Positions 1-64,000 of a stretch of DNA of 64,000 nucleotides are shown one piece after another. Made by a program: the position numbers and the translations under genes. The DNA is taken from the NCBI RefSeq assembly GCF_004307425.1, contig NZ_SEWZ01000003.1, positions 558,001 through 622,000 on the forward strand, given 5' to 3'. The notes under the pieces were generated by a model. It searched no databases. It was not told where the DNA came from and was given only the letters and a program-made list of their open reading frames with translations. Every line of letters begins with the position of its first letter. Within the stretch, counting starts at the first letter, position 1. The DNA is from Aquirufa antheringensis (lineage in GTDB: Bacteria; Bacteroidota; Bacteroidia; Cytophagales; Spirosomataceae).

Positions 1-1263
1 TGTGTGGAATAATAAACGCCAATCGCCTTGAGCGATGTATTCTGATAAACCTACGCCCACACGTTGTGCGTTATTTAGTAATAACTCGATATTCTTGATG
101 CCCTTCGTTTTGATGCGATCGACTTCTTCCTTAGTTGGAGGAGTTTTGGCAAAATTCTCAATAGTATTAAACATAATCTGACGAACAGAGTCCACAGATT
201 TCTCTTTTAAAACTTCCGCGCCGAAATAAATTAATCCTGGCTCTTTTAATTGGAAGGAGAATCCAAACTGGCTACTTGCCTTCTTCGTGTCAATTAACGC
301 CTTGTATAAACGTCCTGATGGTGCATCTGTCAATAAATCAGCCATCACATCTACCGCCACATAATCCGGGTGTAAGCCAGAAGGAATATGGTAGGCCATA
401 CCTACTACTTGCACATCACCCACGCGACGAAGAGACACTTCTCTTTCTCCATCCTGCGTAGGTTCAGCCGTGAAAGTAGGCGTTAAAACACGCTCAGGAC
501 GTGGAATAATGCCAAATTTCTCGTTAACTAACTTTAATGTTTTGATTGGGTCAAACTTACCTGCCACTAACAAAACCGCGTTATCTGGCTGGTAGTATTT
601 ACGATAATAAGCTTGTAAGTTCTCGATAGGCACTTTTTCGATATCAGAACGCGCACCGATAGTGGAGTTGCCATAGTTATGCCATAAGAAAGCGGTAGAA
701 ACGATACGCTCCATTAAGACACTACCTGGATCGTTTTCTCCACGCTCGAATTCGTTGCGAACTACCGTCATTTCGGTCTCTAATTCGCTCTTCGCAATAC
801 GAGAGTTGATCATGCGATCAGCCTCCATATCTAAAGCCCAATCTAGATTTTCATCCGTTGAGGCGAATGTTTCGAAGTAGTTCGTGCGGTCTAACCAAGT
901 AGTTCCATTGAATTGAGCACCATGATCAGAGATTTCTTTCGCTACTTCTTTGTGTTTTTCTTTTGTACCCTTGAACACCATGTGCTCTAACAAGTGGGAC
1001 ATACCTGTTTCACCATAGCCCTCATGACGAGAACCTACTAAATAGGTGATGTTAACGGTAATGGTTTGCTTCGATGGGTCTGGAAATAATAATACTTTTA
1101 AGCCATTGGCTAATTTGTATTCCGTAATTCCTTCCGCTTCCGTTACCTTTTCAGGTATGGGAAGGCTAGCAGATGCCTTTTGTGTGGTTGGAGTGGGTTT
1201 AGGCTGAGCTAATGCAGGTTGCAAAAGACAAAGTAGTAAACCCGATAGAATAATTTTCTTCAT
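1..1263 (-). CDS. M16 family zinc protease, secreted, N-terminal part (gene runs off the left edge)
   Basis: This is an insulinase/pitrilysin-type metalloprotease exported to the periplasm; 421 residues are visible and the C-terminus lies outside the window. The start at 1263 gives a clear signal peptide (MKKIILSGLLLCLLQPALAQ). The inverted zinc motif HxxEH is at residues 90-94 (HLLEH), and the third ligand is probably Glu171 in VRNEFE, 77 residues after His94, which is the family spacing. Inactive and active M16 copies are often paired in Bacteroidota, and this copy has the catalytic residues. A second, cytosolic-looking M16 gene sits at 20.1-21.3 kb. The substrate cannot be told from sequence. 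No TAnnTTTG element is obvious upstream. Confidence 0.93.
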   Translation of the reverse strand, partial: MKKIILSGLLLCLLQPALAQPKPTPTTQKASASLPIPEKVTEAEGITEYKLANGLKVLLFPDPSKQTITVNITYLVGSRHEGYGETGMSHLLEHMVFKGTKEKHKEVAKEISDHGAQFNGTTWLDRTNYFETFASTDENLDWALDMEADRMINSRIAKSELETEMTVVRNEFERGENDPGSVLMERIVSTAFLWHNYGNSTIGARSDIEKVPIENLQAYYRKYYQPDNAVLLVAGKFDPIKTLKLVNEKFGIIPRPERVLTPTFTAEPTQDGEREVSLRRVGDVQVVGMAYHIPSGLHPDYVAVDVMADLLTDAPSGRLYKALIDTKKASSQFGFSFQLKEPGLIYFGAEVLKEKSVDSVRQIMFNTIENFAKTPPTKEEVDRIKTKGIKNIELLLNNAQRVGVGLSEYIAQGDWRLLFHT

Positions 1264-1341
1264 AGGGGTATTTTGTTTTTAGAATAGAAAATTAAAAATT
1301 AATTAAATCGGTGATGCTGATAAAATGATGAACGGCAAAAA

Positions 1342-2745
1342 TTATTTCTTGTATTGCTGGATTAACTTGTAAATCGCCTTTTGTGTTTCCATGTTTGGGA
1401 AATACTCGAAAATAATTTCGTGTTTATCATAGTCTAAAAGGAGACCAGATTCTAAAAAATGAAAGGCTTCCTTGAATTGACCTGCTTTAATTAAGAAGAT
1501 CGCCGCGCGGTAATATAAATCTGCTTCTTCTGGCAGTTCATCGATGGCGGAAAGCATTATTTCGGCACACTTCTCGAAGTCATTCAAATCATAGTGCAAT
1601 TGTGCCCATTTCACCCAAGTGGGAGCGAAGAAGGAGTCTAGATCTACGGATTTGGCATATGCCTCATCAGAAGAAACCGGATTGCCTAGGTAGGCCTCTA
1701 CGTCCGCTAAACCTGTCCAATACAGAGGATTCGTATCATTTAATTTCAGTGCTTTCTTCAGAAAATGCAAGGCCTCAAACCATTTGTCCAATTCGGTCAA
1801 GCAAACGGCTAGACCATAATAGCCTTCATCCCAAAGAGGGTCGACCTTAATCGCCTCTTTGTAGTGAGTTAAAGCCTCGTCAAAACGACGTTGACGCTCA
1901 ATACTAGCGCCTAAACAGCAATAAAGTTCCGGATTCGGATCATCGTATTTTAAACAAAGCTGATAAGATTCTTCCGCCTTCGCATACTCCTGAATATTCA
2001 TGTAGGTATTCCCTAGATTGAATAAGGAGGACCCAAAGGTAGGTTCAATGGCCAGGGAATATTCGTAGGCATCAATCGCTTTTTCAAACTGCTTTAGCTT
2101 CGAATAAGCAATACCTAAATTGTACCAGGCTGTAAATGAAAAGGGATCTGCGTCGATGAATTGCTTGTAATAGGGGATACTTTCCTCGATTTTCCCGATT
2201 TCATCTAGACAATTAGCCAGTTCCACTAGCGCATTTTCATTTTCTGAATTGAGTTCTAAACATTTCTTCAGCATATCTACCGCCTCACGAGGTTTGCCCC
2301 AGGCTTGGTAGCTTAGGCCGATGCGAAAATAGACCTCGTCTTTTTCTTCAGTTCGGTCTAAAGAAGCTAGAAAAAGTTGTATGGATTCTTCGTGTTGCCC
2401 TAACTGGCTGAGTAAATAACCTTTTACGAGCGTTAATTCGATGTCATTGGGGAAGAGTAAAATGGCATTTTCAATTAATTCCATTGCCTCTTCTGGCTTC
2501 TGCATTTCGCCTAAAATTTGCGCTTTCAGGGTAATTAATTCCAGCGAATAGCTGTAATGGCTGAGGCCTAAATCCACCGCTTCTAAGGCTTGATCAAAAC
2601 GCGACTGCACGAAGTAGTGTTCTGCGATTTGTTCCAAAGTTTCTGCATCGAAAAACGCGTTTTCTTGCTGATTAATCATGTTCTCGTACCGTTGAACGGA
2701 AGATTGAATGTCTTCTTTGTTCTCGTCGAATTCGGGATCTAGCAT
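1342..2745 (-). CDS. Tetratricopeptide-repeat protein (467 aa)
   Basis: The protein is built almost entirely of TPR units, with repeated AxxxYxxAL/ALxxDP patterns such as FEKAIDAYEYSLAIEPTFG and FDEALTHYKEAIKVDP, so it is probably a cytoplasmic scaffold. No signal peptide or membrane segment is seen. An open frame continues upstream to 2997, but that extension covers the divergent ppx gene in another frame and is proline- and arginine-rich. I therefore place the start at the Met at 2745 (MLDPEFDENKED), which also leaves room for the divergent promoter region. It shares the 86-bp divergent spacer with ppx. The partner is unknown. Confidence 0.85.
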   Translation of the reverse strand: MLDPEFDENKEDIQSSVQRYENMINQQENAFFDAETLEQIAEHYFVQSRFDQALEAVDLGLSHYSYSLELITLKAQILGEMQKPEEAMELIENAILLFPNDIELTLVKGYLLSQLGQHEESIQLFLASLDRTEEKDEVYFRIGLSYQAWGKPREAVDMLKKCLELNSENENALVELANCLDEIGKIEESIPYYKQFIDADPFSFTAWYNLGIAYSKLKQFEKAIDAYEYSLAIEPTFGSSLFNLGNTYMNIQEYAKAEESYQLCLKYDDPNPELYCCLGASIERQRRFDEALTHYKEAIKVDPLWDEGYYGLAVCLTELDKWFEALHFLKKALKLNDTNPLYWTGLADVEAYLGNPVSSDEAYAKSVDLDSFFAPTWVKWAQLHYDLNDFEKCAEIMLSAIDELPEEADLYYRAAIFLIKAGQFKEAFHFLESGLLLDYDKHEIIFEYFPNMETQKAIYKLIQQYKK

Positions 2746-2807
2746 TTTTTTGGATACATTTTCACTAAAATAAAGAATATTATTTATTCTTGAACGCCTT
2801 TTCGGCT

Positions 2808-2815
2808 TAATTTTG
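2808..2815 (+). promoter_or_regulatory. -7 promoter element of ppx
   Basis: TAATTTTG matches the Bacteroidota sigma-ABfr element TAnnTTTG and lies 16 bases before the ppx start codon, giving a very short leader. A TTG at 2790-2792 may be the -33 element, though the 15-nt spacing is short. Confidence 0.6.
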
Positions 2816-2831
2816 TTCCAAACATCTGATA

Positions 2832-3761
2832 ATGTCAAAAATCTGCGCCATTGCGGACCTCGGTACGAACACTTTTCAATTATTGATTTCTCCCTTGGCT
2901 GCCTTTCAGGTGGAGGAGCACTTGCAACGACCGGTCGGTTTAGGGATGGGGGCGATGGAAGAAGTGACTTTGCAAGCTGATGCGATGGATCGGGCAATCG
3001 CCTGTCTAGCTGAATTTAAGCAGGTTTTTCTCGCCAAAGGTGGGGATTTACGTGATTTTTATGCCATCGGGACGAGTATTCTACGCCGAGCCTCTAATAC
3101 TAAAGAATTTCAGGAGCGTGTCTTTAGTGAATTAGGGATCCATATTCGTATTATTGATGGAATTCAAGAAGCAGAATATATTTATGCCGGCATACGAAAT
3201 TCCTTGCCCGAACGTTGGGAGAAAACAAGTTTGGTGATGGATATAGGCGGGGGAAGTGTGGAGTTTATCTTATTTAAAGGTGAACAGGTATTATATCGAG
3301 TGAGTTTAGAAATAGGGGGATTACGGTTGAAATCGCTTTTTTCGGTAGATAATGAGTTTAATCTCTCTGTTGTAGGAGGTTTAGATGCGTATGTTTCGAA
3401 GGAAATGATTTCGCTTTTGGAAGCTTGTCGCGAGGCAAAACCCAGCGTTTTGATCGGAGCTGCGGGGGCTTTCGAAACTATTTTGGAATTAGAGAATAGG
3501 CCTGGTGGAGCTCCGGCCTCTTGTGAAATCGATGTTGACGTGTTTTTACAGCATAAGACAACTTTAGATGCTTTGCCCTATGAAGATCGAGTGGATTATC
3601 CAGGAATGAAGGCGTTCAGGGCAAGTATATTCCCTTATGCTACTTTTTTAGTGGAGAAAGTGCTTCGGGAATTGGAGATAAAGGAGCTTTGGTTTTCGTC
3701 GTATAGTTTGAAGGAAGGATTTTGGTTTACAGAACTCCAATCTTCCGTAAGTCAGCCTTAG
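2832..3761 (+). CDS. Exopolyphosphatase / guanosine pentaphosphatase family (Ppx/GppA)
   Basis: This is an ASKHA-fold phosphatase that hydrolyses inorganic polyphosphate or pppGpp. At 309 aa it is the short, two-domain form without the C-terminal HD domains of E. coli Ppx. Visible motifs are DLGTNTF (9-15, phosphate loop 1), TSILRRASN (81-89), the probable catalytic Glu113 in the IQEAEY segment, and the second phosphate loop VMDIGGGSVEF (135-145). Ppx and GppA activities cannot be separated from sequence alone. It is divergent from the TPR gene and followed after 54 bp by the ExbB-ExbD pair. Confidence 0.9.
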   Translation: MSKICAIADLGTNTFQLLISPLAAFQVEEHLQRPVGLGMGAMEEVTLQADAMDRAIACLAEFKQVFLAKGGDLRDFYAIGTSILRRASNTKEFQERVFSELGIHIRIIDGIQEAEYIYAGIRNSLPERWEKTSLVMDIGGGSVEFILFKGEQVLYRVSLEIGGLRLKSLFSVDNEFNLSVVGGLDAYVSKEMISLLEACREAKPSVLIGAAGAFETILELENRPGGAPASCEIDVDVFLQHKTTLDALPYEDRVDYPGMKAFRASIFPYATFLVEKVLRELEIKELWFSSYSLKEGFWFTELQSSVSQP

Positions 3762-3815
3762 AATTTCAAAAAAAAAGTGTAAACTTGTAGTTAATAAGAT
3801 TAATCAATTCATCCT

Positions 3816-4568
3816 ATGGCTTTATCGCTAGCAACTATTTTACTTCAGGCGGGTGCGACCGTCGATTCTCTTTCTTCTGCGGTAGCAGATTCTATCGTTA
3901 ATGCTTCCGGTCCCGTTCAAGAGGTGACTAAAGTAGTCGTAGAAGAATTTTCGGTGTTAGACTTATTAGGAAAAGGGGGATATGTGATGTATCCTATCGG
4001 TTTCCTGTTCGCTGCTGCCGTTTTCTTGTTTGTTGAGCGCTATTTATACATTCGCAAGACAGCAAAATTAGATGAGAATTTCTTGCACACGATCAACGAC
4101 ATGTTGCAGGCTGGGAATGTGCAAGGGGCGATTAATTTTTGCAAAGCGACTTCTTATCCGATTGCGAAGCTTTTGGAAAAAGGTTTATCCCGTTTAGGTT
4201 CTCCTATACGTGATATTGAAGCGGCGATTGAAAATAAGGCCAAAGTAGAAATCTACAACATGGAGAAGAATTTAGGGATTCTGAGTGCTATCGCGCGTAT
4301 TGCCCCGATGTTTGGATTCTTGGGAACGGTGACGGGTATGATTCGTACTTTCCACAATATTTCGATCTCGAATAAAATTGATATTTCAACGATTGCCGGT
4401 GGTATTTATGAGAAGATGGTGACTTCTGCGTCGGGATTGATCGTGGGTATTATTGCGTATGTTTTGTATACGTTATTGACGACGATGATTGATCGTACGA
4501 TTAATAAAATGGAAATTACAGCCATTGATTTCTTAGATATTCTTCACAAACCAGCGTCTAAAGCCTAA
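3816..4568 (+). CDS. MotA/TolQ/ExbB proton channel family protein
   Basis: This inner-membrane motor subunit, with ExbD, uses the proton gradient to energise TonB (or a Tol-like system). It has 250 residues with three membrane segments at roughly 56-74, 152-176 and 200-222. The conserved MotA_TolQ_ExbB signature is LSAIARIAPMFGFLGTVTGMI, in two halves near 155-176. An extended N-terminal region of about 50 residues before TM1 is typical of Bacteroidota ExbB. The next gene, four bases downstream, is its partner ExbD, and the nearest TonB-like gene is far away at 55.3 kb. A weak -7-like sequence, TAAACTTG, is at 3780-3787. Confidence 0.92.
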   Translation: MALSLATILLQAGATVDSLSSAVADSIVNASGPVQEVTKVVVEEFSVLDLLGKGGYVMYPIGFLFAAAVFLFVERYLYIRKTAKLDENFLHTINDMLQAGNVQGAINFCKATSYPIAKLLEKGLSRLGSPIRDIEAAIENKAKVEIYNMEKNLGILSAIARIAPMFGFLGTVTGMIRTFHNISISNKIDISTIAGGIYEKMVTSASGLIVGIIAYVLYTLLTTMIDRTINKMEITAIDFLDILHKPASKA

Positions 4569-4572
4569 TTCG

Positions 4573-4974
4573 ATGAACTTCAGAAAAAGAGCCAGAGAAG
4601 CATCGGAGGTAGAAACAGGAGCCCTAGCGGATATTCTTTTCTTTCTATTGATGTTCTTTTTAATGATCTCGACGTTAGCTTCGCCGGATGCAATCAAATT
4701 GCTTTTGCCTGAGACAGCAAAGCCCATGCCTACGCCTGCGAATGAAGTGATCCGTTTAACTGTGGACGAAAAATTGAACTATTATATCGATGATCGTTTA
4801 GTAGATGTCGCGAACTTAGAGACTGAACTTTCGAATGAGGTGACTTCTAAAAAAGCGGTGACTTTAGTAGTTCGAATGGATCGAAATCAGACAGTTCAAG
4901 AATTAACCAATATCTATGACCTGGCAGCTAAATTGAAGTTGTCAATGGTGATGGCAGCGGAAAAGAAAAAATAG
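4573..4974 (+). CDS. ExbD/TolR family biopolymer transport protein
   Basis: This is the second stator subunit of the ExbB-ExbD motor. It is 133 residues with a short basic cytoplasmic tail, one membrane helix at about 19-36 carrying the family's functional aspartate (Asp20 in GALADILFF), and a periplasmic TolR/ExbD domain. The start is 4 bases after the exbB stop, so the two are one transcript. Bacteroidota often encode two ExbD paralogues in tandem; only one is present here. The window does not show whether it serves TonB or another process. Confidence 0.92.
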   Translation: MNFRKRAREASEVETGALADILFFLLMFFLMISTLASPDAIKLLLPETAKPMPTPANEVIRLTVDEKLNYYIDDRLVDVANLETELSNEVTSKKAVTLVVRMDRNQTVQELTNIYDLAAKLKLSMVMAAEKKK

Positions 4975-4981
4975 AAAACAC

Positions 4982-5013
4982 CGATTTTTTGGGCAAAATA
5001 CGGCCTAAAATCG
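4982..5013 (+). promoter_or_regulatory. Inverted repeat covering the thrA promoter spacer
   Basis: CGATTTT at 4982-4988 is exactly complementary to AAAATCG at 5007-5013, which abuts the thrA -7 element. The left arm overlaps the presumed -33 TTTG (4988-4991). It could be an operator for thrA or a weak exbD terminator; the sequence cannot decide between them. Confidence 0.4.
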
Positions 5014-5021
5014 TATATTTG
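5014..5021 (+). promoter_or_regulatory. -7 promoter element of thrA
   Basis: TATATTTG is a perfect TAnnTTTG. It is preceded by TTTG at 4988-4991 with a 22-nt spacer, the expected Bacteroidota arrangement. Transcription should start near 5027. Confidence 0.75.
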
Positions 5022-5028
5022 TCCTATA

Positions 5029-5052
5029 TCTCAACTGTTTGTAGAGTTGAGA
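5029..5052 (+). promoter_or_regulatory. Hairpin at the 5' end of the thrA leader
   Basis: TCTCAACT (5029-5036) pairs perfectly with AGTTGAGA (5045-5052) around an 8-nt loop, followed by a T-rich run (ATCATTTTGTTTTC) and then the thrA start at 5074. Because it begins almost at the predicted transcript end, it may stabilise the mRNA or act as a weak attenuator. No leader peptide fits in the space. Confidence 0.5.
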
Positions 5053-5073
5053 ATCATTTTGTTTTCTTAATTA

Positions 5074-7536
5074 ATGGAAAAAATCCTAAAATTCGGTGGG
5101 ACCAGTTGTGGAAGCATCGAAAGCATTCAATCCGTTTTGGCGATTATCGAGTCAAACGGGAAATCCTCCTCAGATTTTGCTGTTGTCTTTTCTGCGATGA
5201 GCGGTGTGACCAATCGTTTGTTGGAAGCGGGCACACTGGCTGCTCAGCCGAAAAGCACGGTAAATACCCTGATTGAGACGATTGAAACACGTCATTTCGA
5301 CGTAATTAAGCATTTTATTCCGGTGACAGGTCAGAGCCAAGTGATCGCACATGTGCGGACTTTGGTGAATGAATTGCGGGATGTGTTGAAAGGAATAAAC
5401 TTGATTAAAGAGATATCGCCTAAGACTTCTGATGCGTTAGTTAGTTTTGGGGAGCGATTATCCACTTATTTAATCTTTGCCATTTTACAGCAAAAAGGTC
5501 TTCCCGTTTTCTATGTAGATGCTCGGGAAATTATTAAAACGAATAGTTCTTTTAGTCATTCCGAAGTAGATTTTGCGGTGACTAATCCGTTGATTTCTAG
5601 TTATTTTGAAGCGAATAAGGGTAAAATTGGTTTAGTTACCGGTTTTATTGCGTCTAATGCTAAAGGGGAGACAACAACCTTGGGTCGCGGTGGATCTGAT
5701 TATACCGCTTCGGTAATTGGTGCTGCTTTAGGGGTAAAAGAGATTGAAATTTGGACAGATGTAGACGGAATGATGACAGCTGATCCGCGAAAAGTGAAAT
5801 CAGCTTTTACGATTCCTTCGATTTCGTATGCGGAAGCAATGGAATTGACTCATTTTGGGGCTAAAGTCATTTATCCTCCTTCTTTACAGCCTGCTTTCGC
5901 AAAGAACATCCCGATTCGGGTACTTAATACGTTTAACCCCTCTTTTGAAGGCACCGTGGTTAGTAAAGAGCCTACAGGGAGTCCTTACATTATCACAGGA
6001 ATTTCGTCGATTGACCAGCTTGCGTTAGTTAATTTACAAGGTTCAGGGATGATCGGTGTGGCTGGGGTTTCGGCCAAATTATTTACGGTTTTAGCCCGCG
6101 AAAAAATATCAGTTGTCTTGATTTCTCAAGCCTCTTCTGAGCACAGCATCTGTTTTGCCATCGATCCTTCTGTGGCTGATAAAGTGCGAAAAATACTTGA
6201 AAAAGAATTCGCGGCTGAAATGGCAGCGGGTGACATTGAGGGAATTGATATCCAAAAAGATTTATCAGTTATTGCTGTAGTGGGTGAGGGGATGCGTAAG
6301 CACACCGGTGTGAGTGGAAAGTTGTTCTCCTCTTTAGGGAAAAACGGGATCAATATTGTCGCTACAGCACAAGGTTCATCGGAGTTAAATATCTCAGTCG
6401 TCATTGAAAATAAGGATCTTTCTAAGGCCTTGAATGTTATTCATGAGACGTTCTTCTTCTCTCAGATTAAAACATTACATCTCTATTTAGTGGGTGCGGG
6501 TTTAATCGGAAAGACTTTAATTGAGCAAATTATTGGTCAGGAGCATTATTTGGCCAAATACAAAGGCATTAAAATTAGGTTAATCGGAATCGCGAATAGC
6601 CGCAAACAAGTGTTAAAAGAGGAAGGAATTGAGTTAGATCAAGCTTTGAGCTTGTTGGAATCCGCAGGCGAACCAGCCGATTTAGCTGGATTTATTGCCC
6701 AAATCAAAGCTTTAAACTTGCCTAATTCCATTTTCGCAGATTGTACAGCGAACAAAGAGATTTATACAAATTACTTAGGCTTATTCCAGTCCAATATTTC
6801 GGTCGTAACACCTAATAAGGTGGCTAATTCAGGGCCATATGATTTGTATGCACAATTGCATCAAACAGCTCTAGCTAAGGGAGTTAAGTTCTTATATGAG
6901 ACGAATGTGGGGGCTGGTTTACCAGTAATTAATACCCTTCAAGGTTTGATTGCTTCTGGGGATCGCTTTGAGAAAATTGAAGGAATTTTATCCGGTACTC
7001 TATCTTTCTTGTTCAATCAATTTACGCCAGGGAAGTCATTCGGTGAAGTATTACGTACGGCCAAACAAAAAGGGTATACGGAACCTGATCCTCGCGAAGA
7101 TTTAAGTGGAATGGATGTGGCGCGTAAAATTTTGATTTTGAGCCGCGAGATTGGATTGAAATTAGAATTCTCTGATATAACCATAGAAAAGATCATTCCT
7201 CCGGCTTGTGAGGCAGCTCCCACGGTGGATGCCTTCTTCGAGGAGATAGATAAGGCCAATGATTTCTTCGAGAAATTGGTGAATGAGGCTGCTGCGAAAG
7301 GCGAAGTTTTACGTTACATCGCTTGTTTAGAAGACCAAAAAATCACCATCGGTTTGCGTTCTGTCGGTCCCGCTCATCCATTCTACCAAATGGATGGGGC
7401 TGATAATGTGATTGCCTTTACCACAAAGCGTTACCATGACCGTCCTTTAGTGATTAAAGGGCCTGGTGCTGGAGCTGAAGTGACTGCATCGGGTGTTTTT
7501 GCAGATATTGTATCCATCGGTAGTCATCTCGCATAA
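5074..7536 (+). CDS. thrA: Bifunctional aspartate kinase / homoserine dehydrogenase
   Basis: This fused enzyme catalyses the first and third steps of the aspartate pathway: aspartate to aspartyl phosphate, and aspartate semialdehyde to homoserine. Its 820 residues match the family length. The kinase half shows KFGGTSCGS (6-14) and GRGGSDYTA in the substrate-binding loop, followed by two ACT domains (about 310-460; LQGSGMIGVAG, VVGEGMRKHTGVSGKLF). The dehydrogenase half starts near 470 with the Rossmann motif LVGAGLIGKT and contains VVTPNKVANSG and ETNVGAGLPVI. The ACT domains imply feedback control by threonine. thrB follows one base after its stop. A promoter, an inverted repeat and a leader hairpin lie immediately upstream. 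Confidence 0.97.
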   Translation: MEKILKFGGTSCGSIESIQSVLAIIESNGKSSSDFAVVFSAMSGVTNRLLEAGTLAAQPKSTVNTLIETIETRHFDVIKHFIPVTGQSQVIAHVRTLVNELRDVLKGINLIKEISPKTSDALVSFGERLSTYLIFAILQQKGLPVFYVDAREIIKTNSSFSHSEVDFAVTNPLISSYFEANKGKIGLVTGFIASNAKGETTTLGRGGSDYTASVIGAALGVKEIEIWTDVDGMMTADPRKVKSAFTIPSISYAEAMELTHFGAKVIYPPSLQPAFAKNIPIRVLNTFNPSFEGTVVSKEPTGSPYIITGISSIDQLALVNLQGSGMIGVAGVSAKLFTVLAREKISVVLISQASSEHSICFAIDPSVADKVRKILEKEFAAEMAAGDIEGIDIQKDLSVIAVVGEGMRKHTGVSGKLFSSLGKNGINIVATAQGSSELNISVVIENKDLSKALNVIHETFFFSQIKTLHLYLVGAGLIGKTLIEQIIGQEHYLAKYKGIKIRLIGIANSRKQVLKEEGIELDQALSLLESAGEPADLAGFIAQIKALNLPNSIFADCTANKEIYTNYLGLFQSNISVVTPNKVANSGPYDLYAQLHQTALAKGVKFLYETNVGAGLPVINTLQGLIASGDRFEKIEGILSGTLSFLFNQFTPGKSFGEVLRTAKQKGYTEPDPREDLSGMDVARKILILSREIGLKLEFSDITIEKIIPPACEAAPTVDAFFEEIDKANDFFEKLVNEAAAKGEVLRYIACLEDQKITIGLRSVGPAHPFYQMDGADNVIAFTTKRYHDRPLVIKGPGAGAEVTASGVFADIVSIGSHLA

Positions 7537-7537
7537 T

Positions 7538-8473
7538 ATGGAAAAGATACGCGTATATGCGCCAGCGACGGTAGCGAATGTAGCTTGTGGATTTGATATC
7601 TTCGGCTTTGCTGTGAATCATCCTGGAGATGAGGTCGTGTTAGAAAAGAAAGCGACTCCAGGAATCGTTATTAAAGAAATCACAGGGGATGATGGCCGTT
7701 TGCCTAAGGCTGTAGAGAAAAATACCGCTGGTATTGCCATCCAAAAGTACTTAGCACATATCGGTCGCGAAGATCAAGGATTTGAATTGTCGCTGCATAA
7801 AGATATGCCTTTAGGCTCCGGCTTAGGGTCTTCAGCTGCTTCAGCGGTTGCGGGCGTTTTTGCAGCAAATGAATTAATGGGCCGCCCTTTATCACAAAAG
7901 GACCTCTTGCCCTTCGCGATGGAAGGCGAGCGCGTCGCCTGCGGCTCCGCGCACGCAGACAACGTAGGTCCTTCGCTCTTAGGAGGCTTTATTGTCATTC
8001 GTTCCTACGATCCCTTAGATATCATTCAAGTGCCTGTGCCTGCAGATCTATATGCGAGTATTGTCCACCCGCAAATCGAGGTGAATACGAAAGATGCGCG
8101 CGGAATTTTAGATAAAGAAATCTCATTGGCCACTACCATCACCCAAATGGGGAATGTTGCCGGACTAGTAGCAGGGTTACTATTGCCCGATTATGAGCTG
8201 ATTGGTCGTTCCTTAGTCGATGTGATCATCGAGCCCTCTCGAGCGATCTTAATCCCTGGTTTTGCGGAAGTAAAAGCTGCTGCGATTGCTAGCGGTGCGC
8301 TAGGTTGTTCCATTTCAGGTTCCGGACCTTCGTTATTTGCCTTATCTAAAGGAGAAGAAACCGCCCAAAAAGTAGCGAAAGCGATGGCCGCAGAATTTGC
8401 CGCCTTGGGTATTGGATCAGAGCAATATGTTTCTCAAATCAACCAAAAAGGTCCAGTTGTTTTAGCCGATTAG
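7538..8473 (+). CDS. thrB: Homoserine kinase
   Basis: This GHMP-family kinase phosphorylates homoserine on the way to threonine. It has 311 residues from the start chosen here (MEKIRVYAPATVANVACGFD), one base after the thrA stop; an upstream in-frame Met at 7493 would lie inside thrA and is rejected. The ATP loop PLGSGLGSSAASA is clear, as is the C-terminal GHMP motif SISGSGPSLFALS. The usual third gene, thrC, is not next: the neighbour is the convergent xer gene, whose stop codon overlaps this one. Confidence 0.96.
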   Translation: MEKIRVYAPATVANVACGFDIFGFAVNHPGDEVVLEKKATPGIVIKEITGDDGRLPKAVEKNTAGIAIQKYLAHIGREDQGFELSLHKDMPLGSGLGSSAASAVAGVFAANELMGRPLSQKDLLPFAMEGERVACGSAHADNVGPSLLGGFIVIRSYDPLDIIQVPVPADLYASIVHPQIEVNTKDARGILDKEISLATTITQMGNVAGLVAGLLLPDYELIGRSLVDVIIEPSRAILIPGFAEVKAAAIASGALGCSISGSGPSLFALSKGEETAQKVAKAMAAEFAALGIGSEQYVSQINQKGPVVLAD

Positions 8474-9339
8474 GCCTTCGGATGCGCTTGTAAGTAGATC
8501 GCTTTCATTTTCTCCATCGAGTTATGGGTATATACTTGCGTAGCTGCCAAATTCGCATGTCCTAATAACTCTTTGATGGCATTCAAATCCGCCCCTTTGT
8601 TCAAAAGGTGTGTCGCATAGGTGTGACGCAATACGTGTGGAGAAAGCTTCTCTAGTTGGCTATATTCTCCTAGATTTTTCTTGACTAAACGTTGTACAAA
8701 CATGGGGTACAGTGGTTCCCCTTTATCTGTGAGTAGTAAATGGGCGTGTTCTACGGTGCAAAAGCTGCGATACGTTGCTATTAAGTCAACAAGTAAGCCA
8801 GGAATAGGAATCATCCGTTCCTTATTTCGCTTTCCGATTACTCGAATTGTTTTAGCTGCTAGATTGACTTGATTGTTTTGCAGAGAAATCAATTCTGCCA
8901 GACGAATGCCTGTTCCGTAAAGTAAAAACAGGATAAGTTCGTCTCTCGCCTCGCTGAAATTCGTAGCGATTTTCCGGTTATTCACCAGGTTTTCCATCTC
9001 TGATTCCCGGACAAATTGGGGTATTTTCTTGGTGGTTTTGACCATCCGAATAGAGGTCATTGGATTTTCTGCTATTTTCCCCGTACGCAAAAGGTACTTA
9101 TAGAAGGTACGAAGTGTGGCCAATTTGCGGTTAATACTTCGGTTTTGGATAGAATCATCGGATAAGCTGATGAGCCATTTTCGAATGGTTAACGCTTGGA
9201 CTTGTGATAGCTCCGTAGAAGCGATGAAAGCGCTAAACTGTTCTAAGTCAGTGGAGTAGGAGGTAATTGTATGCGAACTGAGGCGCCTTTCGATGGACAG
9301 GTGGTCCAAAAAAAAATTGACTAATTCACGATTCATCAT
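8470..9339 (-). CDS. Tyrosine recombinase of the XerC/XerD type
   Basis: This is a site-specific recombinase expected to resolve chromosome dimers at dif. Its 289 residues are the typical Xer length. The N-terminal SAM-like DNA-binding domain is at about 1-85 and the catalytic domain follows, with the full set Arg146 (GTGIRLAEL), Lys170, His235-x-x-Arg238 (HVLRHTYATH), His261 (LLGHANL) and nucleophile Tyr270. It lies 37 bp downstream of rpsU on the same strand, a core-gene setting, so I read it as a housekeeping Xer rather than a mobile-element integrase. Whether it is XerC or XerD is not decided. Its stop overlaps the thrB stop (convergent). Confidence 0.9.
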   Translation of the reverse strand: MMNRELVNFFLDHLSIERRLSSHTITSYSTDLEQFSAFIASTELSQVQALTIRKWLISLSDDSIQNRSINRKLATLRTFYKYLLRTGKIAENPMTSIRMVKTTKKIPQFVRESEMENLVNNRKIATNFSEARDELILFLLYGTGIRLAELISLQNNQVNLAAKTIRVIGKRNKERMIPIPGLLVDLIATYRSFCTVEHAHLLLTDKGEPLYPMFVQRLVKKNLGEYSQLEKLSPHVLRHTYATHLLNKGADLNAIKELLGHANLAATQVYTHNSMEKMKAIYLQAHPKA

Positions 9340-9376
9340 CGAAATTAGTCAATTCCTTTAAAGAATGTATAGGAAA

Positions 9377-9571
9377 TTAGTTATTAATATTTCCGTAAGT
9401 GATTTGCTTGTAAGCAGCACGAATCATTTCTTTACGACGACCTACAGAAGGTTTTTCGAAAGCAGATCTTCTACGTAGTTCTTTTACTACACCTGTTTTT
9501 TCAAATTTCTTCTTGAAGCGCTTTAAAGCCTTATCAATTGATTCGTTCTCTTTTATCGAAATAATTAACAT
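9377..9571 (-). CDS. rpsU: 30S ribosomal protein bS21
   Basis: A 64-residue, strongly basic small-subunit protein. MLIISIKENESIDKALKRFK and the RRRSAFEKPS stretch are typical of Bacteroidota bS21. It is probably co-transcribed with the downstream xer gene. bS21 sits near the anti-Shine-Dalgarno region of 16S rRNA, consistent with the weak use of SD sites in this phylum. A strong promoter lies at 9602-9631. Confidence 0.97.
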   Translation of the reverse strand: MLIISIKENESIDKALKRFKKKFEKTGVVKELRRRSAFEKPSVGRRKEMIRAAYKQITYGNINN

Positions 9572-9601
9572 TTTCTTTTGTCTGTTTTTTTAAATTGTGT
9601 G

Positions 9602-9631
9602 CAAAGATAGTCATATTTTTTTGATGCGCAA
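9602..9631 (-). promoter_or_regulatory. Promoter of rpsU
   Basis: On the minus strand, TATCTTTG (9609-9602) is a perfect -7 element, with TTG at 9631-9629 as the -33, separated by 19 nt. The leader is about 25 nt. Confidence 0.7.
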
Positions 9632-9666
9632 TAGGTAAATCGATTATTTCAATGAATGTTTTTGCC

Positions 9667-9674
9667 TATTTTTG
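9667..9674 (+). promoter_or_regulatory. -7 promoter element of metG
   Basis: TATTTTTG matches TAnnTTTG and ends 22 bases before the metG start at 9697. It lies inside the longer open frame that begins at 9652, which argues against that upstream start. Confidence 0.65.
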
Positions 9675-9696
9675 TGCTTTCATTTTACCCAATTTT

Positions 9697-11727
9697 ATGT
9701 CAGACTTTTCACGGACTACCGTTACTGCAGCGTTAATTTATGCGAATGGACCTATTCACATCGGTCACTTGGCCGGATGTTATTTACCTGCAGATATCTA
9801 TGTGCGCTATTTGCGCTTGCAGAAAAAGGACGTGATTTTCGTGTCTGGAACAGATGAGCATGGCGTGCCTATTACCATTAAGGCTGCGAAAGAAGGGAAG
9901 ACACCTCAGCAAGTAGTCGATTATTATTATAAAGAAATCAAGGATTCGTTCGAGCAATTCGGCATTTCCTTTGATATATATGGAAGAACTTCTGATCCAG
10001 TACATCACGAAGTTTCTCAAGAGTTCTTTTTGAAATTATATAACGAAGGGAAATTTATCGAGGAAGTGACGGAGCAATTCTATGATGAAGAAGCGAAACA
10101 ATTCTTAGCGGATCGTTATATCACGGGCGATTGTCCTTCTTGTAAGCAGCCAGGCGCCTATGGCGATCAGTGTGAAAAGTGTGGAACGACGCTTTCTCCT
10201 ACGGAATTATTGAATCCTAAATCGGCTTTGAGTGGTTCTAAACCTGTTTTAAAGCCGACCAAAAACTGGTTTTTGCCTTTAGATCAATGGCAGCCAGAAT
10301 TAGAAAAATACATTAACTCACACCCTGAATGGAAGTCGAATGTGACGGGTCAGGTTAAATCTTGGTTGCAAGAAGGCTTGAAGCCTCGTGCGATGACGCG
10401 TGATTTGAACTGGGGTGTGCCTATTCCTTTGCCAGATACGGAAGGCAAAGTGCTTTATGTGTGGTTTGATGCTCCCATCGGATATATCTCGATGACAAAG
10501 CAATTAACGCCAGAATGGGAGACGTATTGGAAGGCAAAGGATAGCCGCATCGTGCATTTTATAGGGAAGGACAATATTGTGTTCCATTGTTTGATCTTCC
10601 CCGCCATGTGTATGGCGCACGGAGGTTATCAATTAGCGGATCAGGTGCCGGCGAATGAATTCATGAACCTGGAAGGGGATAAGATTTCTACCTCGCGTAA
10701 TTGGGCGGTTTGGTTACATGAATATTTAGTGGATTTCCCGGGCAAGCAGGACGTATTGCGGTATGCGTTGACGGCTTCCAGTCCAGAAACGAAAGATGCC
10801 GATTTTACGTGGGCTGATTTTCAGACCAAAAACAACTCCGAATTAGTCGCCATTTTAGGCAATTTCGTGAACCGTGCTTTTGTATTAATTGATAAAAACT
10901 TCGGTTCTGTAGTGCCTCCTAAGAGAGAAGGAGCCGGATTAGAAGCCGATTTGATGGCTGCGGTGGCTGAAATTCCAGCTAAACTAGCGGTAGCATTAGA
11001 AAATTATAAATTCCGCGATGCACTTGTGTTAGCGATGGAGATTGCTCGATTAGGTAATAAATACTTAGCGGAAGCGGAGCCTTGGAAAATCATGAAAGAA
11101 GATCCGGCGAAGGCTGGAACGGTATTGAATTATGCGGTGCAATTAGTGGCTCAAGCAAGTATTGCCTTAGAGCCATTCATTCCGTTTAGTGCACAGAAAT
11201 TGCGTACTGCGCTAGGTATGGAGAGCTTTGAGTGGTCAAGTATTGGTGATTTTGAGGTGATTGCTGCAGGGACAACCTTAAAAAATCCGGGCTTGTTATT
11301 CGAGAAAATAGAAGATGAAGCGGTTCAAAAGCAGGTAGATAAATTAGTTCAAACGAAAGCGCAGATGGAATTAGCGACTAAAACAGTGCCAGCTCTTAAA
11401 GAGACGGTGGCTTTTGATGATTTTGCCAAAATGGATATTCGCATCGGTGAAATTGTTGCGGCAGAGAAGATGGAGAAGAGTAAGAAGTTGTTAAAGCTTC
11501 AAGTGAATGATGGTTTTGTGAATAGAACGATTTTGTCTGGTATTGCAGAGCATTTCGCACCAGAAGATCTCGTAGGTAAGCAGGTGACCTTTTTAGCAAA
11601 TCTAGCGCCGCGTAAAATGATGGGAATTGAGAGTGAGGGGATGATTTTGATGGCAGAAGATGCAGACGGAAGTCTGGCATTAGTACAACCTAACAAACAA
11701 ATTTGGAATGGAGGGACTGTTAATTAG
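9697..11727 (+). CDS. metG: Methionyl-tRNA synthetase with C-terminal tRNA-binding domain
   Basis: This class I synthetase charges initiator and elongator tRNA-Met. From the start chosen here it has 676 residues. It carries HIGH at 21-24, a four-cysteine zinc knuckle (C146, C149, C159, C162), a KMSKS-type loop written KISTS at 329-333, the anticodon-binding helical domain, and a C-terminal EMAP/Trbp111-like tRNA-binding domain from about 574 ([18 protein letters not shown]). The open frame extends 15 codons upstream to 9652, but a -7 element lies in that extension. A hairpin terminator follows at 11761. Confidence 0.97.
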
Positions 11728-11760
11728 GTCCTCATTTTCAGGGTGGTATAAAATAAAAAT

Positions 11761-11785
11761 AAGGTCAGAAGAAACTTCTGGCCTT
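11761..11785 (+). terminator. Hairpin terminator after metG (first hairpin of a tandem pair)
   Basis: AAGGTCAGAAG and CTTCTGGCCTT form an 11-bp stem with one G-T pair and a 3-nt AAA loop. It is A-rich on the left and T-rich on the right (ATTTGTTT), so it could act in both directions. Confidence 0.7.
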
Positions 11786-11794
11786 ATTTGTTTA

Positions 11795-11821
11795 ACCTCT
11801 AAACCTATTTAACTATGAAAA
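11795..11821 (+). repeat. 27-nt direct repeat, copy 1, ending in ATGAAAA
   Basis: Identical over 27 bases to 11916-11942 (core CCTCTAAACCTATTTAAC followed by TATGAAAA), with copies 121 bp apart. Each copy stands just after a hairpin terminator. The ATG opens a 9-codon frame (MKIYTNIML) that ends at 11844. Confidence 0.85.
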
Positions 11822-11880
11822 TTTATACAAATATAATGCTTTAGTGGATATTTTATAAGTTTAGTGCAAAAAAAATAAAA

Positions 11881-11909
11881 AAAAGGTGAAGTTAAAAACT
11901 TCACCTTTT
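11881..11909 (+). terminator. Strong bidirectional hairpin terminator (second of the pair)
   Basis: AAAAGGTGAAGTT pairs perfectly over 13 bp with its complement at 11897-11909 around an AAA loop, flanked by A-runs on the left and T-runs on the right. On the minus strand it would end the transcript of the 152-aa gene at 11958-12416. Confidence 0.8.
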
Positions 11910-11915
11910 TTGATT

Positions 11916-11942
11916 ACCTCTAAACCTATTTAACTATGAAAA
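11916..11942 (+). repeat. 27-nt direct repeat, copy 2, ending in ATGAAAA
   Basis: Second identical copy of the box at 11795-11821. Its ATG opens a 10-codon frame (MKTTNNLLIT) ending at 11968, which overlaps the stop of the convergent 152-aa gene. Confidence 0.85.
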
Positions 11943-11957
11943 CTACTAACAATCTAC

Positions 11958-12416
11958 TTATAACATAACAATCAAGTGCTCTTGCTGTTCTGAGCTGTTA
12001 TCAAAATTAGTATCGATAACGGGTTCAGTGCCTACAATTGACCACACTAGGTTGATCTTTTTAGCTGTTTGATTAATTTCTTTGATCCAGTTTAACGTCT
12101 TGGTGTCTGAAAAATTTTGACCTTGCTCAGAAATAGTTTTGATGGTTTGATTGAAAACCACTTTTTCTGACTCAGAAGCTTTTAAGAACTCTGTTTTGTT
12201 ATTTTGGAAATCTTCTAAAATCGATATAGTCAAACTCGCAGCGCTTGCACTCTTCAGTTGAGCGTCTTTGCGAATCAACGAGGTGATCACTTCTGATAAT
12301 GTTTCTGTTTTTACTGATAAATCGTTTGAACGATTAAATGAACGTGCTTCTTCTCCTGCAACCGCAACTAGGTTTAATCCAATTAAACAGCTAGCTAATA
12401 ATAATGTCTTCTTCAT
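11958..12416 (-). CDS. Small secreted protein of unknown function (152 aa)
   Basis: I do not recognise this family. The N-terminus MKKTLLLASCLIGLNLVAVA is a signal peptide, probably cleaved before GEEARSF, leaving about 132 residues. These are mostly polar and likely helical, with no cysteines in the mature part and no known motif. It is probably periplasmic or secreted. Downstream, on its own strand, is the strong hairpin at 11881-11909. Upstream is a 248-bp AT-rich spacer without a clear TAnnTTTG element near the start. A longer plus-strand open frame (12268-12693) overlaps it but looks spurious. Confidence 0.75.
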   Translation of the reverse strand: MKKTLLLASCLIGLNLVAVAGEEARSFNRSNDLSVKTETLSEVITSLIRKDAQLKSASAASLTISILEDFQNNKTEFLKASESEKVVFNQTIKTISEQGQNFSDTKTLNWIKEINQTAKKINLVWSIVGTEPVIDTNFDNSSEQQEHLIVML

Positions 12417-12664
12417 ATTTTTGTTATATTTATTATCTAAATCAACGATGCAAAATTATTGCATTTTTTTAATATGTCAAAACTTTATTTTAGTCTATTT
12501 TGTGTGTTATTTTTCAGTATATTCCGAATTTGAATTCAAAATCAGAATATTTAGTATAATTTATGAAGTATTGCAGAATAATATTTGGCTTATTATTTTA
12601 AATCGTTTGATTAATTCTTATTTAAAAATTACGGAAAAATTCAAAGATTCTTTAAAAAGTACAA
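12417..12664. other. AT-rich intergenic spacer without recognised genes
   Basis: These 248 bases are very AT-rich. The reading frame that crosses them on the plus strand is low-complexity (Phe, Ile, Asn-rich) and has no homology I recognise. I see no RNA gene or strong hairpin. Confidence 0.6.
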
Positions 12665-13225
12665 TTATTGGTTGTATTTGTTCATTGTTTTAGTGAGTCC
12701 TTCAACGCAGAATGTTTCTATTATCTCCGCGGTTTTGTCCAAAATGAAGGGGATTGTCTCTAATTCGGCTTCAGAAAAGTTACTTAAGACATAATCAGCC
12801 TGCCTTCCTTTGGCAAAATCGCTACCAATTCCCATACGCAAACGAGGGTATTCTGTGCCTCCTAGAACGCCTTCGATACTTTTAAGGCCATTGTGCCCGC
12901 CAGATGATCCTTTGGGCTTAAGACGCAAGGTATCGAATGGGATAGCTAAGTCATCCACTAATACGAGCATGTTCTCTTTTTCAATCTTATAATAGGAGAG
13001 CCAGTAATTAACCGCCTTACCGCTCAGGTTCATGAATGTCGTGGGTTTGATCAGGTATATCGTGTGTCCTTTTAATTTATAAGAAGCAACGGAGGCTAAT
13101 CGATCGGTTTTGAAGTTGAGGTCCTTTTGTTTGGCCAAAAAATCCACCGCCATAAATCCAATATTATGGCGTGTAAATAAATATTGCGGGCCTATGTTGC
13201 CCAATCCAACGATTAAAAAGTTCAT
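12665..13225 (-). CDS. pth: Peptidyl-tRNA hydrolase
   Basis: It releases tRNA from peptidyl-tRNA that drops off the ribosome. From the start at 13225 (MNFLIVGLGNIGPQY) it has 186 residues, the usual Pth length. The longer frame to 13258 adds 11 residues before the conserved N-terminus and is rejected. The catalytic His20 (TRHNIGF), the Asn of FMNLSG and the Asp of VLVDDLAIP are present, as is GSSGGHNGLKS. It is divergent from the SDR gene. Confidence 0.95.
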   Translation of the reverse strand: MNFLIVGLGNIGPQYLFTRHNIGFMAVDFLAKQKDLNFKTDRLASVASYKLKGHTIYLIKPTTFMNLSGKAVNYWLSYYKIEKENMLVLVDDLAIPFDTLRLKPKGSSGGHNGLKSIEGVLGGTEYPRLRMGIGSDFAKGRQADYVLSNFSEAELETIPFILDKTAEIIETFCVEGLTKTMNKYNQ

Positions 13226-13283
13226 AGGGTATTGAATTTGGATACAAATTACGCTCAAATTTTTTAGAACACCTCTTTGCGCT

Positions 13284-13291
13284 TACCTTCG
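13284..13291 (+). promoter_or_regulatory. Possible -7 element of the SDR gene
   Basis: TACCTTCG differs from TAnnTTTG by one base and lies 16 bases before the start at 13308. Confidence 0.4.
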
Positions 13292-13307
13292 CATTAAATT
13301 AATTCCT

Positions 13308-14057
13308 ATGAAAAAAATCGCCTGCATCACGGGTGCGAGTTCCGGAATCGGTCGCGCCACTGCTCAATCCTTAGCTAAAGAAGGTTTTCAATTAATCCTT
13401 TGTGGTAGAAGAAAGGAACGTTTAGAGGAGCTGCAGGCTAGTTTATCGGTTCATTCGACGCTGTTAACGTTCGATGTGAGCGTCCAATCTGCGGTTATTC
13501 AAGCGTTTGAATCTCTTCCAGCTGAATGGAAAAATATCGATGTCTTGGTAAATAATGCGGGTAATGCACATGGTATGTCTGCTATTCAAGATGGAGATGT
13601 AGCTGATTGGGATGCGATGATGGCCTCTAATGTGACAGGTTTATTATATGTGTCTAAGGAAGTGATCAAAGGAATGGTCGAAAGAAAATCGGGTCATATC
13701 ATTAATTTGTCTTCTATTGCAGGAAAGCAAACATATCCGAATGGGAATGTGTATTGTGCCTCCAAAGCGGCAGTAGAGGCCTTATCAGCGGGGATGCGCC
13801 AGGATTTAAACCCGTTTGGGATTAAAGTTTCGAATGTGGCTCCAGGGGCAGTTGCTACCGAATTTTCCGAGGTTCGCTTTAAAGGAGATCAAGCAAAAGC
13901 AGAGGCGGTATATGCCGGATACGAACCTTTAGTCGCGGAAGATGTGGCAGAATTAATTCGTTATATCGTCGCAGCTCCAGCGCACGTCAATATTGCAGAC
14001 GTGACTATTTTGCCGACAGCGCAAGCGTCGGCTTTTCAGATACTTCGTAAAAATTAA
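13308..14057 (+). CDS. Short-chain dehydrogenase/reductase (YdfG-like)
   Basis: A classical SDR of 249 residues. The NAD(P) motif TGASSGIG is at 8-15, NNAG at 82-85, catalytic Ser136 (NLSSIAG), and Tyr149-x-x-x-Lys153 (YCASK). Arginines after the second strand (GRRKER) suggest NADP(H) preference. The C-terminal half (SNVAPGAVATEFS) resembles YdfG, the NADP-dependent 3-hydroxy acid dehydrogenase group, but the substrate is not certain. The stop overlaps the convergent rlmB stop by 4 bp. Confidence 0.88.
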   Translation: MKKIACITGASSGIGRATAQSLAKEGFQLILCGRRKERLEELQASLSVHSTLLTFDVSVQSAVIQAFESLPAEWKNIDVLVNNAGNAHGMSAIQDGDVADWDAMMASNVTGLLYVSKEVIKGMVERKSGHIINLSSIAGKQTYPNGNVYCASKAAVEALSAGMRQDLNPFGIKVSNVAPGAVATEFSEVRFKGDQAKAEAVYAGYEPLVAEDVAELIRYIVAAPAHVNIADVTILPTAQASAFQILRKN

Positions 14058-14848
14058 ATAGAACGTTGGCGAACGGTCTCAAAAATGATGACACCCGCTG
14101 CAACTGATACGTTTAAGGATCCTACTTGACCTGCTTGAGGGATTTTAGCGATCTCATCTGATTTGCGGATGATTTCGACTGTGATTCCATCTTCTTCTGA
14201 TCCCATAATGATGGCGATCGGGTCCTTGTAGTCTATTTCGTAGATCGTGCTTTTGGCTTTCTCTGTACAAGCTACCACGCGCAAGCCCGAATTTTGCAAG
14301 AAGTCAATCGTTTGGATTAAGCTGTCTTCCTTACATACGGGAATAAAGTTCAACGCTCCAGAGGATGTTTTCATCGCGTCTGCGTTGATTTGAGCGGCTC
14401 CACGAGAGGGTAAAACAATGGCGTGAACACCCGCGCATTCTGCTGTACGTGCGATAGCACCGAAGTTTCTTACATCTGTAACGCGGTCCAAAATCAAAAT
14501 AAAGGGTATTTCGCCTTTCTCAAAGGTGTCTGCAATGACATTCTCTAATTTTGCATAGTGAATGGCAGAAACGAAAGCGATGGCTCCTTGGTGATTTTTC
14601 CGTGTAATGCGGTTTAATTTTTCCAAAGGTACCTTTTGTACTTGAATGCCTTTTTCTTTGGCTAAATCAAGGATTTCAGTGTTTCCTAGTTCTCTTTGGA
14701 CTAATAAACGATCAATTTCTTTCCCAGAACGAAGCGTTTCTAAAACAGATTGCACCCCAAACACAAACTCTTTATTGTCTGTTACAGGAGCTGTAAAATG
14801 TCTAAATGGTCTCTTAAATGGGGGTCTTGATGCGTTTTCTTCTGACAC
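14054..14848 (-). CDS. rlmB: 23S rRNA (guanosine-2'-O)-methyltransferase of the RlmB/SpoU family
   Basis: This is an SPOUT methyltransferase expected to modify the ribose of G2251 in 23S rRNA. Of its 264 residues, the N-terminal substrate-binding domain (FVFGVQSVLETLRSGKEIDRLLVQ) precedes the SpoU fold. SpoU motifs are ILDRVTDVRNFGAIARTAEC, IMGSEEDGI and IPQAGQVGSLNVSVAAGVIIFE. Convergent with the SDR gene (4-bp overlap); upstream it shares a 90-bp divergent region with a methyltransferase gene. Confidence 0.92.
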   Translation of the reverse strand: MSEENASRPPFKRPFRHFTAPVTDNKEFVFGVQSVLETLRSGKEIDRLLVQRELGNTEILDLAKEKGIQVQKVPLEKLNRITRKNHQGAIAFVSAIHYAKLENVIADTFEKGEIPFILILDRVTDVRNFGAIARTAECAGVHAIVLPSRGAAQINADAMKTSSGALNFIPVCKEDSLIQTIDFLQNSGLRVVACTEKAKSTIYEIDYKDPIAIIMGSEEDGITVEIIRKSDEIAKIPQAGQVGSLNVSVAAGVIIFETVRQRSI

Positions 14849-14912
14849 GATGTTGCTTGAAATTTTGCACGAAGGTCGACATTTTTTTTAACATTTCAGC
14901 TAGATAATTCCT

Positions 14913-14920
14913 TACCTTTG
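14913..14920 (+). promoter_or_regulatory. -7 promoter element of the methyltransferase pair
   Basis: TACCTTTG, a perfect TAnnTTTG, ends 18 bases before the ATG at 14939. It also shows that the in-frame TTG at 14918 is not the real start. Confidence 0.65.
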
Positions 14921-14938
14921 TCTCTTAACTTTATTAGA

Positions 14939-15709
14939 ATGTATAAAACTACCGAAATCGCTTCCTCTGATATTCCTTCAGATAATCCCGTTCACCAACG
15001 TTTATTGTATCCTTATATCCACGTCAGCCAATTACTTTCTGGCAATGTATTAGAGATTGGATGCGGCACAGGACGTGGTGTGGGTGTATTAGCTGACGCG
15101 GTAAGTGACTATACGGGAGTAGATAAGAACACAGAATTGATGGAGAGTTTATCGAAGACTTATCCTAAGTTCAAGTTCATCGATATGTTCTTACCTCCAT
15201 TGAAAGATTTGCCTTCGAATCATTTCGATTATGTGGTGACTTTTCAAGTGATTGAGCACATCGAAAACGATGATTTCTTCTTAGCGGAAGCGGCTCGCGT
15301 GTTAAAGCCGGGCGGTAAATTGTATTTAACGACCGTGAATAGGAAATTCTCCTTAACCCGCAATCCATGGCACGTACGCGAATATTTGGCGCCAGAATTA
15401 CGCGACTTGATGAAGAAACACTTCTCTGAGGTTATTACGGAAGGGGTGCACGGAAATCAAAAAGTGATGGATTACTATGAGGAAAATAAGGTAGCAGTCA
15501 AGAAAATCACGCGTTTCGATATTTTCAACTTACAATATAAATTACCAAGAACTTGGTTACAGGTACCTTATGATATCGCGAATCGCATGAGTCGCTTATC
15601 GATGTCTAAGTCGAATAATTCACTGGTTTCATCGATTCAGGTGGATGATTATTTCCTTAGCCAGGATCCTGATCATTCATTGGACTTCTTCTACACAGGG
15701 ATTAAATAA
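14939..15709 (+). CDS. Class I SAM-dependent methyltransferase
   Basis: A 256-residue Rossmann-fold methyltransferase. Motif I is NVLEIGCGTGRGVGVL and the Asp of motif II is in YTGVDKNTE, with the Methyltransf_11 signature FQVIEHIENDDFFLAEAARVLKPGGKL. The C-terminal part (ITRFDIFNLQYKLPRTW) is not one I can tie to a substrate. Its stop overlaps the start of the next methyltransferase as TAATG, so the two are translationally coupled. Confidence 0.88.
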   Translation: MYKTTEIASSDIPSDNPVHQRLLYPYIHVSQLLSGNVLEIGCGTGRGVGVLADAVSDYTGVDKNTELMESLSKTYPKFKFIDMFLPPLKDLPSNHFDYVVTFQVIEHIENDDFFLAEAARVLKPGGKLYLTTVNRKFSLTRNPWHVREYLAPELRDLMKKHFSEVITEGVHGNQKVMDYYEENKVAVKKITRFDIFNLQYKLPRTWLQVPYDIANRMSRLSMSKSNNSLVSSIQVDDYFLSQDPDHSLDFFYTGIK

Positions 15710-16347
15710 TGGAATTCATTGACGAAGGAATAGAGGAATATGCACGCCTGCACACGGAGCCAGAAAATGACTTGTTAAAGGAGTTAGTTCGGGAGACGCA
15801 CGCGATGGTGTTGCAGCCTCGGATGCTTTCTGGTCATTTGCAGGGGCGTTTTTTGTCTTTCATTGCCAAAGTTTATCAACCTTCTCTCATCCTCGAAATA
15901 GGGACATATACCGGTTATTCTGCCCTTTGTATGGCGGAAGGTTTAAAAGCAGGTGGTCGTTTGATTACGATTGATGTGAATGAAGAGTTAGAGACGTTTA
16001 CGCGTTCATTCTTTGATCGTTCTCCTTATAAGGAGCAAATTGATTACCGTATCGCGGATGCCGCTCACGAAATTCCTGCTATTGAAGGCCCTATCGATAT
16101 GGTATTTATCGATGCGGATAAGCGTAATTATGCGCTGTATTTTGATCTTGTTATCGACAAAATGCGTCCAGGAGGACTTATTTTAGTGGATAATGTGCTG
16201 TGGAGCGGTAAAATTATTGAGGAAGCGGCTAAAGACAAATCGACACAAGCTTTGCGTGATTTCAATACCAAAGTGGCGAATGATCCACGTGTAGAGCCTT
16301 TACTACTTCCTATCCGGGATGGATTATTCCTTCTGCGGGTTATCTAA
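15709..16347 (+). CDS. O-methyltransferase (caffeoyl-CoA OMT / TrmR-like family)
   Basis: Its 212 residues match the Methyltransf_3 family: ILEIGTYTGYSALCMAEGL, DMVFIDADKRNYALYFD, and GGLILVDNVLWSGKI with the metal ligands Asp and Asn. Bacterial members include TrmR, which methylates 5-hydroxyuridine at the tRNA wobble position, so that is one possible role; small-molecule catechol methylation is another. Coupled to the preceding methyltransferase. The 3' end overlaps the convergent lytic transglycosylase gene by 24 bp. Confidence 0.87.
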   Translation: MEFIDEGIEEYARLHTEPENDLLKELVRETHAMVLQPRMLSGHLQGRFLSFIAKVYQPSLILEIGTYTGYSALCMAEGLKAGGRLITIDVNEELETFTRSFFDRSPYKEQIDYRIADAAHEIPAIEGPIDMVFIDADKRNYALYFDLVIDKMRPGGLILVDNVLWSGKIIEEAAKDKSTQALRDFNTKVANDPRVEPLLLPIRDGLFLLRVI

Positions 16348-17244
16348 CTTCTTTTTAGGCGGTAACAGAAAATCGTCTGGCTGTAAAATCTCAGGGATTT
16401 GGATAGAGTTATCAAAGAAGGTAACTGTGGATGGGTGATAAATAATGTAATTCTTATCGCTAGGCACGTAATCGTTCAATATCCATGGATTGTATTTCTT
16501 CAAATCATCGAAGCTGACATTTAGCTCATCCGCAATTTCATACAGGTTTTTGCCGCAGGAATTATCGTAACAAATTAGTTTAGACTGGTTAATTGGTTGA
16601 ATACCAAGAGAATCATCTTTTTTGAATTCATCTGCCCAGAATTTTTGGTAAGCTAAAAAACGCAGCACATACCAATCCGTACTTGAATCCACCTGAATGT
16701 CCGATTTTCCCACCCAATCCATCACATAGGACGTTTTCTTCGCCGTTCCTAAACCTACTCGGTAGGAGAGAAGTGTTCCTACCCAGTTATTCAATACTCG
16801 ATTATTGCGGGTGAAATAGTTCGCAGCGCCTTTTGTGGCCTCAATAATGTGCTTTCGTTCATCCACATTTGCATTTACTTTCATTCCCACATCTGTCGCA
16901 GTACCTGATTTGAATTGCCAATATCCCACAGCTTGCGAGCTCGAAACTGCGATCGGATTTAATCCACTTTCCTGAACCGAAAGGTATTTGAACTCATTGG
17001 GAATGCCTGCTGATTGTAATAAAGGCTCCATGACAGGAAAATAGAAGCGCATTTTTTCCTTCATACTCTCCACAAATTTCTTGCTGCTGCCTAAGCGCTT
17101 TTGCTCTGTTTCGAGGATGGATTTAGCAGAAGGATGAATGAATACCTTTACGTTTCCGATCAAAAGTGAGTCGGGAAACGAGGTTTTGGCAAAAACCGGT
17201 AAACAGATTAAAAGTATTAATAAAAGTATCCAAAGGGATTTCAT
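16324..17244 (-). CDS. Lytic transglycosylase with C-terminal LysM-like region (MltD-type)
   Basis: A periplasmic enzyme that cleaves peptidoglycan glycan strands. The signal peptide is at 1-19 (MKSLWILLLILLICLPVFA). The SLT domain is at about 70-200, with catalytic Glu92 in LSVQESGLNP and the family motif AVGYWQFKSGTA. A LysM-like segment follows at about 225-270 (NLYEIADELNVSFDDLKKYNPWI). Its 306 residues and domain order fit the Bacteroidota MltD group. It is divergent from the DUF3109 gene. Confidence 0.92.
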   Translation of the reverse strand: MKSLWILLLILLICLPVFAKTSFPDSLLIGNVKVFIHPSAKSILETEQKRLGSSKKFVESMKEKMRFYFPVMEPLLQSAGIPNEFKYLSVQESGLNPIAVSSSQAVGYWQFKSGTATDVGMKVNANVDERKHIIEATKGAANYFTRNNRVLNNWVGTLLSYRVGLGTAKKTSYVMDWVGKSDIQVDSSTDWYVLRFLAYQKFWADEFKKDDSLGIQPINQSKLICYDNSCGKNLYEIADELNVSFDDLKKYNPWILNDYVPSDKNYIIYHPSTVTFFDNSIQIPEILQPDDFLLPPKKKLDNPQKE

Positions 17245-17276
17245 AGTGTAAAATTACCTATATAAACTATAATATG

Positions 17277-17284
17277 TACCTTTG
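17277..17284 (+). promoter_or_regulatory. -7 promoter element of the DUF3109 gene
   Basis: TACCTTTG, a perfect TAnnTTTG, ends 18 bases before the ATG at 17303 and overlaps an upstream in-frame alternative start at 17282, which is therefore unlikely. Confidence 0.65.
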
Positions 17285-17302
17285 TGGTTCAAAAATAAGC
17301 AG

Positions 17303-17875
17303 ATGATTTTAATTGACGATACGGTAATCTCTTCCGATGTAGCAGACGAATTTTTCGTGTGTGATTTAGCCAAATGCAAAGGCGCTTGCTGCGTAGAGGG
17401 CGATTTAGGGGCTCCGTTAGAGGAAGATGAATTAGAGATTTTAGAGCGAATTCAGGACGATATTAAGCCTTTTTTATCCGAAATAGGGTTAAAGGAAATT
17501 GAAAAATCGGGTGCCTGGGTGAAGGACGACGACGGTGATTTTTCCACGCCAGTGATTAAAGGAAGAGAATGCGCGTATGCCTTGTATGACGACAAAGGCC
17601 ATTTGAAATGCGGCATCGAGCAAGCTTATTTTGCAGGAAAGACGGATTTTAGAAAGCCTATTTCATGTCATCTGTATCCAATTCGCTTAGCTAAATTAGC
17701 CGATTACACGGCCTTAAATTACGATCGTTGGTCTATCTGTTCAGATGCGTGTTCGAATGGTGCGTCCTTAGGTGTTCCCATCTATGTGTTTTTGAAAGAG
17801 CCTTTGATTCGCAAATTTGGGGAGAAATGGTATGCCGAGTTATGCCAAGAGATCGAAGAGCGTAAAGAAGAATAA
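17303..17875 (+). CDS. DUF3109 family cysteine-rich protein
   Basis: A 190-residue protein common in Bacteroidota and of unknown function. It is rich in conserved cysteines arranged as [11 protein letters not shown] near the N-terminus, then [25 protein letters not shown] and WSICSDAC, which suggests a metal or Fe-S site related to the YkgJ group (family resemblance, not proof). There is no signal peptide. The stop overlaps the start of the alkyltransferase-like gene as TAATG. Confidence 0.85.
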
Positions 17876-18192
17876 TGGCTGATTTTGAAGCAATTTACCA
17901 GGTGGTAGCGTTGATCCCTCCCGGCAAAGTGTCGACTTATGGTGCTATTGCAGGTTATTTAGGTTCCAAAGGAGGTGCTAGATTAGTGGGCTGGGCGATG
18001 AATGCGTCGCACGGTCAGGCAAATATTCCTGCTCATCGGGTTGTAAATCGTAATGGAGTTTTGACTGGTAAGAACTTTTTTGGAGCTAATCGAATGCAGG
18101 AATTACTAGAAGAAGAAGGCCTCACGATCAAAAACGATCAAATTCAACAATTCTCCAACCATTTCTGGGATCCTTCGGTCGAGTTATTATAG
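17875..18192 (+). CDS. Alkyltransferase-like protein lacking the catalytic cysteine (MGMT family)
   Basis: This 105-residue protein consists of the DNA-binding domain of O6-alkylguanine-DNA alkyltransferases (IPPGKVSTYGAIA, RLVGWAMNA). The active-site PCHRV is PAHRV at 52-56, with Ala53 in place of the alkyl-accepting cysteine. Family members of this kind (ATLs) bind O6-alkylguanine without repairing it and flag it for nucleotide excision repair. It is translationally coupled to the DUF3109 gene and convergent with mtgA (6-bp overlap). Confidence 0.9.
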   Translation: MADFEAIYQVVALIPPGKVSTYGAIAGYLGSKGGARLVGWAMNASHGQANIPAHRVVNRNGVLTGKNFFGANRMQELLEEEGLTIKNDQIQQFSNHFWDPSVELL

Positions 18193-18966
18193 ATTCTTCA
18201 GGTAGTTTTTACCTCCTAAAGCTTTCATTTGGCGTTGAATGGCTGAGGTACGTTTGCGCACATAAGCCGATGGATGTTCGATGGAAAAACGATTTGGGCT
18301 CGGTAATACGGCCGCAATTCTTGCCGCTTCTGAAGCTGAGATCTCGGTTCCACTGTGACCATAGTATTGGCGACAGGCCGCTTCTACGCCAAAAGTCATC
18401 GGTCCCGTTTCTGCCACATTCAGATAGACTTCTAAAATGCGTTCTTTTCCCCAGATTAATTCAATCAAGAACGTAAAGTATACTTCCAGTCCTTTTCGGA
18501 TATAGCTTCTGCCTTGCCATAAAAAGACGTTTTTAGCCACTTGTTGCGAAATAGTGCTCGCTCCACGGATTTTTTTGCCCTTCATATTGTATTTCACTGC
18601 GCCCCACATCGCGTCGAAATCAAATCCGTGGTGATCTGGGAAAGCCTGGTCTTCCGAGGCTATCACGGCGATGGCTACATTTTTGTCTAGTTCTTTGTAC
18701 GAGCTCCATTGGCTGTGAATCTTGGATGGTTTTCCTTCTAAAAGGGCATCAATCTTCCTTGAAGCCATGGTTGGCGTAAAATAGACGGGAAAGAATTTGA
18801 GAAATACGACCGTAAACAAGCTAAAAATCCATAGGTAGAGGAAGAAGAAGCCGATTTTCTTGAGCCAAGAGCGTTTTCTAGGGCTTTTCTTCGCTAATCG
18901 TTCAAACTTTTTACTTCCGTTAGAGGGGATAGGTGATTTCTTATCGTATTCGATTCGCTTTGCCAT
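18187..18966 (-). CDS. mtgA: Monofunctional peptidoglycan glycosyltransferase
   Basis: A GT51 enzyme that polymerises lipid II into glycan strands without a transpeptidase domain. Its 259 residues have one membrane helix at about 38-58 after a basic cytoplasmic tail. The GT51 motif EDQAFPDHHGFD starts at catalytic Glu105, and GASTISQQVAKNVFLW and KERILEVYLNVAETG follow. It is followed on the plus-strand side by the ATL gene (convergent). hemW lies 25 bp upstream on the same strand. Confidence 0.93.
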   Translation of the reverse strand: MAKRIEYDKKSPIPSNGSKKFERLAKKSPRKRSWLKKIGFFFLYLWIFSLFTVVFLKFFPVYFTPTMASRKIDALLEGKPSKIHSQWSSYKELDKNVAIAVIASEDQAFPDHHGFDFDAMWGAVKYNMKGKKIRGASTISQQVAKNVFLWQGRSYIRKGLEVYFTFLIELIWGKERILEVYLNVAETGPMTFGVEAACRQYYGHSGTEISASEAARIAAVLPSPNRFSIEHPSAYVRKRTSAIQRQMKALGGKNYLKNL

Positions 18967-18991
18967 AGGGTTGTAAAATTACAAAAAGGGC

Positions 18992-20107
18992 TTAGACCAC
19001 AAAAATATCACTGCTTAAACGATCGGCAATTAATTTGCCTTTGCCTTCTAGTAGTAAACTGTCATTTTCAATTCGAGCGAAACCTTTTGCAATCCAGGTT
19101 TCAAATTCCTTTTCAGGGTAAATTTGACCTATTTTTTCATAACAATCGCTCACATAGTTCAGGTCAATACCCCATTTTGTTCGTAAGCGAACCATGAGGT
19201 ATTCATTGAGTTGATCGGCCGGACTAAGATTTTCTTTCTCCGCTAAAGCGAGACCCTCTGCCATATATTTGGCGTTATTTGCCACGTTCCATTGCCGCGA
19301 ATGCCCATTGAAACTGTGCGCGGAAGGTCCAATACCTAAGTAGGGTTCTTGCTGCCAATAACTGGTGTTGTGGACAGAATAATGGCTCTCTTTGGCAAAA
19401 TTAGAGGTTTCGTAGCCCTCGTAACCTTTGGACTCTAAATAATCTCGTACTTGATTGAAGGCGTTTGCCATCGCGAAATCCGGTATTTCCAGAAAAGTCC
19501 CTTTCTTTTTTTGAACGCCAAAAACCGTTTTAGGTTCCACCGTTAAGCTATAAGCTGAAATGTGTTGGACTCTCAGCGAGGTGGCCTTTTCCAAATCTTC
19601 GGCTAATTCTGCTTCAGAGTTTGAAGGAATTCCGTAAATCAAATCGATGCTGATGTTGTTGATACCTGCTTTTTGCGCATTCTGAATCGCCTGGATGGAA
19701 TCGGATGCCTGATGGTTTCGGTTCATCAGAACTAGGTTTTTCTCTTGAAAGGATTGAATGCCGATACTCAGGCGATTGATTCCTTTTGAGGCAATCAGTT
19801 GGCAATAGTCTGATGTTAAATCTTCTGGATTCGCCTCTAAGGTAATCTCAGCGTTGTTAGCTATGGTGTGGTAATCGCGAATGGTATTGAATATCAAATC
19901 TAAATTGCCCGCATTTAAAAGAGATGGAGTACCTCCGCCAAAATAGATCGTCTTTAATTCTGCCCCTTTTAAATAGTCTTTCTGTTCCACTATTTCGCGA
20001 CACATGGCGTTGACCATTTCTTCTTTTCGGCTCGTATTCGTCGAAAAATGAAAATCGCAATAATGACAGGCTTGTCTACAAAAGGGGATATGGAGGTAGA
20101 GGTGCAC
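18992..20107 (-). CDS. hemW: Radical SAM heme chaperone HemW
   Basis: Related to oxygen-independent coproporphyrinogen oxidase but shown in other bacteria to be a heme-binding chaperone. The radical SAM cluster motif is C10-x3-C14-x2-C17 (CRQACHYCDF) at the very N-terminus, the HemW position, followed by YFGGGTPSLL and ISIDLIYGIP. Its 371 residues and the C-terminal HemN_C-like domain fit. It starts 4 bases after the M16 protease gene stop on the same strand. Confidence 0.92.
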   Translation of the reverse strand: MHLYLHIPFCRQACHYCDFHFSTNTSRKEEMVNAMCREIVEQKDYLKGAELKTIYFGGGTPSLLNAGNLDLIFNTIRDYHTIANNAEITLEANPEDLTSDYCQLIASKGINRLSIGIQSFQEKNLVLMNRNHQASDSIQAIQNAQKAGINNISIDLIYGIPSNSEAELAEDLEKATSLRVQHISAYSLTVEPKTVFGVQKKKGTFLEIPDFAMANAFNQVRDYLESKGYEGYETSNFAKESHYSVHNTSYWQQEPYLGIGPSAHSFNGHSRQWNVANNAKYMAEGLALAEKENLSPADQLNEYLMVRLRTKWGIDLNYVSDCYEKIGQIYPEKEFETWIAKGFARIENDSLLLEGKGKLIADRLSSDIFVV

Positions 20108-20111
20108 TGAA

Positions 20112-21341
20112 TTAGGGTTCGAAAATCAAACAACTCAAGGTAGCTGGATCGAGCATTTCTTTCGCCAGCGATTGAATATGCGCGCTGTCGATGAGGTCAA
20201 TTTGTTCGAAAATTTCGTCTAAACTCTCGATTTTCTCTCGATCCAAGAGATTCTTAGCCATCATTAACATGAAATTGAGGTTTCCCTCTTCCGCCATCGC
20301 TAATTGCCCTTTTAATTGACTTTTTATCTTAGTCAATTGAGGTGCCGTTAACTCTTTTTCTTGCAGTTTGGCAAACTCTTTATGAATCAATTTTAAGGAT
20401 TTATTCACCTGATTAGGTTCAGTCCCAAAATAAATGGCCCAATAACCCGAGTCTAAAAACGAAGTCAAACTAGCTTCAATAGAATAAACTAAGCCATGTC
20501 TTTCCCTAACTGAAACATTTAACAAAGAATTCATTCCAGGCCCTCCCAATAGATTGACTAATAGGAAAAAGGCTAGTCGATTCGGGTTTTCAATGGCAAA
20601 AGATTGACGGCCTAAAGCCACGTGGGATTGCGTAATGCCTCTTTTGATGACTTTGGTCTGTGGAATCATAGGTGAAGGAGCAAGACGTTTTACGATTTGC
20701 TTCTTCGCTTTAATGGATCCTAAATGCTTTTCTGCCCAGGCAAAAACCTTCGCTGGATCTAATTTCCCAATCGAAGAAAAAACGATTCGGGAAGTGTCTA
20801 AATTACGTTCAATGAAGGATTCGAGGTCCTTTTTTTGGAAAGCTTGAACCGTCTCTGTGGTTCCTAAAATATTGACGCCTAAAGGGTGATTGGGAAATAA
20901 TAATTCATCAAAATCATCCTGTATCGCTTCCTCCGGTGCGTCATAATACATCGACATCTCCTCTAAAATGACCGAACGCTCTTTCTCTAATTCCTTTTCA
21001 GGAAACACGGATTCAAACGTAATGTCAGTTAATAGTTCTAAGGCCCTTTCGAAATAGGGGCTTAAAATGGAGGCGTGGAAACAGATTTTTTCTTTAGTGG
21101 TATAAGCATTCAATTCCCCACCATAAATTTCAAGGCGGTTAATGATCTGCATATTGTTCTTTTTCTTCGTCCCTTTGAATGCCATATGCTCCCAAAAGTG
21201 CGCTAAACCCTCTTCTCCCGCTAATTCATCCCGACTTCCGATGTCTAACATAATCCCTAAATGCGAGATCTCTGTGTGAAGCACTTGCCTGTGCACCACC
21301 GTGATTCCGTTTGAGAGGGTATGCAGGTGAATGGAATTCAT
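20112..21341 (-). CDS. M16 family zinc protease, cytoplasmic
   Basis: A 409-residue peptidase with the inverted zinc motif HFWEH at 48-52 and an N-terminal strand layout typical of the single-unit bacterial M16B processing-peptidase-like proteases. No signal peptide is seen, in contrast to the M16 gene at the left edge. The second half has the inactive-like M16_C fold, with LGGPGMNSLLNVSVRERHGLVYSIEA in two conserved blocks. It heads an apparent operon with hemW and mtgA. Confidence 0.92.
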   Translation of the reverse strand: MNSIHLHTLSNGITVVHRQVLHTEISHLGIMLDIGSRDELAGEEGLAHFWEHMAFKGTKKKNNMQIINRLEIYGGELNAYTTKEKICFHASILSPYFERALELLTDITFESVFPEKELEKERSVILEEMSMYYDAPEEAIQDDFDELLFPNHPLGVNILGTTETVQAFQKKDLESFIERNLDTSRIVFSSIGKLDPAKVFAWAEKHLGSIKAKKQIVKRLAPSPMIPQTKVIKRGITQSHVALGRQSFAIENPNRLAFFLLVNLLGGPGMNSLLNVSVRERHGLVYSIEASLTSFLDSGYWAIYFGTEPNQVNKSLKLIHKEFAKLQEKELTAPQLTKIKSQLKGQLAMAEEGNLNFMLMMAKNLLDREKIESLDEIFEQIDLIDSAHIQSLAKEMLDPATLSCLIFEP

Positions 21342-21367
21342 AAATGGAGTTTTGGTGAAAAATGTCT

Positions 21368-21375
21368 CAAAAATA
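21368..21375 (-). promoter_or_regulatory. -7 promoter element of the M16-hemW-mtgA group
   Basis: On the minus strand, TATTTTTG (21375-21368) is a perfect TAnnTTTG, about 26 bases before the M16 start at 21341. Confidence 0.6.
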
Positions 21376-21409
21376 AGTAATTTTATGGCTAATCGCTTCC
21401 TTTTCTTCT

Positions 21410-22408
21410 ATGAATCCAGTGTCCAAGGTGTTAATTATTCAGACCGCTTTCCTCGGGGATGCGGTTTTAGTAACGTCATTATTGGAGAAAATCCGGATAG
21501 AATCCCCTGAAACGGCCATTCATTTGTTAGTTCGAAAAGGGAATGAGTCTATTTTTCAGGCTTATACACATCCTTGTTTGGAGCGCGTTTGGACCTATGA
21601 TAAGTCGAATAAACGGGTTTCTTGGCTTGATTTGCGCACTCATTTGAAGCAAGAATCCTTCGATAAAGTCTTCGTGGTACAGCGATTCTTCGGAATGGGT
21701 TTGTTAAGTCTGATGATTGGAGCCAAACAGGTTTATGGGTTTGCAAAAAATCCACTATCCTGGTTTTTTACGAAGTCTTATCCACACCCTTTTGGGAATG
21801 GGATCCATGAAGTGGAACGAAATACGGCTTTATTGAGTGATTGGTTAGGGGAGAAGGTACACAAACCTTTCTTGAATCCTTCGAAGGCACCAGCTCCCGC
21901 TACAAATTACATCTGTATTTCCCCCGGAAGTGTGTGGGAGACGAAGCGTTTACCCATTCAGAAATGGATCGATTTTATTCATGTATTGCCTCGCGATCAG
22001 GCAGTTGTGTTAATGGGTTCGCCTAATGAAAAGTATTTGTCAGATGAGATTGAGCAAGCCTGTCTAGGTTGGCCTATCTTTAATGAAACAGGAAAACATG
22101 CGCTCTTAGCGTCTACGTCTATTTTTGCCCAAAGTAAAGGTAATTTCGTCAACGATTCAGGTCCGATGCACCTTTCCTCTGCGGTGAATGTGCCTACGGT
22201 TGCCTTATTCTGTTCTACGATTCCGGATTTTGGCTTTGGCCCTTTAGCGGATCAAAGTCAAGTCATTGAGGTATCAGAAAAATTAGATTGTCGTCCTTGT
22301 GGAGATCACGGCAAGAAAAATTGCCCGCTAGGCCATTATGCTTGCGGAAATCACATCTCTACCCAAAAAATGTTATTGGCTTACGAAGCTCTCGAAGCAA
22401 GTAAATAA
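21410..22408 (+). CDS. Glycosyltransferase family 9 (heptosyltransferase-like)
   Basis: A 332-residue GT-B enzyme of the ADP-heptose:LPS heptosyltransferase family, probably acting on lipopolysaccharide core sugars. Motifs are IIQTAFLGDAVLVTSLLEKI at the N-terminus and the C-terminal nucleotide-sugar block NDSGPMHLSSAVNVPTVALF. The late segment DCRPCGDHGKKNCPLGHYAC with four cysteines is usual in this family. The donor sugar cannot be assigned. It overlaps the convergent pyrB by 28 bp. Confidence 0.88.
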   Translation: MNPVSKVLIIQTAFLGDAVLVTSLLEKIRIESPETAIHLLVRKGNESIFQAYTHPCLERVWTYDKSNKRVSWLDLRTHLKQESFDKVFVVQRFFGMGLLSLMIGAKQVYGFAKNPLSWFFTKSYPHPFGNGIHEVERNTALLSDWLGEKVHKPFLNPSKAPAPATNYICISPGSVWETKRLPIQKWIDFIHVLPRDQAVVLMGSPNEKYLSDEIEQACLGWPIFNETGKHALLASTSIFAQSKGNFVNDSGPMHLSSAVNVPTVALFCSTIPDFGFGPLADQSQVIEVSEKLDCRPCGDHGKKNCPLGHYACGNHISTQKMLLAYEALEASK

Positions 22409-23301
22409 AGGACAGCCATTCTCACGGCCACGCCATTTTCTACCTGATCTAAGATGATTGAATGCGGCGAATCTGCTGCATCAGAACTTAATTCCACCCC
22501 GCGGTTTATTGGGCCTGGGTGCATTAAAACGATTTCTTTAGGTAATTCCTCCAGCATCGCGCGATTGATTCCAAAGAACTGCGAATATTCGCGAAGACTC
22601 GGGAAGTACTTGATTTGTTGTCTCTCTAATTGGATACGCAATACGTTTGCGGCATCACACCAAGCTAAGGTACTCTTTACGTCGTGAGAAACTTCGACGC
22701 CTAAACTTTGTATGTGCTTCGGAATCAAGGTGCTAGGTCCGCAAAGGCGAACTTCTGCTCCTTGTTTTTTCAAGGCGTAAATATTGGAAAGGGCTACGCG
22801 AGAGTGCAAAATGTCACCGATAATGGCGATTTTTTTGCCGGCTAAGTCGCCTAGTTTTTCTTGCAAGGAGAACGTATCTAATAAGGCTTGCGTCGGATGC
22901 TCGTGCGTTCCGTCGCCTGCATTGACGATATTGGCTTTAATATGTTTCGCTAGATAATGAGGCGCTCCTGGACTCGCGTGGCGCATCACAATCATATCCA
23001 CTTTCATCGCCAAGATATTATTGACCGTATCAAGCAATGTTTCCCCTTTTTTTACCGAACTGCCTGAGGCTGAGAAGTTAATGGTGTCAGCAGAAAGTCT
23101 TTTTTCGGCTAATTCGAAAGATAATCGGGTACGGGTGGAATTTTCAAAGAAGATATTAGCAATCGTCACATCGCGTAGAGAAGGAACTTTTTTAATGGGT
23201 CTGTTCAGGACCTCTTTAAATTCTCTGGCCGTTTTAACAATCAATTGAATGGATTCTTCATCCAGATCTTTGATTCCTAATAAATGTGGCGACTTTAACA
23301 T
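22381..23301 (-). CDS. pyrB: Aspartate carbamoyltransferase, catalytic chain
   Basis: It makes N-carbamoylaspartate in pyrimidine synthesis. Its 306 residues match the catalytic chain. Carbamoyl-phosphate motif FFENSTRTRLSFE is at 51-63, HPTQALLDTFSL and MHPGPINRGVE follow. No regulatory chain (pyrI) is adjacent. It starts 2 bases after the pyrR stop on the same strand, as in other genomes where PyrR controls the first pyr genes. Confidence 0.96.
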   Translation of the reverse strand: MLKSPHLLGIKDLDEESIQLIVKTAREFKEVLNRPIKKVPSLRDVTIANIFFENSTRTRLSFELAEKRLSADTINFSASGSSVKKGETLLDTVNNILAMKVDMIVMRHASPGAPHYLAKHIKANIVNAGDGTHEHPTQALLDTFSLQEKLGDLAGKKIAIIGDILHSRVALSNIYALKKQGAEVRLCGPSTLIPKHIQSLGVEVSHDVKSTLAWCDAANVLRIQLERQQIKYFPSLREYSQFFGINRAMLEELPKEIVLMHPGPINRGVELSSDAADSPHSIILDQVENGVAVRMAVLYLLASRAS

Positions 23302-23303
23302 AA

Positions 23304-23846
23304 TTATTCAGGTTGAGGAATTAACCAAATTCTGTCCGCTTCGTGGCCTTGTTCTGTCCACTCTACGAGTACTTTTTCGGTGGGTAAGGTATTGACACTT
23401 TTACCCACGTAATCTGCGTTAATGGGCAAATCACGGTTATAGATACGGTCGATTAAGACACATAATTCCACTTTAGCCGGTCTCCCAAAACTATTCATCG
23501 CATCCAGCGCCGCCCGCACCATTCTGCCCGTAGCTAATACGTCATCTACTAGGATAACACGCTTGTTTTCGATTAAAAAGGGGACATCGGTTGAATTAGG
23601 CGATACCGTTTCTCTGCGGCGGTAATCGTCGCGGAAGAAGGTAGCGTCTATTTTTCCTACGCTAGGAGCTTTTTCAAGGTGTTTGCTTAATTCTTTCGCG
23701 ATACGTTCTGCAAAGAAGATTCCGCGCGGCTGTAAGCCTAGAATTACCGTTTCAATACCGTTGATTTGATTCTCAATGAGCTCTTGACACAACCGAGAGA
23801 TGGTTATTTCGAGTAATGGGCTTGATAAAATCAGCTTGCGAGTCAT
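23304..23846 (-). CDS. pyrR: Pyrimidine operon regulator / uracil phosphoribosyltransferase
   Basis: This 180-residue protein has the type I PRTase fold with the PRPP loop VILVDDVLATGRMV at 97-110. In Firmicutes PyrR is an RNA-binding attenuator protein; in other phyla the role is less certain. No PyrR-binding leader is possible upstream, because a perfect -7 element lies only 5 bases before the ATG, so the mRNA is likely leaderless. The start is supported by the family N-terminus (RKLILSSPLLEITISRL). Confidence 0.92.
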   Translation of the reverse strand: MTRKLILSSPLLEITISRLCQELIENQINGIETVILGLQPRGIFFAERIAKELSKHLEKAPSVGKIDATFFRDDYRRRETVSPNSTDVPFLIENKRVILVDDVLATGRMVRAALDAMNSFGRPAKVELCVLIDRIYNRDLPINADYVGKSVNTLPTEKVLVEWTEQGHEADRIWLIPQPE

Positions 23847-23851
23847 TGATG

Positions 23852-23859
23852 CAAAGATA
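23852..23859 (-). promoter_or_regulatory. -7 promoter element of pyrR-pyrB, predicting a leaderless mRNA
   Basis: On the minus strand, TATCTTTG (23859-23852) is a perfect TAnnTTTG and is followed by only CATCA before the ATG at 23846. Transcription should begin at or within a few bases of the start codon. Confidence 0.6.
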
Positions 23860-23871
23860 TCAAAATTTTAA

Positions 23872-24411
23872 TTAAAAAATCGGATGATTGGGGTCAAAAT
23901 CGGGTAGAATTTGGTCTTTATCCGATACAATTGGGTTTTCAACGCCCCATTCAATCCCTAATTGCGGGTCATTCCAGCGAATACCTGATTCTGCCTCTTT
24001 ATTCCAAAAATTGGTGCATTTGTACACAAAAATGGTCTCTTCAAGGGCGATAAAGCCATGCGCGAAACCGATGGGTACATACAGCATATTGCCTTTATCT
24101 GCATCCAAGACGAATTTTTCGTGCTGTCCAAAGGTAGGGGAGTCCTTGCGTAAATCCACCACCACGTCTAATGCTTTCCCGGTCATTACACGCACTAATT
24201 TCCCTTGACCATTCGGATTATGTTGGAAGTGCAAGCCTCGCAATACACCTTTAGTTGAGAAGGAATAATTGTCTTGCACAAAATCTTCGGGGATTCCATT
24301 CGCAGCAAAACGCTTTTGGTTATAGGATTCGTAGAAAAATCCTCGTTCGTCATGATATTTTGTTGGTATGCACTCAATGACTCCTGATAAACGATGCTTA
24401 ATGAATTCCAT
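23872..24411 (-). CDS. rfbC: dTDP-4-dehydrorhamnose 3,5-epimerase
   Basis: Third enzyme of dTDP-L-rhamnose synthesis. Its 179 residues have the cupin fold with catalytic His61 (LRGLHFQ) and DERGFFYESYN in the substrate pocket. It is 10 kb away from rfbA and rfbB (34.7-36.6 kb), which is unusual since these genes are commonly clustered, and rfbD is not seen. The start region overlaps the longer, unlikely 5' extension of pyrF on the opposite strand. Confidence 0.94.
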   Translation of the reverse strand: MEFIKHRLSGVIECIPTKYHDERGFFYESYNQKRFAANGIPEDFVQDNYSFSTKGVLRGLHFQHNPNGQGKLVRVMTGKALDVVVDLRKDSPTFGQHEKFVLDADKGNMLYVPIGFAHGFIALEETIFVYKCTNFWNKEAESGIRWNDPQLGIEWGVENPIVSDKDQILPDFDPNHPIF

Positions 24412-24437
24412 AAATTGTTTTTTGGCAGGGAAAGGGA

Positions 24438-24445
24438 TAGATTTG
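24438..24445 (+). promoter_or_regulatory. -7 promoter element of pyrF
   Basis: TAGATTTG, a perfect TAnnTTTG, lies 32 bases before the pyrF ATG at 24478 and inside the 5' extension of the frame, supporting the shorter start. Confidence 0.6.
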
Positions 24446-24477
24446 TGGCAAAATTAATCCTATTTTCCTTCTTTCAC

Positions 24478-25302
24478 ATGAATTCAGCGGAATTAATTAA
24501 GCAGATTGAACAAAAGAGATCCTTTTTGTGCGTGGGTTTGGACACCGATATTTCGTTGATTCCAAGTCGATTTAAGACGGAAAAAGATCCCATTTTTGCC
24601 TTTAATAAAGCGGTCATCGATGCCACTTTGCCTTATACGGTGGCCTATAAACCGAATATCGCCTTTTACGAGGCTTTAGGGCCTGCTGGTTGGGAAAGTT
24701 TACAGAAAACGATGGAATATATGCCTAAGGACGTATTTTCTATCGCAGATGCGAAGCGTGGTGACATTGGAAATACGGCCACGAAATATGCTCAAACCTT
24801 TTTTGAGCCTGCTCGTGCTGGATTCGATTTCGATTCGGTAACGGTGGCTCCTTATATGGGGGAAGATTCGGTGACTCCCTTCTTACAGTTTGAAAATAAG
24901 TGGGTGATTCTGTTAGCCTTAACCTCTAATCCAGGAAGTAATGATTTTCAACAAATGAAAGACGAGAATGGCATTCCATTTTACGAGAATGTCATGCGTA
25001 AATCGATGGAATGGGGGAATGAGGATCAATTAATGTTTGTCATAGGAGCTACGAGGACGGATTATATTGCCAAAGTCCGGGAAATCGCTCCAGATAATTT
25101 CTTCCTAGTTCCTGGAGTAGGAGCGCAAGGGGGAAGTTTGTCTGATGTGGCCAAATTTGGTATGAATAGCCGTGTGGGTCTGTTAGTTAATTCCTCTCGT
25201 GGCATCATTTATGCAGGGGATGATACCTCCCTTTCTGCCGCTAGAGAGGCAAAAAAAGTACAAGAAGAAATGAATCAATTACTAGATCAATATTATAAGT
25301 AA
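24478..25302 (+). CDS. pyrF: Orotidine-5'-phosphate decarboxylase (family 2)
   Basis: Last step of UMP synthesis. From MNSAELIKQIEQKRS it has 274 residues, the length of the longer type 2 enzymes found in Bacteroidota. The catalytic core is DAKRGDIGNTATKY, with FLCVGLDTD at the N-terminus and VPGVGAQGGSL near the phosphate site. The upstream frame to 24394 would run through the promoter and is rejected. A DUF2721 gene starts 1 base after the stop. Confidence 0.95.
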   Translation: MNSAELIKQIEQKRSFLCVGLDTDISLIPSRFKTEKDPIFAFNKAVIDATLPYTVAYKPNIAFYEALGPAGWESLQKTMEYMPKDVFSIADAKRGDIGNTATKYAQTFFEPARAGFDFDSVTVAPYMGEDSVTPFLQFENKWVILLALTSNPGSNDFQQMKDENGIPFYENVMRKSMEWGNEDQLMFVIGATRTDYIAKVREIAPDNFFLVPGVGAQGGSLSDVAKFGMNSRVGLLVNSSRGIIYAGDDTSLSAAREAKKVQEEMNQLLDQYYK

Positions 25303-25303
25303 T

Positions 25304-25711
25304 ATGGAATTAAGCATCGGTACTCCAGCCTTATTATTCTCAACCGTTTCCTTGTTGATGATTGCCTTTACGAATCGCTTTATGTCAATGGCTTCGTTAA
25401 TTCGTGGTTTGCATGAAAAATTTCAACAGAATCCGGATGATGCGATTCGCATGCAAATCGATAACCTGCGTCTACGAATGAAATTGATTCAGCGTATGCA
25501 GATTATCGCCATTGTGAGTTTGATTTTGAGCGTAGTATGTATGTTCCTGTTATTTATGAATCAACAACTCATTGCTCGTTGGTTTTTTGGGATTGGTTTG
25601 CTAGGAATGAGTATTTCGTTAGCGTTAAGTGCTTGGGAAATAACGATTTCTACGAAAGCGTTAGAAGTGGAACTTTCCGATATGGAAGAAATTATAAATA
25701 AGAGGAAATAA
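25304..25711 (+). CDS. DUF2721 family membrane protein
   Basis: A 135-residue inner-membrane protein. I see three hydrophobic segments, at about 8-25, 66-87 and 92-112, with a polar amphipathic stretch (RGLHEKFQQNPDDAIRMQ) between the first two and a charged C-terminal helix. The family is widespread but has no known function. It is co-transcribed with pyrF (1-base gap). Confidence 0.8.
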   Translation: MELSIGTPALLFSTVSLLMIAFTNRFMSMASLIRGLHEKFQQNPDDAIRMQIDNLRLRMKLIQRMQIIAIVSLILSVVCMFLLFMNQQLIARWFFGIGLLGMSISLALSAWEITISTKALEVELSDMEEIINKRK

Positions 25712-25714
25712 TGC

Positions 25715-25741
25715 TATTTTTTATCTGAATAGTAAAAAATA
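25715..25741. repeat. A/T-only inverted repeat after the DUF2721 gene
   Basis: TATTTTTTA (25715-25723) and TAAAAAATA (25733-25741) are perfect complements around a 9-nt spacer. It contains no G-C pair, so it is more likely a DNA-level feature or operator than a strong terminator. Confidence 0.5.
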
Positions 25742-25748
25742 TCTATCG

Positions 25749-25774
25749 AAATATTTTCCGCCTATAAAATATTT
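25749..25774. repeat. A/T-only inverted repeat just upstream of a promoter
   Basis: AAATATTTT (25749-25757) and AAAATATTT (25766-25774) are perfect complements around an 8-nt spacer (CCGCCTAT). It ends 2 bases before the -7 element at 25777, a position where a bound protein would block transcription. Confidence 0.5.
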
Positions 25775-25776
25775 AC

Positions 25777-25784
25777 TACTTTTG
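25777..25784 (+). promoter_or_regulatory. -7 promoter element of a possible small RNA
   Basis: TACTTTTG, a perfect TAnnTTTG, in a 202-bp gap with no protein gene on the plus strand downstream. No TTTG is found at the -33 position. Confidence 0.5.
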
Positions 25785-25789
25785 TGTAC

Positions 25790-25897
25790 AATAATTACAT
25801 TTCATACAAACGAAGATTTTGAATGACTTAGGTCATAAAAAATACTACTTAGGCGGATTGAATAAAGGCTCGGAATTTTTCTGAGTCTTTATTGTTT
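25790..25897 (+). ncRNA. Possible small RNA between DUF2721 gene and glgB
   Basis: A predicted transcript of about 105 nt would run from the promoter at 25777 to the hairpin at 25861-25893. It holds a small perfect hairpin (ATGAC-TTAG-GTCAT, 25823-25836) and two copies of ACTTAGG 21 bases apart (25826-25832 and 25847-25853). No reading frame of useful length is present. It does not match an RNA family I can name. This is a prediction from promoter plus terminator only. Confidence 0.35.
25861..25893 (+). terminator. Hairpin terminator in the DUF2721-glgB gap
   Basis: AATAAAGGCTC pairs with GAGTCTTTATT (11 bp with one G-T pair) around an 11-nt loop and is followed by GTTTCT. It could also lie at the 3' end of the convergent glgB transcript, but a T-run is missing on that side. 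Confidence 0.5.
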
Positions 25898-25913
25898 CTA
25901 CCCATTTCGGATC

Positions 25914-27812
25914 TTAGGCCTTTAAAATAAGCGCTGAAAGAGGAGGGAGGTTGATCGCGATCGAAAATGCTTTCCCTTGCCAGTTGATTTCTTCCGTCAT
26001 CGTAGCACCTGAAACAGGGTAATTGCTTCCCCCGAATTCCTCCTTATCAGAGTTGAAAATAGTCTTCCAAACCCCAGGAAGCGGCACACCTATCCGATAT
26101 CCATCTCGAGGTGCCGGCGTTAAGTTCAAGATGACAATCACTTGTTGCTTCGCTGTTTCTCCTTTTCGGATATAAGCAATCACGGAATTGCCTTGATCGT
26201 TTGATTCAATCCACTCAAAGCCCTCGTAATCAAATTGCTTGCTGTAGAAAGCTGGTTCTGATCGGTAAAGCTGATTTAAAGCTTTTACGGTCTCTTGAAT
26301 TCCTCTGTGGGAATGTTGTTCTGTCAAATGCCAGTCAAGGCTTTGGGTGTGATTCCATTCTTCTCTTTGGCCAAATTCGCCTCCCATAAATAATAAATGA
26401 GAGCCTGGATGCGTGAATTGTTCTGCTAAAAGCAATCGTAGATTCGCAAATTTCTGCCAATCATCGCCGGGCATTTTAGTCAAAAGGGAGCCTTTACCAT
26501 AGACTACTTCGTCGTGCGAAAGTGGTAGACAGAAATTCTCTGTAAACGCATAAATGAGGGAGAATGTCAGCTCATTGAGGTGATGCTGACGGTAAATCGG
26601 ATCTTTTTGGAAGAAACGCAGGGTGTCATTCATCCAACCCATCATCCATTTTTGGCCAAAACCTAAGCCACCCATATGTACCGGCTTAGTCACACCTGGG
26701 AAGCTCGTGGACTCCTCTGCAATCATTTGGATATGAGGGAATTCGCCGTATATATGACTGTTTAAGTCTTGTAAGAAAGAAATAACCTCTAGGTTATGGT
26801 TGCCACCAAACTGGTTAGGTTCCCATTCTCCGTCATTTCTCGAATAATCTAAATACAACATAGAAGCCACCGCATCCACGCGCAATCCGTCCACGTGGTA
26901 GCGATCGCACCAGAAAAAGGCATTTGACATTAAAAACGAACGAACCTCGTTCTTTCCATAATCGAAGATATAGGATTTCCAATCCGGGTGATAACCGCGT
27001 TTCGGATCTGGATGCTCGTAAGCGCTACTGCCATCAAAGTTAAATAACCCATGCGCATCGCCTGGGAAATGGGAGGGAACCCAGTCTAAAATCACCCCAA
27101 TTTCCGCCTGATGAAAGGCTTCCACTAATCGCATAAATCCTTGAGGGTCACCAAAACGCGCCGTAGGAGCAAAGTATCCAGTGATTTGATATCCCCATGA
27201 TGGATCATAAGGATATTCCATCACAGGCATAAATTCCACGTGCGTAAAGCCCATTTCTTTGACGTAATTCACCAGTTTTACCGCTAAATCGTCATAAGTT
27301 AGGTAGTCATTTTCTAAGGTCTTCATCCAAGAGGCTAAATGTACCTCATAGATAGACATAGGTGCATTCAGGGCATTTTTAGAAGCCCGAACTTCTTGCC
27401 ATTTGGTATCTTTCCACTCTTTATAGGTATTCCAAACGATACTCGCCGTCTTAGGTGGAGCCTCGCAATACAAGCCCATGGGATCTAATTTTTCCAAATA
27501 TTCCCCACCTGCCGTTTCAATACCATATTTATAGGTTTCTCCTGTTTTTACACCTGGAATGAAGCCTTCCCAGATACCAGATGAGTCCCAACGAGGAAAT
27601 AAGGGGTGCGAATAGCGGTCCCAAAAATTAAAATTACCTGTTACAAAGACATTTTTCGCATTGGGAGCCCAAACCGCAAAAAAGGTTCCTACAGTCCCTT
27701 CGTGCTCTATCTCAAAAGCCCCTAATTTCTCATAAAGTCTTGTATGTTTGCCATTTAAGAATAGGGCAATGTCGAAATCTGTTAGTCGAGAATAGGGTTG
27801 TACGTTCGCCAT
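25914..27812 (-). CDS. glgB: 1,4-alpha-glucan branching enzyme
   Basis: A GH13 enzyme that introduces alpha-1,6 branches in glycogen. It has 632 residues: an N-terminal CBM48 module (about 30-115), the GH13 barrel, and a C-terminal all-beta domain. The nucleophile is Asp313 (DGLRVDAVASM) and the acid/base Glu366 (AEEST), 53 residues apart as in E. coli GlgB; SHDEVVYGKGSL completes the site. No other glg gene is near, so glycogen genes are dispersed. A TATTTTAG sequence upstream is one base from the -7 consensus. Confidence 0.96.
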   Translation of the reverse strand: MANVQPYSRLTDFDIALFLNGKHTRLYEKLGAFEIEHEGTVGTFFAVWAPNAKNVFVTGNFNFWDRYSHPLFPRWDSSGIWEGFIPGVKTGETYKYGIETAGGEYLEKLDPMGLYCEAPPKTASIVWNTYKEWKDTKWQEVRASKNALNAPMSIYEVHLASWMKTLENDYLTYDDLAVKLVNYVKEMGFTHVEFMPVMEYPYDPSWGYQITGYFAPTARFGDPQGFMRLVEAFHQAEIGVILDWVPSHFPGDAHGLFNFDGSSAYEHPDPKRGYHPDWKSYIFDYGKNEVRSFLMSNAFFWCDRYHVDGLRVDAVASMLYLDYSRNDGEWEPNQFGGNHNLEVISFLQDLNSHIYGEFPHIQMIAEESTSFPGVTKPVHMGGLGFGQKWMMGWMNDTLRFFQKDPIYRQHHLNELTFSLIYAFTENFCLPLSHDEVVYGKGSLLTKMPGDDWQKFANLRLLLAEQFTHPGSHLLFMGGEFGQREEWNHTQSLDWHLTEQHSHRGIQETVKALNQLYRSEPAFYSKQFDYEGFEWIESNDQGNSVIAYIRKGETAKQQVIVILNLTPAPRDGYRIGVPLPGVWKTIFNSDKEEFGGSNYPVSGATMTEEINWQGKAFSIAINLPPLSALILKA

Positions 27813-27890
27813 AAGGGGTTCTGCTTCAATGATTAGGCTAAAATAGCGAAAATAAATTAGAAAATAATTAGTCTTTTTTTGGCTGGTAGT

Positions 27891-27921
27891 TTTGAATATA
27901 AAAGGGAAAAGCCTACCTTTG
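27891..27921 (+). promoter_or_regulatory. Promoter of tRNA-Glu
   Basis: TTTG at 27891-27894 and TACCTTTG at 27914-27921 are separated by 19 nt, a textbook Bacteroidota promoter. The tRNA begins 20 bases downstream. Confidence 0.75.
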
Positions 27922-27940
27922 TGCCACCAAAATAAATAAT

Positions 27941-28012
27941 GGTCCGTTCGTCTAGGGGTTAGGACACGTCCCTTTCACGGATGAAACACGGGTTCGATTC
28001 CCGTACGGACTA
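27941..28012 (+). tRNA. tRNA-Glu (anticodon TTC)
   Basis: The cloverleaf can be drawn by eye. The acceptor stem GGTCCGT pairs with ACGGACT (a G-T pair at the end), followed by the D arm, the anticodon stem CGTCC/GGATG with loop CTTTCAC (anticodon TTC at 27974-27976), and the T stem ACGGG/CCCGT around TTCGATT. CCA is not encoded, as is common in this phylum. It has its own promoter and terminator, so it is a single-gene unit. Confidence 0.95.
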
Positions 28013-28023
28013 CTTCGGTAGGC

Positions 28024-28052
28024 AAAAAACCACACAACACGTGTGGTTTTTT
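28024..28052 (+). terminator. Intrinsic terminator of tRNA-Glu
   Basis: CCACAC (28030-28035) and GTGTGG (28041-28046) form the G-C-containing core, extended by six A-T pairs and followed by a T-run (28047-28053). Confidence 0.85.
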
Positions 28053-28097
28053 TGTTTTATAATGCCTTCATTTGTCTTTTGAATCTGTTATTTACCC

Positions 28098-29447
28098 TTG
28101 AGACTTTTCTTTTTCCTTTTTCTTTCCTTCTCTCTTTCTGCTCAGCAAATTGCTCGATTGCGATTTGATGATAATTTTTCGGCCTTGAAAAATGATAGTT
28201 TGAAGAAGGAAGCGGTGGATTATTTGAAAGAGATTCGCCTGGGAAAAGAAACGAGATTGAGCTTGGGAGGGGAATGGCGAGAACAATACCAGTCGTATAC
28301 CCATTTTAATTTTGGGGAGGTACCTGCGGATTTTGTGACCCAAAGTCCGTATCAACTCATGCACCGCACGATGTTGCATGCGAATCTCGAATTTCCTCGA
28401 GGTTTTCGCGTATTTACACAACTAAACAGTACGGCACGTTTCTTAAATCCGAATCCGATCACCGGACAATTGGATCAGAATGTGTTATCGCTGCATCAAT
28501 TATTTGTCGATATTCCTTTTTCTAGGCAATGGAAACTAAGGGTAGGAAAGCAGGAATATTCATTGGGTTTGGAGCGATTTGTGGCTACGAGGGAAGGGCC
28601 AAATACGAGAACGCCTTTTTACGGAATCAATCTTAAATACCAGCTGAAGAATCTACAGTGGGATGCTTTCGTTTCGCATCCAATTCGCATTAAACCGGGT
28701 GTGTTTGACGATGAGCCAACCGATGAGATACTAGGTGGTCTCTATGCGAATTACCGGGCTCAAAAAAGAATGCAGTTTGAACCCTATTATTTTTATTTCG
28801 AGAGTGATTTGCGGGAATATCAATTCAAACGCGGTTTGGAAAAGCGTCATACGTTTGGTTTACGATCATTTTCTAGTCCAGGAAATTGGAATTACGATAT
28901 TGAATTAGCGGGCCAAACGGGTCAGTTTAATGACCTGTCTATCTCAGCCTTTATGGGTGTTTGGGACTTTAATGTGGCCCTTAAAAAGGCGTTTTATGTC
29001 GGATTTTCGGGAAATTATGTGCCTGGAGATCGTTCTGGATCCGATACTAAATTGAATACGTTTAATACCTTATTTGCGAGACCGCCTTTTGGCCAAACCG
29101 TCGCCTTAAATATCACGAATACATGGAATTTTAGCCCCTACATTCGGTATCAAGACTTCAAGAAGTGGTTAGTGACGGGTAGAGCCTCTTTCGTATCAAG
29201 AGAGAGCACGGCTGATGGTATTTTTACACCTAATATGACGCCAGCGAGGCCTATTCTAGGCAAAAACCTAGGAAGTGTTGCTACAGATATCTGCAACATT
29301 TATGCCTTAGATGCCCAGTTTTTCCCCACGAAACACTTTAGCTTTCAAGTAGAACTAGGTTATTGTGATGCGGGTGACTACCTAAAAGTAAGTGGATCAG
29401 GCCAAAACGTCCACTATTACGCCTTACGCAACGTGTACCGATTCTAG
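28098..29447 (+). CDS. Outer-membrane porin of the alginate-export family, with a TTG start
   Basis: A beta-barrel protein of 449 residues resembling the Alginate_exp (AlgE-like) family: GGEWREQYQSYTHFNFG, VFTQLNSTARF and RVGKQEYSLGLERF. The C-terminus ends in YALRNVYRF, with the terminal Phe expected for barrel assembly. The signal peptide (RLFFFLFLSFSLSAQQ) begins directly after a TTG codon at 28098, and an in-frame TGA 18 bases upstream with no ATG between them makes TTG the likely start. The transported solute is unknown. It is convergent with the symporter gene (24-bp overlap). Confidence 0.85.
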   Translation: MRLFFFLFLSFSLSAQQIARLRFDDNFSALKNDSLKKEAVDYLKEIRLGKETRLSLGGEWREQYQSYTHFNFGEVPADFVTQSPYQLMHRTMLHANLEFPRGFRVFTQLNSTARFLNPNPITGQLDQNVLSLHQLFVDIPFSRQWKLRVGKQEYSLGLERFVATREGPNTRTPFYGINLKYQLKNLQWDAFVSHPIRIKPGVFDDEPTDEILGGLYANYRAQKRMQFEPYYFYFESDLREYQFKRGLEKRHTFGLRSFSSPGNWNYDIELAGQTGQFNDLSISAFMGVWDFNVALKKAFYVGFSGNYVPGDRSGSDTKLNTFNTLFARPPFGQTVALNITNTWNFSPYIRYQDFKKWLVTGRASFVSRESTADGIFTPNMTPARPILGKNLGSVATDICNIYALDAQFFPTKHFSFQVELGYCDAGDYLKVSGSGQNVHYYALRNVYRF

Positions 29448-30881
29448 GTTTTTGTCCCGAATCATCCACAACATCACAAAGCAAATCGCTCCGTTCAAGA
29501 TCAATTTAGCGAATCCAAATCCTCCAAATAAACTCTGCGCCTGTGTTTCTAACACGAATGTAATGATAGGCGAAAGCACACAGATAATAGGCACCCATTT
29601 ATCCCGGATGGCATAGTTCGTAAACAAACCGAACGAGAATAAGCCTAACAAGGGCCCATAAGTATAACCCGCTAAATTGAAGACCGCGGCAATCAATTCA
29701 GAGGTATTGAAGATGTGGAATAAGCCAATCACGACGAAAAACAAAGCAGAAAACCCGATGTGCACGAAATGCTTCATCTTCTTTTGTTTTTCCTCCTTGA
29801 ACTTCTCAATACTCAAGAAATCGATGCAGAAGGAGGTTGTTAATGCCGTTAAGGCTGAATCAGAGCTGGCATAAGAGGCCGCGATAATCCCTAATAAGAA
29901 GGTGACAGCAGCTAAGGTCCCAAATTCGCCACCTAAGGCTAACATCGGATATAATTCATCTGTTTTTGCAGGTACTTCGATTCCTTTAGATGCCGTATAA
30001 ATGTACAATAAAGCACCTAAAGAAAGGAACAAGATGTTAATGAAAAGAAGCACCCAGTAGAACCAGAACATATTTTTCTGTGCTTCTCCGATCGATTTAC
30101 AGGTCAGGTTCTTTTGCATCAAATCCTGATCTAATCCCGTCATAACGATGGCGATAAAAACACCCGCCAGGAAGTCTTTTCCGAAGAAATGGGGATTCTT
30201 CCAATCCCACTCAAACAGATGCGAATACTTGCTCGCGCTGACTTGCTGGATCATATCAGGGATGCTCATGTCCATTTTTTGGCCCACTAAAACAATGGTA
30301 ATGAAGAGCGCAATCAATAAAAACAAAGTCTGTAAAGTATCCGTCCAAATAATCGTTTTAACCCCTCCGCGGTGCGTATACAGCCAAATTAAGAAGATCG
30401 AAACAAATACGGTCACGATAAAGGGTACGCCGATAGGGGCGAAGATCGCAATTTGTAACACGTTAACGGCTAGGTACAAACGAGCGGCAGAACCGATCGT
30501 TCTGGACAATAAAAAGAAGGCAGAACCGGTCTTATAAGACCAAAAACCAAAGCGTTTTTCTAAATAGCCATAGATGGAAATTAGATTCAATCGGTAATAC
30601 AAGGGCATTAAAACCAGTGCAATAGTCAAATAACCAAAGGAGTGGCCTAAAATAACCTGATAATAGGTGAAATAGGTTTTTCCCACAGCACCTGGCACCG
30701 AAATAAAGGTTAAGCCAGAAATCGACGTTCCAATCATCCCAAAGGCCACCAGCCACCAAGGCGACTCGCGATTAGCTGTAAAAAATGCGTGGGTATCAGC
30801 GCCTCTGGAGGTAAAATAAGAGATCGCTAACAGCAGGCCAAAATAGAGGGCAAGAATTCCTCCAGCTAATTGTACAGACAT
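29424..30881 (-). CDS. Sodium:solute symporter family protein
   Basis: A 485-residue SSS-family transporter with about 13 membrane helices, beginning MSVQLAGGILALYFGLLLAI. The sodium-site region in TM1-2 (GMIGTSISGLTFISVPG) and the block TDTLQTLFLLIALF are present. Bacteroidota members are annotated for varied substrates such as sugars, sialic acid and proline; I cannot choose. Upstream it is divergent from clpS with only about 50 bases between the starts. Confidence 0.9.
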   Translation of the reverse strand: MSVQLAGGILALYFGLLLAISYFTSRGADTHAFFTANRESPWWLVAFGMIGTSISGLTFISVPGAVGKTYFTYYQVILGHSFGYLTIALVLMPLYYRLNLISIYGYLEKRFGFWSYKTGSAFFLLSRTIGSAARLYLAVNVLQIAIFAPIGVPFIVTVFVSIFLIWLYTHRGGVKTIIWTDTLQTLFLLIALFITIVLVGQKMDMSIPDMIQQVSASKYSHLFEWDWKNPHFFGKDFLAGVFIAIVMTGLDQDLMQKNLTCKSIGEAQKNMFWFYWVLLFINILFLSLGALLYIYTASKGIEVPAKTDELYPMLALGGEFGTLAAVTFLLGIIAASYASSDSALTALTTSFCIDFLSIEKFKEEKQKKMKHFVHIGFSALFFVVIGLFHIFNTSELIAAVFNLAGYTYGPLLGLFSFGLFTNYAIRDKWVPIICVLSPIITFVLETQAQSLFGGFGFAKLILNGAICFVMLWMIRDKNLESVHVA

Positions 30882-30904
30882 AAGGTTTGGAACGGATTTT
30901 TTTT

Positions 30905-30912
30905 TAAATTTG
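30905..30912 (+). promoter_or_regulatory. -7 promoter element of clpS-recR
   Basis: TAAATTTG, a perfect TAnnTTTG, lies 20 bases before the ATG at 30933 and inside the 5' extension of the clpS frame, supporting the shorter start. Confidence 0.6.
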
Positions 30913-30932
30913 ATTTCAAATTCATCAAAAAT

Positions 30933-31265
30933 ATGGAATTCTGTGTAGATAGTATTTATCGTCTACCTTTTTCTTTTCAAAATCAGGAAAAATGGCAAGA
31001 AGACACGTCGACCCTCGTAGAGGAAGAGGTGATCGAGGCCCATCAGCTGATTGTTTACAATGATGAAGTCAATTCCTTTGAATATGTCATTTTAACGCTA
31101 ATTGAAGTGTGTGAACACACGCCACAACAAGCGGAGCAATGTACCTTACAGATTCATTTCAGAGGGAAATGCGGCGTGAAAACTGGTGGATTTGATGAGT
31201 TAGTAGCTATGCGCAATGAGATTTGCCGTAGAGGAATTTCCGCAGAAATAGAAGCCAGCGCCTAA
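30933..31265 (+). CDS. clpS: ATP-dependent Clp protease adaptor ClpS
   Basis: It delivers N-degron proteins to ClpAP. From MEFCVDSIYR it has 110 residues. The ClpS core is HQLIVYNDEVNSFEYVILTLI, with the conserved acidic patch around the Asn-Asp pair of the N-degron pocket, and IHFRGKCGVKTGG. The N-terminal 30 residues are longer than in E. coli. The stop overlaps the recR start as TAATG. Confidence 0.88.
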   Translation: MEFCVDSIYRLPFSFQNQEKWQEDTSTLVEEEVIEAHQLIVYNDEVNSFEYVILTLIEVCEHTPQQAEQCTLQIHFRGKCGVKTGGFDELVAMRNEICRRGISAEIEASA

Positions 31266-31870
31266 TGAATAATTACCCCTCGAAGATGATTGAGCAAGCC
31301 GTGGAAGAGATTTCCAAACTGCCCGGCATCGGTAAAAAATCAGCACTGCGCCTCGCTTTGCACTTATTAAAGCGCCCAGAAGCCCAATCTTTGCAACTAG
31401 CCCACGCGGTAGTTCAACTGAGAACGGAGACGAAATACTGCCCCCAATGCCACATGATTTCAGATGGTGATTTATGCGGCATTTGTGCGAGTCATAAACG
31501 CGATGAAAGCATCATTTGTGTGGTGGAAGATCTACGCGATGTGTTAGCGATTGAAAATACGGGTCAGTTTATGGGGCTATATCACGTTTTGGGCGGGATT
31601 ATTTCGCCTTTGTCCGGTATTTCACCAGGAGATTTGACGATTGAATCCTTAGTGGCGCGCGTCGCATCTGGGAAAGTGAGTGAAGTGATTTTAGGCTTGA
31701 GTCCTACGATGGAAGGAGATACGACGGCTTTTTATTTGACCAAAAAGCTGAAAGAGTTTCCCGTCAAATTATCCACGATTGCGCGTGGTATTCCCATTGG
31801 CGGCGATTTAGAGTATACCGACGAGATTACACTTGGCCGAAGTATAGTAGGTCGAGTTATGTATGAATAG
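31265..31870 (+). CDS. recR: Recombination mediator protein RecR
   Basis: Part of the RecFOR pathway that loads RecA on gapped DNA. It has 201 residues: a helix-hairpin-helix ([20 protein letters not shown]), a zinc finger with C59, C62, C71 and C74, and a Toprim domain with [12 protein letters not shown]. It is translationally coupled to clpS. Confidence 0.95.
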
Positions 31871-31883
31871 TATAAACCGAAAA

Positions 31884-32561
31884 ATGATGAAACGTGCTGA
31901 ATTTCTTAAAAATTCACTAGTTCTTGCAGGAGCTAGCGTGGTTTTGCCTTCTTTTTCAGCTCCTGTAGCTGATTCTTTTAGTTTACCAGCCTTACCTTAT
32001 GCTTTTGATGCGTTAGAGCCTCATATCGATCGTTTAACGATGGAAATCCACCACGACCGACACCACAAGGCCTATGTGGATAATTTAAACAAAGCTTTAC
32101 CAGGTACTACTAGATCTCTTGAAGAGATTTTAGCCACCGTTTCTACTCAGCCTGTTGCCGTACGCAACAATGGGGGAGGACACTGGAATCACAGTTTTTT
32201 CTGGAATGTGTTAGGACCTGCCAAAGGCTCTAAACCTTCAGCATCCCTAGCGAAGCAAATAGAGTCTGATTTTGGCTCATTAGATGCCTTTAAGGCCGAA
32301 TTTACGAAAGCGGCGACGTCTCGTTTTGGATCAGGCTGGGCTTGGTTAATCAAGAAAGACGGGAAATTGGTGATTTCTTCGACGCCTAATCAAGATAATC
32401 CATTGATGGATGTGGCGGAAGTAAAAGGTCAACCCATTTTAGCTCTAGACGTGTGGGAGCACGCGTATTATTTAAAATATATGAACAAACGCGCGGATTA
32501 TATCGCGGCGTTTTGGAACCTAGTTAACTGGGACTTTGTATCAACAAACTTTAGTAAATAA
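31884..32561 (+). CDS. Exported iron/manganese superoxide dismutase with a Tat-like leader
   Basis: It converts superoxide to peroxide and oxygen. From the Met at 31884 it has 225 residues; the Met at 31863 or 31887 is also possible. The leader [20 protein letters not shown] resembles a Tat signal but has Arg-Ala where twin arginines are usual. The mature enzyme has the metal ligands in [25 protein letters not shown] and [12 protein letters not shown]. Export suggests protection of the periplasm. It is the first gene of a tight run with the 2OG oxygenase (1-base gap) and chrA. Confidence 0.92.
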
Positions 32562-32562
32562 G

Positions 32563-33531
32563 ATGTTATTAGATGAAATTCCTTCGTTGGATTTAGCAGA
32601 TTTCCTTTCTGGGGACGCGAATCGCAAGGCGAAATTTGTACAAGATTTAGGGGCTGCCTTCAACACGATTGGTTTTGTGGCGATTAAGGGTCACGGTTTG
32701 TCGAATGACTTTACGAAGAAGCTGTATTCGGATGTAGAGCAGTTTTTTCAATCGCCTGATTCGCTGAAGCAAACCTATGAAATAGAAGGAATTGCAGGCC
32801 AGCGTGGCTATATCGGAAAGCGAAAAGAAACGGCTAAAGGCTTTAAAGTACCTGATTTAAAGGAGTTTTACCACGTGGGTCAACCGCACAAGGAAGATGG
32901 AGATTCCGTTTGGTCTGAATATCCAGCGAACGTTTTTCCAGCGGAATACCCTGATTTCGAAAAGAACACAGTGGAAGCCTACCAAACTTTAGAGAAAGCT
33001 GGGAAAGCACTTTTGCAGGCGATTGCGCTCTATTTAGAATTGCCACAAGACTATTTTGAATCCCGTGTGAAAAACGGTAATTCCATATTACGTGCGATTC
33101 ACTATTTCCCTATTTTGGATCCTGATTCCTTGCCAGAAGGAGCGGTGAGAGCGGCTGCACATGGCGATATTAACTTGATTACCTTATTGATGGGAGCTTC
33201 TGCGGAAGGCTTAGAAGTATTGCGTATGGATGGGAAATGGATTCCCATTACGGCTTTACCTGATCAGGTAGTGGTAAATGTGGGTGATATGTTAGATCGT
33301 TTGACGAATCATAAATTGAAATCAACGATTCATCGGGTGGTGAATCCACCGCGTGAGAAAATGGGTACATCTCGTTATTCGATCCCTTTCTTTATGCATC
33401 CGCGTTCTGAAATGGATTTGACTTGTTTACCATCTTGCGTTTCGACGGAATATCCGAAGATCTATACGGATATGACGGCTGGGGCGTTTTTGAATGAGCG
33501 ATTGATTGAATTAGGACTTAAAAAGGCATAA
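32563..33531 (+). CDS. 2-oxoglutarate/Fe(II) oxygenase of the isopenicillin-N-synthase family
   Basis: A 322-residue non-heme iron oxygenase with the N-terminal DIOX_N-like region (IPSLDLADFLSGD) and the 2OG-FeII domain. The iron ligands are His and Asp of AAHGDINLITLL and the His of KSTIHRVVNPP, with the 2OG Arg in TSRYSIPFF. The substrate is unknown; relatives hydroxylate or desaturate small molecules. The start at 32563, 1 base after the SOD stop, is preferred to 32536, which would overlap it. Confidence 0.88.
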   Translation: MLLDEIPSLDLADFLSGDANRKAKFVQDLGAAFNTIGFVAIKGHGLSNDFTKKLYSDVEQFFQSPDSLKQTYEIEGIAGQRGYIGKRKETAKGFKVPDLKEFYHVGQPHKEDGDSVWSEYPANVFPAEYPDFEKNTVEAYQTLEKAGKALLQAIALYLELPQDYFESRVKNGNSILRAIHYFPILDPDSLPEGAVRAAAHGDINLITLLMGASAEGLEVLRMDGKWIPITALPDQVVVNVGDMLDRLTNHKLKSTIHRVVNPPREKMGTSRYSIPFFMHPRSEMDLTCLPSCVSTEYPKIYTDMTAGAFLNERLIELGLKKA

Positions 33532-34701
33532 ATGAGGCGGCTAAAACACCTGGATTTCCTGTGGGATGTCTTGCTTTTAGCCTGCACCTCTTTTGGTGGC
33601 CCTCAAGTGCATTTTGCGCTCTTTTTAGATCGCTTAGTGAAGAAAAGAGCCTATTTAACGGAGGAAGAGTTGTTTGAAATTCAAGCGCTTTGTTCCGTAT
33701 TACCAGGCCCTACCTCGACTCAAATGATCACTGCGATCGGTTTGAAGCTAGGTGGGGCTTCTTTGGCTTATTTAACATTACTTTGTTGGATTACGCCTGC
33801 GGTCTTAATTATGACCTTAGCGGCGTATGGAATGACTTTTTTACGGAATAGTTCGATTCTTCATTACGTTCTTCCTGTGGGTATTGGTTTGATTTTGCAG
33901 GCGGGATGGTATATGGCCAAAAAGGTCATTACAGGCCCCATGTATGTCATCATTCTACTCGTGACCTTGTTTTTAGGGATCGCGTTTCATAGTCCCTATA
34001 TTTTTCCCTTGGTTTTAGTTCTAGGGGGTGTAGTGTCCTCTTTAAACTACAAAGATTTTCCTCGCCAGACTAAGCATAAATTCGTTATTCCTTGGGCTAA
34101 TTTTCATTTGTATTGGGGTTTTTTGCTCTTTTTGGCGCTTTTAGGCCATTTTAGCGATTATTTCCCCATTCGTTTATTTGAGAATTTTTACCGAAACGGA
34201 TCCCTTGTTTTTGGGGGCGGGCATATTTTAGCACCTGTTCTTTATACGGAATTTGTCGAGTTTAAACAGTTAATTAGTTCAGACGCCTTTTTGACGGGAA
34301 TGGCTCTTTCGCAAACGCTTCCGGGTCCTGTATTTGCTTTTACGTCTTATTTGGGTGTATTATTGATGAAGGACTATGGTTTGTGGGGCGAATTGGCGGG
34401 TTCGTTAATCGGCGCCCTGGGAATCTTTTTGCCAGGTACTTTTTTGATCTTCTTCGTGTTTCGAATTTGGGGGCAATTGAAGCAATATCGCTTCATTCGC
34501 GCTTCTCTAGCAGGTATTCAAGCCGCTTCTGTGGGATTGACTTTAGTGGCCGTTTTTACCTTTACAAAGCCTATGGTGGTAGATGCGCAATTTGTCTCTC
34601 TTGGAATCGTAGCGGCAGCTTTTGTATTGGCCGAGAAAACAAAAATTCCCGCCATCTTGCTGTTTGGATTAGCGTTGATAGCGGGAATTCTAGGTATTTA
34701 A
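33532..34701 (+). CDS. Chromate transporter family protein (ChrA-like)
   Basis: A 389-residue membrane protein of the CHR family, with duplicated six-helix halves. The N-terminal half has the family motif SFGGPQVHFALF and SVLPGPTSTQMITAIG, and the second half repeats it as VFGGGHILAPVLY and LSQTLPGPVFAFTSYLG. Members export chromate, but many CHR proteins are not tied to chromium. The start directly follows the oxygenase stop. It is convergent with rfbA. Confidence 0.88.
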   Translation: MRRLKHLDFLWDVLLLACTSFGGPQVHFALFLDRLVKKRAYLTEEELFEIQALCSVLPGPTSTQMITAIGLKLGGASLAYLTLLCWITPAVLIMTLAAYGMTFLRNSSILHYVLPVGIGLILQAGWYMAKKVITGPMYVIILLVTLFLGIAFHSPYIFPLVLVLGGVVSSLNYKDFPRQTKHKFVIPWANFHLYWGFLLFLALLGHFSDYFPIRLFENFYRNGSLVFGGGHILAPVLYTEFVEFKQLISSDAFLTGMALSQTLPGPVFAFTSYLGVLLMKDYGLWGELAGSLIGALGIFLPGTFLIFFVFRIWGQLKQYRFIRASLAGIQAASVGLTLVAVFTFTKPMVVDAQFVSLGIVAAAFVLAEKTKIPAILLFGLALIAGILGI

Positions 34702-34706
34702 GCCGA

Positions 34707-35567
34707 TTAGGCGATTAAATTCAAGAGGTATTGTCCATAACCACTTTTCACCAGTGGCTCAGCGATTTTCTTTAATTGTGCTTTGTCGATGTAACCCATT
34801 CGATAAGCCACCTCTTCGATACAACCTACTTTCATTCCTTGGCGTTCTTCGATCACTTGAACGAATTGACCAGCTTGCATTAAGGACGCAAAAGTACCCG
34901 TATCTAACCAAGCTGTTCCACGGTTCAAAATACCTACCGAAAGACGGCCTTGCTTCAAGTATTCCTTGTTTACATCCGTAATTTCGTATTCTCCGCGAGG
35001 GGATGGGGCGATGTTTTTGGCAATCTCCACCACATCATTATCGTAGAAATACAAGCCTGGGACGGCATAATTCGACTTAGGTTTCGCTGGTTTCTCTTCG
35101 ATCGAGATCACTTTATTGTCTGCATCGAATTCCACCACACCATAACGCTCCGGATCATTCACTGAGTAAGCATAAACCACACCACCTGAAGGATCATTGT
35201 TCGCTTGTAATAACTTACTTAAGCCGGAACCGTAGAAGATGTTATCGCCTAAAACCAAGGCCACCTTATCTTTTCCAATGAATTTCTCGCCGATGACAAA
35301 GGCTTGCGCTAAACCATTCGGCTCCGGTTGGACGGCATATTCGAAACGACAGCCAATTTGGGATCCATCGCCCAATAACTTCTCGAAATGAGGCAAATCG
35401 TGCGGCGTAGAGATAATCAATATCTCTTTAATGCCTGATAACATCAAAATAGACAAGGGGTAATAGATCATCGGCTTGTCATAAACCGGCATTAATTGCT
35501 TACTAACCGCTAAAGTTAATGGGTGTAATCTCGTTCCGGATCCACCCGCTAAAATAATTCCTTTCAT
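34707..35567 (-). CDS. rfbA: Glucose-1-phosphate thymidylyltransferase
   Basis: It makes dTDP-glucose. It has 286 residues from [18 protein letters not shown], the canonical N-terminus; a longer frame to 35624 overlaps rfbB and is rejected. The nucleotide-binding GGSGTRLHP, the [11 protein letters not shown] loop and [18 protein letters not shown] are clear. The start is 1 base after the rfbB stop, so the order of transcription is galE-rfbB-rfbA. Confidence 0.96.
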
Positions 35568-35568
35568 C

Positions 35569-36624
35569 TTATCTGCCTGCGTAGTTTTTTTCGTAATATT
35601 TCTGATAATCACCTGAAGTGACATCGTTTAACCATTTTTCATTCTCTAAATACCAATTCACGGTTTTCTCTAAACCCTCCGCAAATTGCAAACTAGGCTC
35701 CCAGCCTAATTCTTTCATAATCTTGTTCGCATCGATCGCGTAGCGCAAATCGTGACCCGCACGATCCGTCACATAGGTAATTAATTGAACCGACGTTCCG
35801 GCTGGACGACCTAGTTTCTCGTCCATAATTTTGCATAATAAATGGACTAAATCAATGTTCTTCCATTCATTAAAGCCACCTATGTTATAGGTTTCGCCTA
35901 TTTTTCCATCGTGGAATACGGTATCAATAGCACGCGCGTGGTCAATTACAAATAGCCAATCACGTACATTTTCGCCTTTTCCATAAACCGGTAGCGGTTT
36001 GTGATGAATAATGTTGTGAATCATCAAGGGAATTAACTTCTCTGGGAAGTGATTAGGCCCATAATTATTTGAACAATTCGTGATCACTGTAGGTAAACCA
36101 TAGGTCTCGTGGTAAGCCCGAACGAAGTGATCTGAGCTGGCTTTAGAGGCAGAATAAGGCGAACGAGGGTCATAAGACGTCGTTTCTAAGAAGAATTCTT
36201 TCGGATCGTGCAACTCACCATATACCTCATCCGTAGAGATGTGGTAAAAGCGCTTACCCTCCATTTTTCCTGCCCAATGTTTCTTCGCGGCTTGTAATAA
36301 ATTCACCGTTCCGATAACATTTGTTCTAACGAAGGCCAAAGGATCCGTAATCGAGCGATCTACATGAGATTCAGCCGCTAGGTGCAGTACACCATCAAAT
36401 TGATGCTCTGCAAAAAGGGCGTCGATATGCTCGGCATCCGTAATGTCTGCTTTAATGAAGTGGTAATTTGGGGCAGAAGCTACATCTTCATTGTTCGCTA
36501 AGTTGCCCGCATACGTCAAGGCATCCAAATTATAGATCTGGTACTCCGGGTATTTGTTCACAAACAAACGAACCACGTGCGATCCAATAAATCCGGCACC
36601 GCCGGTGATAACTAATTTTTTCAT
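35569..36624 (-). CDS. rfbB: dTDP-glucose 4,6-dehydratase
   Basis: Second enzyme of dTDP-rhamnose synthesis, an extended SDR of 351 residues. Motifs are [13 protein letters not shown], the catalytic STDEVYGEL and the [20 protein letters not shown] segment with the Tyr-x-x-x-Lys pair. Its start is 1 base after the galE stop. Confidence 0.96.
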
Positions 36625-36625
36625 C

Positions 36626-37639
36626 TTATTGATTGATTGCTTCTTGCCATTTCCAGGCGTCTTGCAAGGCTTTTTCTAAACTAAATTGTGTTTTCCAACC
36701 CAAAACCTGGTTCGATTTATCGGTTGAGGCATAAACCGCCGTGATATCGCCTGCTCTGCGGTCTCTGATTTCATAAGGGACTTTCTTGCCAGTCGCCTTT
36801 TCGAAAGCGGTAATTACCTCCATGACAGAGCTTCCTTGACCTGTTCCGATGTTAAAGAAATCGTAGTTTTTGGTTGATTTTCCGTCGATTAAGTGGGCCA
36901 AAGCTTTCACATGCGCCCCAGCTAAATCCACTACGTGAATATAATCGCGAATCGCTGTTCCATCCGGAGTAGGATAATCCGTTCCCCATACCTGTAATGG
37001 TCCACGTAAACCTGCTACCGATTGTGTTAAAAACGGAATCAAATTTGCCGGAGGTCCGATGGGTAATTCCCCAATTAAGGCCGATTCGTGTGCTCCAATG
37101 GGGTTAAAGTACCGTAAAGCAATGGCTTTTAAAGCTGAAGACGCTGCTACCGTATCGCGAATAATCTCCTCACAAATTTGCTTCGAGTTGCCATAAGGGG
37201 AGGTAGCCGGTTGAACTGGCGATTCTTCCGTAGCTGGGAGTGTTTCTGGTTGACCGTATACCGTACAAGATGACGAGAATACTAAGTTTGAAAGACCGTA
37301 TTCGGCCATTTTTTCTAAAAGGAGAACCGTCGACGCTACATTATTTCGGTAGTATTTTAAGGGGTTCTCCACTGATTCACCTACTGCTTTAGAAGCGGCA
37401 AAGTGGATAATTCCTCTAATATCGTATTTCTTGAATAGTTGATCGTAGGTCTCCGGATGGTTGACATCGCCTTCTTCGAAAATCACCGGTTCTTTTGTGA
37501 TGATTTCTAGGTTTTTAATGACCTTTTTCGAAGAATTGGAGAAGTTATCTACGATAATAGGGGTGTAACCGTGTTCTTTCAAAACCACATAGGTATGCGA
37601 TCCAATGAATCCAGCTCCTCCCGTAATTAAAATTTGCAT
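36626..37639 (-). CDS. galE: UDP-glucose 4-epimerase
   Basis: It interconverts UDP-glucose and UDP-galactose. It has 337 residues from [17 protein letters not shown]; the frame to 37753 overlaps the divergent gene and is rejected. The extended-SDR motifs SSSCTVYG and YGNSKQICEEII are present, together with ALRYFNPIGAH. It is first in the galE-rfbB-rfbA operon, with a -7 element at 37663-37670. Confidence 0.95.
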   Translation of the reverse strand: MQILITGGAGFIGSHTYVVLKEHGYTPIIVDNFSNSSKKVIKNLEIITKEPVIFEEGDVNHPETYDQLFKKYDIRGIIHFAASKAVGESVENPLKYYRNNVASTVLLLEKMAEYGLSNLVFSSSCTVYGQPETLPATEESPVQPATSPYGNSKQICEEIIRDTVAASSALKAIALRYFNPIGAHESALIGELPIGPPANLIPFLTQSVAGLRGPLQVWGTDYPTPDGTAIRDYIHVVDLAGAHVKALAHLIDGKSTKNYDFFNIGTGQGSSVMEVITAFEKATGKKVPYEIRDRRAGDITAVYASTDKSNQVLGWKTQFSLEKALQDAWKWQEAINQ

Positions 37640-37662
37640 ACGTAAATGATAAGAATTAAAGA

Positions 37663-37670
37663 CAAATTTA
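37663..37670 (-). promoter_or_regulatory. -7 promoter element of galE-rfbB-rfbA
   Basis: On the minus strand, TAAATTTG is a perfect TAnnTTTG, 23 bases before the galE start. It is only 23 bp from the divergent -7 element at 37694, so the two promoters overlap. Confidence 0.6.
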
Positions 37671-37693
37671 GGGGAAAATAGGCCAAATGTCTT

Positions 37694-37701
37694 TAATTTT
37701 G
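37694..37701 (+). promoter_or_regulatory. -7 promoter element of the SirB1-like gene
   Basis: TAATTTTG, a perfect TAnnTTTG, 19 bases before the ATG at 37721. It overlaps the upstream region of the divergent galE promoter. Confidence 0.6.
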
Positions 37702-37720
37702 TCAAAAATATACGTTCTCT

Positions 37721-38554
37721 ATGACGGAAGCTGCCATTAAAGCCATGATTCATTTATTAGACGATTCTGATCAGGAAGTCGTGACTATGGTAGAGCAGCA
37801 AATTCGGACCTTAGGACCCTCGATTATTCCGGTTTTAGAATCGGAATGGGAGACTGAGAGCTTAAATCCAATTCTCCAAACCAAGATTGAAAACTTGATT
37901 CACGATTTCCAATGGCAATCGGTGAAGACTCGTTTACAGCTTTGGAAGGAATCAGGAGGAATGGATTTATTAGAGGGAATGTGGATTTTAGCGACTTACC
38001 GCTATCCTGACTATACTTTTGAGCAGTTAAAAGTGGAAATGGATCAGTTATATTATGAGGTTTGGCCACAAATGCGGGAGGAATTACACCCAATGGACCA
38101 AGTGAAGGTCTTGAACACGGTGTTGTTTGATCAATTGAAGTTCGGTCCGAATTCGAAGAATTTCCATGCAGCCAATAACTCGTTCATTAACAATGTGTTA
38201 TCCTCTAAAAAAGGGAATCCCATCAGCCTGTGTGTTATTTATATGTGGGTCGCACAGAAACTAGGTCTTCCTATCTACGGAGTCAACCTTCCTAATCTTT
38301 TCGTCTTAACTTACAAGCAGAAGGGTTTGCAGTTTTATATCAATGTGTTCAATAAAGGATTGATTTTCAATAAGATAGATATCGATAACTATATTGCTCA
38401 ATTGAACTTGACTCCTAACGAGATCTATTATAATCCTTGCACTAATTTAGAAATCATCCGCCGTGTCATTCGCAATTTACTGATGGCTTATGAAAAAGCA
38501 GGAGAGCAGGAATACAAGGATGAACTAACGGATCTGATTGATCTATTAGATTAA
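37721..38554 (+). CDS. SirB1/transglutaminase-like protein
   Basis: A 277-residue protein. The middle part (FNTVLFDQLKF-like NTVLFDQLKFGPNSKNFHAANN, in two pieces, then GNPISLCVIYMWVAQKLGLPIYGVNLPNLF) matches the SirB1 N-terminal domain of the transglutaminase superfamily. The cysteine that would be catalytic appears as Cys in ISLCVIYM. The usual C-terminal TPRs of SirB1 are missing or short, and the N-terminal 90 residues are helical. Its function is unknown. It is convergent with the PPTase gene (9-bp overlap). Confidence 0.8.
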   Translation: MTEAAIKAMIHLLDDSDQEVVTMVEQQIRTLGPSIIPVLESEWETESLNPILQTKIENLIHDFQWQSVKTRLQLWKESGGMDLLEGMWILATYRYPDYTFEQLKVEMDQLYYEVWPQMREELHPMDQVKVLNTVLFDQLKFGPNSKNFHAANNSFINNVLSSKKGNPISLCVIYMWVAQKLGLPIYGVNLPNLFVLTYKQKGLQFYINVFNKGLIFNKIDIDNYIAQLNLTPNEIYYNPCTNLEIIRRVIRNLLMAYEKAGEQEYKDELTDLIDLLD

Positions 38555-39145
38555 GGCAACAGTCAGGCTAAATTCCGGGAATTCTTCCCAATAGATAGCG
38601 ATCTCTTCCTTGGTAGAAATCTGCGCTTTGCAAGGATTTTGATTAAAATCGATTATCTCCATTTCTTTTTGAAACGATAGCCCCGGTTTTCCGACCGCTT
38701 TATAGATGGATTCTTTGGCGGACCAGGCCAAAGTCAACAGATTTGAGGTATCTTTCCATTTGGCTAATTCCGCGGGGCATAAGAAACGTGGGGCAATTTT
38801 CTCGATATTTCTACCCGGTTTCTCCAGATCAATTCCGATGCGTTTCTCAGGTGAACAGGCCGCTGCCACATAAGGATAGGAGTGGGTAAGGCTGATGTGC
38901 CATTCAGAATTTTGGAAATAAGGTCTATTACGGTCGTTTTGGACGAGAACTAGGCTTTCAAATTCGGGTGACAGCTGATACAAGCAATACCTTGCTGCTA
39001 TCGATTCCCGTTTTTTAATCGGATTTTCAATTTCTGGCGTGGACCAGGATGCCGGAAAAGTTTCAAAAAAAGCGAGCGGTTCATCGATTTTCCAAACCAA
39101 GATTTGGAAATCATTCGCGCTAATTTTTGAAAATAGTTGGGGCAT
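38546..39145 (-). CDS. 4'-phosphopantetheinyl transferase superfamily protein
   Basis: It transfers phosphopantetheine from CoA to a carrier protein. The 199 residues carry the Sfp-type signature GIDLEKPGRNIEKIAPRF and LLTLAWSAKESIYKAVGKPG, with the magnesium Asp and Glu in the first and second blocks. No polyketide or peptide synthase is nearby, so the target is probably a fatty-acid or other ACP. It is divergent from the WD40 gene. Confidence 0.87.
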   Translation of the reverse strand: MPQLFSKISANDFQILVWKIDEPLAFFETFPASWSTPEIENPIKKRESIAARYCLYQLSPEFESLVLVQNDRNRPYFQNSEWHISLTHSYPYVAAACSPEKRIGIDLEKPGRNIEKIAPRFLCPAELAKWKDTSNLLTLAWSAKESIYKAVGKPGLSFQKEMEIIDFNQNPCKAQISTKEEIAIYWEEFPEFSLTVALI

Positions 39146-39202
39146 AAAATGAAATTATGCTTGTAAAATTATCATTTTTGTAGCTAAATCGATGGAAATA
39201 AT

Positions 39203-40087
39203 TTGAGTACGCTACAAATTGAACGTATTGATACCTTTTCAGGGCACCGTGGACCAGTTTATTCGCTGGAAAAGGGTGTTGATTCCTTGTTTTATTCGGC
39301 GGGTTCTGATGGCTGGGTAGTACAATGGAATCTCGCAAAACCGGATTTGGGGAAAGTCATTGCCCAAGTTGAAGGTTCTGTCTATGCGATGAAGCTGGAT
39401 GCTGCCGGTATCTTATGGGTAGGCCATAACTACGAAGGTATTCAGGGAATCCAAGTAGCCGATCAGGCGCAGGTATTCTCGATTCCAACGAAGGGTTTAT
39501 CCTTATTTTCTATTGCTTTTGTGGGTTCTAATGCCTGGATTGGACATAATGAGGGTTTGATTACGGTGGTGGATATGGCTACAAAATCGGTCATAAAGCA
39601 CATCAAAGCGAGTTCAAAAAGCGTGCGTTGTTTCTGTACTTTAGCGGATGATTTCGTGGCTGTAGGCTATTCTGATGGTTTTATTCGTGTTTTTGACACT
39701 ACTTTTCAATTAGTGCACTCATTCAAGGCGCATGAATCGTCTGTTTTTTCGCTCCAAAGCAGGGGAGGGGAACTCTTCAGCGTAGGCAAAGATGCGCGAA
39801 TTAAGCGTTGGAGTGCTGATTTTCAGCTTCTAAACGAAGTGATTGGGCATATATATGCCATTCATGATTTACAGTTTTCTCCGGATGGCAAATGGTTTGC
39901 GACGGCCAGTATGGATAAGACGGTGAAAGTTTGGGAAAGTGAGACTTTAACCTTACGAAAAGTACTAGATGCTTCCAGGCACGGAGGGCATAAGAATTCG
40001 GTTAATAAACTAATCTGGTCTTCATTCGACGATTTGCTGGTGTCTGCTTCAGACGACAAAAATCTTTCTATTTGGAAAATTCACTAA
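39203..40087 (+). CDS. WD40-repeat protein with a probable TTG start
   Basis: A 294-residue beta-propeller built of six or seven WD-like repeats, for example FSGHRGPVYSLE, ASMDKTVKVWES and SASDDKNLSIWKIH. No signal peptide is seen, so a cytoplasmic scaffold is likely. No in-frame ATG precedes the first repeat: the nearest ATG at 39192 is in another frame, and the frame opens with TTG at 39203. The DivIVA-like gene follows 40 bases downstream on the same strand. Confidence 0.8.
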   Translation: MSTLQIERIDTFSGHRGPVYSLEKGVDSLFYSAGSDGWVVQWNLAKPDLGKVIAQVEGSVYAMKLDAAGILWVGHNYEGIQGIQVADQAQVFSIPTKGLSLFSIAFVGSNAWIGHNEGLITVVDMATKSVIKHIKASSKSVRCFCTLADDFVAVGYSDGFIRVFDTTFQLVHSFKAHESSVFSLQSRGGELFSVGKDARIKRWSADFQLLNEVIGHIYAIHDLQFSPDGKWFATASMDKTVKVWESETLTLRKVLDASRHGGHKNSVNKLIWSSFDDLLVSASDDKNLSIWKIH

Positions 40088-40096
40088 ATAATTTCC

Positions 40097-40104
40097 TATT
40101 TTAG
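40097..40104 (+). promoter_or_regulatory. Possible -7 element of the DivIVA-like gene
   Basis: TATTTTAG differs from TAnnTTTG by one base and lies 23 bases before the ATG at 40128. The same variant is seen upstream of glgB. Confidence 0.35.
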
Positions 40105-40127
40105 CGTTTCTATATCTAAATCAATCA

Positions 40128-41027
40128 ATGTTGGAAGCTTCCTTTTCTAAATCTTTTCGCGGTTATGATGTCTCAGAAGTAGACGCTTATGTTCAAAGTG
40201 TACAAGACTTTGAGACCGAATCACAAAACTCTTTGGCTAAATCAAATCAGAAAGTAGCTGATTTAGAAGCGGAAGTAGCTCGTTTAAGAGAAATTGAATC
40301 CAGTTTATTTAGAGCGCTAAAACTAGCCGAAGAAAGTCAGCAAAACTTCAGTGCTAAGATGGAGAAAGAGGCAAAAGGAATCCTTGATAAAGCGTCAAAG
40401 GAGGCCGATGCCATCAAAAAGAAAGCAGAAACAGAGGCTCAAAAGCAGTCGTTATTATCCGAAAATGAGCGTAAACAAACCCTAGCGCAAGCTGGTCAGG
40501 AATTAAAGGAACAAGAGCGCCAATTGCGCAATTTGCAAGAGGCACAGAAGGAAATAGCGGCGCAATTAAAGCAAATAGCGGAGCAAACATTAGGGTCTAT
40601 TTCCCAATGGAACGCGACCGAATTAGTGAAGCCAGTGGCTTCTATCGATACTGTTGCTGCACCAGCGGCTAAAAGAGGTCGCAAGCCAGGTGTGAAAAAT
40701 AAGCCTAAATCTAAGGCAAAATCAGCTACCAAAGCTAAAGTCGCGAAATCTAAGGCCGTAGCGAAACCAAAAGCTGTTTCTAAACCGAAAGCAGTCGCGA
40801 AACCTAAGGCAGTTAAAGCGGAAGTTCCTGCTAAGCCCAAAGCTGTTCCAGCAAAACGTGGTCCTAAGCCGAAAGTGCAAGCCGCAATGCCAGCTGCTAA
40901 ACGCGGTCCTAAGCCTAAAATCACTTTGGAAACTGTATCTGACGAAGGCCTACCTACCTTGAACAAGGTGTTAGAGGCATACGCAAAGTCATCAGGTCCA
41001 CGCGGTAAAGTAGGGGAGATCAACTAA
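40128..41027 (+). CDS. DivIVA-like coiled-coil protein with lysine-rich, AT-hook-like C-terminal tail
   Basis: The first 30 residues (FRGYDVSEVDAYVQSVQDFE) and the segment at 61-105 (LFRALKLAEESQQNF then AKGILDKASKEADAIKKKA) follow the DivIVA pattern of a membrane-curvature-sensing N-terminus and a coiled coil. The coil continues to about 155. Residues 180-264 are histone-H1-like: several KPKAV units and three AT-hook-like motifs, RGRKPG (183-188), RGPKPK (244-249) and RGPKPK (259-264). The tail ends in LPTLNKVLEAYAKSSG. It may link membrane or septum to DNA, but no such function is established. folB starts 1 base downstream. Confidence 0.8.
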   Translation: MLEASFSKSFRGYDVSEVDAYVQSVQDFETESQNSLAKSNQKVADLEAEVARLREIESSLFRALKLAEESQQNFSAKMEKEAKGILDKASKEADAIKKKAETEAQKQSLLSENERKQTLAQAGQELKEQERQLRNLQEAQKEIAAQLKQIAEQTLGSISQWNATELVKPVASIDTVAAPAAKRGRKPGVKNKPKSKAKSATKAKVAKSKAVAKPKAVSKPKAVAKPKAVKAEVPAKPKAVPAKRGPKPKVQAAMPAAKRGPKPKITLETVSDEGLPTLNKVLEAYAKSSGPRGKVGEIN

Positions 41028-41028
41028 G

Positions 41029-41385
41029 ATGGCAAATTACCAAGTTTCTATTGATGACATACGTATTTTTGCGTTTCACGGATTATATCCCGAAGAGCGC
41101 ATTTTAGGGAATTGGTATACGCTGGATGTAGTAGTGGAGTCTGAAACGCAGCCTGCTTTTTCAGATGATATCGCTAACACGATCGACTATTCTCAGATTT
41201 ATGCCATTTGCAAGCAGCTAATGGCAGAACCGGTGGATTTATTAGAAACCGTTGCAGAAGCCATTGCTCAAAAAATCAAGTCTGAGCTAACGGAAGAAGT
41301 AGCTGTTTTAGTTCAAATTTCAAAGGAAAATCCCCCTATGGGAGTCTCGGCTGGTAGAAGTACAGTCGTTTATCGTCTCAATTGA
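41029..41385 (+). CDS. folB: Dihydroneopterin aldolase
   Basis: Folate pathway enzyme of 118 residues. The tunnelling fold is recognised from IFAFHGLYPEERILGNWYTL, DYSQIYAICKQLM and the C-terminal KENPPMGVSAGRSTVVYR with the conserved lysine. It follows the DivIVA-like gene after one base. A second folate gene, folC, lies at 54 kb. Confidence 0.93.
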   Translation: MANYQVSIDDIRIFAFHGLYPEERILGNWYTLDVVVESETQPAFSDDIANTIDYSQIYAICKQLMAEPVDLLETVAEAIAQKIKSELTEEVAVLVQISKENPPMGVSAGRSTVVYRLN

Positions 41386-41406
41386 ATTTTGTAAAGATTT
41401 ATTGTG

Positions 41407-41414
41407 TAATTTTG
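41407..41414 (+). promoter_or_regulatory. -7 promoter element of the LacI-type gene
   Basis: TAATTTTG, a perfect TAnnTTTG, 19 bases before the ATG at 41434, with TTG at 41382-41384 as a possible -33 (22-nt spacer). Confidence 0.6.
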
Positions 41415-41433
41415 GATAAGCTAAACTTAGAAA

Positions 41434-42456
41434 ATGCGTCACCAAGTTACCATTAAAGATATTGCCAAACAGCTGGGAGTTTCAGTTGCGACCGTATCCA
41501 GGGCTTTACGTGATTTGCCAGATATTCATCCAGATACGAAGAAATTAGTCTTGGATCTTGCTAAAGAGCTTGATTATCAGCCTAATGTACTCGCTACCAG
41601 TTTAGTTAAATCCAAGACTAAAACACTTGGTCTCATCGTTCCTGATCTAGGTTACTATTTTTTTTCTACGGTAGTGAAAGCTGTTGAAGATGCCGCTATT
41701 GCTGCCGGATATTCCTTACTTATCGCTCAAACTCAAGAGTCTTTCGAGCGTGAATTAACGAACATTCAAAACCTTTCTCGTTCCCAAGTGGAAGGCATTA
41801 TTATTTCCTTATCGCGTGAAACGGTCAATTTTGAACATTTGACTCGTTTGCAACGAAGAGGAATTCCACTGGTCTTTTTTGACCGAGATAGTGAAGAAAT
41901 AGATGCATCTAAGGTAATGGTCGATAATGAGCAGTCTGCTTATGAGGCTGTTAAGCACCTGATTGAAAATGGGTGCAAGCGCATTGCTTTTTTAGCAGGG
42001 CCCAAGAACGTTTCTGTTAGTAACCAACGGCGCTTAGGTTATTCAAGAGCGCTTCAGGAGGCTGGAATTGAAGCTGACCCTTCCCTTATCATACATAGTG
42101 ATTACTTCCAGGACTCAGCGATTGCGAAGACTCATCAGTTGATGAAAGAGCCGAATCGTCCAGATGGTATATTGGTTGTATCTGATCGTTTAGCGATTGG
42201 TGTGTTAATTGCGCTTCGGGAATTAAATATCTCGATTCCAGAAGAGGTTAAAATAGTGAGTTTTAATAATGAACCTATTTGTTCTTTAGTTTCCCCTACG
42301 ATTTCCTCTATTGCCCAGCCTTTAGAAGAAATAGGCCGCTTATCCGTTGAATTATTAATAGAGCAGATCGAACATAAAACGGATAATCCGGTTCCTAGAG
42401 TGGAAGTTTTAAAGACAAAATTGATTGTACGGGAATCTTCCGTTCGCAAAAAATAA
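41434..42456 (+). CDS. LacI-family transcriptional regulator
   Basis: A 340-residue repressor-type protein. The N-terminal helix-turn-helix (VTIKDIAKQLGVSVATVSRAL) and hinge helix (QPNVLATSLV) are followed by a periplasmic-binding-like sugar domain with GLIVPDLGYYFF. It probably responds to a sugar, but no transport or catabolic genes lie around it: folB is before it and gyrA after it, so the regulated genes must be elsewhere. Confidence 0.92.
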   Translation: MRHQVTIKDIAKQLGVSVATVSRALRDLPDIHPDTKKLVLDLAKELDYQPNVLATSLVKSKTKTLGLIVPDLGYYFFSTVVKAVEDAAIAAGYSLLIAQTQESFERELTNIQNLSRSQVEGIIISLSRETVNFEHLTRLQRRGIPLVFFDRDSEEIDASKVMVDNEQSAYEAVKHLIENGCKRIAFLAGPKNVSVSNQRRLGYSRALQEAGIEADPSLIIHSDYFQDSAIAKTHQLMKEPNRPDGILVVSDRLAIGVLIALRELNISIPEEVKIVSFNNEPICSLVSPTISSIAQPLEEIGRLSVELLIEQIEHKTDNPVPRVEVLKTKLIVRESSVRKK

Positions 42457-42570
42457 TCCCCTCATTTTACCCTCTTTTTTTCTTGGAAAAATAGGCAAAA
42501 TTTAAGATATTTGTTCTATTGAAAAATACCGCTTTTCGCTGTGTTTTTCTCTTGAATCAAAACAGTTTTT

Positions 42571-45165
42571 ATGTCATTACAAAGCAATGTTATCCCTATC
42601 AACATCGAAGATGAAATGAGAGGGGCGTACATCGATTATTCGATGTCAGTAATTGTGTCTCGTGCGCTTCCAGACGTACGTGATGGGTTGAAGCCAGTTC
42701 ACAGAAGGGTTTTATTCGGAATGGAGGAACTGGGGGTTAGTTACAACAAATCCTATAAAAAGTCTGCTCGTATTGTGGGTGAGGTGCTGGGTAAGTATCA
42801 CCCACACGGTGATTCATCTGTGTATGACACGATGGTGCGTATGGCCCAAGATTGGTCTTTGCGTTATCCGTTAGTGGATGGTCAGGGTAACTTTGGATCC
42901 GTGGATGGTGATTCTCCGGCAGCGATGCGTTATACGGAGGCTCGTTTAAAGCGAATTGCGGATGAGTTGCTTTCTGATTTGAACAAAGAAACGGTTGATT
43001 TTCAACCTAACTTCGATGATTCCCTAGAAGAGCCTACGGTTTTACCAGCTAAGATTCCTAATCTATTACTGAACGGTACTTCGGGTATCGCAGTAGGTAT
43101 GGCGACTAATATGGCGCCACACAACCTGAATGAGGTGGTAGATGGTATTTCTGCTTATATCGATAACCGCGATATCACGATTCTGGAGTTAATGCAATAC
43201 ATCAAGGCGCCAGATTTCCCTACGGGAGGTACGATTTATGGCGTTCAGGGTATTCGCAATGCATTCGAGACAGGTAGAGGTCGTATTGTGGTGCGTGGAA
43301 ACGCTACTTTTGATACGTCTAAAACGGGTAAAGAGCAGATCGTCGTTTCGGAGATTCCATATATGGTCAATAAGGCTTCCTTAATCAAGCAATGTGCTGA
43401 TTTAGTGAACGATAAAAAGATCGAAGGTATTTCTGAGATTCGCGATGAGTCTGACCGTCAAGGGATGCGTATCGTATTCGATTTAAAGCGTGATGCGGTA
43501 GCGAATGTCGTATTGAACAACCTGTACAAGCATACGGCTTTACAATCATCGTTCTCGGTGAATAACGTAGCCTTAGTAAAAGGTCGACCGATGATGTTGA
43601 ATCTAAAAGACTTGATTCACCACTTCGTAGAGCATAGAAATGAGATTATCGTACGTCGTACACAATACGATTTGCGTGAGGCGCGTAAGCGTGCACATAT
43701 TTTGGAAGGCTTCATTATTGCCCTAGATAATCTAGATGCGGTAATTAAGTTAATCCGTGAGTCGAAAGATCCGAATTCGGCTCAAGAGGGCTTAATGTCT
43801 AAATTCAACTTGTCTGAACTTCAATCGAAGGCTATCCTGGAGATGCGTTTACAACGCTTAACCGGTATGGAGCGTGAGAAGATTATGAATGAGTTTGCGG
43901 AGATTATGAAGTTGATCGAAGATTTGGAAGATATTTTGGCCAAACCAGAGCGTCAATTACAGATCATCAAAGACGAATTAACAGATATTAAGCAACGTTA
44001 TGGTGATGAGCGTAGAACGCAAATCAACATGACGGATGAAGAATTCTCGGTAGAGGATATGATCGCGGATGACGAAATGTTAATCACCGTTTCTGCACAA
44101 GGTTATATCAAACGTACACCGATCACAGAATACCGTTCACAATCACGTGGTGGCGTAGGTTCTCGTGCTGTTGCAACGAAAGATGACGATTACACGGAGC
44201 ATTTGTTCTCTGCAACGATGCACAACTGGTTATTGTTCTTCACAGAGCGCGGTAAATGCTTCTGGTTACGTGTTTATGCGGTTCCTGAAGGATCGAAAGT
44301 ATCGAAAGGTCGTCCTATCCAAAACTTGATGAACATCGAGAACGGTGACACCATTAGAGCCGTGATCAATGTGAAGTCGATTTCTGATCCAGATTATATT
44401 GATAATAACTTTATTGTGATGTGTACAGAAGACGGTACGATCAAGAAAACGTCGTTAGAGGCGTATTCTCGTCCACGTCAAAATGGTATCATCGCCATCA
44501 CCATCCGCGAGGGAGACCGTCTATTAGACGTTGCCTTAACAAATGGTAATAACCAAATTGTTATTGCTACTAATACAGGCCGTTCTGTTCGTTTCGAAGA
44601 GACACGCGTTCGCCCAATGGGACGTTCTGCCGCTGGTGTGAAAGGTATTTGGATCGATGAGGATATTCCAACGGAGAAAGTAATCGGAATGGTTTGTGTA
44701 TCTGATCCAGAGGTACAACAATTGTTAGTGGTATCGGAGAAAGGATTTGGTAAGCGTTCTGAAGTAGAGGATTACCGTTTAACTAACCGCGGTGGTAAAG
44801 GGGTTAAAGCCTTGAATATCACGGAGAAAACGGGTAATCTAGTCGCTATCAAAGAGGTGAATGATAACAATGACTTGATGATTATTACTAAAGCGGGTAT
44901 CTTAATCCGTACAAGCGTTGCAGAACTTCGCGTGATGGGACGTAATACACAAGGGGTTAAATTAATTCGCTTGAAAAATGAATCTGATGAGATTTCATCT
45001 GTAACGAAGATCGAAAAAGAGCCGGAGCCGGAAGAGGTTGAGGTTTTAGAGGGTGCTGAGTTAACAGAAGGAGTAGTGGATACAACAAATGCCGTTACTG
45101 AAGCTCCAGAAGGAGGGGAGGAGACCGCATCTGAAGCAGCCTCAGAAGAAGTAACTGAAGAATAA
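42571..45165 (+). CDS. gyrA: DNA gyrase subunit A
   Basis: The DNA-cleaving subunit of gyrase. It has 864 residues: the winged-helix and tower domains, catalytic Tyr121 (RYTEAR), a coiled coil, and a C-terminal beta-pinwheel with the GyrA-box QSRGGVG (about 525). A very acidic tail follows ([15 protein letters not shown]-like, rich in Glu). The quinolone-determining region [10 protein letters not shown] has Ser82 and Asp86 where E. coli has Ser83 and Asp87, so no classical resistance change is seen. It ends at a clean terminator. Confidence 0.97.
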
Positions 45166-45171
45166 TACCTG

Positions 45172-45193
45172 AGCCCAGACGAAAGTCTGGGCT
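45172..45193 (+). terminator. Intrinsic terminator after gyrA
   Basis: AGCCCAGAC and GTCTGGGCT form a perfect 9-bp stem with a GAAA tetraloop, followed by ATTTTTTAATT. Confidence 0.92.
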
Positions 45194-45214
45194 ATTTTTT
45201 AATTAAATAAAACA

Positions 45215-46660
45215 ATGAAAAAACTACTTTTATCCCTGTTTACGGTGGCTTTGGCGATGAATGCTTCATTTGGCCAAGCAGAAAAAGCACTAGTTGATGC
45301 ACAAAAGAAAAACATCAGCGAAGCGATCAAAAAATCTGACGAAGACGTTAAAAAGGCCCCTACAAAGGCTCGTTTATGGTTGACTCGTTCACAAGCTTAT
45401 TTGGATTTAGCTTCTTTTCCAGATTCTACTTTCGCATTAACTAACCCAGAAGCAGCTTTCCAAGCGTTGGAATATGCTAATGAGGCGATCAAATTAGATA
45501 CGAAAGAAGGTAAAAAAGGTTCTGTAGCAAAAGAAGCTGACCAAATGATGGTTGACAAGAAATTCTCTAATGCCTTTTTAAATATGGGTGTGGTGAAATA
45601 CCAAGGGAAAGATTACAAAGCTTCTCTACGTTATATGGCAAAAGCTTCTGAAGTAGCTCCTAATGACACGATTACAGCGATGTACACAGGTGTGACGGCT
45701 CAACTTTGCCAAGAAGATAAAATAGCACAAGCGGCTTACGAGAAGTATTTGACTATTGGAGGAAAAGACTTAGCTATCTTGTACGGTTTATCTCAAATCT
45801 ACAAAAACAACAAAGAAGAGGACAAGGCGATCGGTTTGATCGAAAAAGCCATCGCTATTTATCCTTCAAACAAAGATTTGAAAGGGGAGAGGTTCAATAT
45901 GTTAATTGCATTCAACCGCATCGATCAAGCGATTGTTCAATTGACTCAAACGACGGCTAACGATCCTAAAGACGGTATTTCTTGGTTAAACTTAGGTTTA
46001 TTATACGAAAATAAGGTTTCTGGTTTGAATGAGGAGATTAGAAAGATTCAAGACAAATCATTCAAAGTACAGGAGGCAGATCGCCGTTTAGTAGCTCAAA
46101 ATGATCAAATTTCTGCTTTCCAAGACGAAGTGAAGCGTACGAAAGCGAAGTTAAAAACAGCCACAACACCTAAGGCGAAAGCATCTGTAAACAGCCAAGT
46201 AGCGAGCCTAGAAACTAAAGTAAAGGATTTAGTTGAGGTTCAAAAAGGGATCCAAACAGAGAAAGCAGCCGCAGAAGCTGCAGCAGGGGATGCCGCAGCA
46301 AACAAAGCTAAAATTGATGAATTAACAGCTAAAGTGAAGGAAATTCGTACTAATTTACCTAATTACTATACGAAAGCGTTAGAAGTTGATCCAACGAATT
46401 ATGACGCTTTATACCAAATGGGTGCATACTACTACAATGATGCCGTTGAAATTAAGCGTCAAGTAAACAGTATGGATATGAACGAATACAAGAAGACTGG
46501 TAAGGATTTAGAAGCTAAATTAGCGGTTAAATACAACGAAGCTTTACCGTATTTCGAGCGTGGTTATAAAGTAAAGAAAGACGAAGACTTGAAAGAAATT
46601 TTAAAGCAAGTCTATCGTGAATTGAAAGATGAGGCTAAATTAGCTGAGTTAGATAAATAA
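45215..46660 (+). CDS. Secreted TPR protein with a coiled-coil insert (481 aa)
   Basis: The signal peptide is MKKLLLSLFTVALAMNASFG. TPR-like units lie at about 25-260 (AFLNMGVVKYQGKDYKASLRY, in two halves). A long coiled coil at about 270-390 is rich in Lys, Glu and Ala (DEVKRTKAKLKTATTPKAK, AAAEAAAGDAAANKAKIDEL). A final TPR unit follows (NYYTKALEVDPTNYDALYQMG). It is periplasmic by prediction. I do not recognise a specific family; similar proteins are common in Cytophagales. A terminator separates it from gyrA, and another follows at 46681. Confidence 0.88.
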   Translation: MKKLLLSLFTVALAMNASFGQAEKALVDAQKKNISEAIKKSDEDVKKAPTKARLWLTRSQAYLDLASFPDSTFALTNPEAAFQALEYANEAIKLDTKEGKKGSVAKEADQMMVDKKFSNAFLNMGVVKYQGKDYKASLRYMAKASEVAPNDTITAMYTGVTAQLCQEDKIAQAAYEKYLTIGGKDLAILYGLSQIYKNNKEEDKAIGLIEKAIAIYPSNKDLKGERFNMLIAFNRIDQAIVQLTQTTANDPKDGISWLNLGLLYENKVSGLNEEIRKIQDKSFKVQEADRRLVAQNDQISAFQDEVKRTKAKLKTATTPKAKASVNSQVASLETKVKDLVEVQKGIQTEKAAAEAAAGDAAANKAKIDELTAKVKEIRTNLPNYYTKALEVDPTNYDALYQMGAYYYNDAVEIKRQVNSMDMNEYKKTGKDLEAKLAVKYNEALPYFERGYKVKKDEDLKEILKQVYRELKDEAKLAELDK

Positions 46661-46680
46661 TAGTCACTAGATTATTGTGG

Positions 46681-46710
46681 AAAGGGTCACTTAGAAATAG
46701 GTGGCCCTTT
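46681..46710 (+). terminator. Intrinsic terminator after the secreted TPR gene
   Basis: AAAGGGTCAC and GTGGCCCTTT form a 10-bp stem with one G-T pair and a 10-nt loop, followed by TCTTG. Confidence 0.75.
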
Positions 46711-46758
46711 TCTTGTGGTTTACAATCTATTTAACATAATATAAATTATATAACAAAT

Positions 46759-46790
46759 CAGTATCCAGTAATCAGTATCCAGTAAACTGT
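46759..46790 (+). repeat. Period-7 CAGT repeat array (left arm)
   Basis: CAGT occurs at 46759, 46766, 46773 and 46780 with exact 7-base spacing, plus a degenerate CTGT at 46787. The first 28 bases (46757-46784) are two exact copies of ATCAGTATCCAGTA. Confidence 0.85.
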
Positions 46791-46830
46791 ATGTTAATTC
46801 ATCTATACTCTATACTCTTCTAATCTATTT

Positions 46831-46866
46831 CCTGACTACTGTCCACTGACTACTGGTTACTGACCT
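46831..46866 (-). repeat. Period-7 ACTG repeat array (right arm, inverted relative to the left)
   Basis: ACTG, the reverse complement of CAGT, occurs at 46838, 46845, 46852 and 46859 with exact 7-base spacing, plus a degenerate CCTG at 46831. The array overlaps the last codons and the stop of the histidine-kinase gene (QVSNQ-stop). Confidence 0.85.
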
Positions 46867-48223
46867 GAAATGTCACTGTAAACTCCGTATAGGAATCCGG
46901 TACCGAAACCACCGATATTTGGCCATTGTGTAATTGAACGATGCGTTCAACGAGGGATAATCCGATACCGTATCCCTTGGAAGAAGCCGTATTTTCGCCT
47001 CTAAAGAACGGTTGGAAGATATAAGGTAAATCGTTCGCTGGGATGCCTTTTCCTTCGTTTCTGACGAAAATTTGGATGGAATTTCCGGAGTTCTTGAAGC
47101 TAACTTGTGCCGAATTTGACGGGCTGAATTTACAAGCATTCTCCATTAAATTCTTAAGGGCCGTTAAGATTAGTTTGTCATCTGCCTTGATTAATAGCAT
47201 TTCCTCATCTTCCGGCATATGTGAAGTGTCGATGCTGACTTTATAGGCGGAGTTTAGTTTTTGGGTTAGACTTCTTGCTTCCCAAAGAATTTCATCGATT
47301 CTCCATTCATGAAAGCCTGCCTGGCTGTCAGATAAGCTTAATTTGTTTAACTCTAATAAGGATTCCGTGATGGCAGCTAATTCTTGGGTATCTTCTAAGA
47401 CTGAGCTGATCGTTTTTTTGTAGTCACCTGATTCTCTTTCCTTTAATAAACTCACTTCTAATTGAGAGGATATTTTTGTCAAAGGATTTTTCAATTCATG
47501 CGAAACGTTCGCAATAAAGGTCTTTTGCAATTTAAAGGCGTTCTCAATACGTTCTAGTAAGCGGTTGACCGTGGACACCATCTTCCCTATTTCGTCCTCA
47601 AAATCAGGCGATTTGAGACGTTCTTCCAGGCGTTTGGGTGATAATTTATCAACTTGTTGGATAACTTCAGAGATCGGATTGACTGCTTGACCGGCAAAAA
47701 ACCAGCCTGATAGTACTACAATAAGGATAAATAAGAGAAATAAGGCGATGAGGATGTTCTTTAAATCTTTGGCATTCTCTGCCGAATATTGATCCACTGC
47801 CCCCGCAAAGACGACTAAACGACCCTGTGGAGTGGCGAAAACGGTCCCTAAAACCTCGATATCTTCCCGTTGGAAGGTGATTTCTTGCTTTTGGCGGACT
47901 TGTTTAATGAGATCAACATCGATATGAAGATTGATGCTGTCATTCGATGCGTAGATACGCTCGTTGCATAAATCGTAGACCAAAATGCTCTCCCGGAATA
48001 GTAAATCGCGGTTCGTTTGCCCGATGATCCCCATTAATTTGGAGTCTACTTGGTTTACATTGACCAATAGTTGGGCCGTAGTGTTCGCTTTTTGGCGTAA
48101 ACGGCTATAAAATTTGTCTTTGTAATTCTCTTGCGTGAAAATGTAGATGATGAAATAGGATACGAATAAAATCGCAGACACGAGGTAGGTAAACTGGTAG
48201 GTCAGCCTGGATCTAATCTGCAT
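46850..48223 (-). CDS. Sensor histidine kinase (two-component system)
   Basis: A 457-residue kinase with two membrane helices (about 9-29 and 157-177) around a periplasmic sensor of about 130 residues. A HAMP region follows (about 180-232), then HisKA with His242 (FIANVSHELKNPLTK), and a HATPase domain with N, G1 and G2 boxes (LMENACKFSP, NEGKGIPANDLPYIF, KGYGIGLSLV). The signal is unknown. It is third in an operon after a MazG-like gene and an OmpR-type regulator. The last five residues are encoded by repeat DNA. Confidence 0.95.
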   Translation of the reverse strand: MQIRSRLTYQFTYLVSAILFVSYFIIYIFTQENYKDKFYSRLRQKANTTAQLLVNVNQVDSKLMGIIGQTNRDLLFRESILVYDLCNERIYASNDSINLHIDVDLIKQVRQKQEITFQREDIEVLGTVFATPQGRLVVFAGAVDQYSAENAKDLKNILIALFLLFILIVVLSGWFFAGQAVNPISEVIQQVDKLSPKRLEERLKSPDFEDEIGKMVSTVNRLLERIENAFKLQKTFIANVSHELKNPLTKISSQLEVSLLKERESGDYKKTISSVLEDTQELAAITESLLELNKLSLSDSQAGFHEWRIDEILWEARSLTQKLNSAYKVSIDTSHMPEDEEMLLIKADDKLILTALKNLMENACKFSPSNSAQVSFKNSGNSIQIFVRNEGKGIPANDLPYIFQPFFRGENTASSKGYGIGLSLVERIVQLHNGQISVVSVPDSYTEFTVTFQVSNQ

Positions 48224-48225
48224 AA

Positions 48226-48906
48226 TTATTCGTTTTTAAGGATATAACCTCTGCCAAATTGAGTGTGAATCAACTTACTTGCAAAGCCTTTATCTACCTT
48301 TTTACGTAAGTAATTGACATAAACTTCGATCAAATTCGAGCTATTTTCATCCTCTACTTCCCAAATATTCTCGGCTATTTGAGCCTTCGAAATCACCATT
48401 TCTTGGTTTCTTAGAAAGTACTCCAATAATTGAAACTCTTTGGAAGTCAAATTGATGGATTGCCCAGAGCGCGTGACTAATTTACTGATGAGATCCATCT
48501 CTAAATCAGCGAATTTCAGCACTTGCGCATCTAATTGGGTTTGTGATGAACGTTTTAATAGGGCCTTGATACGTGCCAAAAACTCCTTAAAATCAAAGGG
48601 TTTGCCCAGATAATCATCTGCACCAGCATCAAAACCAAGCAGCTTGTCGTCCGTTGTACTCAAGGCTGTCAGCATTAAAATGGGCGTCTGAATTCCCTCT
48701 GCTCTCAACTGTTTACATAATTCAAGGCCATTGATGCCCGGAATAATGATGTCCGATACAATCAAGGAGTAATTATTTCGCAAGGCTAATTGCTTCGCGA
48801 TAGTTCCGTCATAGGCCACTTCAACCTCATAGCTGTTCTCTTCTAATCCTTGTTTCAGGGATTGAACAGTTTTAGGTTCGTCTTCTATGAGGAGTATTTT
48901 GATCAT
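48226..48906 (-). CDS. OmpR/PhoB-family response regulator
   Basis: A 226-residue regulator: the receiver domain has phosphoacceptor Asp52 (LIVSDIIIPGING), Thr/Ser in MLTALS and Lys in GKPFDFKEF, and the winged-helix output domain has VTRSGQSINLTSKEFQLLEY. It ends 2 bases before the histidine kinase start and begins with a 4-base overlap on the MazG-like gene stop, so it is the partner of the kinase. Confidence 0.95.
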   Translation of the reverse strand: MIKILLIEDEPKTVQSLKQGLEENSYEVEVAYDGTIAKQLALRNNYSLIVSDIIIPGINGLELCKQLRAEGIQTPILMLTALSTTDDKLLGFDAGADDYLGKPFDFKEFLARIKALLKRSSQTQLDAQVLKFADLEMDLISKLVTRSGQSINLTSKEFQLLEYFLRNQEMVISKAQIAENIWEVEDENSSNLIEVYVNYLRKKVDKGFASKLIHTQFGRGYILKNE

Positions 48907-49370
48907 TTTAGGATGGATTTCAAGTCCGCTGGAGAGTAATTAATGGACTTTAATACTTTATTATCAGCCTTACGGTACACTTTCCAAACACCGTTTTCTT
49001 CCTTTATCTCCGCTTCTGTACCATCTTTATCTTTGTAAAATTTCACGGTATATTCTGCTTCTTCTAAGGATGCACAGGCTTTGGACATATTCGAACGCTG
49101 TACTTCATTAAATAATTCGACGAATTTTTCACCCATTCCAAACTCCAAAACAGCTCCGGATAAAACATATTGAAGATCACAAAGTGCATCAGCAACCTCC
49201 ACTAAATCGTTCGCCGCTATCGCTTCTTTTAATTCGTCTAATTCTTCTGCTAAAAGGCTTACACGCAGATTGCAACGTTCGATAGCTGGAATAGCCGGTT
49301 GAGCAACGACAGGGGCTCCAAAGGTGTGATGAAATTGTGCTACCTGGTTTAATGAGTCTAATTTTTCCAT
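48903..49370 (-). CDS. MazG-like nucleoside triphosphate pyrophosphohydrolase
   Basis: A 155-residue protein of the all-alpha NTP pyrophosphatase superfamily. The metal-binding pattern is LLAEELDELKEAI, then VEVADALCDLQYVLSGAV (EExxE and ExxD motifs). The C-terminal 45 residues are an extension with beta-rich, polar character (YTVKFYKDKDGTEAEIKEENG, in two pieces). The exact nucleotide is unknown. The start at 49370 is used; an earlier Met at 49400 adds ten hydrophobic residues. It heads the operon with the response regulator and kinase. Confidence 0.85.
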   Translation of the reverse strand: MEKLDSLNQVAQFHHTFGAPVVAQPAIPAIERCNLRVSLLAEELDELKEAIAANDLVEVADALCDLQYVLSGAVLEFGMGEKFVELFNEVQRSNMSKACASLEEAEYTVKFYKDKDGTEAEIKEENGVWKVYRKADNKVLKSINYSPADLKSILK

Positions 49371-49405
49371 ATAAATGATTAATAGAATAAAATTAATCAA
49401 TTAAT
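49371..49405. other. AT-rich tract next to the DnaA-box cluster
   Basis: These 35 bases are almost pure A and T and could act as a duplex-unwinding element if the neighbouring DnaA boxes mark an origin. They also carry a -7-like TAATTTTA for the MazG-like gene on the minus strand. Confidence 0.4.
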
Positions 49406-49450
49406 GCGGGGGAAGCAATAAGGTTCAGAACCAGAATATCGAAAATACAA

Positions 49451-49522
49451 TTGTGCACAAGTGTGGATAACTTGTGGATAACTCAAGAGCAATATGTGGA
49501 TAAGTCTACTATTTGTTCACAA
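49451..49522. other. Cluster of DnaA boxes (possible replication origin or DnaA regulatory site)
   Basis: TGTGGATAA, the reverse complement of the perfect DnaA box TTATCCACA, occurs three times: 49462-49470, 49473-49481 and 49495-49503. The first two are 11 bases apart. One-mismatch boxes are at 49451-49459 (TTGTGCACA, palindromic with 49452-49460) and 49514-49522 (TTGTTCACA). An AT-rich tract lies 45-80 bases to the left. dnaA is not in the window and gene orientation does not flip here, so origin status is not settled. Confidence 0.55.
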
Positions 49523-49534
49523 TTCTCATTTTGT

Positions 49535-50020
49535 TTACACGGGTTTACTTTCAGAGAAAGTACCATCTGTATAAAAAATAAGGACGCGTTCAATCTTTTT
49601 AGCGAGATGAGTAGTAGTCGTGGGAGCTGCCACCACAGGTTGACTTGCTTTAGGGCTACTTTCTCTAGGGCGTCTGAGATTCGATTGTACGATCGTTTGT
49701 TCAGGTAAACTATTTCTAAGCGATTCTGGAGCGCTAGGTGTAACAGCATCAAAAAGTGATGGAGTGGAAGCGATCGGAGAAGGAGCTGTTTTAGGAGCGG
49801 GTGCCGAAATAGATAAATCCCGTTTATCATCTAATAACTCCTCCGCGGGGATTTCAGGGAAAGCGATGAGAATCTTTTGTACAACATCTAAGCTAGGCTT
49901 ATTTCTGCCCGATAGAATATGAGAAATACTACTGCGAGGAATTCCTAAGGTATCTGCAAACTGAGAGGCACTTAACTTCTTAGCCTGAATTAACAATTCT
50001 ATTTTTGCGCTTAGATTCAT
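49535..50020 (-). CDS. XRE-family helix-turn-helix regulator
   Basis: A 161-residue protein. The N-terminal HTH_3 domain is MNLSAKIELLIQAKKLSASQ followed by FADTLGIPRSSISHILSGRNKPSL. A disordered, Pro/Ser/Ala-rich linker runs at about 70-138. A short conserved C-terminal tail follows, KKIERVLIFYTDGTFSE, that could be a dimerisation or sensing strand. A perfect 16-bp-arm inverted repeat surrounds its promoter, so it probably controls itself. No toxin gene is adjacent, so it is not a toxin-antitoxin pair. Confidence 0.9.
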   Translation of the reverse strand: MNLSAKIELLIQAKKLSASQFADTLGIPRSSISHILSGRNKPSLDVVQKILIAFPEIPAEELLDDKRDLSISAPAPKTAPSPIASTPSLFDAVTPSAPESLRNSLPEQTIVQSNLRRPRESSPKASQPVVAAPTTTTHLAKKIERVLIFYTDGTFSESKPV

Positions 50021-50021
50021 T

Positions 50022-50076
50022 TTTGTAAACTTGATTAATATGTTACAAATTTAAACAATCTAATCAAGTTTACAAA
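50022..50076. promoter_or_regulatory. Large inverted-repeat operator around the XRE promoter
   Basis: TTTGTAAACTTGATTA at 50022-50037 is the exact reverse complement of TAATCAAGTTTACAAA at 50061-50076 (16 of 16), with a 23-base spacer. The spacer holds the minus-strand -7 element TAAATTTG (50053-50046), and the right arm contains the -33 TTTG (50076-50073). The left arm covers the start of transcription. A third partial copy, AGTTTACAAA, is at 50100-50109. Confidence 0.8.
50046..50053 (-). promoter_or_regulatory. -7 promoter element of the XRE gene
   Basis: On the minus strand, TAAATTTG is a perfect TAnnTTTG, with TTTG at 50076-50073 as -33 and a 19-nt spacer. It sits between the arms of the inverted repeat. 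Confidence 0.75.
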
Positions 50077-50102
50077 TTGAAATTTGAGTAATAAGTGATA
50101 GT

Positions 50103-50951
50103 TTACAAAAGTGACACACAATCAGAATGCAATGCAATCAGTTTACTTTTGTATAATCCTCCAATCGCTTTTTTGAAGTCCTTTTTAGACATACCTAACT
50201 GATCGTAGATATCTTCGGCTGGGCTTTTATCGTGTAGATATAGAACACCTTTGTTATCTTTAATTGCTTGTAATACTTTCTCTACTTGCGCATCTAAACG
50301 TATACGTCCTACCGGTTCCAAACGTAAATCCAGGCGCCCGTCTTCGCGTAAGTTCTCGATGTATACAAATGTACTTCTGCCTAATATCACATTTGCAAAT
50401 ATTTCATTTTTGAACAGCATTCCGATTTTACAATTGTCAACTAAGCATTTAATGCCTAAGTCAGTGTATTCAAATGGAACTGCTTCTATTTTTGTACCAG
50501 CTGCAAAACGATTCTCCTCATCTTCTATGAAGGCGGGTAAGAAGTTTTCTATTCTAGCTGATGCGACGATGCGATCTGTTTGTGCATCGAGGTATATATA
50601 AACGAGGTAGAATTTCCCTACCACCATTTTTTGATACTGTTGACTAAAGGGAACAAATAAGTCTTTTGCTAATCCCCATTCTAGGAATACACCTAATGGA
50701 GTAACTGATTTAACCTCCAAATAAGCGAATTGCTTAATAGTGGCGTAGGGTTTTAAGGTGGTGGCGATGATGCGATCTTCCGAGTCACGGTAGATAAATA
50801 CATCAATCGATGAATCGATTTCATACGTTTCTGGAACGTATTGCAAGGGTAAAAGGATTTCATCTTCGTAACCATCTAAATAGAGGCCAAAAGGTACTTC
50901 TTTGATAATACGAAGGTGATTGTATTCACCAATTTTCAATTCATTTTCCAT
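50103..50951 (-). CDS. CvfB/YitL-type RNA-binding protein (S1 domains plus winged helix)
   Basis: A 282-residue protein with three S1-like OB domains (about 5-65, 70-140 and 150-210; FAYLEVKSVTPLGVFLEWG is the best) and a C-terminal winged helix (VLYLHDKSPAEDIYDQLGMSK in two halves). It matches the family of S. aureus CvfB, which affects virulence-factor expression; the target RNA is unknown. A hairpin terminator ends 7 bases before its ATG, an unusual place that leaves its promoter unclear. Confidence 0.88.
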   Translation of the reverse strand: MENELKIGEYNHLRIIKEVPFGLYLDGYEDEILLPLQYVPETYEIDSSIDVFIYRDSEDRIIATTLKPYATIKQFAYLEVKSVTPLGVFLEWGLAKDLFVPFSQQYQKMVVGKFYLVYIYLDAQTDRIVASARIENFLPAFIEDEENRFAAGTKIEAVPFEYTDLGIKCLVDNCKIGMLFKNEIFANVILGRSTFVYIENLREDGRLDLRLEPVGRIRLDAQVEKVLQAIKDNKGVLYLHDKSPAEDIYDQLGMSKKDFKKAIGGLYKSKLIALHSDCVSLL

Positions 50952-50977
50952 AAAAAAAGCCCGGCTGTGAACCGGGC
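50951..50977 (-). terminator. Terminator of dapD abutting the cvfB start codon
   Basis: On the minus strand, GCCCGG (50977-50972) and CCGGGC (50964-50959) form a 6-bp G-C stem with a 7-nt loop, followed by a run of T that leads directly into the cvfB ATG at 50951. Confidence 0.7.
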
Positions 50978-50995
50978 ATTTATTCTTGTTATTAA

Positions 50996-51814
50996 CTAAA
51001 CGACTACGTTGTTCTCTCTTAATGCTTGATTAAGCGATGTTTTTAAGTCTGTACTTTCTTTTCTTTTACCAATGATTAAGGCGCAAGGTACGCCATACGT
51101 TCCTGCTGCAAAACTCTTTTGTATGCTACCGGGAATGACTACTGAGTTTTCTGGTACATAACCAATGTATTCAACGGGCTCTGGGCCTGATACATCGATG
51201 ATCTTAGAAGAGCCTGTTATCGTAACTCCAGCGCCTAAAACGGCTTTTTTACCAATATGTGCACCTTCCACCACGATACAACGAGAACCAATAAAGGCGC
51301 CGTCTTCAATGATGACAGGAGAAGCTTGAGGTGGTTCTAATACGCCACCGATACCTACTCCACCACTTAAGTGTACATGTTTACCAATTTGAGCGCAAGA
51401 TCCAACCGTAGCCCACGTGTCTACCATAGTTCCTTCATCCACATAGGCACCAATATTTACATAAGAAGGCATTAAGATCGTCCCTTTCGCTAAGAATGCG
51501 CCATAACGGGCTACTGCAGGAGGAACAACACGAACACCCAGTTCTTTGTAATTAGATTTCAACTTCATTTTATCGTGGAATTCGAAGATACCCACTTCTG
51601 AAACGGCCATTTGGCGAATAGGGAAATACATCACGATCGCTTTCTTTACCCATTCGTTCACTTGCCAGCTACCATCAGCTTTAGGTTCTGCGGTACGCAA
51701 TTCTCCTTTATCCACTAAGTCTACGACTTTTTCAATCGCCTCGATGGTTTCAGCCTTCGAACGAAGCTCCGGGTTGTCCCAGGCAGCTACAATAGTTTTT
51801 TCTAATGAATTCAT
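50996..51814 (-). CDS. dapD: Tetrahydrodipicolinate N-succinyltransferase
   Basis: Lysine and meso-diaminopimelate pathway enzyme with a left-handed beta-helix of hexapeptide repeats (GAYVDEGTMVDTWATVGSCA, IGKHVHLSGGVGIGGVLEPP). It has 272 residues from MNSLEKTIVAAWDNPE; the frame to 51853 adds 13 residues and is rejected. It is followed by a terminator hairpin and then cvfB. Confidence 0.95.
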   Translation of the reverse strand: MNSLEKTIVAAWDNPELRSKAETIEAIEKVVDLVDKGELRTAEPKADGSWQVNEWVKKAIVMYFPIRQMAVSEVGIFEFHDKMKLKSNYKELGVRVVPPAVARYGAFLAKGTILMPSYVNIGAYVDEGTMVDTWATVGSCAQIGKHVHLSGGVGIGGVLEPPQASPVIIEDGAFIGSRCIVVEGAHIGKKAVLGAGVTITGSSKIIDVSGPEPVEYIGYVPENSVVIPGSIQKSFAAGTYGVPCALIIGKRKESTDLKTSLNQALRENNVVV

Positions 51815-52045
51815 AAAAATGATATGCAATAAATGAAGATGCAAATTAATCAAAAAAGGCTTGTCTTCTCCAGAACGGTGGAAATAAAATCGGTATCTAC
51901 TGGCTATGAATAGGCAAAATGCCTGAAAAATAGAAATAAATTTAACTTGAACTTTAATAAGTCATTTATATGATTATCAGTTAGTTATGCTTCGGCACAA
52001 AATTATATTTCGGTAAATTACGCTAGAAAATTAGCTAAAAAGACA

Positions 52046-52062
52046 AGTGACATTCTGTCACT
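52046..52062. repeat. 17-base palindrome in the dapD-gapA gap
   Basis: AGTGACATTCTGTCACT is a perfect inverted repeat (7-bp arms, 3-base centre TTC), the size and form of a dimeric regulator's operator; it could also fold as an RNA hairpin. Confidence 0.5.
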
Positions 52063-52197
52063 CTCCTACCCCATCGATCTGGAGCGTTTGTTTCTTATGT
52101 AAATATGCGAAAAACTTTTGGATAAAAAACGTATCCGAGTAATTTTTTCTGCAAAAGTATTTAATTAGCAATAATGCTAAATTAAAAATGAGTGATT

Positions 52198-52205
52198 TAC
52201 TTTTG
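52198..52205 (+). promoter_or_regulatory. Distal -7 promoter element upstream of gapA
   Basis: TACTTTTG, a perfect TAnnTTTG, 113 bases before the gapA start. It may be a second, longer-leader promoter. Confidence 0.45.
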
Positions 52206-52230
52206 TAAAATAGGCCTTGTAAACGTTTAA

Positions 52231-53310
<1,080 letters not shown>

Positions 53311-53336
53311 TCAACCAATTTGATATAAATGAAAAA

Positions 53337-53355
53337 GCCTCTCGATCTGAGAGGC
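53337..53355. terminator. Bidirectional terminator between gapA and trmB
   Basis: GCCTCTC and GAGAGGC form a perfect 7-bp stem (extended by A-T pairs) with loop GATCT, flanked by five A and seven T. It can end both gapA and the convergent trmB operon. Confidence 0.9.
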
Positions 53356-53360
53356 TTTTT

Positions 53361-54020
53361 TTATTTCGAATTTATAGCTCTGAGGTAATTGATGTTAAAT
53401 CCTTTTTCGTAGAACATCTCCTCGAAGCGTGTTTTGATTCCAAAGTGATCGTCCATCCATTCGGATGTGTATAGATCATTCGTCTTGACGATGACGTCCC
53501 ATCCATTTTCTGCTAGCGAGCCCTCAGAAAATTCGAAGAAAGGCAAGGAATCTGTTTTTAGGTGAAGAATTCCGCCGGGCTTCAAGATTTTCTTGTAGCG
53601 GTTAAGAAAGGTATGAAAAGTGAGGCGGCGTTTCTCATCGCGATCTCGAAGACGTGGGTCCGGAAAAGTAATCCAAATTTCATCGACCTCATTTTCTCCA
53701 AACTGTTCGTCTATCTCTTGCATATGGATACGCAGAAAGGCTGTGTTTGTTAATTCAAGTTCTCTCGCAGCTCTCCCTCCTTGCGCTAAACGATCTCCTT
53801 TGACATCCACCCCAATGAAATTCATATCGGGGAATAGTTTACCTAGGCCATTGGTGTATTCTCCTCTGCCACAGCCCAGTTCTAAAACTAATGAGCTGTC
53901 GTTTTTAAAGTAATCCGATTTCCATTTGCCCGCTAATGTTCCGAAAATGGGTTTCGGACTTTGGATGACATTGTCTAAGGCGATGGCTAAATTGTATTTG
54001 GCTGTTTTTCTTCTGCTCAA
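53361..54020 (-). CDS. trmB: tRNA (guanine-N7)-methyltransferase
   Basis: It methylates G46 in tRNA. Its 219 residues include the SAM motif LVLELGCGRGEYTNGLG, VDVKGDRLAQGGRAA and the TrmB signature EIWITFPDPRLRDRDEKRRL. It is last in the six-gene minus-strand operon, 11 bases after folC. Confidence 0.95.
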   Translation of the reverse strand: MSRRKTAKYNLAIALDNVIQSPKPIFGTLAGKWKSDYFKNDSSLVLELGCGRGEYTNGLGKLFPDMNFIGVDVKGDRLAQGGRAARELELTNTAFLRIHMQEIDEQFGENEVDEIWITFPDPRLRDRDEKRRLTFHTFLNRYKKILKPGGILHLKTDSLPFFEFSEGSLAENGWDVIVKTNDLYTSEWMDDHFGIKTRFEEMFYEKGFNINYLRAINSK

Positions 54021-54031
54021 GGGTACGCGAA

Positions 54032-55288
54032 TTAAAAGGTAATTTCTCCTACGAGATAGGTGGATCCACAGATAAGAATTCCATCTGAAGGTTTTGAATT
54101 TAATTTTGCCAGGGCAATGGCGTCGTTTACGGAAGGAACGACTTTGCCATTCAGTCCTTTAGTTGCTGCTAATTTTTGAAGTTCTAAAGCGGAGATCGCT
54201 CTCGGGTTATTTGCTTGGGAAAAATAGTAGCTGGCCTCTGTCGGAAATAAGGATAGGACCGAATTGATGTCCTTATCTGCGACCATCCCTAGAATAATGG
54301 TCAAATGATCGAAACCTTCCTGTTTTATTTGCTGCATAATCTCTGTTATGCCACTTTTGTTATGCCCAGTGTCCGCAATGATTTTAGGGCTTTCGCCTAA
54401 AATTTCCCATCTGCCTTGTAAACCCGTATTTAATCGGGTTCGCTCGATTCCGGATTTGATTTTTACAGCTTCTAGGGGAATGATGGATTGAATCTGCTCG
54501 CACCAAGCCCAAACACCACGTATGTTTTTTTGCTGGTAATGACCTTTATAAGGGCTATTTACTTTCATTTCACCCCAAGTGGGGCTTGTGAAAGTGAAAT
54601 CTACAGCGCTAATAATATCTGAAGCAAATTGTAAAGGGGCATTTACGGAGGTAGCTTTGGCTAGAAAAACCTCAGACGTTTCTGGCTGTTTTTCACTGAT
54701 CGTAACCGGAATCAGAGATTTAATGATTCCAGCCTTTTCTGATGCAATTTTTTCCAACGTATCCCCCAATAAATCTTGGTGGTCAAAACTGATGTTCGTG
54801 ATCAGGCAAGCCAAAGGTGAAATGATATTCGTTGAATCCAATCGACCGCCTAAGCCCGTTTCAATGATTGCATAATCGACCTGCTGTTCCTTGAAATAGG
54901 TGAAGGCCATAATGACGGTCCATTCAAAAAAAGACGGGCGCACAGTTTCAATCAGATTTTGATGGTTCGTGACAAAATCAGCCACCCATTCTTCTGCGAC
55001 CTGAATACCATTTATTTTAATCCGCTCTGTAAAGGAATGCAGGTGTGGTGAAGTATATAATCCCACCTTGTAACCATGTTCCTGAAGAATAGAGGCCATA
55101 AAATGGGAGGAACTCCCCTTTCCATTCGTACCTGCAATATGCAAGGACTTAAATGAATCCTGCGGTTGCCCCATGAGATTACAAAGTGCTTCAATATTGC
55201 CTAAACCAGGTTTGTAGGCTTTGGCCCCTTCCCGGTGAAATACCGGCAATTGTGCATATAAAAAGGAAATGGACTCGGAATAATTCAT
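54032..55288 (-). CDS. folC: Folylpolyglutamate synthase / dihydrofolate synthase
   Basis: It adds glutamate to dihydropteroate or folate. Its 418 residues have the Mur-ligase-like fold: the P-loop HIAGTNGKGSSSHFMA (GTNGKGS at 53-59), the Glu/His pair around ETGLGGRLDSTN and ITNISFDHQDLLG, and the C-terminal ADTGHNKSGI. It lies 7 bases after the tonB-like gene in the same operon, although the functions differ. Confidence 0.95.
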   Translation of the reverse strand: MNYSESISFLYAQLPVFHREGAKAYKPGLGNIEALCNLMGQPQDSFKSLHIAGTNGKGSSSHFMASILQEHGYKVGLYTSPHLHSFTERIKINGIQVAEEWVADFVTNHQNLIETVRPSFFEWTVIMAFTYFKEQQVDYAIIETGLGGRLDSTNIISPLACLITNISFDHQDLLGDTLEKIASEKAGIIKSLIPVTISEKQPETSEVFLAKATSVNAPLQFASDIISAVDFTFTSPTWGEMKVNSPYKGHYQQKNIRGVWAWCEQIQSIIPLEAVKIKSGIERTRLNTGLQGRWEILGESPKIIADTGHNKSGITEIMQQIKQEGFDHLTIILGMVADKDINSVLSLFPTEASYYFSQANNPRAISALELQKLAATKGLNGKVVPSVNDAIALAKLNSKPSDGILICGSTYLVGEITF

Positions 55289-55295
55289 CAGATGC

Positions 55296-56168
55296 CTATC
55301 TTTCTCCTACGCGGAAGGTGATAGACCCGGTCGCCTCTTTCGGGCTTGGGCCTGAAGACGTTTTGATAAATTTAGATTTTTCGATGGCTCTTTTATATTT
55401 CTGTGCCAAAGAGTTAGAGAATGAATTCTCCGCAATCACTAATTTGATGATATTTCCGTCTTCATCGATTTTGATTGTGAATCGAATCATACCCGTTTCA
55501 CCTGTATCATCTTTGACATTCGGACGATTAGCGATTCTCCAGCCAGCAATATTCACAGAAGAGGATCCAGAACCCTCTCCGCTTCCGCCATTACCGGAGT
55601 AATTCGTCGAATTGTTGATTTTTCCGTTCGGGCTACCTTTATCCCCTATTTTTCCAGCATCTGGTCCATTGGAATTTCCTCCTGGATTCGGATTGGTGCC
55701 TCGAGTACCGTTACTGGTTGTTTTCTTTTTGAATAATGCACCCTCATCGATTTTTTCGACTGGTTCTGGTGTCGGCTTCGTTGAAACGGTAGTAGTCTTT
55801 TTTGTATTCTCTGAAATACTAACTGGGCTTTTAACCACGGATGAAATCACCGTTTCTTTCGAGCTAGGTGTCGGTTTCGCTTTCGTAACAGAGGCTACTT
55901 CGGTTTCTTTTTCCGCTGGTTGTGATTCGTCGTTATTCGGTAAATCACTCGCTTGATTATAAGATTGGACATTTCCTCCGCCCTCGTCATCTGTTCCGTA
56001 ATTCACTTCGAATCCAGGCTCAGGCAATTCCAGCTTCATTTCTTCTGCGGACCAAATCTTTGCATACCAAAACAACAAGAACAGCAAACCTTGAATCACG
56101 ATCGTGATGGCCAAAGCTTTCCGTTGGTTTTTGCGTTCTATTGCTTGTTGTTCGATGCGTTGGTTCAT
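55296..56168 (-). CDS. TonB-like energy transducer
   Basis: A 290-residue protein: a basic cytoplasmic tail, one membrane helix at about 19-35 (LAITIVIQGLLFLLFWY), a long periplasmic low-complexity linker rich in Pro, Thr, Ser, Gly and Asn (40-220), and a TonB C-terminal domain (about 225-290; MIRFTIKIDEDGNIIKLVIA). It should couple an ExbB-ExbD motor to outer-membrane transport; the motor genes in this window are at 3.8-5.0 kb. It lies 3 bases from the HU-SPOR gene, in the operon with the barrel gene. Confidence 0.88.
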   Translation of the reverse strand: MNQRIEQQAIERKNQRKALAITIVIQGLLFLLFWYAKIWSAEEMKLELPEPGFEVNYGTDDEGGGNVQSYNQASDLPNNDESQPAEKETEVASVTKAKPTPSSKETVISSVVKSPVSISENTKKTTTVSTKPTPEPVEKIDEGALFKKKTTSNGTRGTNPNPGGNSNGPDAGKIGDKGSPNGKINNSTNYSGNGGSGEGSGSSSVNIAGWRIANRPNVKDDTGETGMIRFTIKIDEDGNIIKLVIAENSFSNSLAQKYKRAIEKSKFIKTSSGPSPKEATGSITFRVGER

Positions 56169-56171
56169 ATC

Positions 56172-57152
56172 TTATAGCGCCTTATACACCCAAATGTCTA
56201 CTTTCTTGGACGCTTTCAATTCACTAGCTCTGGCATAACCCGCATCCATCGAATGCTCTGTGCCTAAACTAATACGGTAAAATTTCGTCTGCTCGTTCTT
56301 AAGTATAATCTCTGCTTGATCGAAACCGCGTGATTTGAACTCCTTAAGTCCTTTTTCGGCTTGTGTTAAGGATTGAAAACTCGCCGCGACTAAATAAATC
56401 ACCTCTTGATCTGCAGGTGCCTCTACTGAAGCGGGGGTAGCAATCACTTCTTTCTGAACAGTATCTACTTGCACTGGCGTTGGAACCGCAGGTTCCGCAA
56501 CGGCTACAGGAGTGGCCACTTTTTTCTCGATTTTGATCGGATTTAACGAACTCTGCGATTGATTACCAGCGGGTTCTGTCAGGAAAAATGCTCCTATTCC
56601 CCCTATAATAAAGGCCATTAGCGCATAAACGTAAGCGGATCTGCTGACCTTGATTGGGGAAGGTTCTGGCGTATAGCTTGGAAGATCTTCTGCCACCGGC
56701 GCTTCTTCCAATACCGTTTTCTTCTCTTTAGGTAATGCGTGTCCTAAGCCCACTGGAAATAGTCCGAAAACGGATAAATCCGCATTAAAATCAGGATTTG
56801 GAGAGAAAGATAAGCGGTTTTCTGAATTCAAGGTAAACGCTCCTAATTCTCCTATAGTCAAATAGCCTTGAGTGGATATTTGGGATTTTAATTCCTTAGA
56901 AATGGCTGTTATTTCAATGGAAGCCTCTTTTTGTGAGATGGACTTCTTTTTAGCCCATTCTGTCGTTAAGAAACGATCATCTGTTTTTAGCTTCTCGTTG
57001 AAAGCAACGCACTTTCTCTTCGGATAAATCTTACCTTCTTGAGCATTGAACTGAAAATCTTGTGCATTCACTACGAATCCACCAAATTGTGGAATAATCA
57101 CACATTCGTGATCGTAGAGTAAGTGCTCGAGAAAGGTATAAAATTCAGTCAT
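56172..57152 (-). CDS. HU-CCDC81-type domain protein with membrane helix and SPOR domain
   Basis: The first 125 residues (FYTFLEHLLYDHECVIIPQF and GEFGGF-like PQFGGFVVNAQ) match the HU-fold CCDC81-like domain known from Bacteroidota. A transmembrane helix is at 173-192, then a Pro/Val/Ala linker, and a SPOR domain at 250-325 (YLVAASFQSLTQAEKGLKEF) that binds denuded peptidoglycan. It probably links the cytoplasm to the cell wall during division. It is 2 bases from the barrel gene and 3 bases before the TonB-like gene. Confidence 0.87.
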   Translation of the reverse strand: MTEFYTFLEHLLYDHECVIIPQFGGFVVNAQDFQFNAQEGKIYPKRKCVAFNEKLKTDDRFLTTEWAKKKSISQKEASIEITAISKELKSQISTQGYLTIGELGAFTLNSENRLSFSPNPDFNADLSVFGLFPVGLGHALPKEKKTVLEEAPVAEDLPSYTPEPSPIKVSRSAYVYALMAFIIGGIGAFFLTEPAGNQSQSSLNPIKIEKKVATPVAVAEPAVPTPVQVDTVQKEVIATPASVEAPADQEVIYLVAASFQSLTQAEKGLKEFKSRGFDQAEIILKNEQTKFYRISLGTEHSMDAGYARASELKASKKVDIWVYKAL

Positions 57153-57154
57153 TC

Positions 57155-58825
57155 TTAAAATGAATATGCGAGAGTTGCTGTAAAGTTAAAACCTTGTGTT
57201 GGATAAAATAAATATCGCTGGTAATTTTTTCCTACTATATTATTTGCGGATAAAGTAGCCGTCAATTTCTCTGTAATCGCATACTCCCCTTTTACATTGA
57301 TATCCACGATGTTATCTAAAGTCGTCGCCTTTTGAGTTCTCGGATTGAAGCCATAAAGACCTCCTAGATAATAGATTTCCGGTGAAATTTTGAATTTAGG
57401 AAGCACTGCAATGGTATTTCTCCAAGCGATCTGGATATTAGGACGGTGGTAAGCGTACAAGAAATTACCTAGGTTTCCGTAATTCGTATAATCTACTTGT
57501 ATGTCTGACTGGATTTTATCCGTGACAGTCATCTTCACGTTTGCCTGTAGGGAAAGTACTGAAACAGCTGCATCTGCAGTAGAATATTGGATATCAAATT
57601 GCGACAGGTCCGCTGCTGAAGCTGTGAAGAAGGCCATTTTAGCATATTCTCCATACGTAGCTTTCAATTCATAAGATACATTGCGCTCGTTTGTTCCCGT
57701 TAAACCTCCCGATACCGCCCATTTTTGTTGGGTATTTTGTAAGGTGATGGATTGAGAAAGCCAAGGGTTGGTTAACAAGTTACTGTGATAAGAGTTAAAC
57801 TGGGTATCTCCTTCAAATCCAGCGAACAAGCGAATGAAGTCATTTGCACGAAAGCGAACTTGAACGCTTGGGTAAATGCTCAATTCTTCCTCTTGTACCG
57901 CATTAATGCCCGCTTGCAGATTTAAACGAGGTAAAACATCATAAGATAAACTTGGTTTCAAACGGAAGAAATTGCGATTAGTTGACGTATTGCTCGTAAA
58001 ATTGGATAAGATGGCATCTCCATTGATGCGAAGCGATAATCCTTCCGAAATCGCATAATTTGCCTTTACGTAAGAAGTTGACATCCACTCTTTAGGGGCT
58101 AAATTTCCGGCTAAAGAGGAGAATTCGGTGCCAGCCTGGTAGGAGAATTTCTTGCCTTCTGTTTGGCTGTAGACATCGCCATTGAACTTAATCTGATCGT
58201 AACGTACCCCAAACGCATCTTCTGGCGTGTTCGCAGGTATGCTTTCTTTGCCGTAAAAATTCGTCGCGATACGGCGGTAATCCACTGAACCTTTCAATAA
58301 GGCTTTAGACCAAAGGGATTGGCTGTAAATTTTCACTTCATTTTCTGAGCGACTTGAAAAGGCATTATCTGTGGGTCCAATCGAGTTTGCGTCGTGATTG
58401 ATGTACAAACCACGCAATTCTTTAGCCGTAGGATTATAGCCAAAATGTCCATTCAATAAGGTATGGCCATAATTACCAGCTCCGATTTTAATGGAGTTTT
58501 TTGCCTTCGAGGCATAAGGGGACTTTAGCTCCTCTCCTGTTCTAGGTCCTAAGACATTCGTTTGAATGCCGGGTAAAACGAGGGATTGCGGCTTAGAAAG
58601 GTCAAAATTAAAATCAACTTTATGGTCTTTGCTGTAGTCCGGAATTTCATTCAAGGCCTCAAATGAACGACTCATTGTGGGCTGTACCTCAATTTTACGC
58701 ACTTTTTCCGTGACAAATTCTTCATTTTGGATAGTACCTTCCTTTTTCTGTTGACCAAAACTTAGGATGGAAATCAGGCTGAAAGAGGACGCTAAAACGA
58801 TTTTGGATGGGAATCTCATATGCAT
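57155..58825 (-). CDS. TonB-dependent-receptor-like outer-membrane barrel without a plug (556 aa)
   Basis: A signal peptide (MHMRFPSKIVLASSFSLISI) is followed by about 110 residues of linker and then beta strands to a C-terminal FNFTATLAYSF with terminal Phe. At 556 residues it is shorter than a TonB-dependent receptor, and I cannot see a plug domain or a TonB box. It begins with the ATG that overlaps the upstream TPR gene stop (TAATG). It is encoded with the TPR protein, HU-SPOR protein and TonB. Confidence 0.8.
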   Translation of the reverse strand: MHMRFPSKIVLASSFSLISILSFGQQKKEGTIQNEEFVTEKVRKIEVQPTMSRSFEALNEIPDYSKDHKVDFNFDLSKPQSLVLPGIQTNVLGPRTGEELKSPYASKAKNSIKIGAGNYGHTLLNGHFGYNPTAKELRGLYINHDANSIGPTDNAFSSRSENEVKIYSQSLWSKALLKGSVDYRRIATNFYGKESIPANTPEDAFGVRYDQIKFNGDVYSQTEGKKFSYQAGTEFSSLAGNLAPKEWMSTSYVKANYAISEGLSLRINGDAILSNFTSNTSTNRNFFRLKPSLSYDVLPRLNLQAGINAVQEEELSIYPSVQVRFRANDFIRLFAGFEGDTQFNSYHSNLLTNPWLSQSITLQNTQQKWAVSGGLTGTNERNVSYELKATYGEYAKMAFFTASAADLSQFDIQYSTADAAVSVLSLQANVKMTVTDKIQSDIQVDYTNYGNLGNFLYAYHRPNIQIAWRNTIAVLPKFKISPEIYYLGGLYGFNPRTQKATTLDNIVDINVKGEYAITEKLTATLSANNIVGKNYQRYLFYPTQGFNFTATLAYSF

Positions 58826-61689
58826 TATTTAGGGAAATAGGTTTTCAAAAGGGCTTTAGCAGCTTCTACGCTTTCTTTGTCCTCTGAATTATCAATAATG
58901 GATTTTAAGGTAGCTTTCGCCTGAGCGAGGTTTTTTAATTCGTATAGGTTTTTGGCCAAAATCAAATAGGCCTTCCCTAGCGTCGCATCAGAAACCTCTG
59001 CAAATTCATTTCTGAATTTGTCTAAAATCATCTCATTTGAAGTGGCATAATTACCTTTCGCATTATTCAATTGAATGATATCTAAGTATTTAACTGCCGC
59101 TTCTTCTAAACCTTCAGCTTCTTTTACAGCAAGCGTGTGGTAATCCGCATAAGCAATCATAGCTGAATCAAGCTCTTTTAATTGAATGAAGGACTCTAAA
59201 ATCCGCTTGTTTGAACGTTGAATAACAGTCGAATCGACTCCTTTCTCCTTCAATAGTCGGTAGTGGCCGATAGCTTCTCTATAGGCTGCAGAATCAAATT
59301 CAATATCAGCCACCTTCGTAATGACCGAATTCAATGATGGGTGTACATTTTGTTCGATGACCTTTTTGTAGAATTGGAAAGCCAAAGCTTTGTTATTCGA
59401 GCGGTTAGCCGCATCTGCGATTAAATAGGTCACTTCTGAAACGCGTTCATCCGCTGGGAAATGCTCCACGAATTTCTTCAAAGGCTCGATTGCCTTATCG
59501 TATTTCTCCCCTAAATAGATTCCTTTCGCCGCTTGGTACTCTAAATCAGTCTTCTCCTCTTCGTTTAGGCTACCGCTTTGATAGATGCTCAAATAAGCGC
59601 TCATCTCTTCTGGACGACCTACTTCATTCAATTCCTCTTGTAAACCGGCGACCGCATCTTTCGCGAAAGCCTCTTTCGAGTATTTCTCGATCACTACCTT
59701 GTAATCTGTAATGGCCTTCTCTGGTTGCTTCGAGTTAGAATACGATTGCGCTCTTTTTAAGATGGATTCAGCGTAATAGGGACTATTCGGTTGATTGTTA
59801 ATTAAATCAGTGAAGCCAGCAATCGCTTCTGCATATTTACCTGTACGGAAGGAAATTAAGTTTTCTTGGAAACTCGCATCATCACCAAATTTCGTATTAG
59901 GGAATGACTTTTTCAAAGCCTGGAACGTCGCTTTCGCTTCTGCATCGCGTTCAAGGTAGACTAGCGTGATTCCTTTTTGGTACATCGCATAATCCTTCTC
60001 CGTCTTCGCATTTTCAATGGCCTGGTTGTAATAGCTCAAGGCCTCTGTGTAATTTTTAGCTACTAAATAAGTGTCAGCTAAACGTAGAACGGCATTTGCA
60101 TTTGCTTTACTAGATGGATTCGCTTTTAATTGATCTACATAGGTCTTGAAATAGGTATTTGCATTCGTGAAATCCTTCACGGAGAAATAGGCATAGGCAA
60201 TCCCAATGCGGTTTCTTTGTAAAAAATCAGCCGAATGCTTGCCTGAAAGCAAGGGTTTATAGACTAAAATGGCAGCCTCAAAGTCTTTCAATTGAGATAG
60301 ACATTCCGCCTTTCCAAACGCTGCCTCATCCGTTACATTTTGATTAGCGCCTTGTGAAATTGCTTTGTCAAAGTAGGAAATGGCCTCTTTGTATTGTTCT
60401 TTATTGTAGGCCTTGATGCCCAGATTATACGTTAACGTCTGGTAAGCCACTTTCAATTCATCTGAAACGGGTACTCCAGATTTCATAAAATCGGTGGCTG
60501 GAGCTAATTCAGGCAATTTAAGGATAGCATCTGCAGCGAAACTTTGGTAAGCAGCTGTAAAGGAACTGGATGGATAGGTTTTGCTAAATTGCGCAATCGA
60601 CTTCAATCCTTTCAGCCAATTTCCTAGGTCAATAGCAATGCTGATGGACTTGAATTGGGCTTCTTCTTGTTGATTAGGATCAAAAGCAAGAGCGCCTGAT
60701 TGATTAAAGGATTCTGCCGCCTCCGTTTTTTTACCCAACTTTAACTGCGCTAAACCTTGTAAATAGTAGGCTTTCTGACCTAGTGAATCTGATTTTAATA
60801 ATCCGCTGATGGTTTGAATCGCGTCTTCGTATTTATCGATGGAATAGAGTGCGAAGCCTTTCTTGTATGTAGCCGCTTCGTTTTTATGCTCCTTTAAGTA
60901 ATCGCTGAAACTCTTCGCTGCCTTTGCAAATAGGCCTTTCTTAAATTGAACCTCTGCTACTAACAGGGCTAAATCGGGGTGAGTTGAAATGATTGGCTCC
61001 GCATATTTCAATAGTTCATCCCATTGTGCCGTTTGTTGATACGATGAAATCAACCAATAAGGTAAATCTTTGCGGTATTTCGAATGGCCATTGGATTTTT
61101 TGAAGTCTGCAATCGCTTCAAGGTAATTCTTTTGTTGGTAATGAATGACACCTGCGTAATAGGCCGCAGAGAAGGCATATTCTTCGTCTGGGTCCGTTTT
61201 TACTTCATTGAATAAGGCAAGGGCATTATCGAAATCTTTATTCTCAAAATAGGCAACGCCTAGTTTATAACGGGCTTCTACGTTTCCTAAAGACGAATTT
61301 TCGAGGTAGCGTATCGCTTTTGCATAGTTAGCTACATCATAGAAATACAAACCTATTTTTCTAAATAATAAATTACTCTGTGGTGAATTCGGGTGATTTA
61401 AGCTGAAATGATAGCCTAAGACATCGATTTCGGGTTGATTTAAATAAAGCGCACACAATACTTGGTAGTATTCTGCCAAAATCACTTCACTCTTATTTGC
61501 ATCCGTTTGTCTGCCTAAAAAGTTCGCGAATTCTTCGCGGGCTGCGACATAGTTTTGTGCCTCAAAATACTCTTTGCCTAAACTATAATGTATCTGATTA
61601 CTCTCAAAAGCCAGAGATTGCTGCGCAAAAGAGGAGAAATGAAGGGATAAAAATAGGACGAGGCAGTAAAAGGAAGATTTAAATACCAT
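58825..61689 (-). CDS. Large secreted TPR protein (954 aa)
   Basis: The signal peptide is MVFKSSFYCLVLFLSLHFSS-FAQQ (start at 61689; a Met at 61710 is possible). About twenty TPR or TPR-like repeats follow, for example YKLGVAYFENKDFDNALALF and FGKAECLSQLKDFEAAILVY. No other domain is recognised. It is first in the operon and overlaps the barrel gene by one base. Periplasmic TPR scaffolds of this size often organise outer-membrane machines, but no partner is proven. Confidence 0.85.
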   Translation of the reverse strand: MVFKSSFYCLVLFLSLHFSSFAQQSLAFESNQIHYSLGKEYFEAQNYVAAREEFANFLGRQTDANKSEVILAEYYQVLCALYLNQPEIDVLGYHFSLNHPNSPQSNLLFRKIGLYFYDVANYAKAIRYLENSSLGNVEARYKLGVAYFENKDFDNALALFNEVKTDPDEEYAFSAAYYAGVIHYQQKNYLEAIADFKKSNGHSKYRKDLPYWLISSYQQTAQWDELLKYAEPIISTHPDLALLVAEVQFKKGLFAKAAKSFSDYLKEHKNEAATYKKGFALYSIDKYEDAIQTISGLLKSDSLGQKAYYLQGLAQLKLGKKTEAAESFNQSGALAFDPNQQEEAQFKSISIAIDLGNWLKGLKSIAQFSKTYPSSSFTAAYQSFAADAILKLPELAPATDFMKSGVPVSDELKVAYQTLTYNLGIKAYNKEQYKEAISYFDKAISQGANQNVTDEAAFGKAECLSQLKDFEAAILVYKPLLSGKHSADFLQRNRIGIAYAYFSVKDFTNANTYFKTYVDQLKANPSSKANANAVLRLADTYLVAKNYTEALSYYNQAIENAKTEKDYAMYQKGITLVYLERDAEAKATFQALKKSFPNTKFGDDASFQENLISFRTGKYAEAIAGFTDLINNQPNSPYYAESILKRAQSYSNSKQPEKAITDYKVVIEKYSKEAFAKDAVAGLQEELNEVGRPEEMSAYLSIYQSGSLNEEEKTDLEYQAAKGIYLGEKYDKAIEPLKKFVEHFPADERVSEVTYLIADAANRSNNKALAFQFYKKVIEQNVHPSLNSVITKVADIEFDSAAYREAIGHYRLLKEKGVDSTVIQRSNKRILESFIQLKELDSAMIAYADYHTLAVKEAEGLEEAAVKYLDIIQLNNAKGNYATSNEMILDKFRNEFAEVSDATLGKAYLILAKNLYELKNLAQAKATLKSIIDNSEDKESVEAAKALLKTYFPK

Positions 61690-61846
61690 AGGTTTATTGT
61701 CAATAGTCACGACTAAACAATAATACGATTTTTATGTGAATTAATTGTCCCGTCATTTAGAATTATTTGGAAAAAAATAGCATATGCTAGACTATACGGC
61801 TGATTTTTATAATTTTACTGAAATCTATTTCTCAACAAAAATCAAA

Positions 61847-63610
61847 ATGAATTTAAAACTACTATTCCTTAGTGTTATCCTGTCTTTTGGCTGTTTTGCC
61901 GGACCGATTAAACATGAAATCAGCATGCCTGAACCTTTCTCTCACTATTTTGAGGTGAAAACGACGGTGGATGTCAGTAAAGAGACCTCCTACTTCGATC
62001 TTAAAATGGCAGCCTGGACGCCTGGCTCCTATTTAATTCGAGAATTTGCGAAAAACGTAGAATCGGTTAGCGCTGAATCAAATGGATCTAAAGTCGCTAT
62101 TTCGAAGATTAGCAAAAATACCTGGCGCATCGCTCTAAGCCCAGGATTAAAGCAAGTTTCTGTGCATTATCGCGTCTATGCGTATGAAATGTCTGTTCGC
62201 ACTTCTTTCTTAGATGATGCACATGGCTATATTAACCCGGCAAGTGTATTGATGTATGCCCCTAAATTTGCAGCTCAGCCTCAGGAATTGACGATTGTCC
62301 CGCACAAAGACTTCAAAAAAGTTTCTACTGCCATGAAAAATGTGGGTGGATTTAATTTCGTGGCGAAGAACTTAGATGAATTGATTGACTCCCCTATCGA
62401 GATTGGGAATCACAAGGTTTGGGACTTCAAAGTGAACAATATTCCGCATCAAATTGCCTTTTACGGCCCCGCTAAAGTGGATTCAGTTAAATTTTTAGCA
62501 GATGTGCAGAAGATGGCGGAAGAAGCGCAGAAAGTAGTGGGCGAACATCCTTGCGATCATTATTTGTTTATCATTCACAACTTAAATCGCGGTGGTGGCG
62601 GTCTAGAGCACTTGTATTCAACGACTTGTCAGGTAACTCGTTCAAATTATGAAACGACAAAGGGCTACCAAGGAATTATGAATTTGTTAGCGCATGAGTA
62701 TTTCCATCTTTGGAATGTTAAGCGTATTCGTCCCAAAGCACTAGGGCCATTTGACTATGAAAATGAGAACTATACCCATAATTTATGGTTCTCAGAAGGC
62801 ATTACGAGCTATTATGCAGATGTGATTAATCAACGTACTGGTATGGTTTCGACTACCGAGTACATAAAGGCGTTAGGCGATGAAATTGCGGGTGTAGAGA
62901 ATACACCGGGTAATCAAGTGGAATCTGCGGCTGAATCGAGCTGGGATGCGTGGATTAAGTATTACCGCCCCAATGAAAACTCCCGTAATGCTTCTGTCTC
63001 ATATTATGACAAAGGTTCTTTATTAGGTGGCGTTTTAAACATGTGGATCATTCAGCAATCGAAGGGCACGAAATGCTTAGATGATGTATTTAAGTTCTTA
63101 TACCAAACCTATTACCTAAAAGCAGGTCGCGGATTTACGGATCAAGAATTAGAGGATGCGTTCTCTAAAGTGGCAGGTGCATCAGCGGCTGAGTTCTTTA
63201 AAACCCATATTTATGGGGTGAAGACCCCAGCTTATGCTTCAATGTTCAAGGCTTTTGGCTATCAATTTTCGGATGCAAATGTAACCAAAACGGTTCCTTA
63301 CATAGGAGTTGGTATTGTTGCTGGACGTGTTACTTCGGTATACAAAGGTGGAGCAGCTTATGTGGCTGGCTTGAACGTAGGTGATGAAGTATTGAAAGTG
63401 AATGGGGCTGACTTCCCAGGAATCGATAAATTGTTAGCGGATAAGAAACCGGGGGACTCGTTAGTGTTCTCTGTTAAAAGAGATGGAATGGAGCGTACGT
63501 TCTTAGTGGCCGTACAACAAACACCATTAAAGTCTTTTGTAATTGAATCAGAGGCTACACCGACAGAAGCGCAATTGAAATTACGCCATAAATGGTTAGG
63601 CGGGAATTAA
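61847..63610 (+). CDS. M61-family (glycyl aminopeptidase-like) protease with PDZ domain
   Basis: A 587-residue periplasmic protease. The signal peptide is MNLKLLFLSVILSFGCFAGP; the frame to 61784 adds 21 non-signal residues and is rejected. The zinc motif is HEYFH at 283-287 (LLAHEYFHLWNVKRIRP), with the third ligand Glu probably in WFSEGITSYYAD. A C-terminal PDZ domain at about 495-570 contains AAYVAGLNVGDEVLKVNG. It is divergent from the TPR operon. Confidence 0.93.
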   Translation: MNLKLLFLSVILSFGCFAGPIKHEISMPEPFSHYFEVKTTVDVSKETSYFDLKMAAWTPGSYLIREFAKNVESVSAESNGSKVAISKISKNTWRIALSPGLKQVSVHYRVYAYEMSVRTSFLDDAHGYINPASVLMYAPKFAAQPQELTIVPHKDFKKVSTAMKNVGGFNFVAKNLDELIDSPIEIGNHKVWDFKVNNIPHQIAFYGPAKVDSVKFLADVQKMAEEAQKVVGEHPCDHYLFIIHNLNRGGGGLEHLYSTTCQVTRSNYETTKGYQGIMNLLAHEYFHLWNVKRIRPKALGPFDYENENYTHNLWFSEGITSYYADVINQRTGMVSTTEYIKALGDEIAGVENTPGNQVESAAESSWDAWIKYYRPNENSRNASVSYYDKGSLLGGVLNMWIIQQSKGTKCLDDVFKFLYQTYYLKAGRGFTDQELEDAFSKVAGASAAEFFKTHIYGVKTPAYASMFKAFGYQFSDANVTKTVPYIGVGIVAGRVTSVYKGGAAYVAGLNVGDEVLKVNGADFPGIDKLLADKKPGDSLVFSVKRDGMERTFLVAVQQTPLKSFVIESEATPTEAQLKLRHKWLGGN

Positions 63611-63843
63611 TCAGCCTGTTTGGCCATTTCGGCATACATATTTTTAAAGGTCTGTAAGACGAAATCTTGAAAGGAGGAGCTGGATACCAGCTCCTCTATT
63701 TCATTTTGGGAAGAAAAGTCCATCACTGAATACTTATAGCTCTGCTCTAGATGCGGAGTCTCAAATTTCACGATGTATTTCGAATTCCACTCAAAAAGGG
63801 AGATTCGCATCTGTGGATGGCTTATTTCCTTGATAAAATGCAT
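63607..63843 (-). CDS. Small protein of unknown function (78 aa)
   Basis: I do not recognise this family. The protein is acidic to neutral with a beta-rich first half (MRISLFEWNSKYIVKFETP) and a helical second half (EIEELVSSSSFQDFVLQTFK). It has no signal peptide or cysteine. Its ATG overlaps the stop of the upstream cyclophilin gene (TAATG), and its stop overlaps the M61 stop by 4 bases. The tight coupling supports it as a real gene. Confidence 0.7.
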   Translation of the reverse strand: MHFIKEISHPQMRISLFEWNSKYIVKFETPHLEQSYKYSVMDFSSQNEIEELVSSSSFQDFVLQTFKNMYAEMAKQAD

Positions 63844-64000
63844 TAGTCTTGAATGATTTTAACGCTTTGGATTTTATCTCCTTCACGTACTAAATCGATT
63901 ACGTCTAATCCTTCTACTACTTTACCAAAACACGTGTGTTTACGATCTAAGTGTGCCGTATTGTTACGAGAGTGGCAGATAAAGAATTGAGAACCACCTG
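63843..64000 (-). CDS. Cyclophilin-type peptidyl-prolyl isomerase, C-terminal part (runs off the right edge)
   Basis: The last 51 residues before the stop are visible: [20 protein letters not shown] and [16 protein letters not shown] are the cyclophilin signatures SQFFI and HLDxxHxxFGxV. It accelerates proline isomerisation during folding. Whether it is exported is unknown because the N-terminus is outside. Coupled as TAATG to the 78-aa gene. Confidence 0.93.

Follow-up and report, generated by a model that had tools for sequence, protein, structure and literature searches.

The window analysed here, a stretch of 64,000 nucleotides from Aquirufa antheringensis, encodes a 299-residue protein that, judged by its sequence, is a true DivIVA and the sole DivIVA-type scaffold of its genome, and that probably contacts DNA directly through a basic C-terminal tail. 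The explanation favoured here, taken as a whole, is that this protein is the housekeeping DivIVA of its lineage and that its scaffold reaches the DNA by way of the tail, and it is given a probability of roughly 0.5. What would be gained if it were true? A DivIVA that binds DNA by its own tail would represent a one-protein membrane-to-nucleoid tether, and the occurrence of basic and acidic tails in close relatives provides a natural experiment on the function of the DivIVA tail. The DivIVA proteins of Gram-negative bacteria have been little studied (PMC7186360), and the titles and abstracts of the open-access literature searched contain no description of DivIVA in Bacteroidota or of this tailed protein.

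The assignment to DivIVA is strongly supported by the combination of profile matches, synteny and the presence of orthologues, a DivIVA match being found in 180 of the 181 family genomes that are at least 90% complete. The first-pass annotation had recognised the DivIVA pattern in the N-terminus and the coil, and had staked its reading on a profile match. Such a match is found both with PF05103 (E 3.2e-12, 47 bits against a cut-off of 28) and with the TIGR03544 DivI1A_domain (25.2 against a cut-off of 22). When the SKSFRGYD loop is aligned to 2wuj, F10 and R11 are the equivalents of F17 and R18 of the Bacillus subtilis protein, residues that are essential for negative-curvature sensing according to a study of Bdellovibrio DivIVA (PMC7186360), and both are unchanged across the 28 sequences of alignment A3. 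In a sequence comparison with solved structures, GpsB and B. subtilis DivIVA came closest, although the E-values of 0.024 and 0.2 are weak. The gene is present in single copy, as a profile search of the genome found no second DivIVA over the cut-off. The protein thus shares with the DivIVA / Wag31 / GpsB family (PF05103) the FRGYD loop, the conserved F and R, the long coiled coil and a divergent C-terminal tail, whereas it departs from that family in the strongly basic tail with AT-hook-like motifs seen in its genus and in the WD40 and folB neighbours seen in much of Cytophagales.

A structure prediction, which had been proposed as a check, agrees with this architecture. The AlphaFold2 monomer, a model of a single chain, has a long helix after the N-terminal domain, as in the DivIVA family, followed by a tail at about residues 167-272 that is disordered (pLDDT mostly <50) and by a short C-terminal helix of moderate confidence (Table 1). 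There is no separate membrane domain in the model, and membrane association, if any, would derive from the DivIVA N-terminus.

Table 1. Features of the divIVA locus, with positions counted from the first letter of the window
Feature	Position	Strand	Basis
WD40 beta-propeller gene, directly upstream, 40-base gap	39203..40087	+	PF00400
DivIVA-family protein	40128..41027	+	ORF of 299 aa, ATG to TAA; profile matches
DivIVA domain, residues 4-115	40137..40472	+	PF05103; FSKSFRGYD loop with F10, R11
Long continuous helix / coiled coil, residues 15-164	40170..40619	+	AlphaFold2, block mean pLDDT mostly 92-98
Disordered Lys/Ala/Pro-rich basic tail	40656..40946	+	pLDDT mostly <50; charge; composition
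AT-hook-like motif 1, KRGRKPGVKNK, residues 182-192	40671..40703	+	Genome-unique pattern; invariant in 7 genomes
18-bp tandem repeat encoding KPKAV units	40739-40813	+	Repeat in tail DNA
AT-hook-like motif 2, KRGPKPK, residues 243-249	40854..40874	+	Pattern confined to DivIVA gene
AT-hook-like motif 3, KRGPKPK, residues 258-264	40899..40919	+	Positional equivalent of sister-genus TRGRPRK
Conserved C-terminal module GLPTLNKVLEAYAKSSGPRGKVGEIN, short helix at 278-287	40947..41024	+	Alignment A3; AlphaFold2
folB (dihydroneopterin aldolase), starts 2 bases past divIVA stop codon	41029..41385	+	PF02152

The net charge of the tail is +27 over 136 residues with the C-terminus included, and 91 residues of it contain 26 lysines, 22 alanines and 14 prolines. 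Being disordered, rich in Lys/Ala/Pro and of high net positive charge, it resembles the lysine-rich tail of histone H1. It holds the elements first read from it, namely four KPKAV units together with RGRKPG at residues 183-188 and RGPKPK at 244-249 and 259-264. A chance origin of the RG[RP]KP motifs is rejected both by shuffling and by whole-genome pattern searches. In 200,000 composition-preserving shuffles of the 91-residue tail one motif arose 275 times and two or more never, compared with the three observed, and within the 2.5 Mb genome the DNA encoding RGPKPK (two occurrences) and KRGRKP (one occurrence) lies entirely within the DivIVA gene. The 11 residues of KRGRKPGVKNK are invariant in seven genomes of the clade while their codons carry many synonymous changes, and the motif therefore looks as if it is kept by selection. 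However, the canonical AT-hook consists of a GRP core flanked by basic residues (PMC11354804), and because this core is missing from all three motifs of the window (RGRKP, RGPKP, RGPKP) they can be called AT-hook-like only. The motifs of the original description are thus real, above chance and unique in the genome, but they are not canonical hooks. A check against AT_hook profiles, also suggested at the outset, gave no match to the window tail; the canonical TRGRPRK segment of sister genera is equally unmatched in these scans, which indicates that such profiles are too short to be sensitive. The relatives L008-L013 carry the GRP core as VGRPKS or similar.

Among relatives a DivIVA match was found in 53 of 59. 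In a class sample, a match starting at the N-terminus occurred in 8 of 8 listed genomes of the order and in 17 of 189 others, a search that used a Cytophagales profile and may miss distant DivIVAs. It is in the charge of the tail that the window's lineage stands apart. A lysine-rich basic tail (net +8 to +40) is present in each of the 33 genus members examined, whereas in the other genera of the family (29 loci) the tail is acidic, net -2 to -40, and closes with a conserved SFFD tip. Of 19 loci that represent other families of the order, 17 have the tip as well. The mean tail charge per 100 residues is +14.3 in the genus versus -14.9 in the other genera. One further genome near the genus, L054, is intermediate, with a tail of +7 and the tip absent. 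In the window's lineage the acidic tail has been replaced by a basic one, and this is a lineage-specific charge inversion. A general shift to basic proteins was considered and rejected for the seven neighbouring genes, which display no charge change between the genus and its outside comparable to that of the DivIVA tail, three of the seven having been compared with only two genus sequences. Conservation of the basic tail in Cytophagales, on which the first-pass annotation had made its idea depend, therefore receives a divided answer: the lysine-rich tail holds throughout the genus, but outside the lineage (the genus and the one nearby genome) the linker is acidic. The AT-hook-like motifs are present in 13 of the 33 genus members and none is found in the other 20. 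With so many members lacking the motif, and with acidic relatives outside the lineage, DNA binding cannot be a property of this DivIVA in general. The DivIVA relative at L040:4978-6000 has a tail of extreme acidity (net -69 over 169 residues).

Where, then, did the basic tail come from? In nine of nine sister genomes examined the positive charge of the linker peaks in a 15-residue stretch directly before the C-terminal GLPT module, at +4 to +6 as against +2 or less elsewhere, and in four of the nine (L055, L056, L065 and L081) this patch contains a canonical AT-hook, TRGRPRK or ARGRPRK. The last KRGPKPK of the window occupies the same place. Since the patch already precedes GLPT in the sister genera, the basic tail looks like an expanded older element rather than a newly joined domain, and to describe it as an H1-like tail "fused" to DivIVA was not quite right. 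On a quick tree that combines the DivIVA core with five neighbouring genes, the charge sign, the GLPT module and a helix-hairpin-helix domain found in other DivIVAs of the family each require one change, the tip requires two and the hook four. The placement of L054 on this tree is less sure, as a long branch leads to the basic-tailed lineage and the program warns about long branches.

How might such a protein work? Family membership and the conserved residues make it probable that the N-terminal domain attaches to negatively curved membrane at septum and poles, with the long coiled coil assembling into a multimeric scaffold. The disordered basic tail would extend into the cytoplasm, where charge and minor-groove contacts would most likely allow it to bind DNA. 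The membrane scaffold would then touch the nucleoid directly, in a manner that elsewhere involves a separate adaptor (RacA, ParB or a nucleoid-associated protein). The C-terminal GLPT helix may in turn dock a putative protein partner. The case for DNA binding is built from charge, motifs, conservation and the precedent of Myxococcus xanthus CarD, in which a disordered tail with RGRP hooks has been tested and binds AT-rich DNA (PMC4374960). The HMGA-like tail of CarD is also an intrinsically unfolded C-terminus, with its RGRP AT-hooks placed behind an acidic segment (PMC4374960), an order that the sister-genus DivIVAs share. CarD differs in being a regulator that binds RNA polymerase and in having four canonical hooks, whereas no motif of the window protein contains a GRP core.

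Closer to DivIVA itself, there is a functional analogy with the DivIVA-RacA pair of B. subtilis, in that a DivIVA scaffold would be linked to DNA at the pole. The DNA-binding protein RacA, however, is distinct from the DivIVA to which it binds, and it recognises specific sites (PMC8233713), whereas the putative DNA-binding part here lies within DivIVA and would be non-specific or AT-preferring. In Mycobacterium tuberculosis the DivIVA homologue Wag31 is physically linked to the DNA-binding protein Rv3852 (PMC8233713); unlike the present case this involves two separate proteins, with contact via the N-terminal region of Wag31. The basic tail with its AT-hook-like motifs may tie the DivIVA membrane scaffold straight to the chromosome.

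Disordered tails rich in lysine have other ligands as well (RNA, anionic membrane or acidic proteins), and this counts against the DNA-binding reading. The tail could be a polycation that makes the scaffold bind more strongly to anionic membrane lipids, or that interacts with RNA or other polyanions, with DNA not its physiological ligand, a proposal that we regard as somewhat unlikely. It draws on the membrane association of the protein family and on the 20 genus members that keep a lysine-rich tail without AT-hook-like motifs, so that the conservation of charge extends further than that of the hook. A polycation as such does not, however, fit easily with RG-P motifs that are unique in the genome and conserved in one clade despite synonymous divergence, nor with the canonical TRGRPRK hook that occupies this position in the acidic linkers of sister genera.

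It is also conceivable that the tail is a flexible spacer, the composition of which has drifted by short-repeat slippage, with only its length and the GLPT helix being of consequence. The tail does vary in length and does contain an 18-bp tandem repeat, and within the DivIVA C-terminus conservation is highest in the GLPT module, with L275, P276, T277, V281 and K287 invariant in alignment A3. The spacer account is nevertheless distinctly unlikely. One change on the tree explains the charge sign, with no reversion in the 18 basic-tailed rows, the hook motifs are conserved in their amino acids amid synonymous divergence, and the shift has no comparable counterpart in neighbouring proteins. Finally, the basic patch and the GLPT helix could together dock an acidic protein, such as the one encoded by the adjacent WD40 gene, with no contact to DNA, but even though patch and module are linked across nine sister genomes, LPTV-type motifs recur in some linkers and the WD40 gene is a conserved neighbour, this is very improbable, given that a conserved neighbour is no evidence of contact, that the WD40 protein, with a mean charge of -1 per 100 aa, is no more than mildly acidic and that a docking motif alone would leave the tail expansion to +40 unexplained.

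The genome search found no further occurrence of the GLPT module. A related pattern, LPTVxx[IV][LV], is repeated inside the acidic DivIVA linkers of L055, L056, L063-L065, L072, L081 and L082, with six copies in L056, the GLPT one included. The tip GSFFD[QENS][IL] ends DivIVA C-termini across Cytophagales families (L031-L083), is lost in the window's lineage and looks like a short docking motif.

In three other genera the same DivIVA linker carries an 85-residue domain (13 sequences: L060, L068, L070, L132-L141). Its structure model is confident. Of three sequences compared with the helix-hairpin-helix profile HHH_5, one scored over the cut-off (31.4 against 27) and the other two fell short of it. 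The fold search with this domain gave no significant match, the best being RadA, Y-family polymerases and an acidic-repeat domain of NusA, and there is a further resemblance to the C-termini of NuoE, ribosomal L21 and S2, and phasin models. Given the fold search, and as similar segments occur in proteins without known DNA binding, DNA binding by the domain is no more than possible. That DivIVAs of the family gained DNA-contacting C-termini more than once, as an AT-hook/H1-like tail in one case and a helix-hairpin-helix domain in the other, so that the scaffold would hold the nucleoid without an adaptor, is a tentative idea with the balance against it.

With regard to genome context, no MinD over the cut-off was found in the genome, and ParAB is present. 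The WD40 gene adjoins divIVA in 33 of 33 genus, 27 of 30 other-genus and 10 of 19 other-family loci, and folB does so in 31 of 33, 28 of 30 and 14 of 19, respectively. The order WD40-divIVA-folB (39203-41385 in the window) is kept over much of Cytophagales, and beyond the order, too, some loci have WD40 near DivIVA. A gene for a LacI-type regulator (41434-42456), which lies between folB and gyrA, stays with divIVA in the genus and its sister genera.

Follow-up and report, generated by a model that had tools for sequence, protein, structure and literature searches.

Three exact DnaA boxes lie in front of a mazG-like gene of Aquirufa antheringensis, which raises the question of whether they belong to an origin of replication or to a site at which the initiator serves another purpose. 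Within the window (the whole 64,000-nucleotide stretch of contig NZ_SEWZ01000003.1 analysed here), the boxes were found as TGTGGATAA on the forward strand at 49462, 49473 and 49495, each reading TTATCCACA on the minus strand (box 1, closest to mazG, 49462-49470; box 2, 49473-49481; box 3, 49495-49503) and all three falling within 42 bp. As a preliminary description of this DNA had noted, two of them have an 11-base spacing (the starts of boxes 1 and 2 are 11 bp apart, with a gap of 2 bp), and an almost pure A/T tract lies nearby, at about 49371-49408. The one-mismatch boxes that it had placed on either side were not recovered: scanning 41.5-51.4 kb at up to one mismatch returned just the three exact boxes, and the flanking sites, a relaxed box-like TTGTGCACA (49452-49460, starting 10 bp from box 1 and lying within the palindrome TTGTGCACAA at 49451-49460) and a weak box-like TTGTGAACA (49514-49522, largely conserved in clade A, the window's own clade), are two mismatches from the box, both on the minus strand.

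A box cluster away from the origin

The 2.5-Mb genome holds 45 exact boxes, nine of them in the predicted oriC, three in the window cluster and the others scattered, such that the nearest other pair outside both clusters, genome-wide, is 270 bp apart. When the 36 non-oriC boxes were placed at random, none of 200,000 placements put three starts within 33 bp, and the chance expectation for such a triple is about 5e-6 under this model, in keeping with the earlier judgement that the density exceeds chance. These trials, together with the invariance of all three boxes in 8/8 clade-A genomes, rule out a chance cluster. Nor are similar clusters common elsewhere, an outcome that had been named as grounds for setting the site aside: the genome-wide count shows no other cluster outside oriC.

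The suggestion that the locus is an oriC did not hold, the origin being predicted elsewhere. The densest box cluster in the genome is on another contig, C2, where nine exact boxes fall within 412 bp (C2:376495-376907) between lipoprotein-like and acyl-CoA-ligase-like genes, 2.5 kb past mnmG. Along C2, GC skew is for the most part negative up to 376.7 kb and positive beyond, its local minimum (C2:376.7 kb) coincides exactly with the nine boxes, and three perfect parS palindromes (C2:370506-372136) lie 4-6 kb from these boxes; contig C3, which carries the window, yielded no parS match. The dnaA gene is on contig C4, away from both the predicted oriC and the window cluster. The origin of a single-contig relative (G011) is of this type too, its ten exact boxes lying at 1241620-1242044. 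The window cluster is not at the GC-skew minimum; positive skew ends there rather than begins, and a dif-like site adjoins it, which places the locus at the opposite end of the replication cycle. That it serves as a chromosomal or secondary origin is therefore most improbable, even though its clustered exact boxes adjoin an A/T tract and the TGTGGATAACTTGTGGATAA tandem also occurs at the oriC edge in several genomes. The A/T stretch itself is predicted to be the mazG promoter and is not an obvious unwinding element.

The predicted terminus

We assign the window cluster to the terminus because a predicted dif site lies 2.7 kb away and because positive skew ends there. The candidate, TTGTTATATAATTTATATTATGTTAAAT (46729-46756, minus strand), is a 28-bp, Xer-type, intergenic and conserved sequence near the skew shift; on the dif matrix it outscores everything else across the 400 kb scanned on C3 and anything in 400 kb of C2. 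Because no Bacteroidota dif sequence given as text was found in the literature, the prediction rests on a matrix built from four known dif sites, together with conservation and skew. Every genus locus with DNA extending as far as the site (15 of 15) carries its 21-base core beside mazG, with no more than one mismatch, and the core also lies beside mazG in lineages g2, g18, g24 and g30 and in Siphonobacter. Skew in the window genome is +0.055 over the 100 kb left of dif and -0.012 over the remaining 33 kb of the contig (5-kb bins, p=0.008); viewed from the box cluster, about 370 kb on the left show positive skew, and the right side is near zero to slightly negative. In two relatives (G038 and G081), skew turns from positive to negative no more than about 5 kb from dif/mazG. 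The two arms of G011 differ in length (0.89 and 1.6 Mb), but these values are unreliable because its GC skew is rearranged, with several extremes that presumably reflect inversions.

In the window, the predicted dif separates a TPR gene from the presumed operon that begins with mazG. On the other side of dif, a TPR gene is present in most of the dif-linked genera examined, and the order TPR-dif-mazG is kept across several Spirosomaceae genera and Siphonobacter. A tyrosine recombinase of XerC/XerD type, judged by eye, is encoded at 8470-9339 of the window and is a possible partner of the predicted dif. Two further motifs were noted upstream of mazG in relatives. Palindromes of the form CTGAT[AT]ATCAG, present in some, proved not to be terminus-specific, and a half-parS-like TGTT[CT]CACGTG[AG]AT is conserved 120-215 bp upstream of the dif-adjoining mazG in g2, g18, g24 and g30 (L106-L109, L132-L134) and absent in Aquirufa.

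An array at this position could be a DnaA reservoir or activity switch, acting by titration or in the manner of datA and DARS, with the adjacency of mazG incidental: among the last loci copied, it would double at termination and so couple completion to the free or active DnaA available for the next initiation. Arrays occur in the dif-linked lineages g1, g24 and g30 and are missing from every sampled lineage that lacks a dif nearby (g26, whose DNA stops short of dif, has the gene order of dif-linked lineages), and the distance from array to dif is nearly constant within the genus (2.56-2.85 kb). A supply of several exact boxes in a shifting arrangement would also suit such a role. In E. coli, the chromosomal position of datA and DARS relative to oriC is conserved, and DARS cores contain three boxes (PMC4585315); compared on box count and position, datA, DARS1 and DARS2 resemble the Aquirufa array in being non-coding DnaA-box clusters outside oriC, but all three E. 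coli loci lie away from the terminus. Moreover, phylogeny confounds the association between array and dif. Because the boxes always lie 5' of the mazG promoter, never inside the dif intergenic region, and because three dif-linked lineages (g2, g18 and Siphonobacter) have no array, we favor a role at the promoter and regard a terminus reservoir as possible but somewhat unlikely. We are more doubtful still that the array by dif is a replication-completion sensor coupling termination to the next initiation, which, being copied last, would act solely at the meeting of the forks, by changing DnaA availability or nucleotide state or by switching the adjacent dUTPase/two-component operon.

Conservation of the array at the predicted mazG promoter

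The upstream region could be read in 33 genus genomes, every one of which carries a box array 5' of the same mazG gene, and 32 of these arrays contain at least three exact boxes, the remaining one having two exact plus one-mismatch boxes. Within clade A (eight genomes), 27/27 box columns are invariant versus 65/171 flanking columns (p=9e-11, to be read only as a guide because the genomes are related). The tandem pair with its 2-bp gap is kept in other clades, often with one member degenerate, and arrangements otherwise differ: across clades, a TTGTG[CA]ACA site starts 10 bp after the second box of the tandem pair, and most clades outside that of the window add an inverted pair, TTATCCACA-N6-TGTGGATAA, with a gap of 6 bp. 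The sister genus g26 has the same array grammar, and in g30 and g24 exact boxes are found 5' of mazG, yet the XRE and response regulator/histidine kinase (RR/HK) genes are not its neighbors. Exact boxes at mazG are absent from the other family genera sampled and from the outgroup mazG loci of Pedobacter, Mucilaginibacter and Chryseobacterium, so DnaA control would not be a general need of mazG. The box-bearing lineages largely coincide with those in which mazG is linked to dif, linkage outside the genus being assessed over the approximately 1.2 kb downstream of mazG covered in most other genera.

The mazG, two-component and XRE genes around the array are all on the minus strand. The mazG-like gene, encoding an all-alpha NTP pyrophosphohydrolase (48903-49370, PF01503), overlaps that of an OmpR-type response regulator (48226-48906, PF00072 and PF00486), followed by a sensor histidine kinase (46850-48223, with HAMP, HisKA and HATPase_c domains), and we infer that mazG-RR-HK is an operon. 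The predicted -7 element of the mazG promoter, TAATTTTA (49388-49395, minus strand), has a TTG 23 bp upstream (49414-49418); wherever the upstream region could be read in the genus, the element recurs 25-30 bp ahead of the ATG, and the TTG recurs in some genomes only. The exact boxes precede this predicted promoter, at 92-133 bp upstream of the ATG. The upstream neighbor throughout the genus is an XRE-family regulator gene (49535-50020, assigned by PF01381 and synteny), and the region around the start of this gene (50020-50150) carries GTTTAC/TTTGTAAAC elements, both inverted and repeated, that are likely its own operator.

This arrangement admits a reading in which the sequence is conserved mainly for another protein, the XRE regulator or the response regulator, bound at TTGTGCACAA-like palindromes, the DnaA boxes being secondary. 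The TTGTGCACAATTGTATTTT block is as invariant in clade A as the boxes are, TTGTGCACAA occurs once in 800 kb, and the XRE gene borders the array throughout the genus, with GTTTAC-containing inverted repeats in front. However, TTATCCACA is identical to the 9-mer used at the oriC of this genome, it reappears in either orientation even where the flanking sequence has changed, and g24 and g30 have boxes with no XRE gene beside mazG, all of which makes this reading improbable. Control of the XRE or two-component genes alone is likewise disfavored, as g24 and g30 keep boxes 5' of mazG next to other neighbors.

On balance, we lean towards a selectively maintained terminus DnaA array in the mazG-RR-HK promoter region that would tie mazG expression to the replication cycle. 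Because the cluster sits where replication ends and in front of mazG, we read it as a control site rather than an origin; thus, of the two interpretations originally offered, the origin falls away, and a titration or regulatory site for the MazG/two-component operon fits the comparative evidence well. Multiple strong boxes lie near a predicted promoter, and their association with the gene extends through the genus (33/33 genomes) to g26, g24 and g30. The array nevertheless looks loose for a promoter site of fixed geometry, because its distance to the mazG ATG (about 70-300 bp), its number of boxes and their orientation all vary. Under the promoter reading, DnaA would probably bind the double box with 2-bp spacing cooperatively and then spread to neighboring strong and weak boxes, and its assembly upstream of TAATTTTA would modulate mazG-RR-HK with the replication cycle, either activation or repression being possible. 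Expression of a dUTP-removing pyrophosphohydrolase, and perhaps of its two-component partners, would in this way follow replication, as does that of nrdAB in E. coli.

To our knowledge, most of what is known about regulation by DnaA comes from Proteobacteria and B. subtilis. If our reading is correct, the array would be a Bacteroidota site of DnaA control, located at the terminus and not close to the origin, and the gene it serves would encode a probable substitute dUTPase; it offers a testable link between the initiator, dUTP clean-up and termination; the analysis also supplies predicted oriC, parS and dif coordinates for Aquirufa. The documented precedent for DnaA control is nrdAB in E. coli (PMC8203912), where several DnaA boxes likewise lie upstream of a gene of deoxynucleotide metabolism and a tie of dNTP quality or supply to replication is proposed, whereas the Aquirufa gene encodes a MazG-like pyrophosphohydrolase in another phylum, its locus is by dif, and its regulation is predicted. 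In vivo, E. coli DnaA is found mostly at tandem boxes 2-3 bp apart, with a regulon that includes nucleotide synthesis (PMC11317965). Such double-box sites (polA, purH, mutH/DARS2) share with Aquirufa the tandem 9-mers and the short gap, exactly 2 bp in the latter, but the Aquirufa array adds a third box, the relaxed TTGTG[CA]ACA and, in most clades, the inverted pair with a 6-bp gap. The clusters of B. subtilis (sda/yqeG, ywlC, ywcI) are also intergenic box arrays outside oriC, at some of which DnaA is a transcription factor (PMC4447404); they serve other genes and are not known to be linked to dif.

MazG as a probable replacement for canonical dUTPase

MazG matches PF01503 over residues 10-94 (E=2.7e-16), with the acidic metal-binding residues E42, E43, E46, D61 and D65 invariant. 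Among solved proteins its nearest relative, at modest similarity (E=4.7e-10), is D. radiodurans DR2231, an enzyme reported to cleave dNTPs, dUTP included (Goncalves 2011, as cited in PMC5122711). Profile searches of the window genome found neither trimeric nor dimeric dUTPase (PF00692, PF08761). Among 193 genomes of the order, 62 have mazG only, 110 have dut (PF00692) only, 19 have both and two have neither (p=9e-31 for mutual exclusion, a value inflated by relatedness), and switches between the two genes occur inside several families. This repeated switching argues for functional replacement, and the near mutual exclusion across the order suggests that replacement of the dUTPase by this MazG-like protein is general. 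Because it is both DR2231-like and nearly exclusive with the canonical enzyme, the Aquirufa MazG is probably a replacement dUTPase, and dUTP would be its substrate on the same two grounds.

Within the family, PF00692 was detected in 3 of 150 genomes, in each case as a weak match to a protein that apparently ends in a C-terminal membrane segment. The only two family genomes sampled that lack mazG (G126 and G106; loci L225 and L226) are both among these three, and their weak PF00692 proteins may provide a third way of removing dUTP or may be defence proteins.
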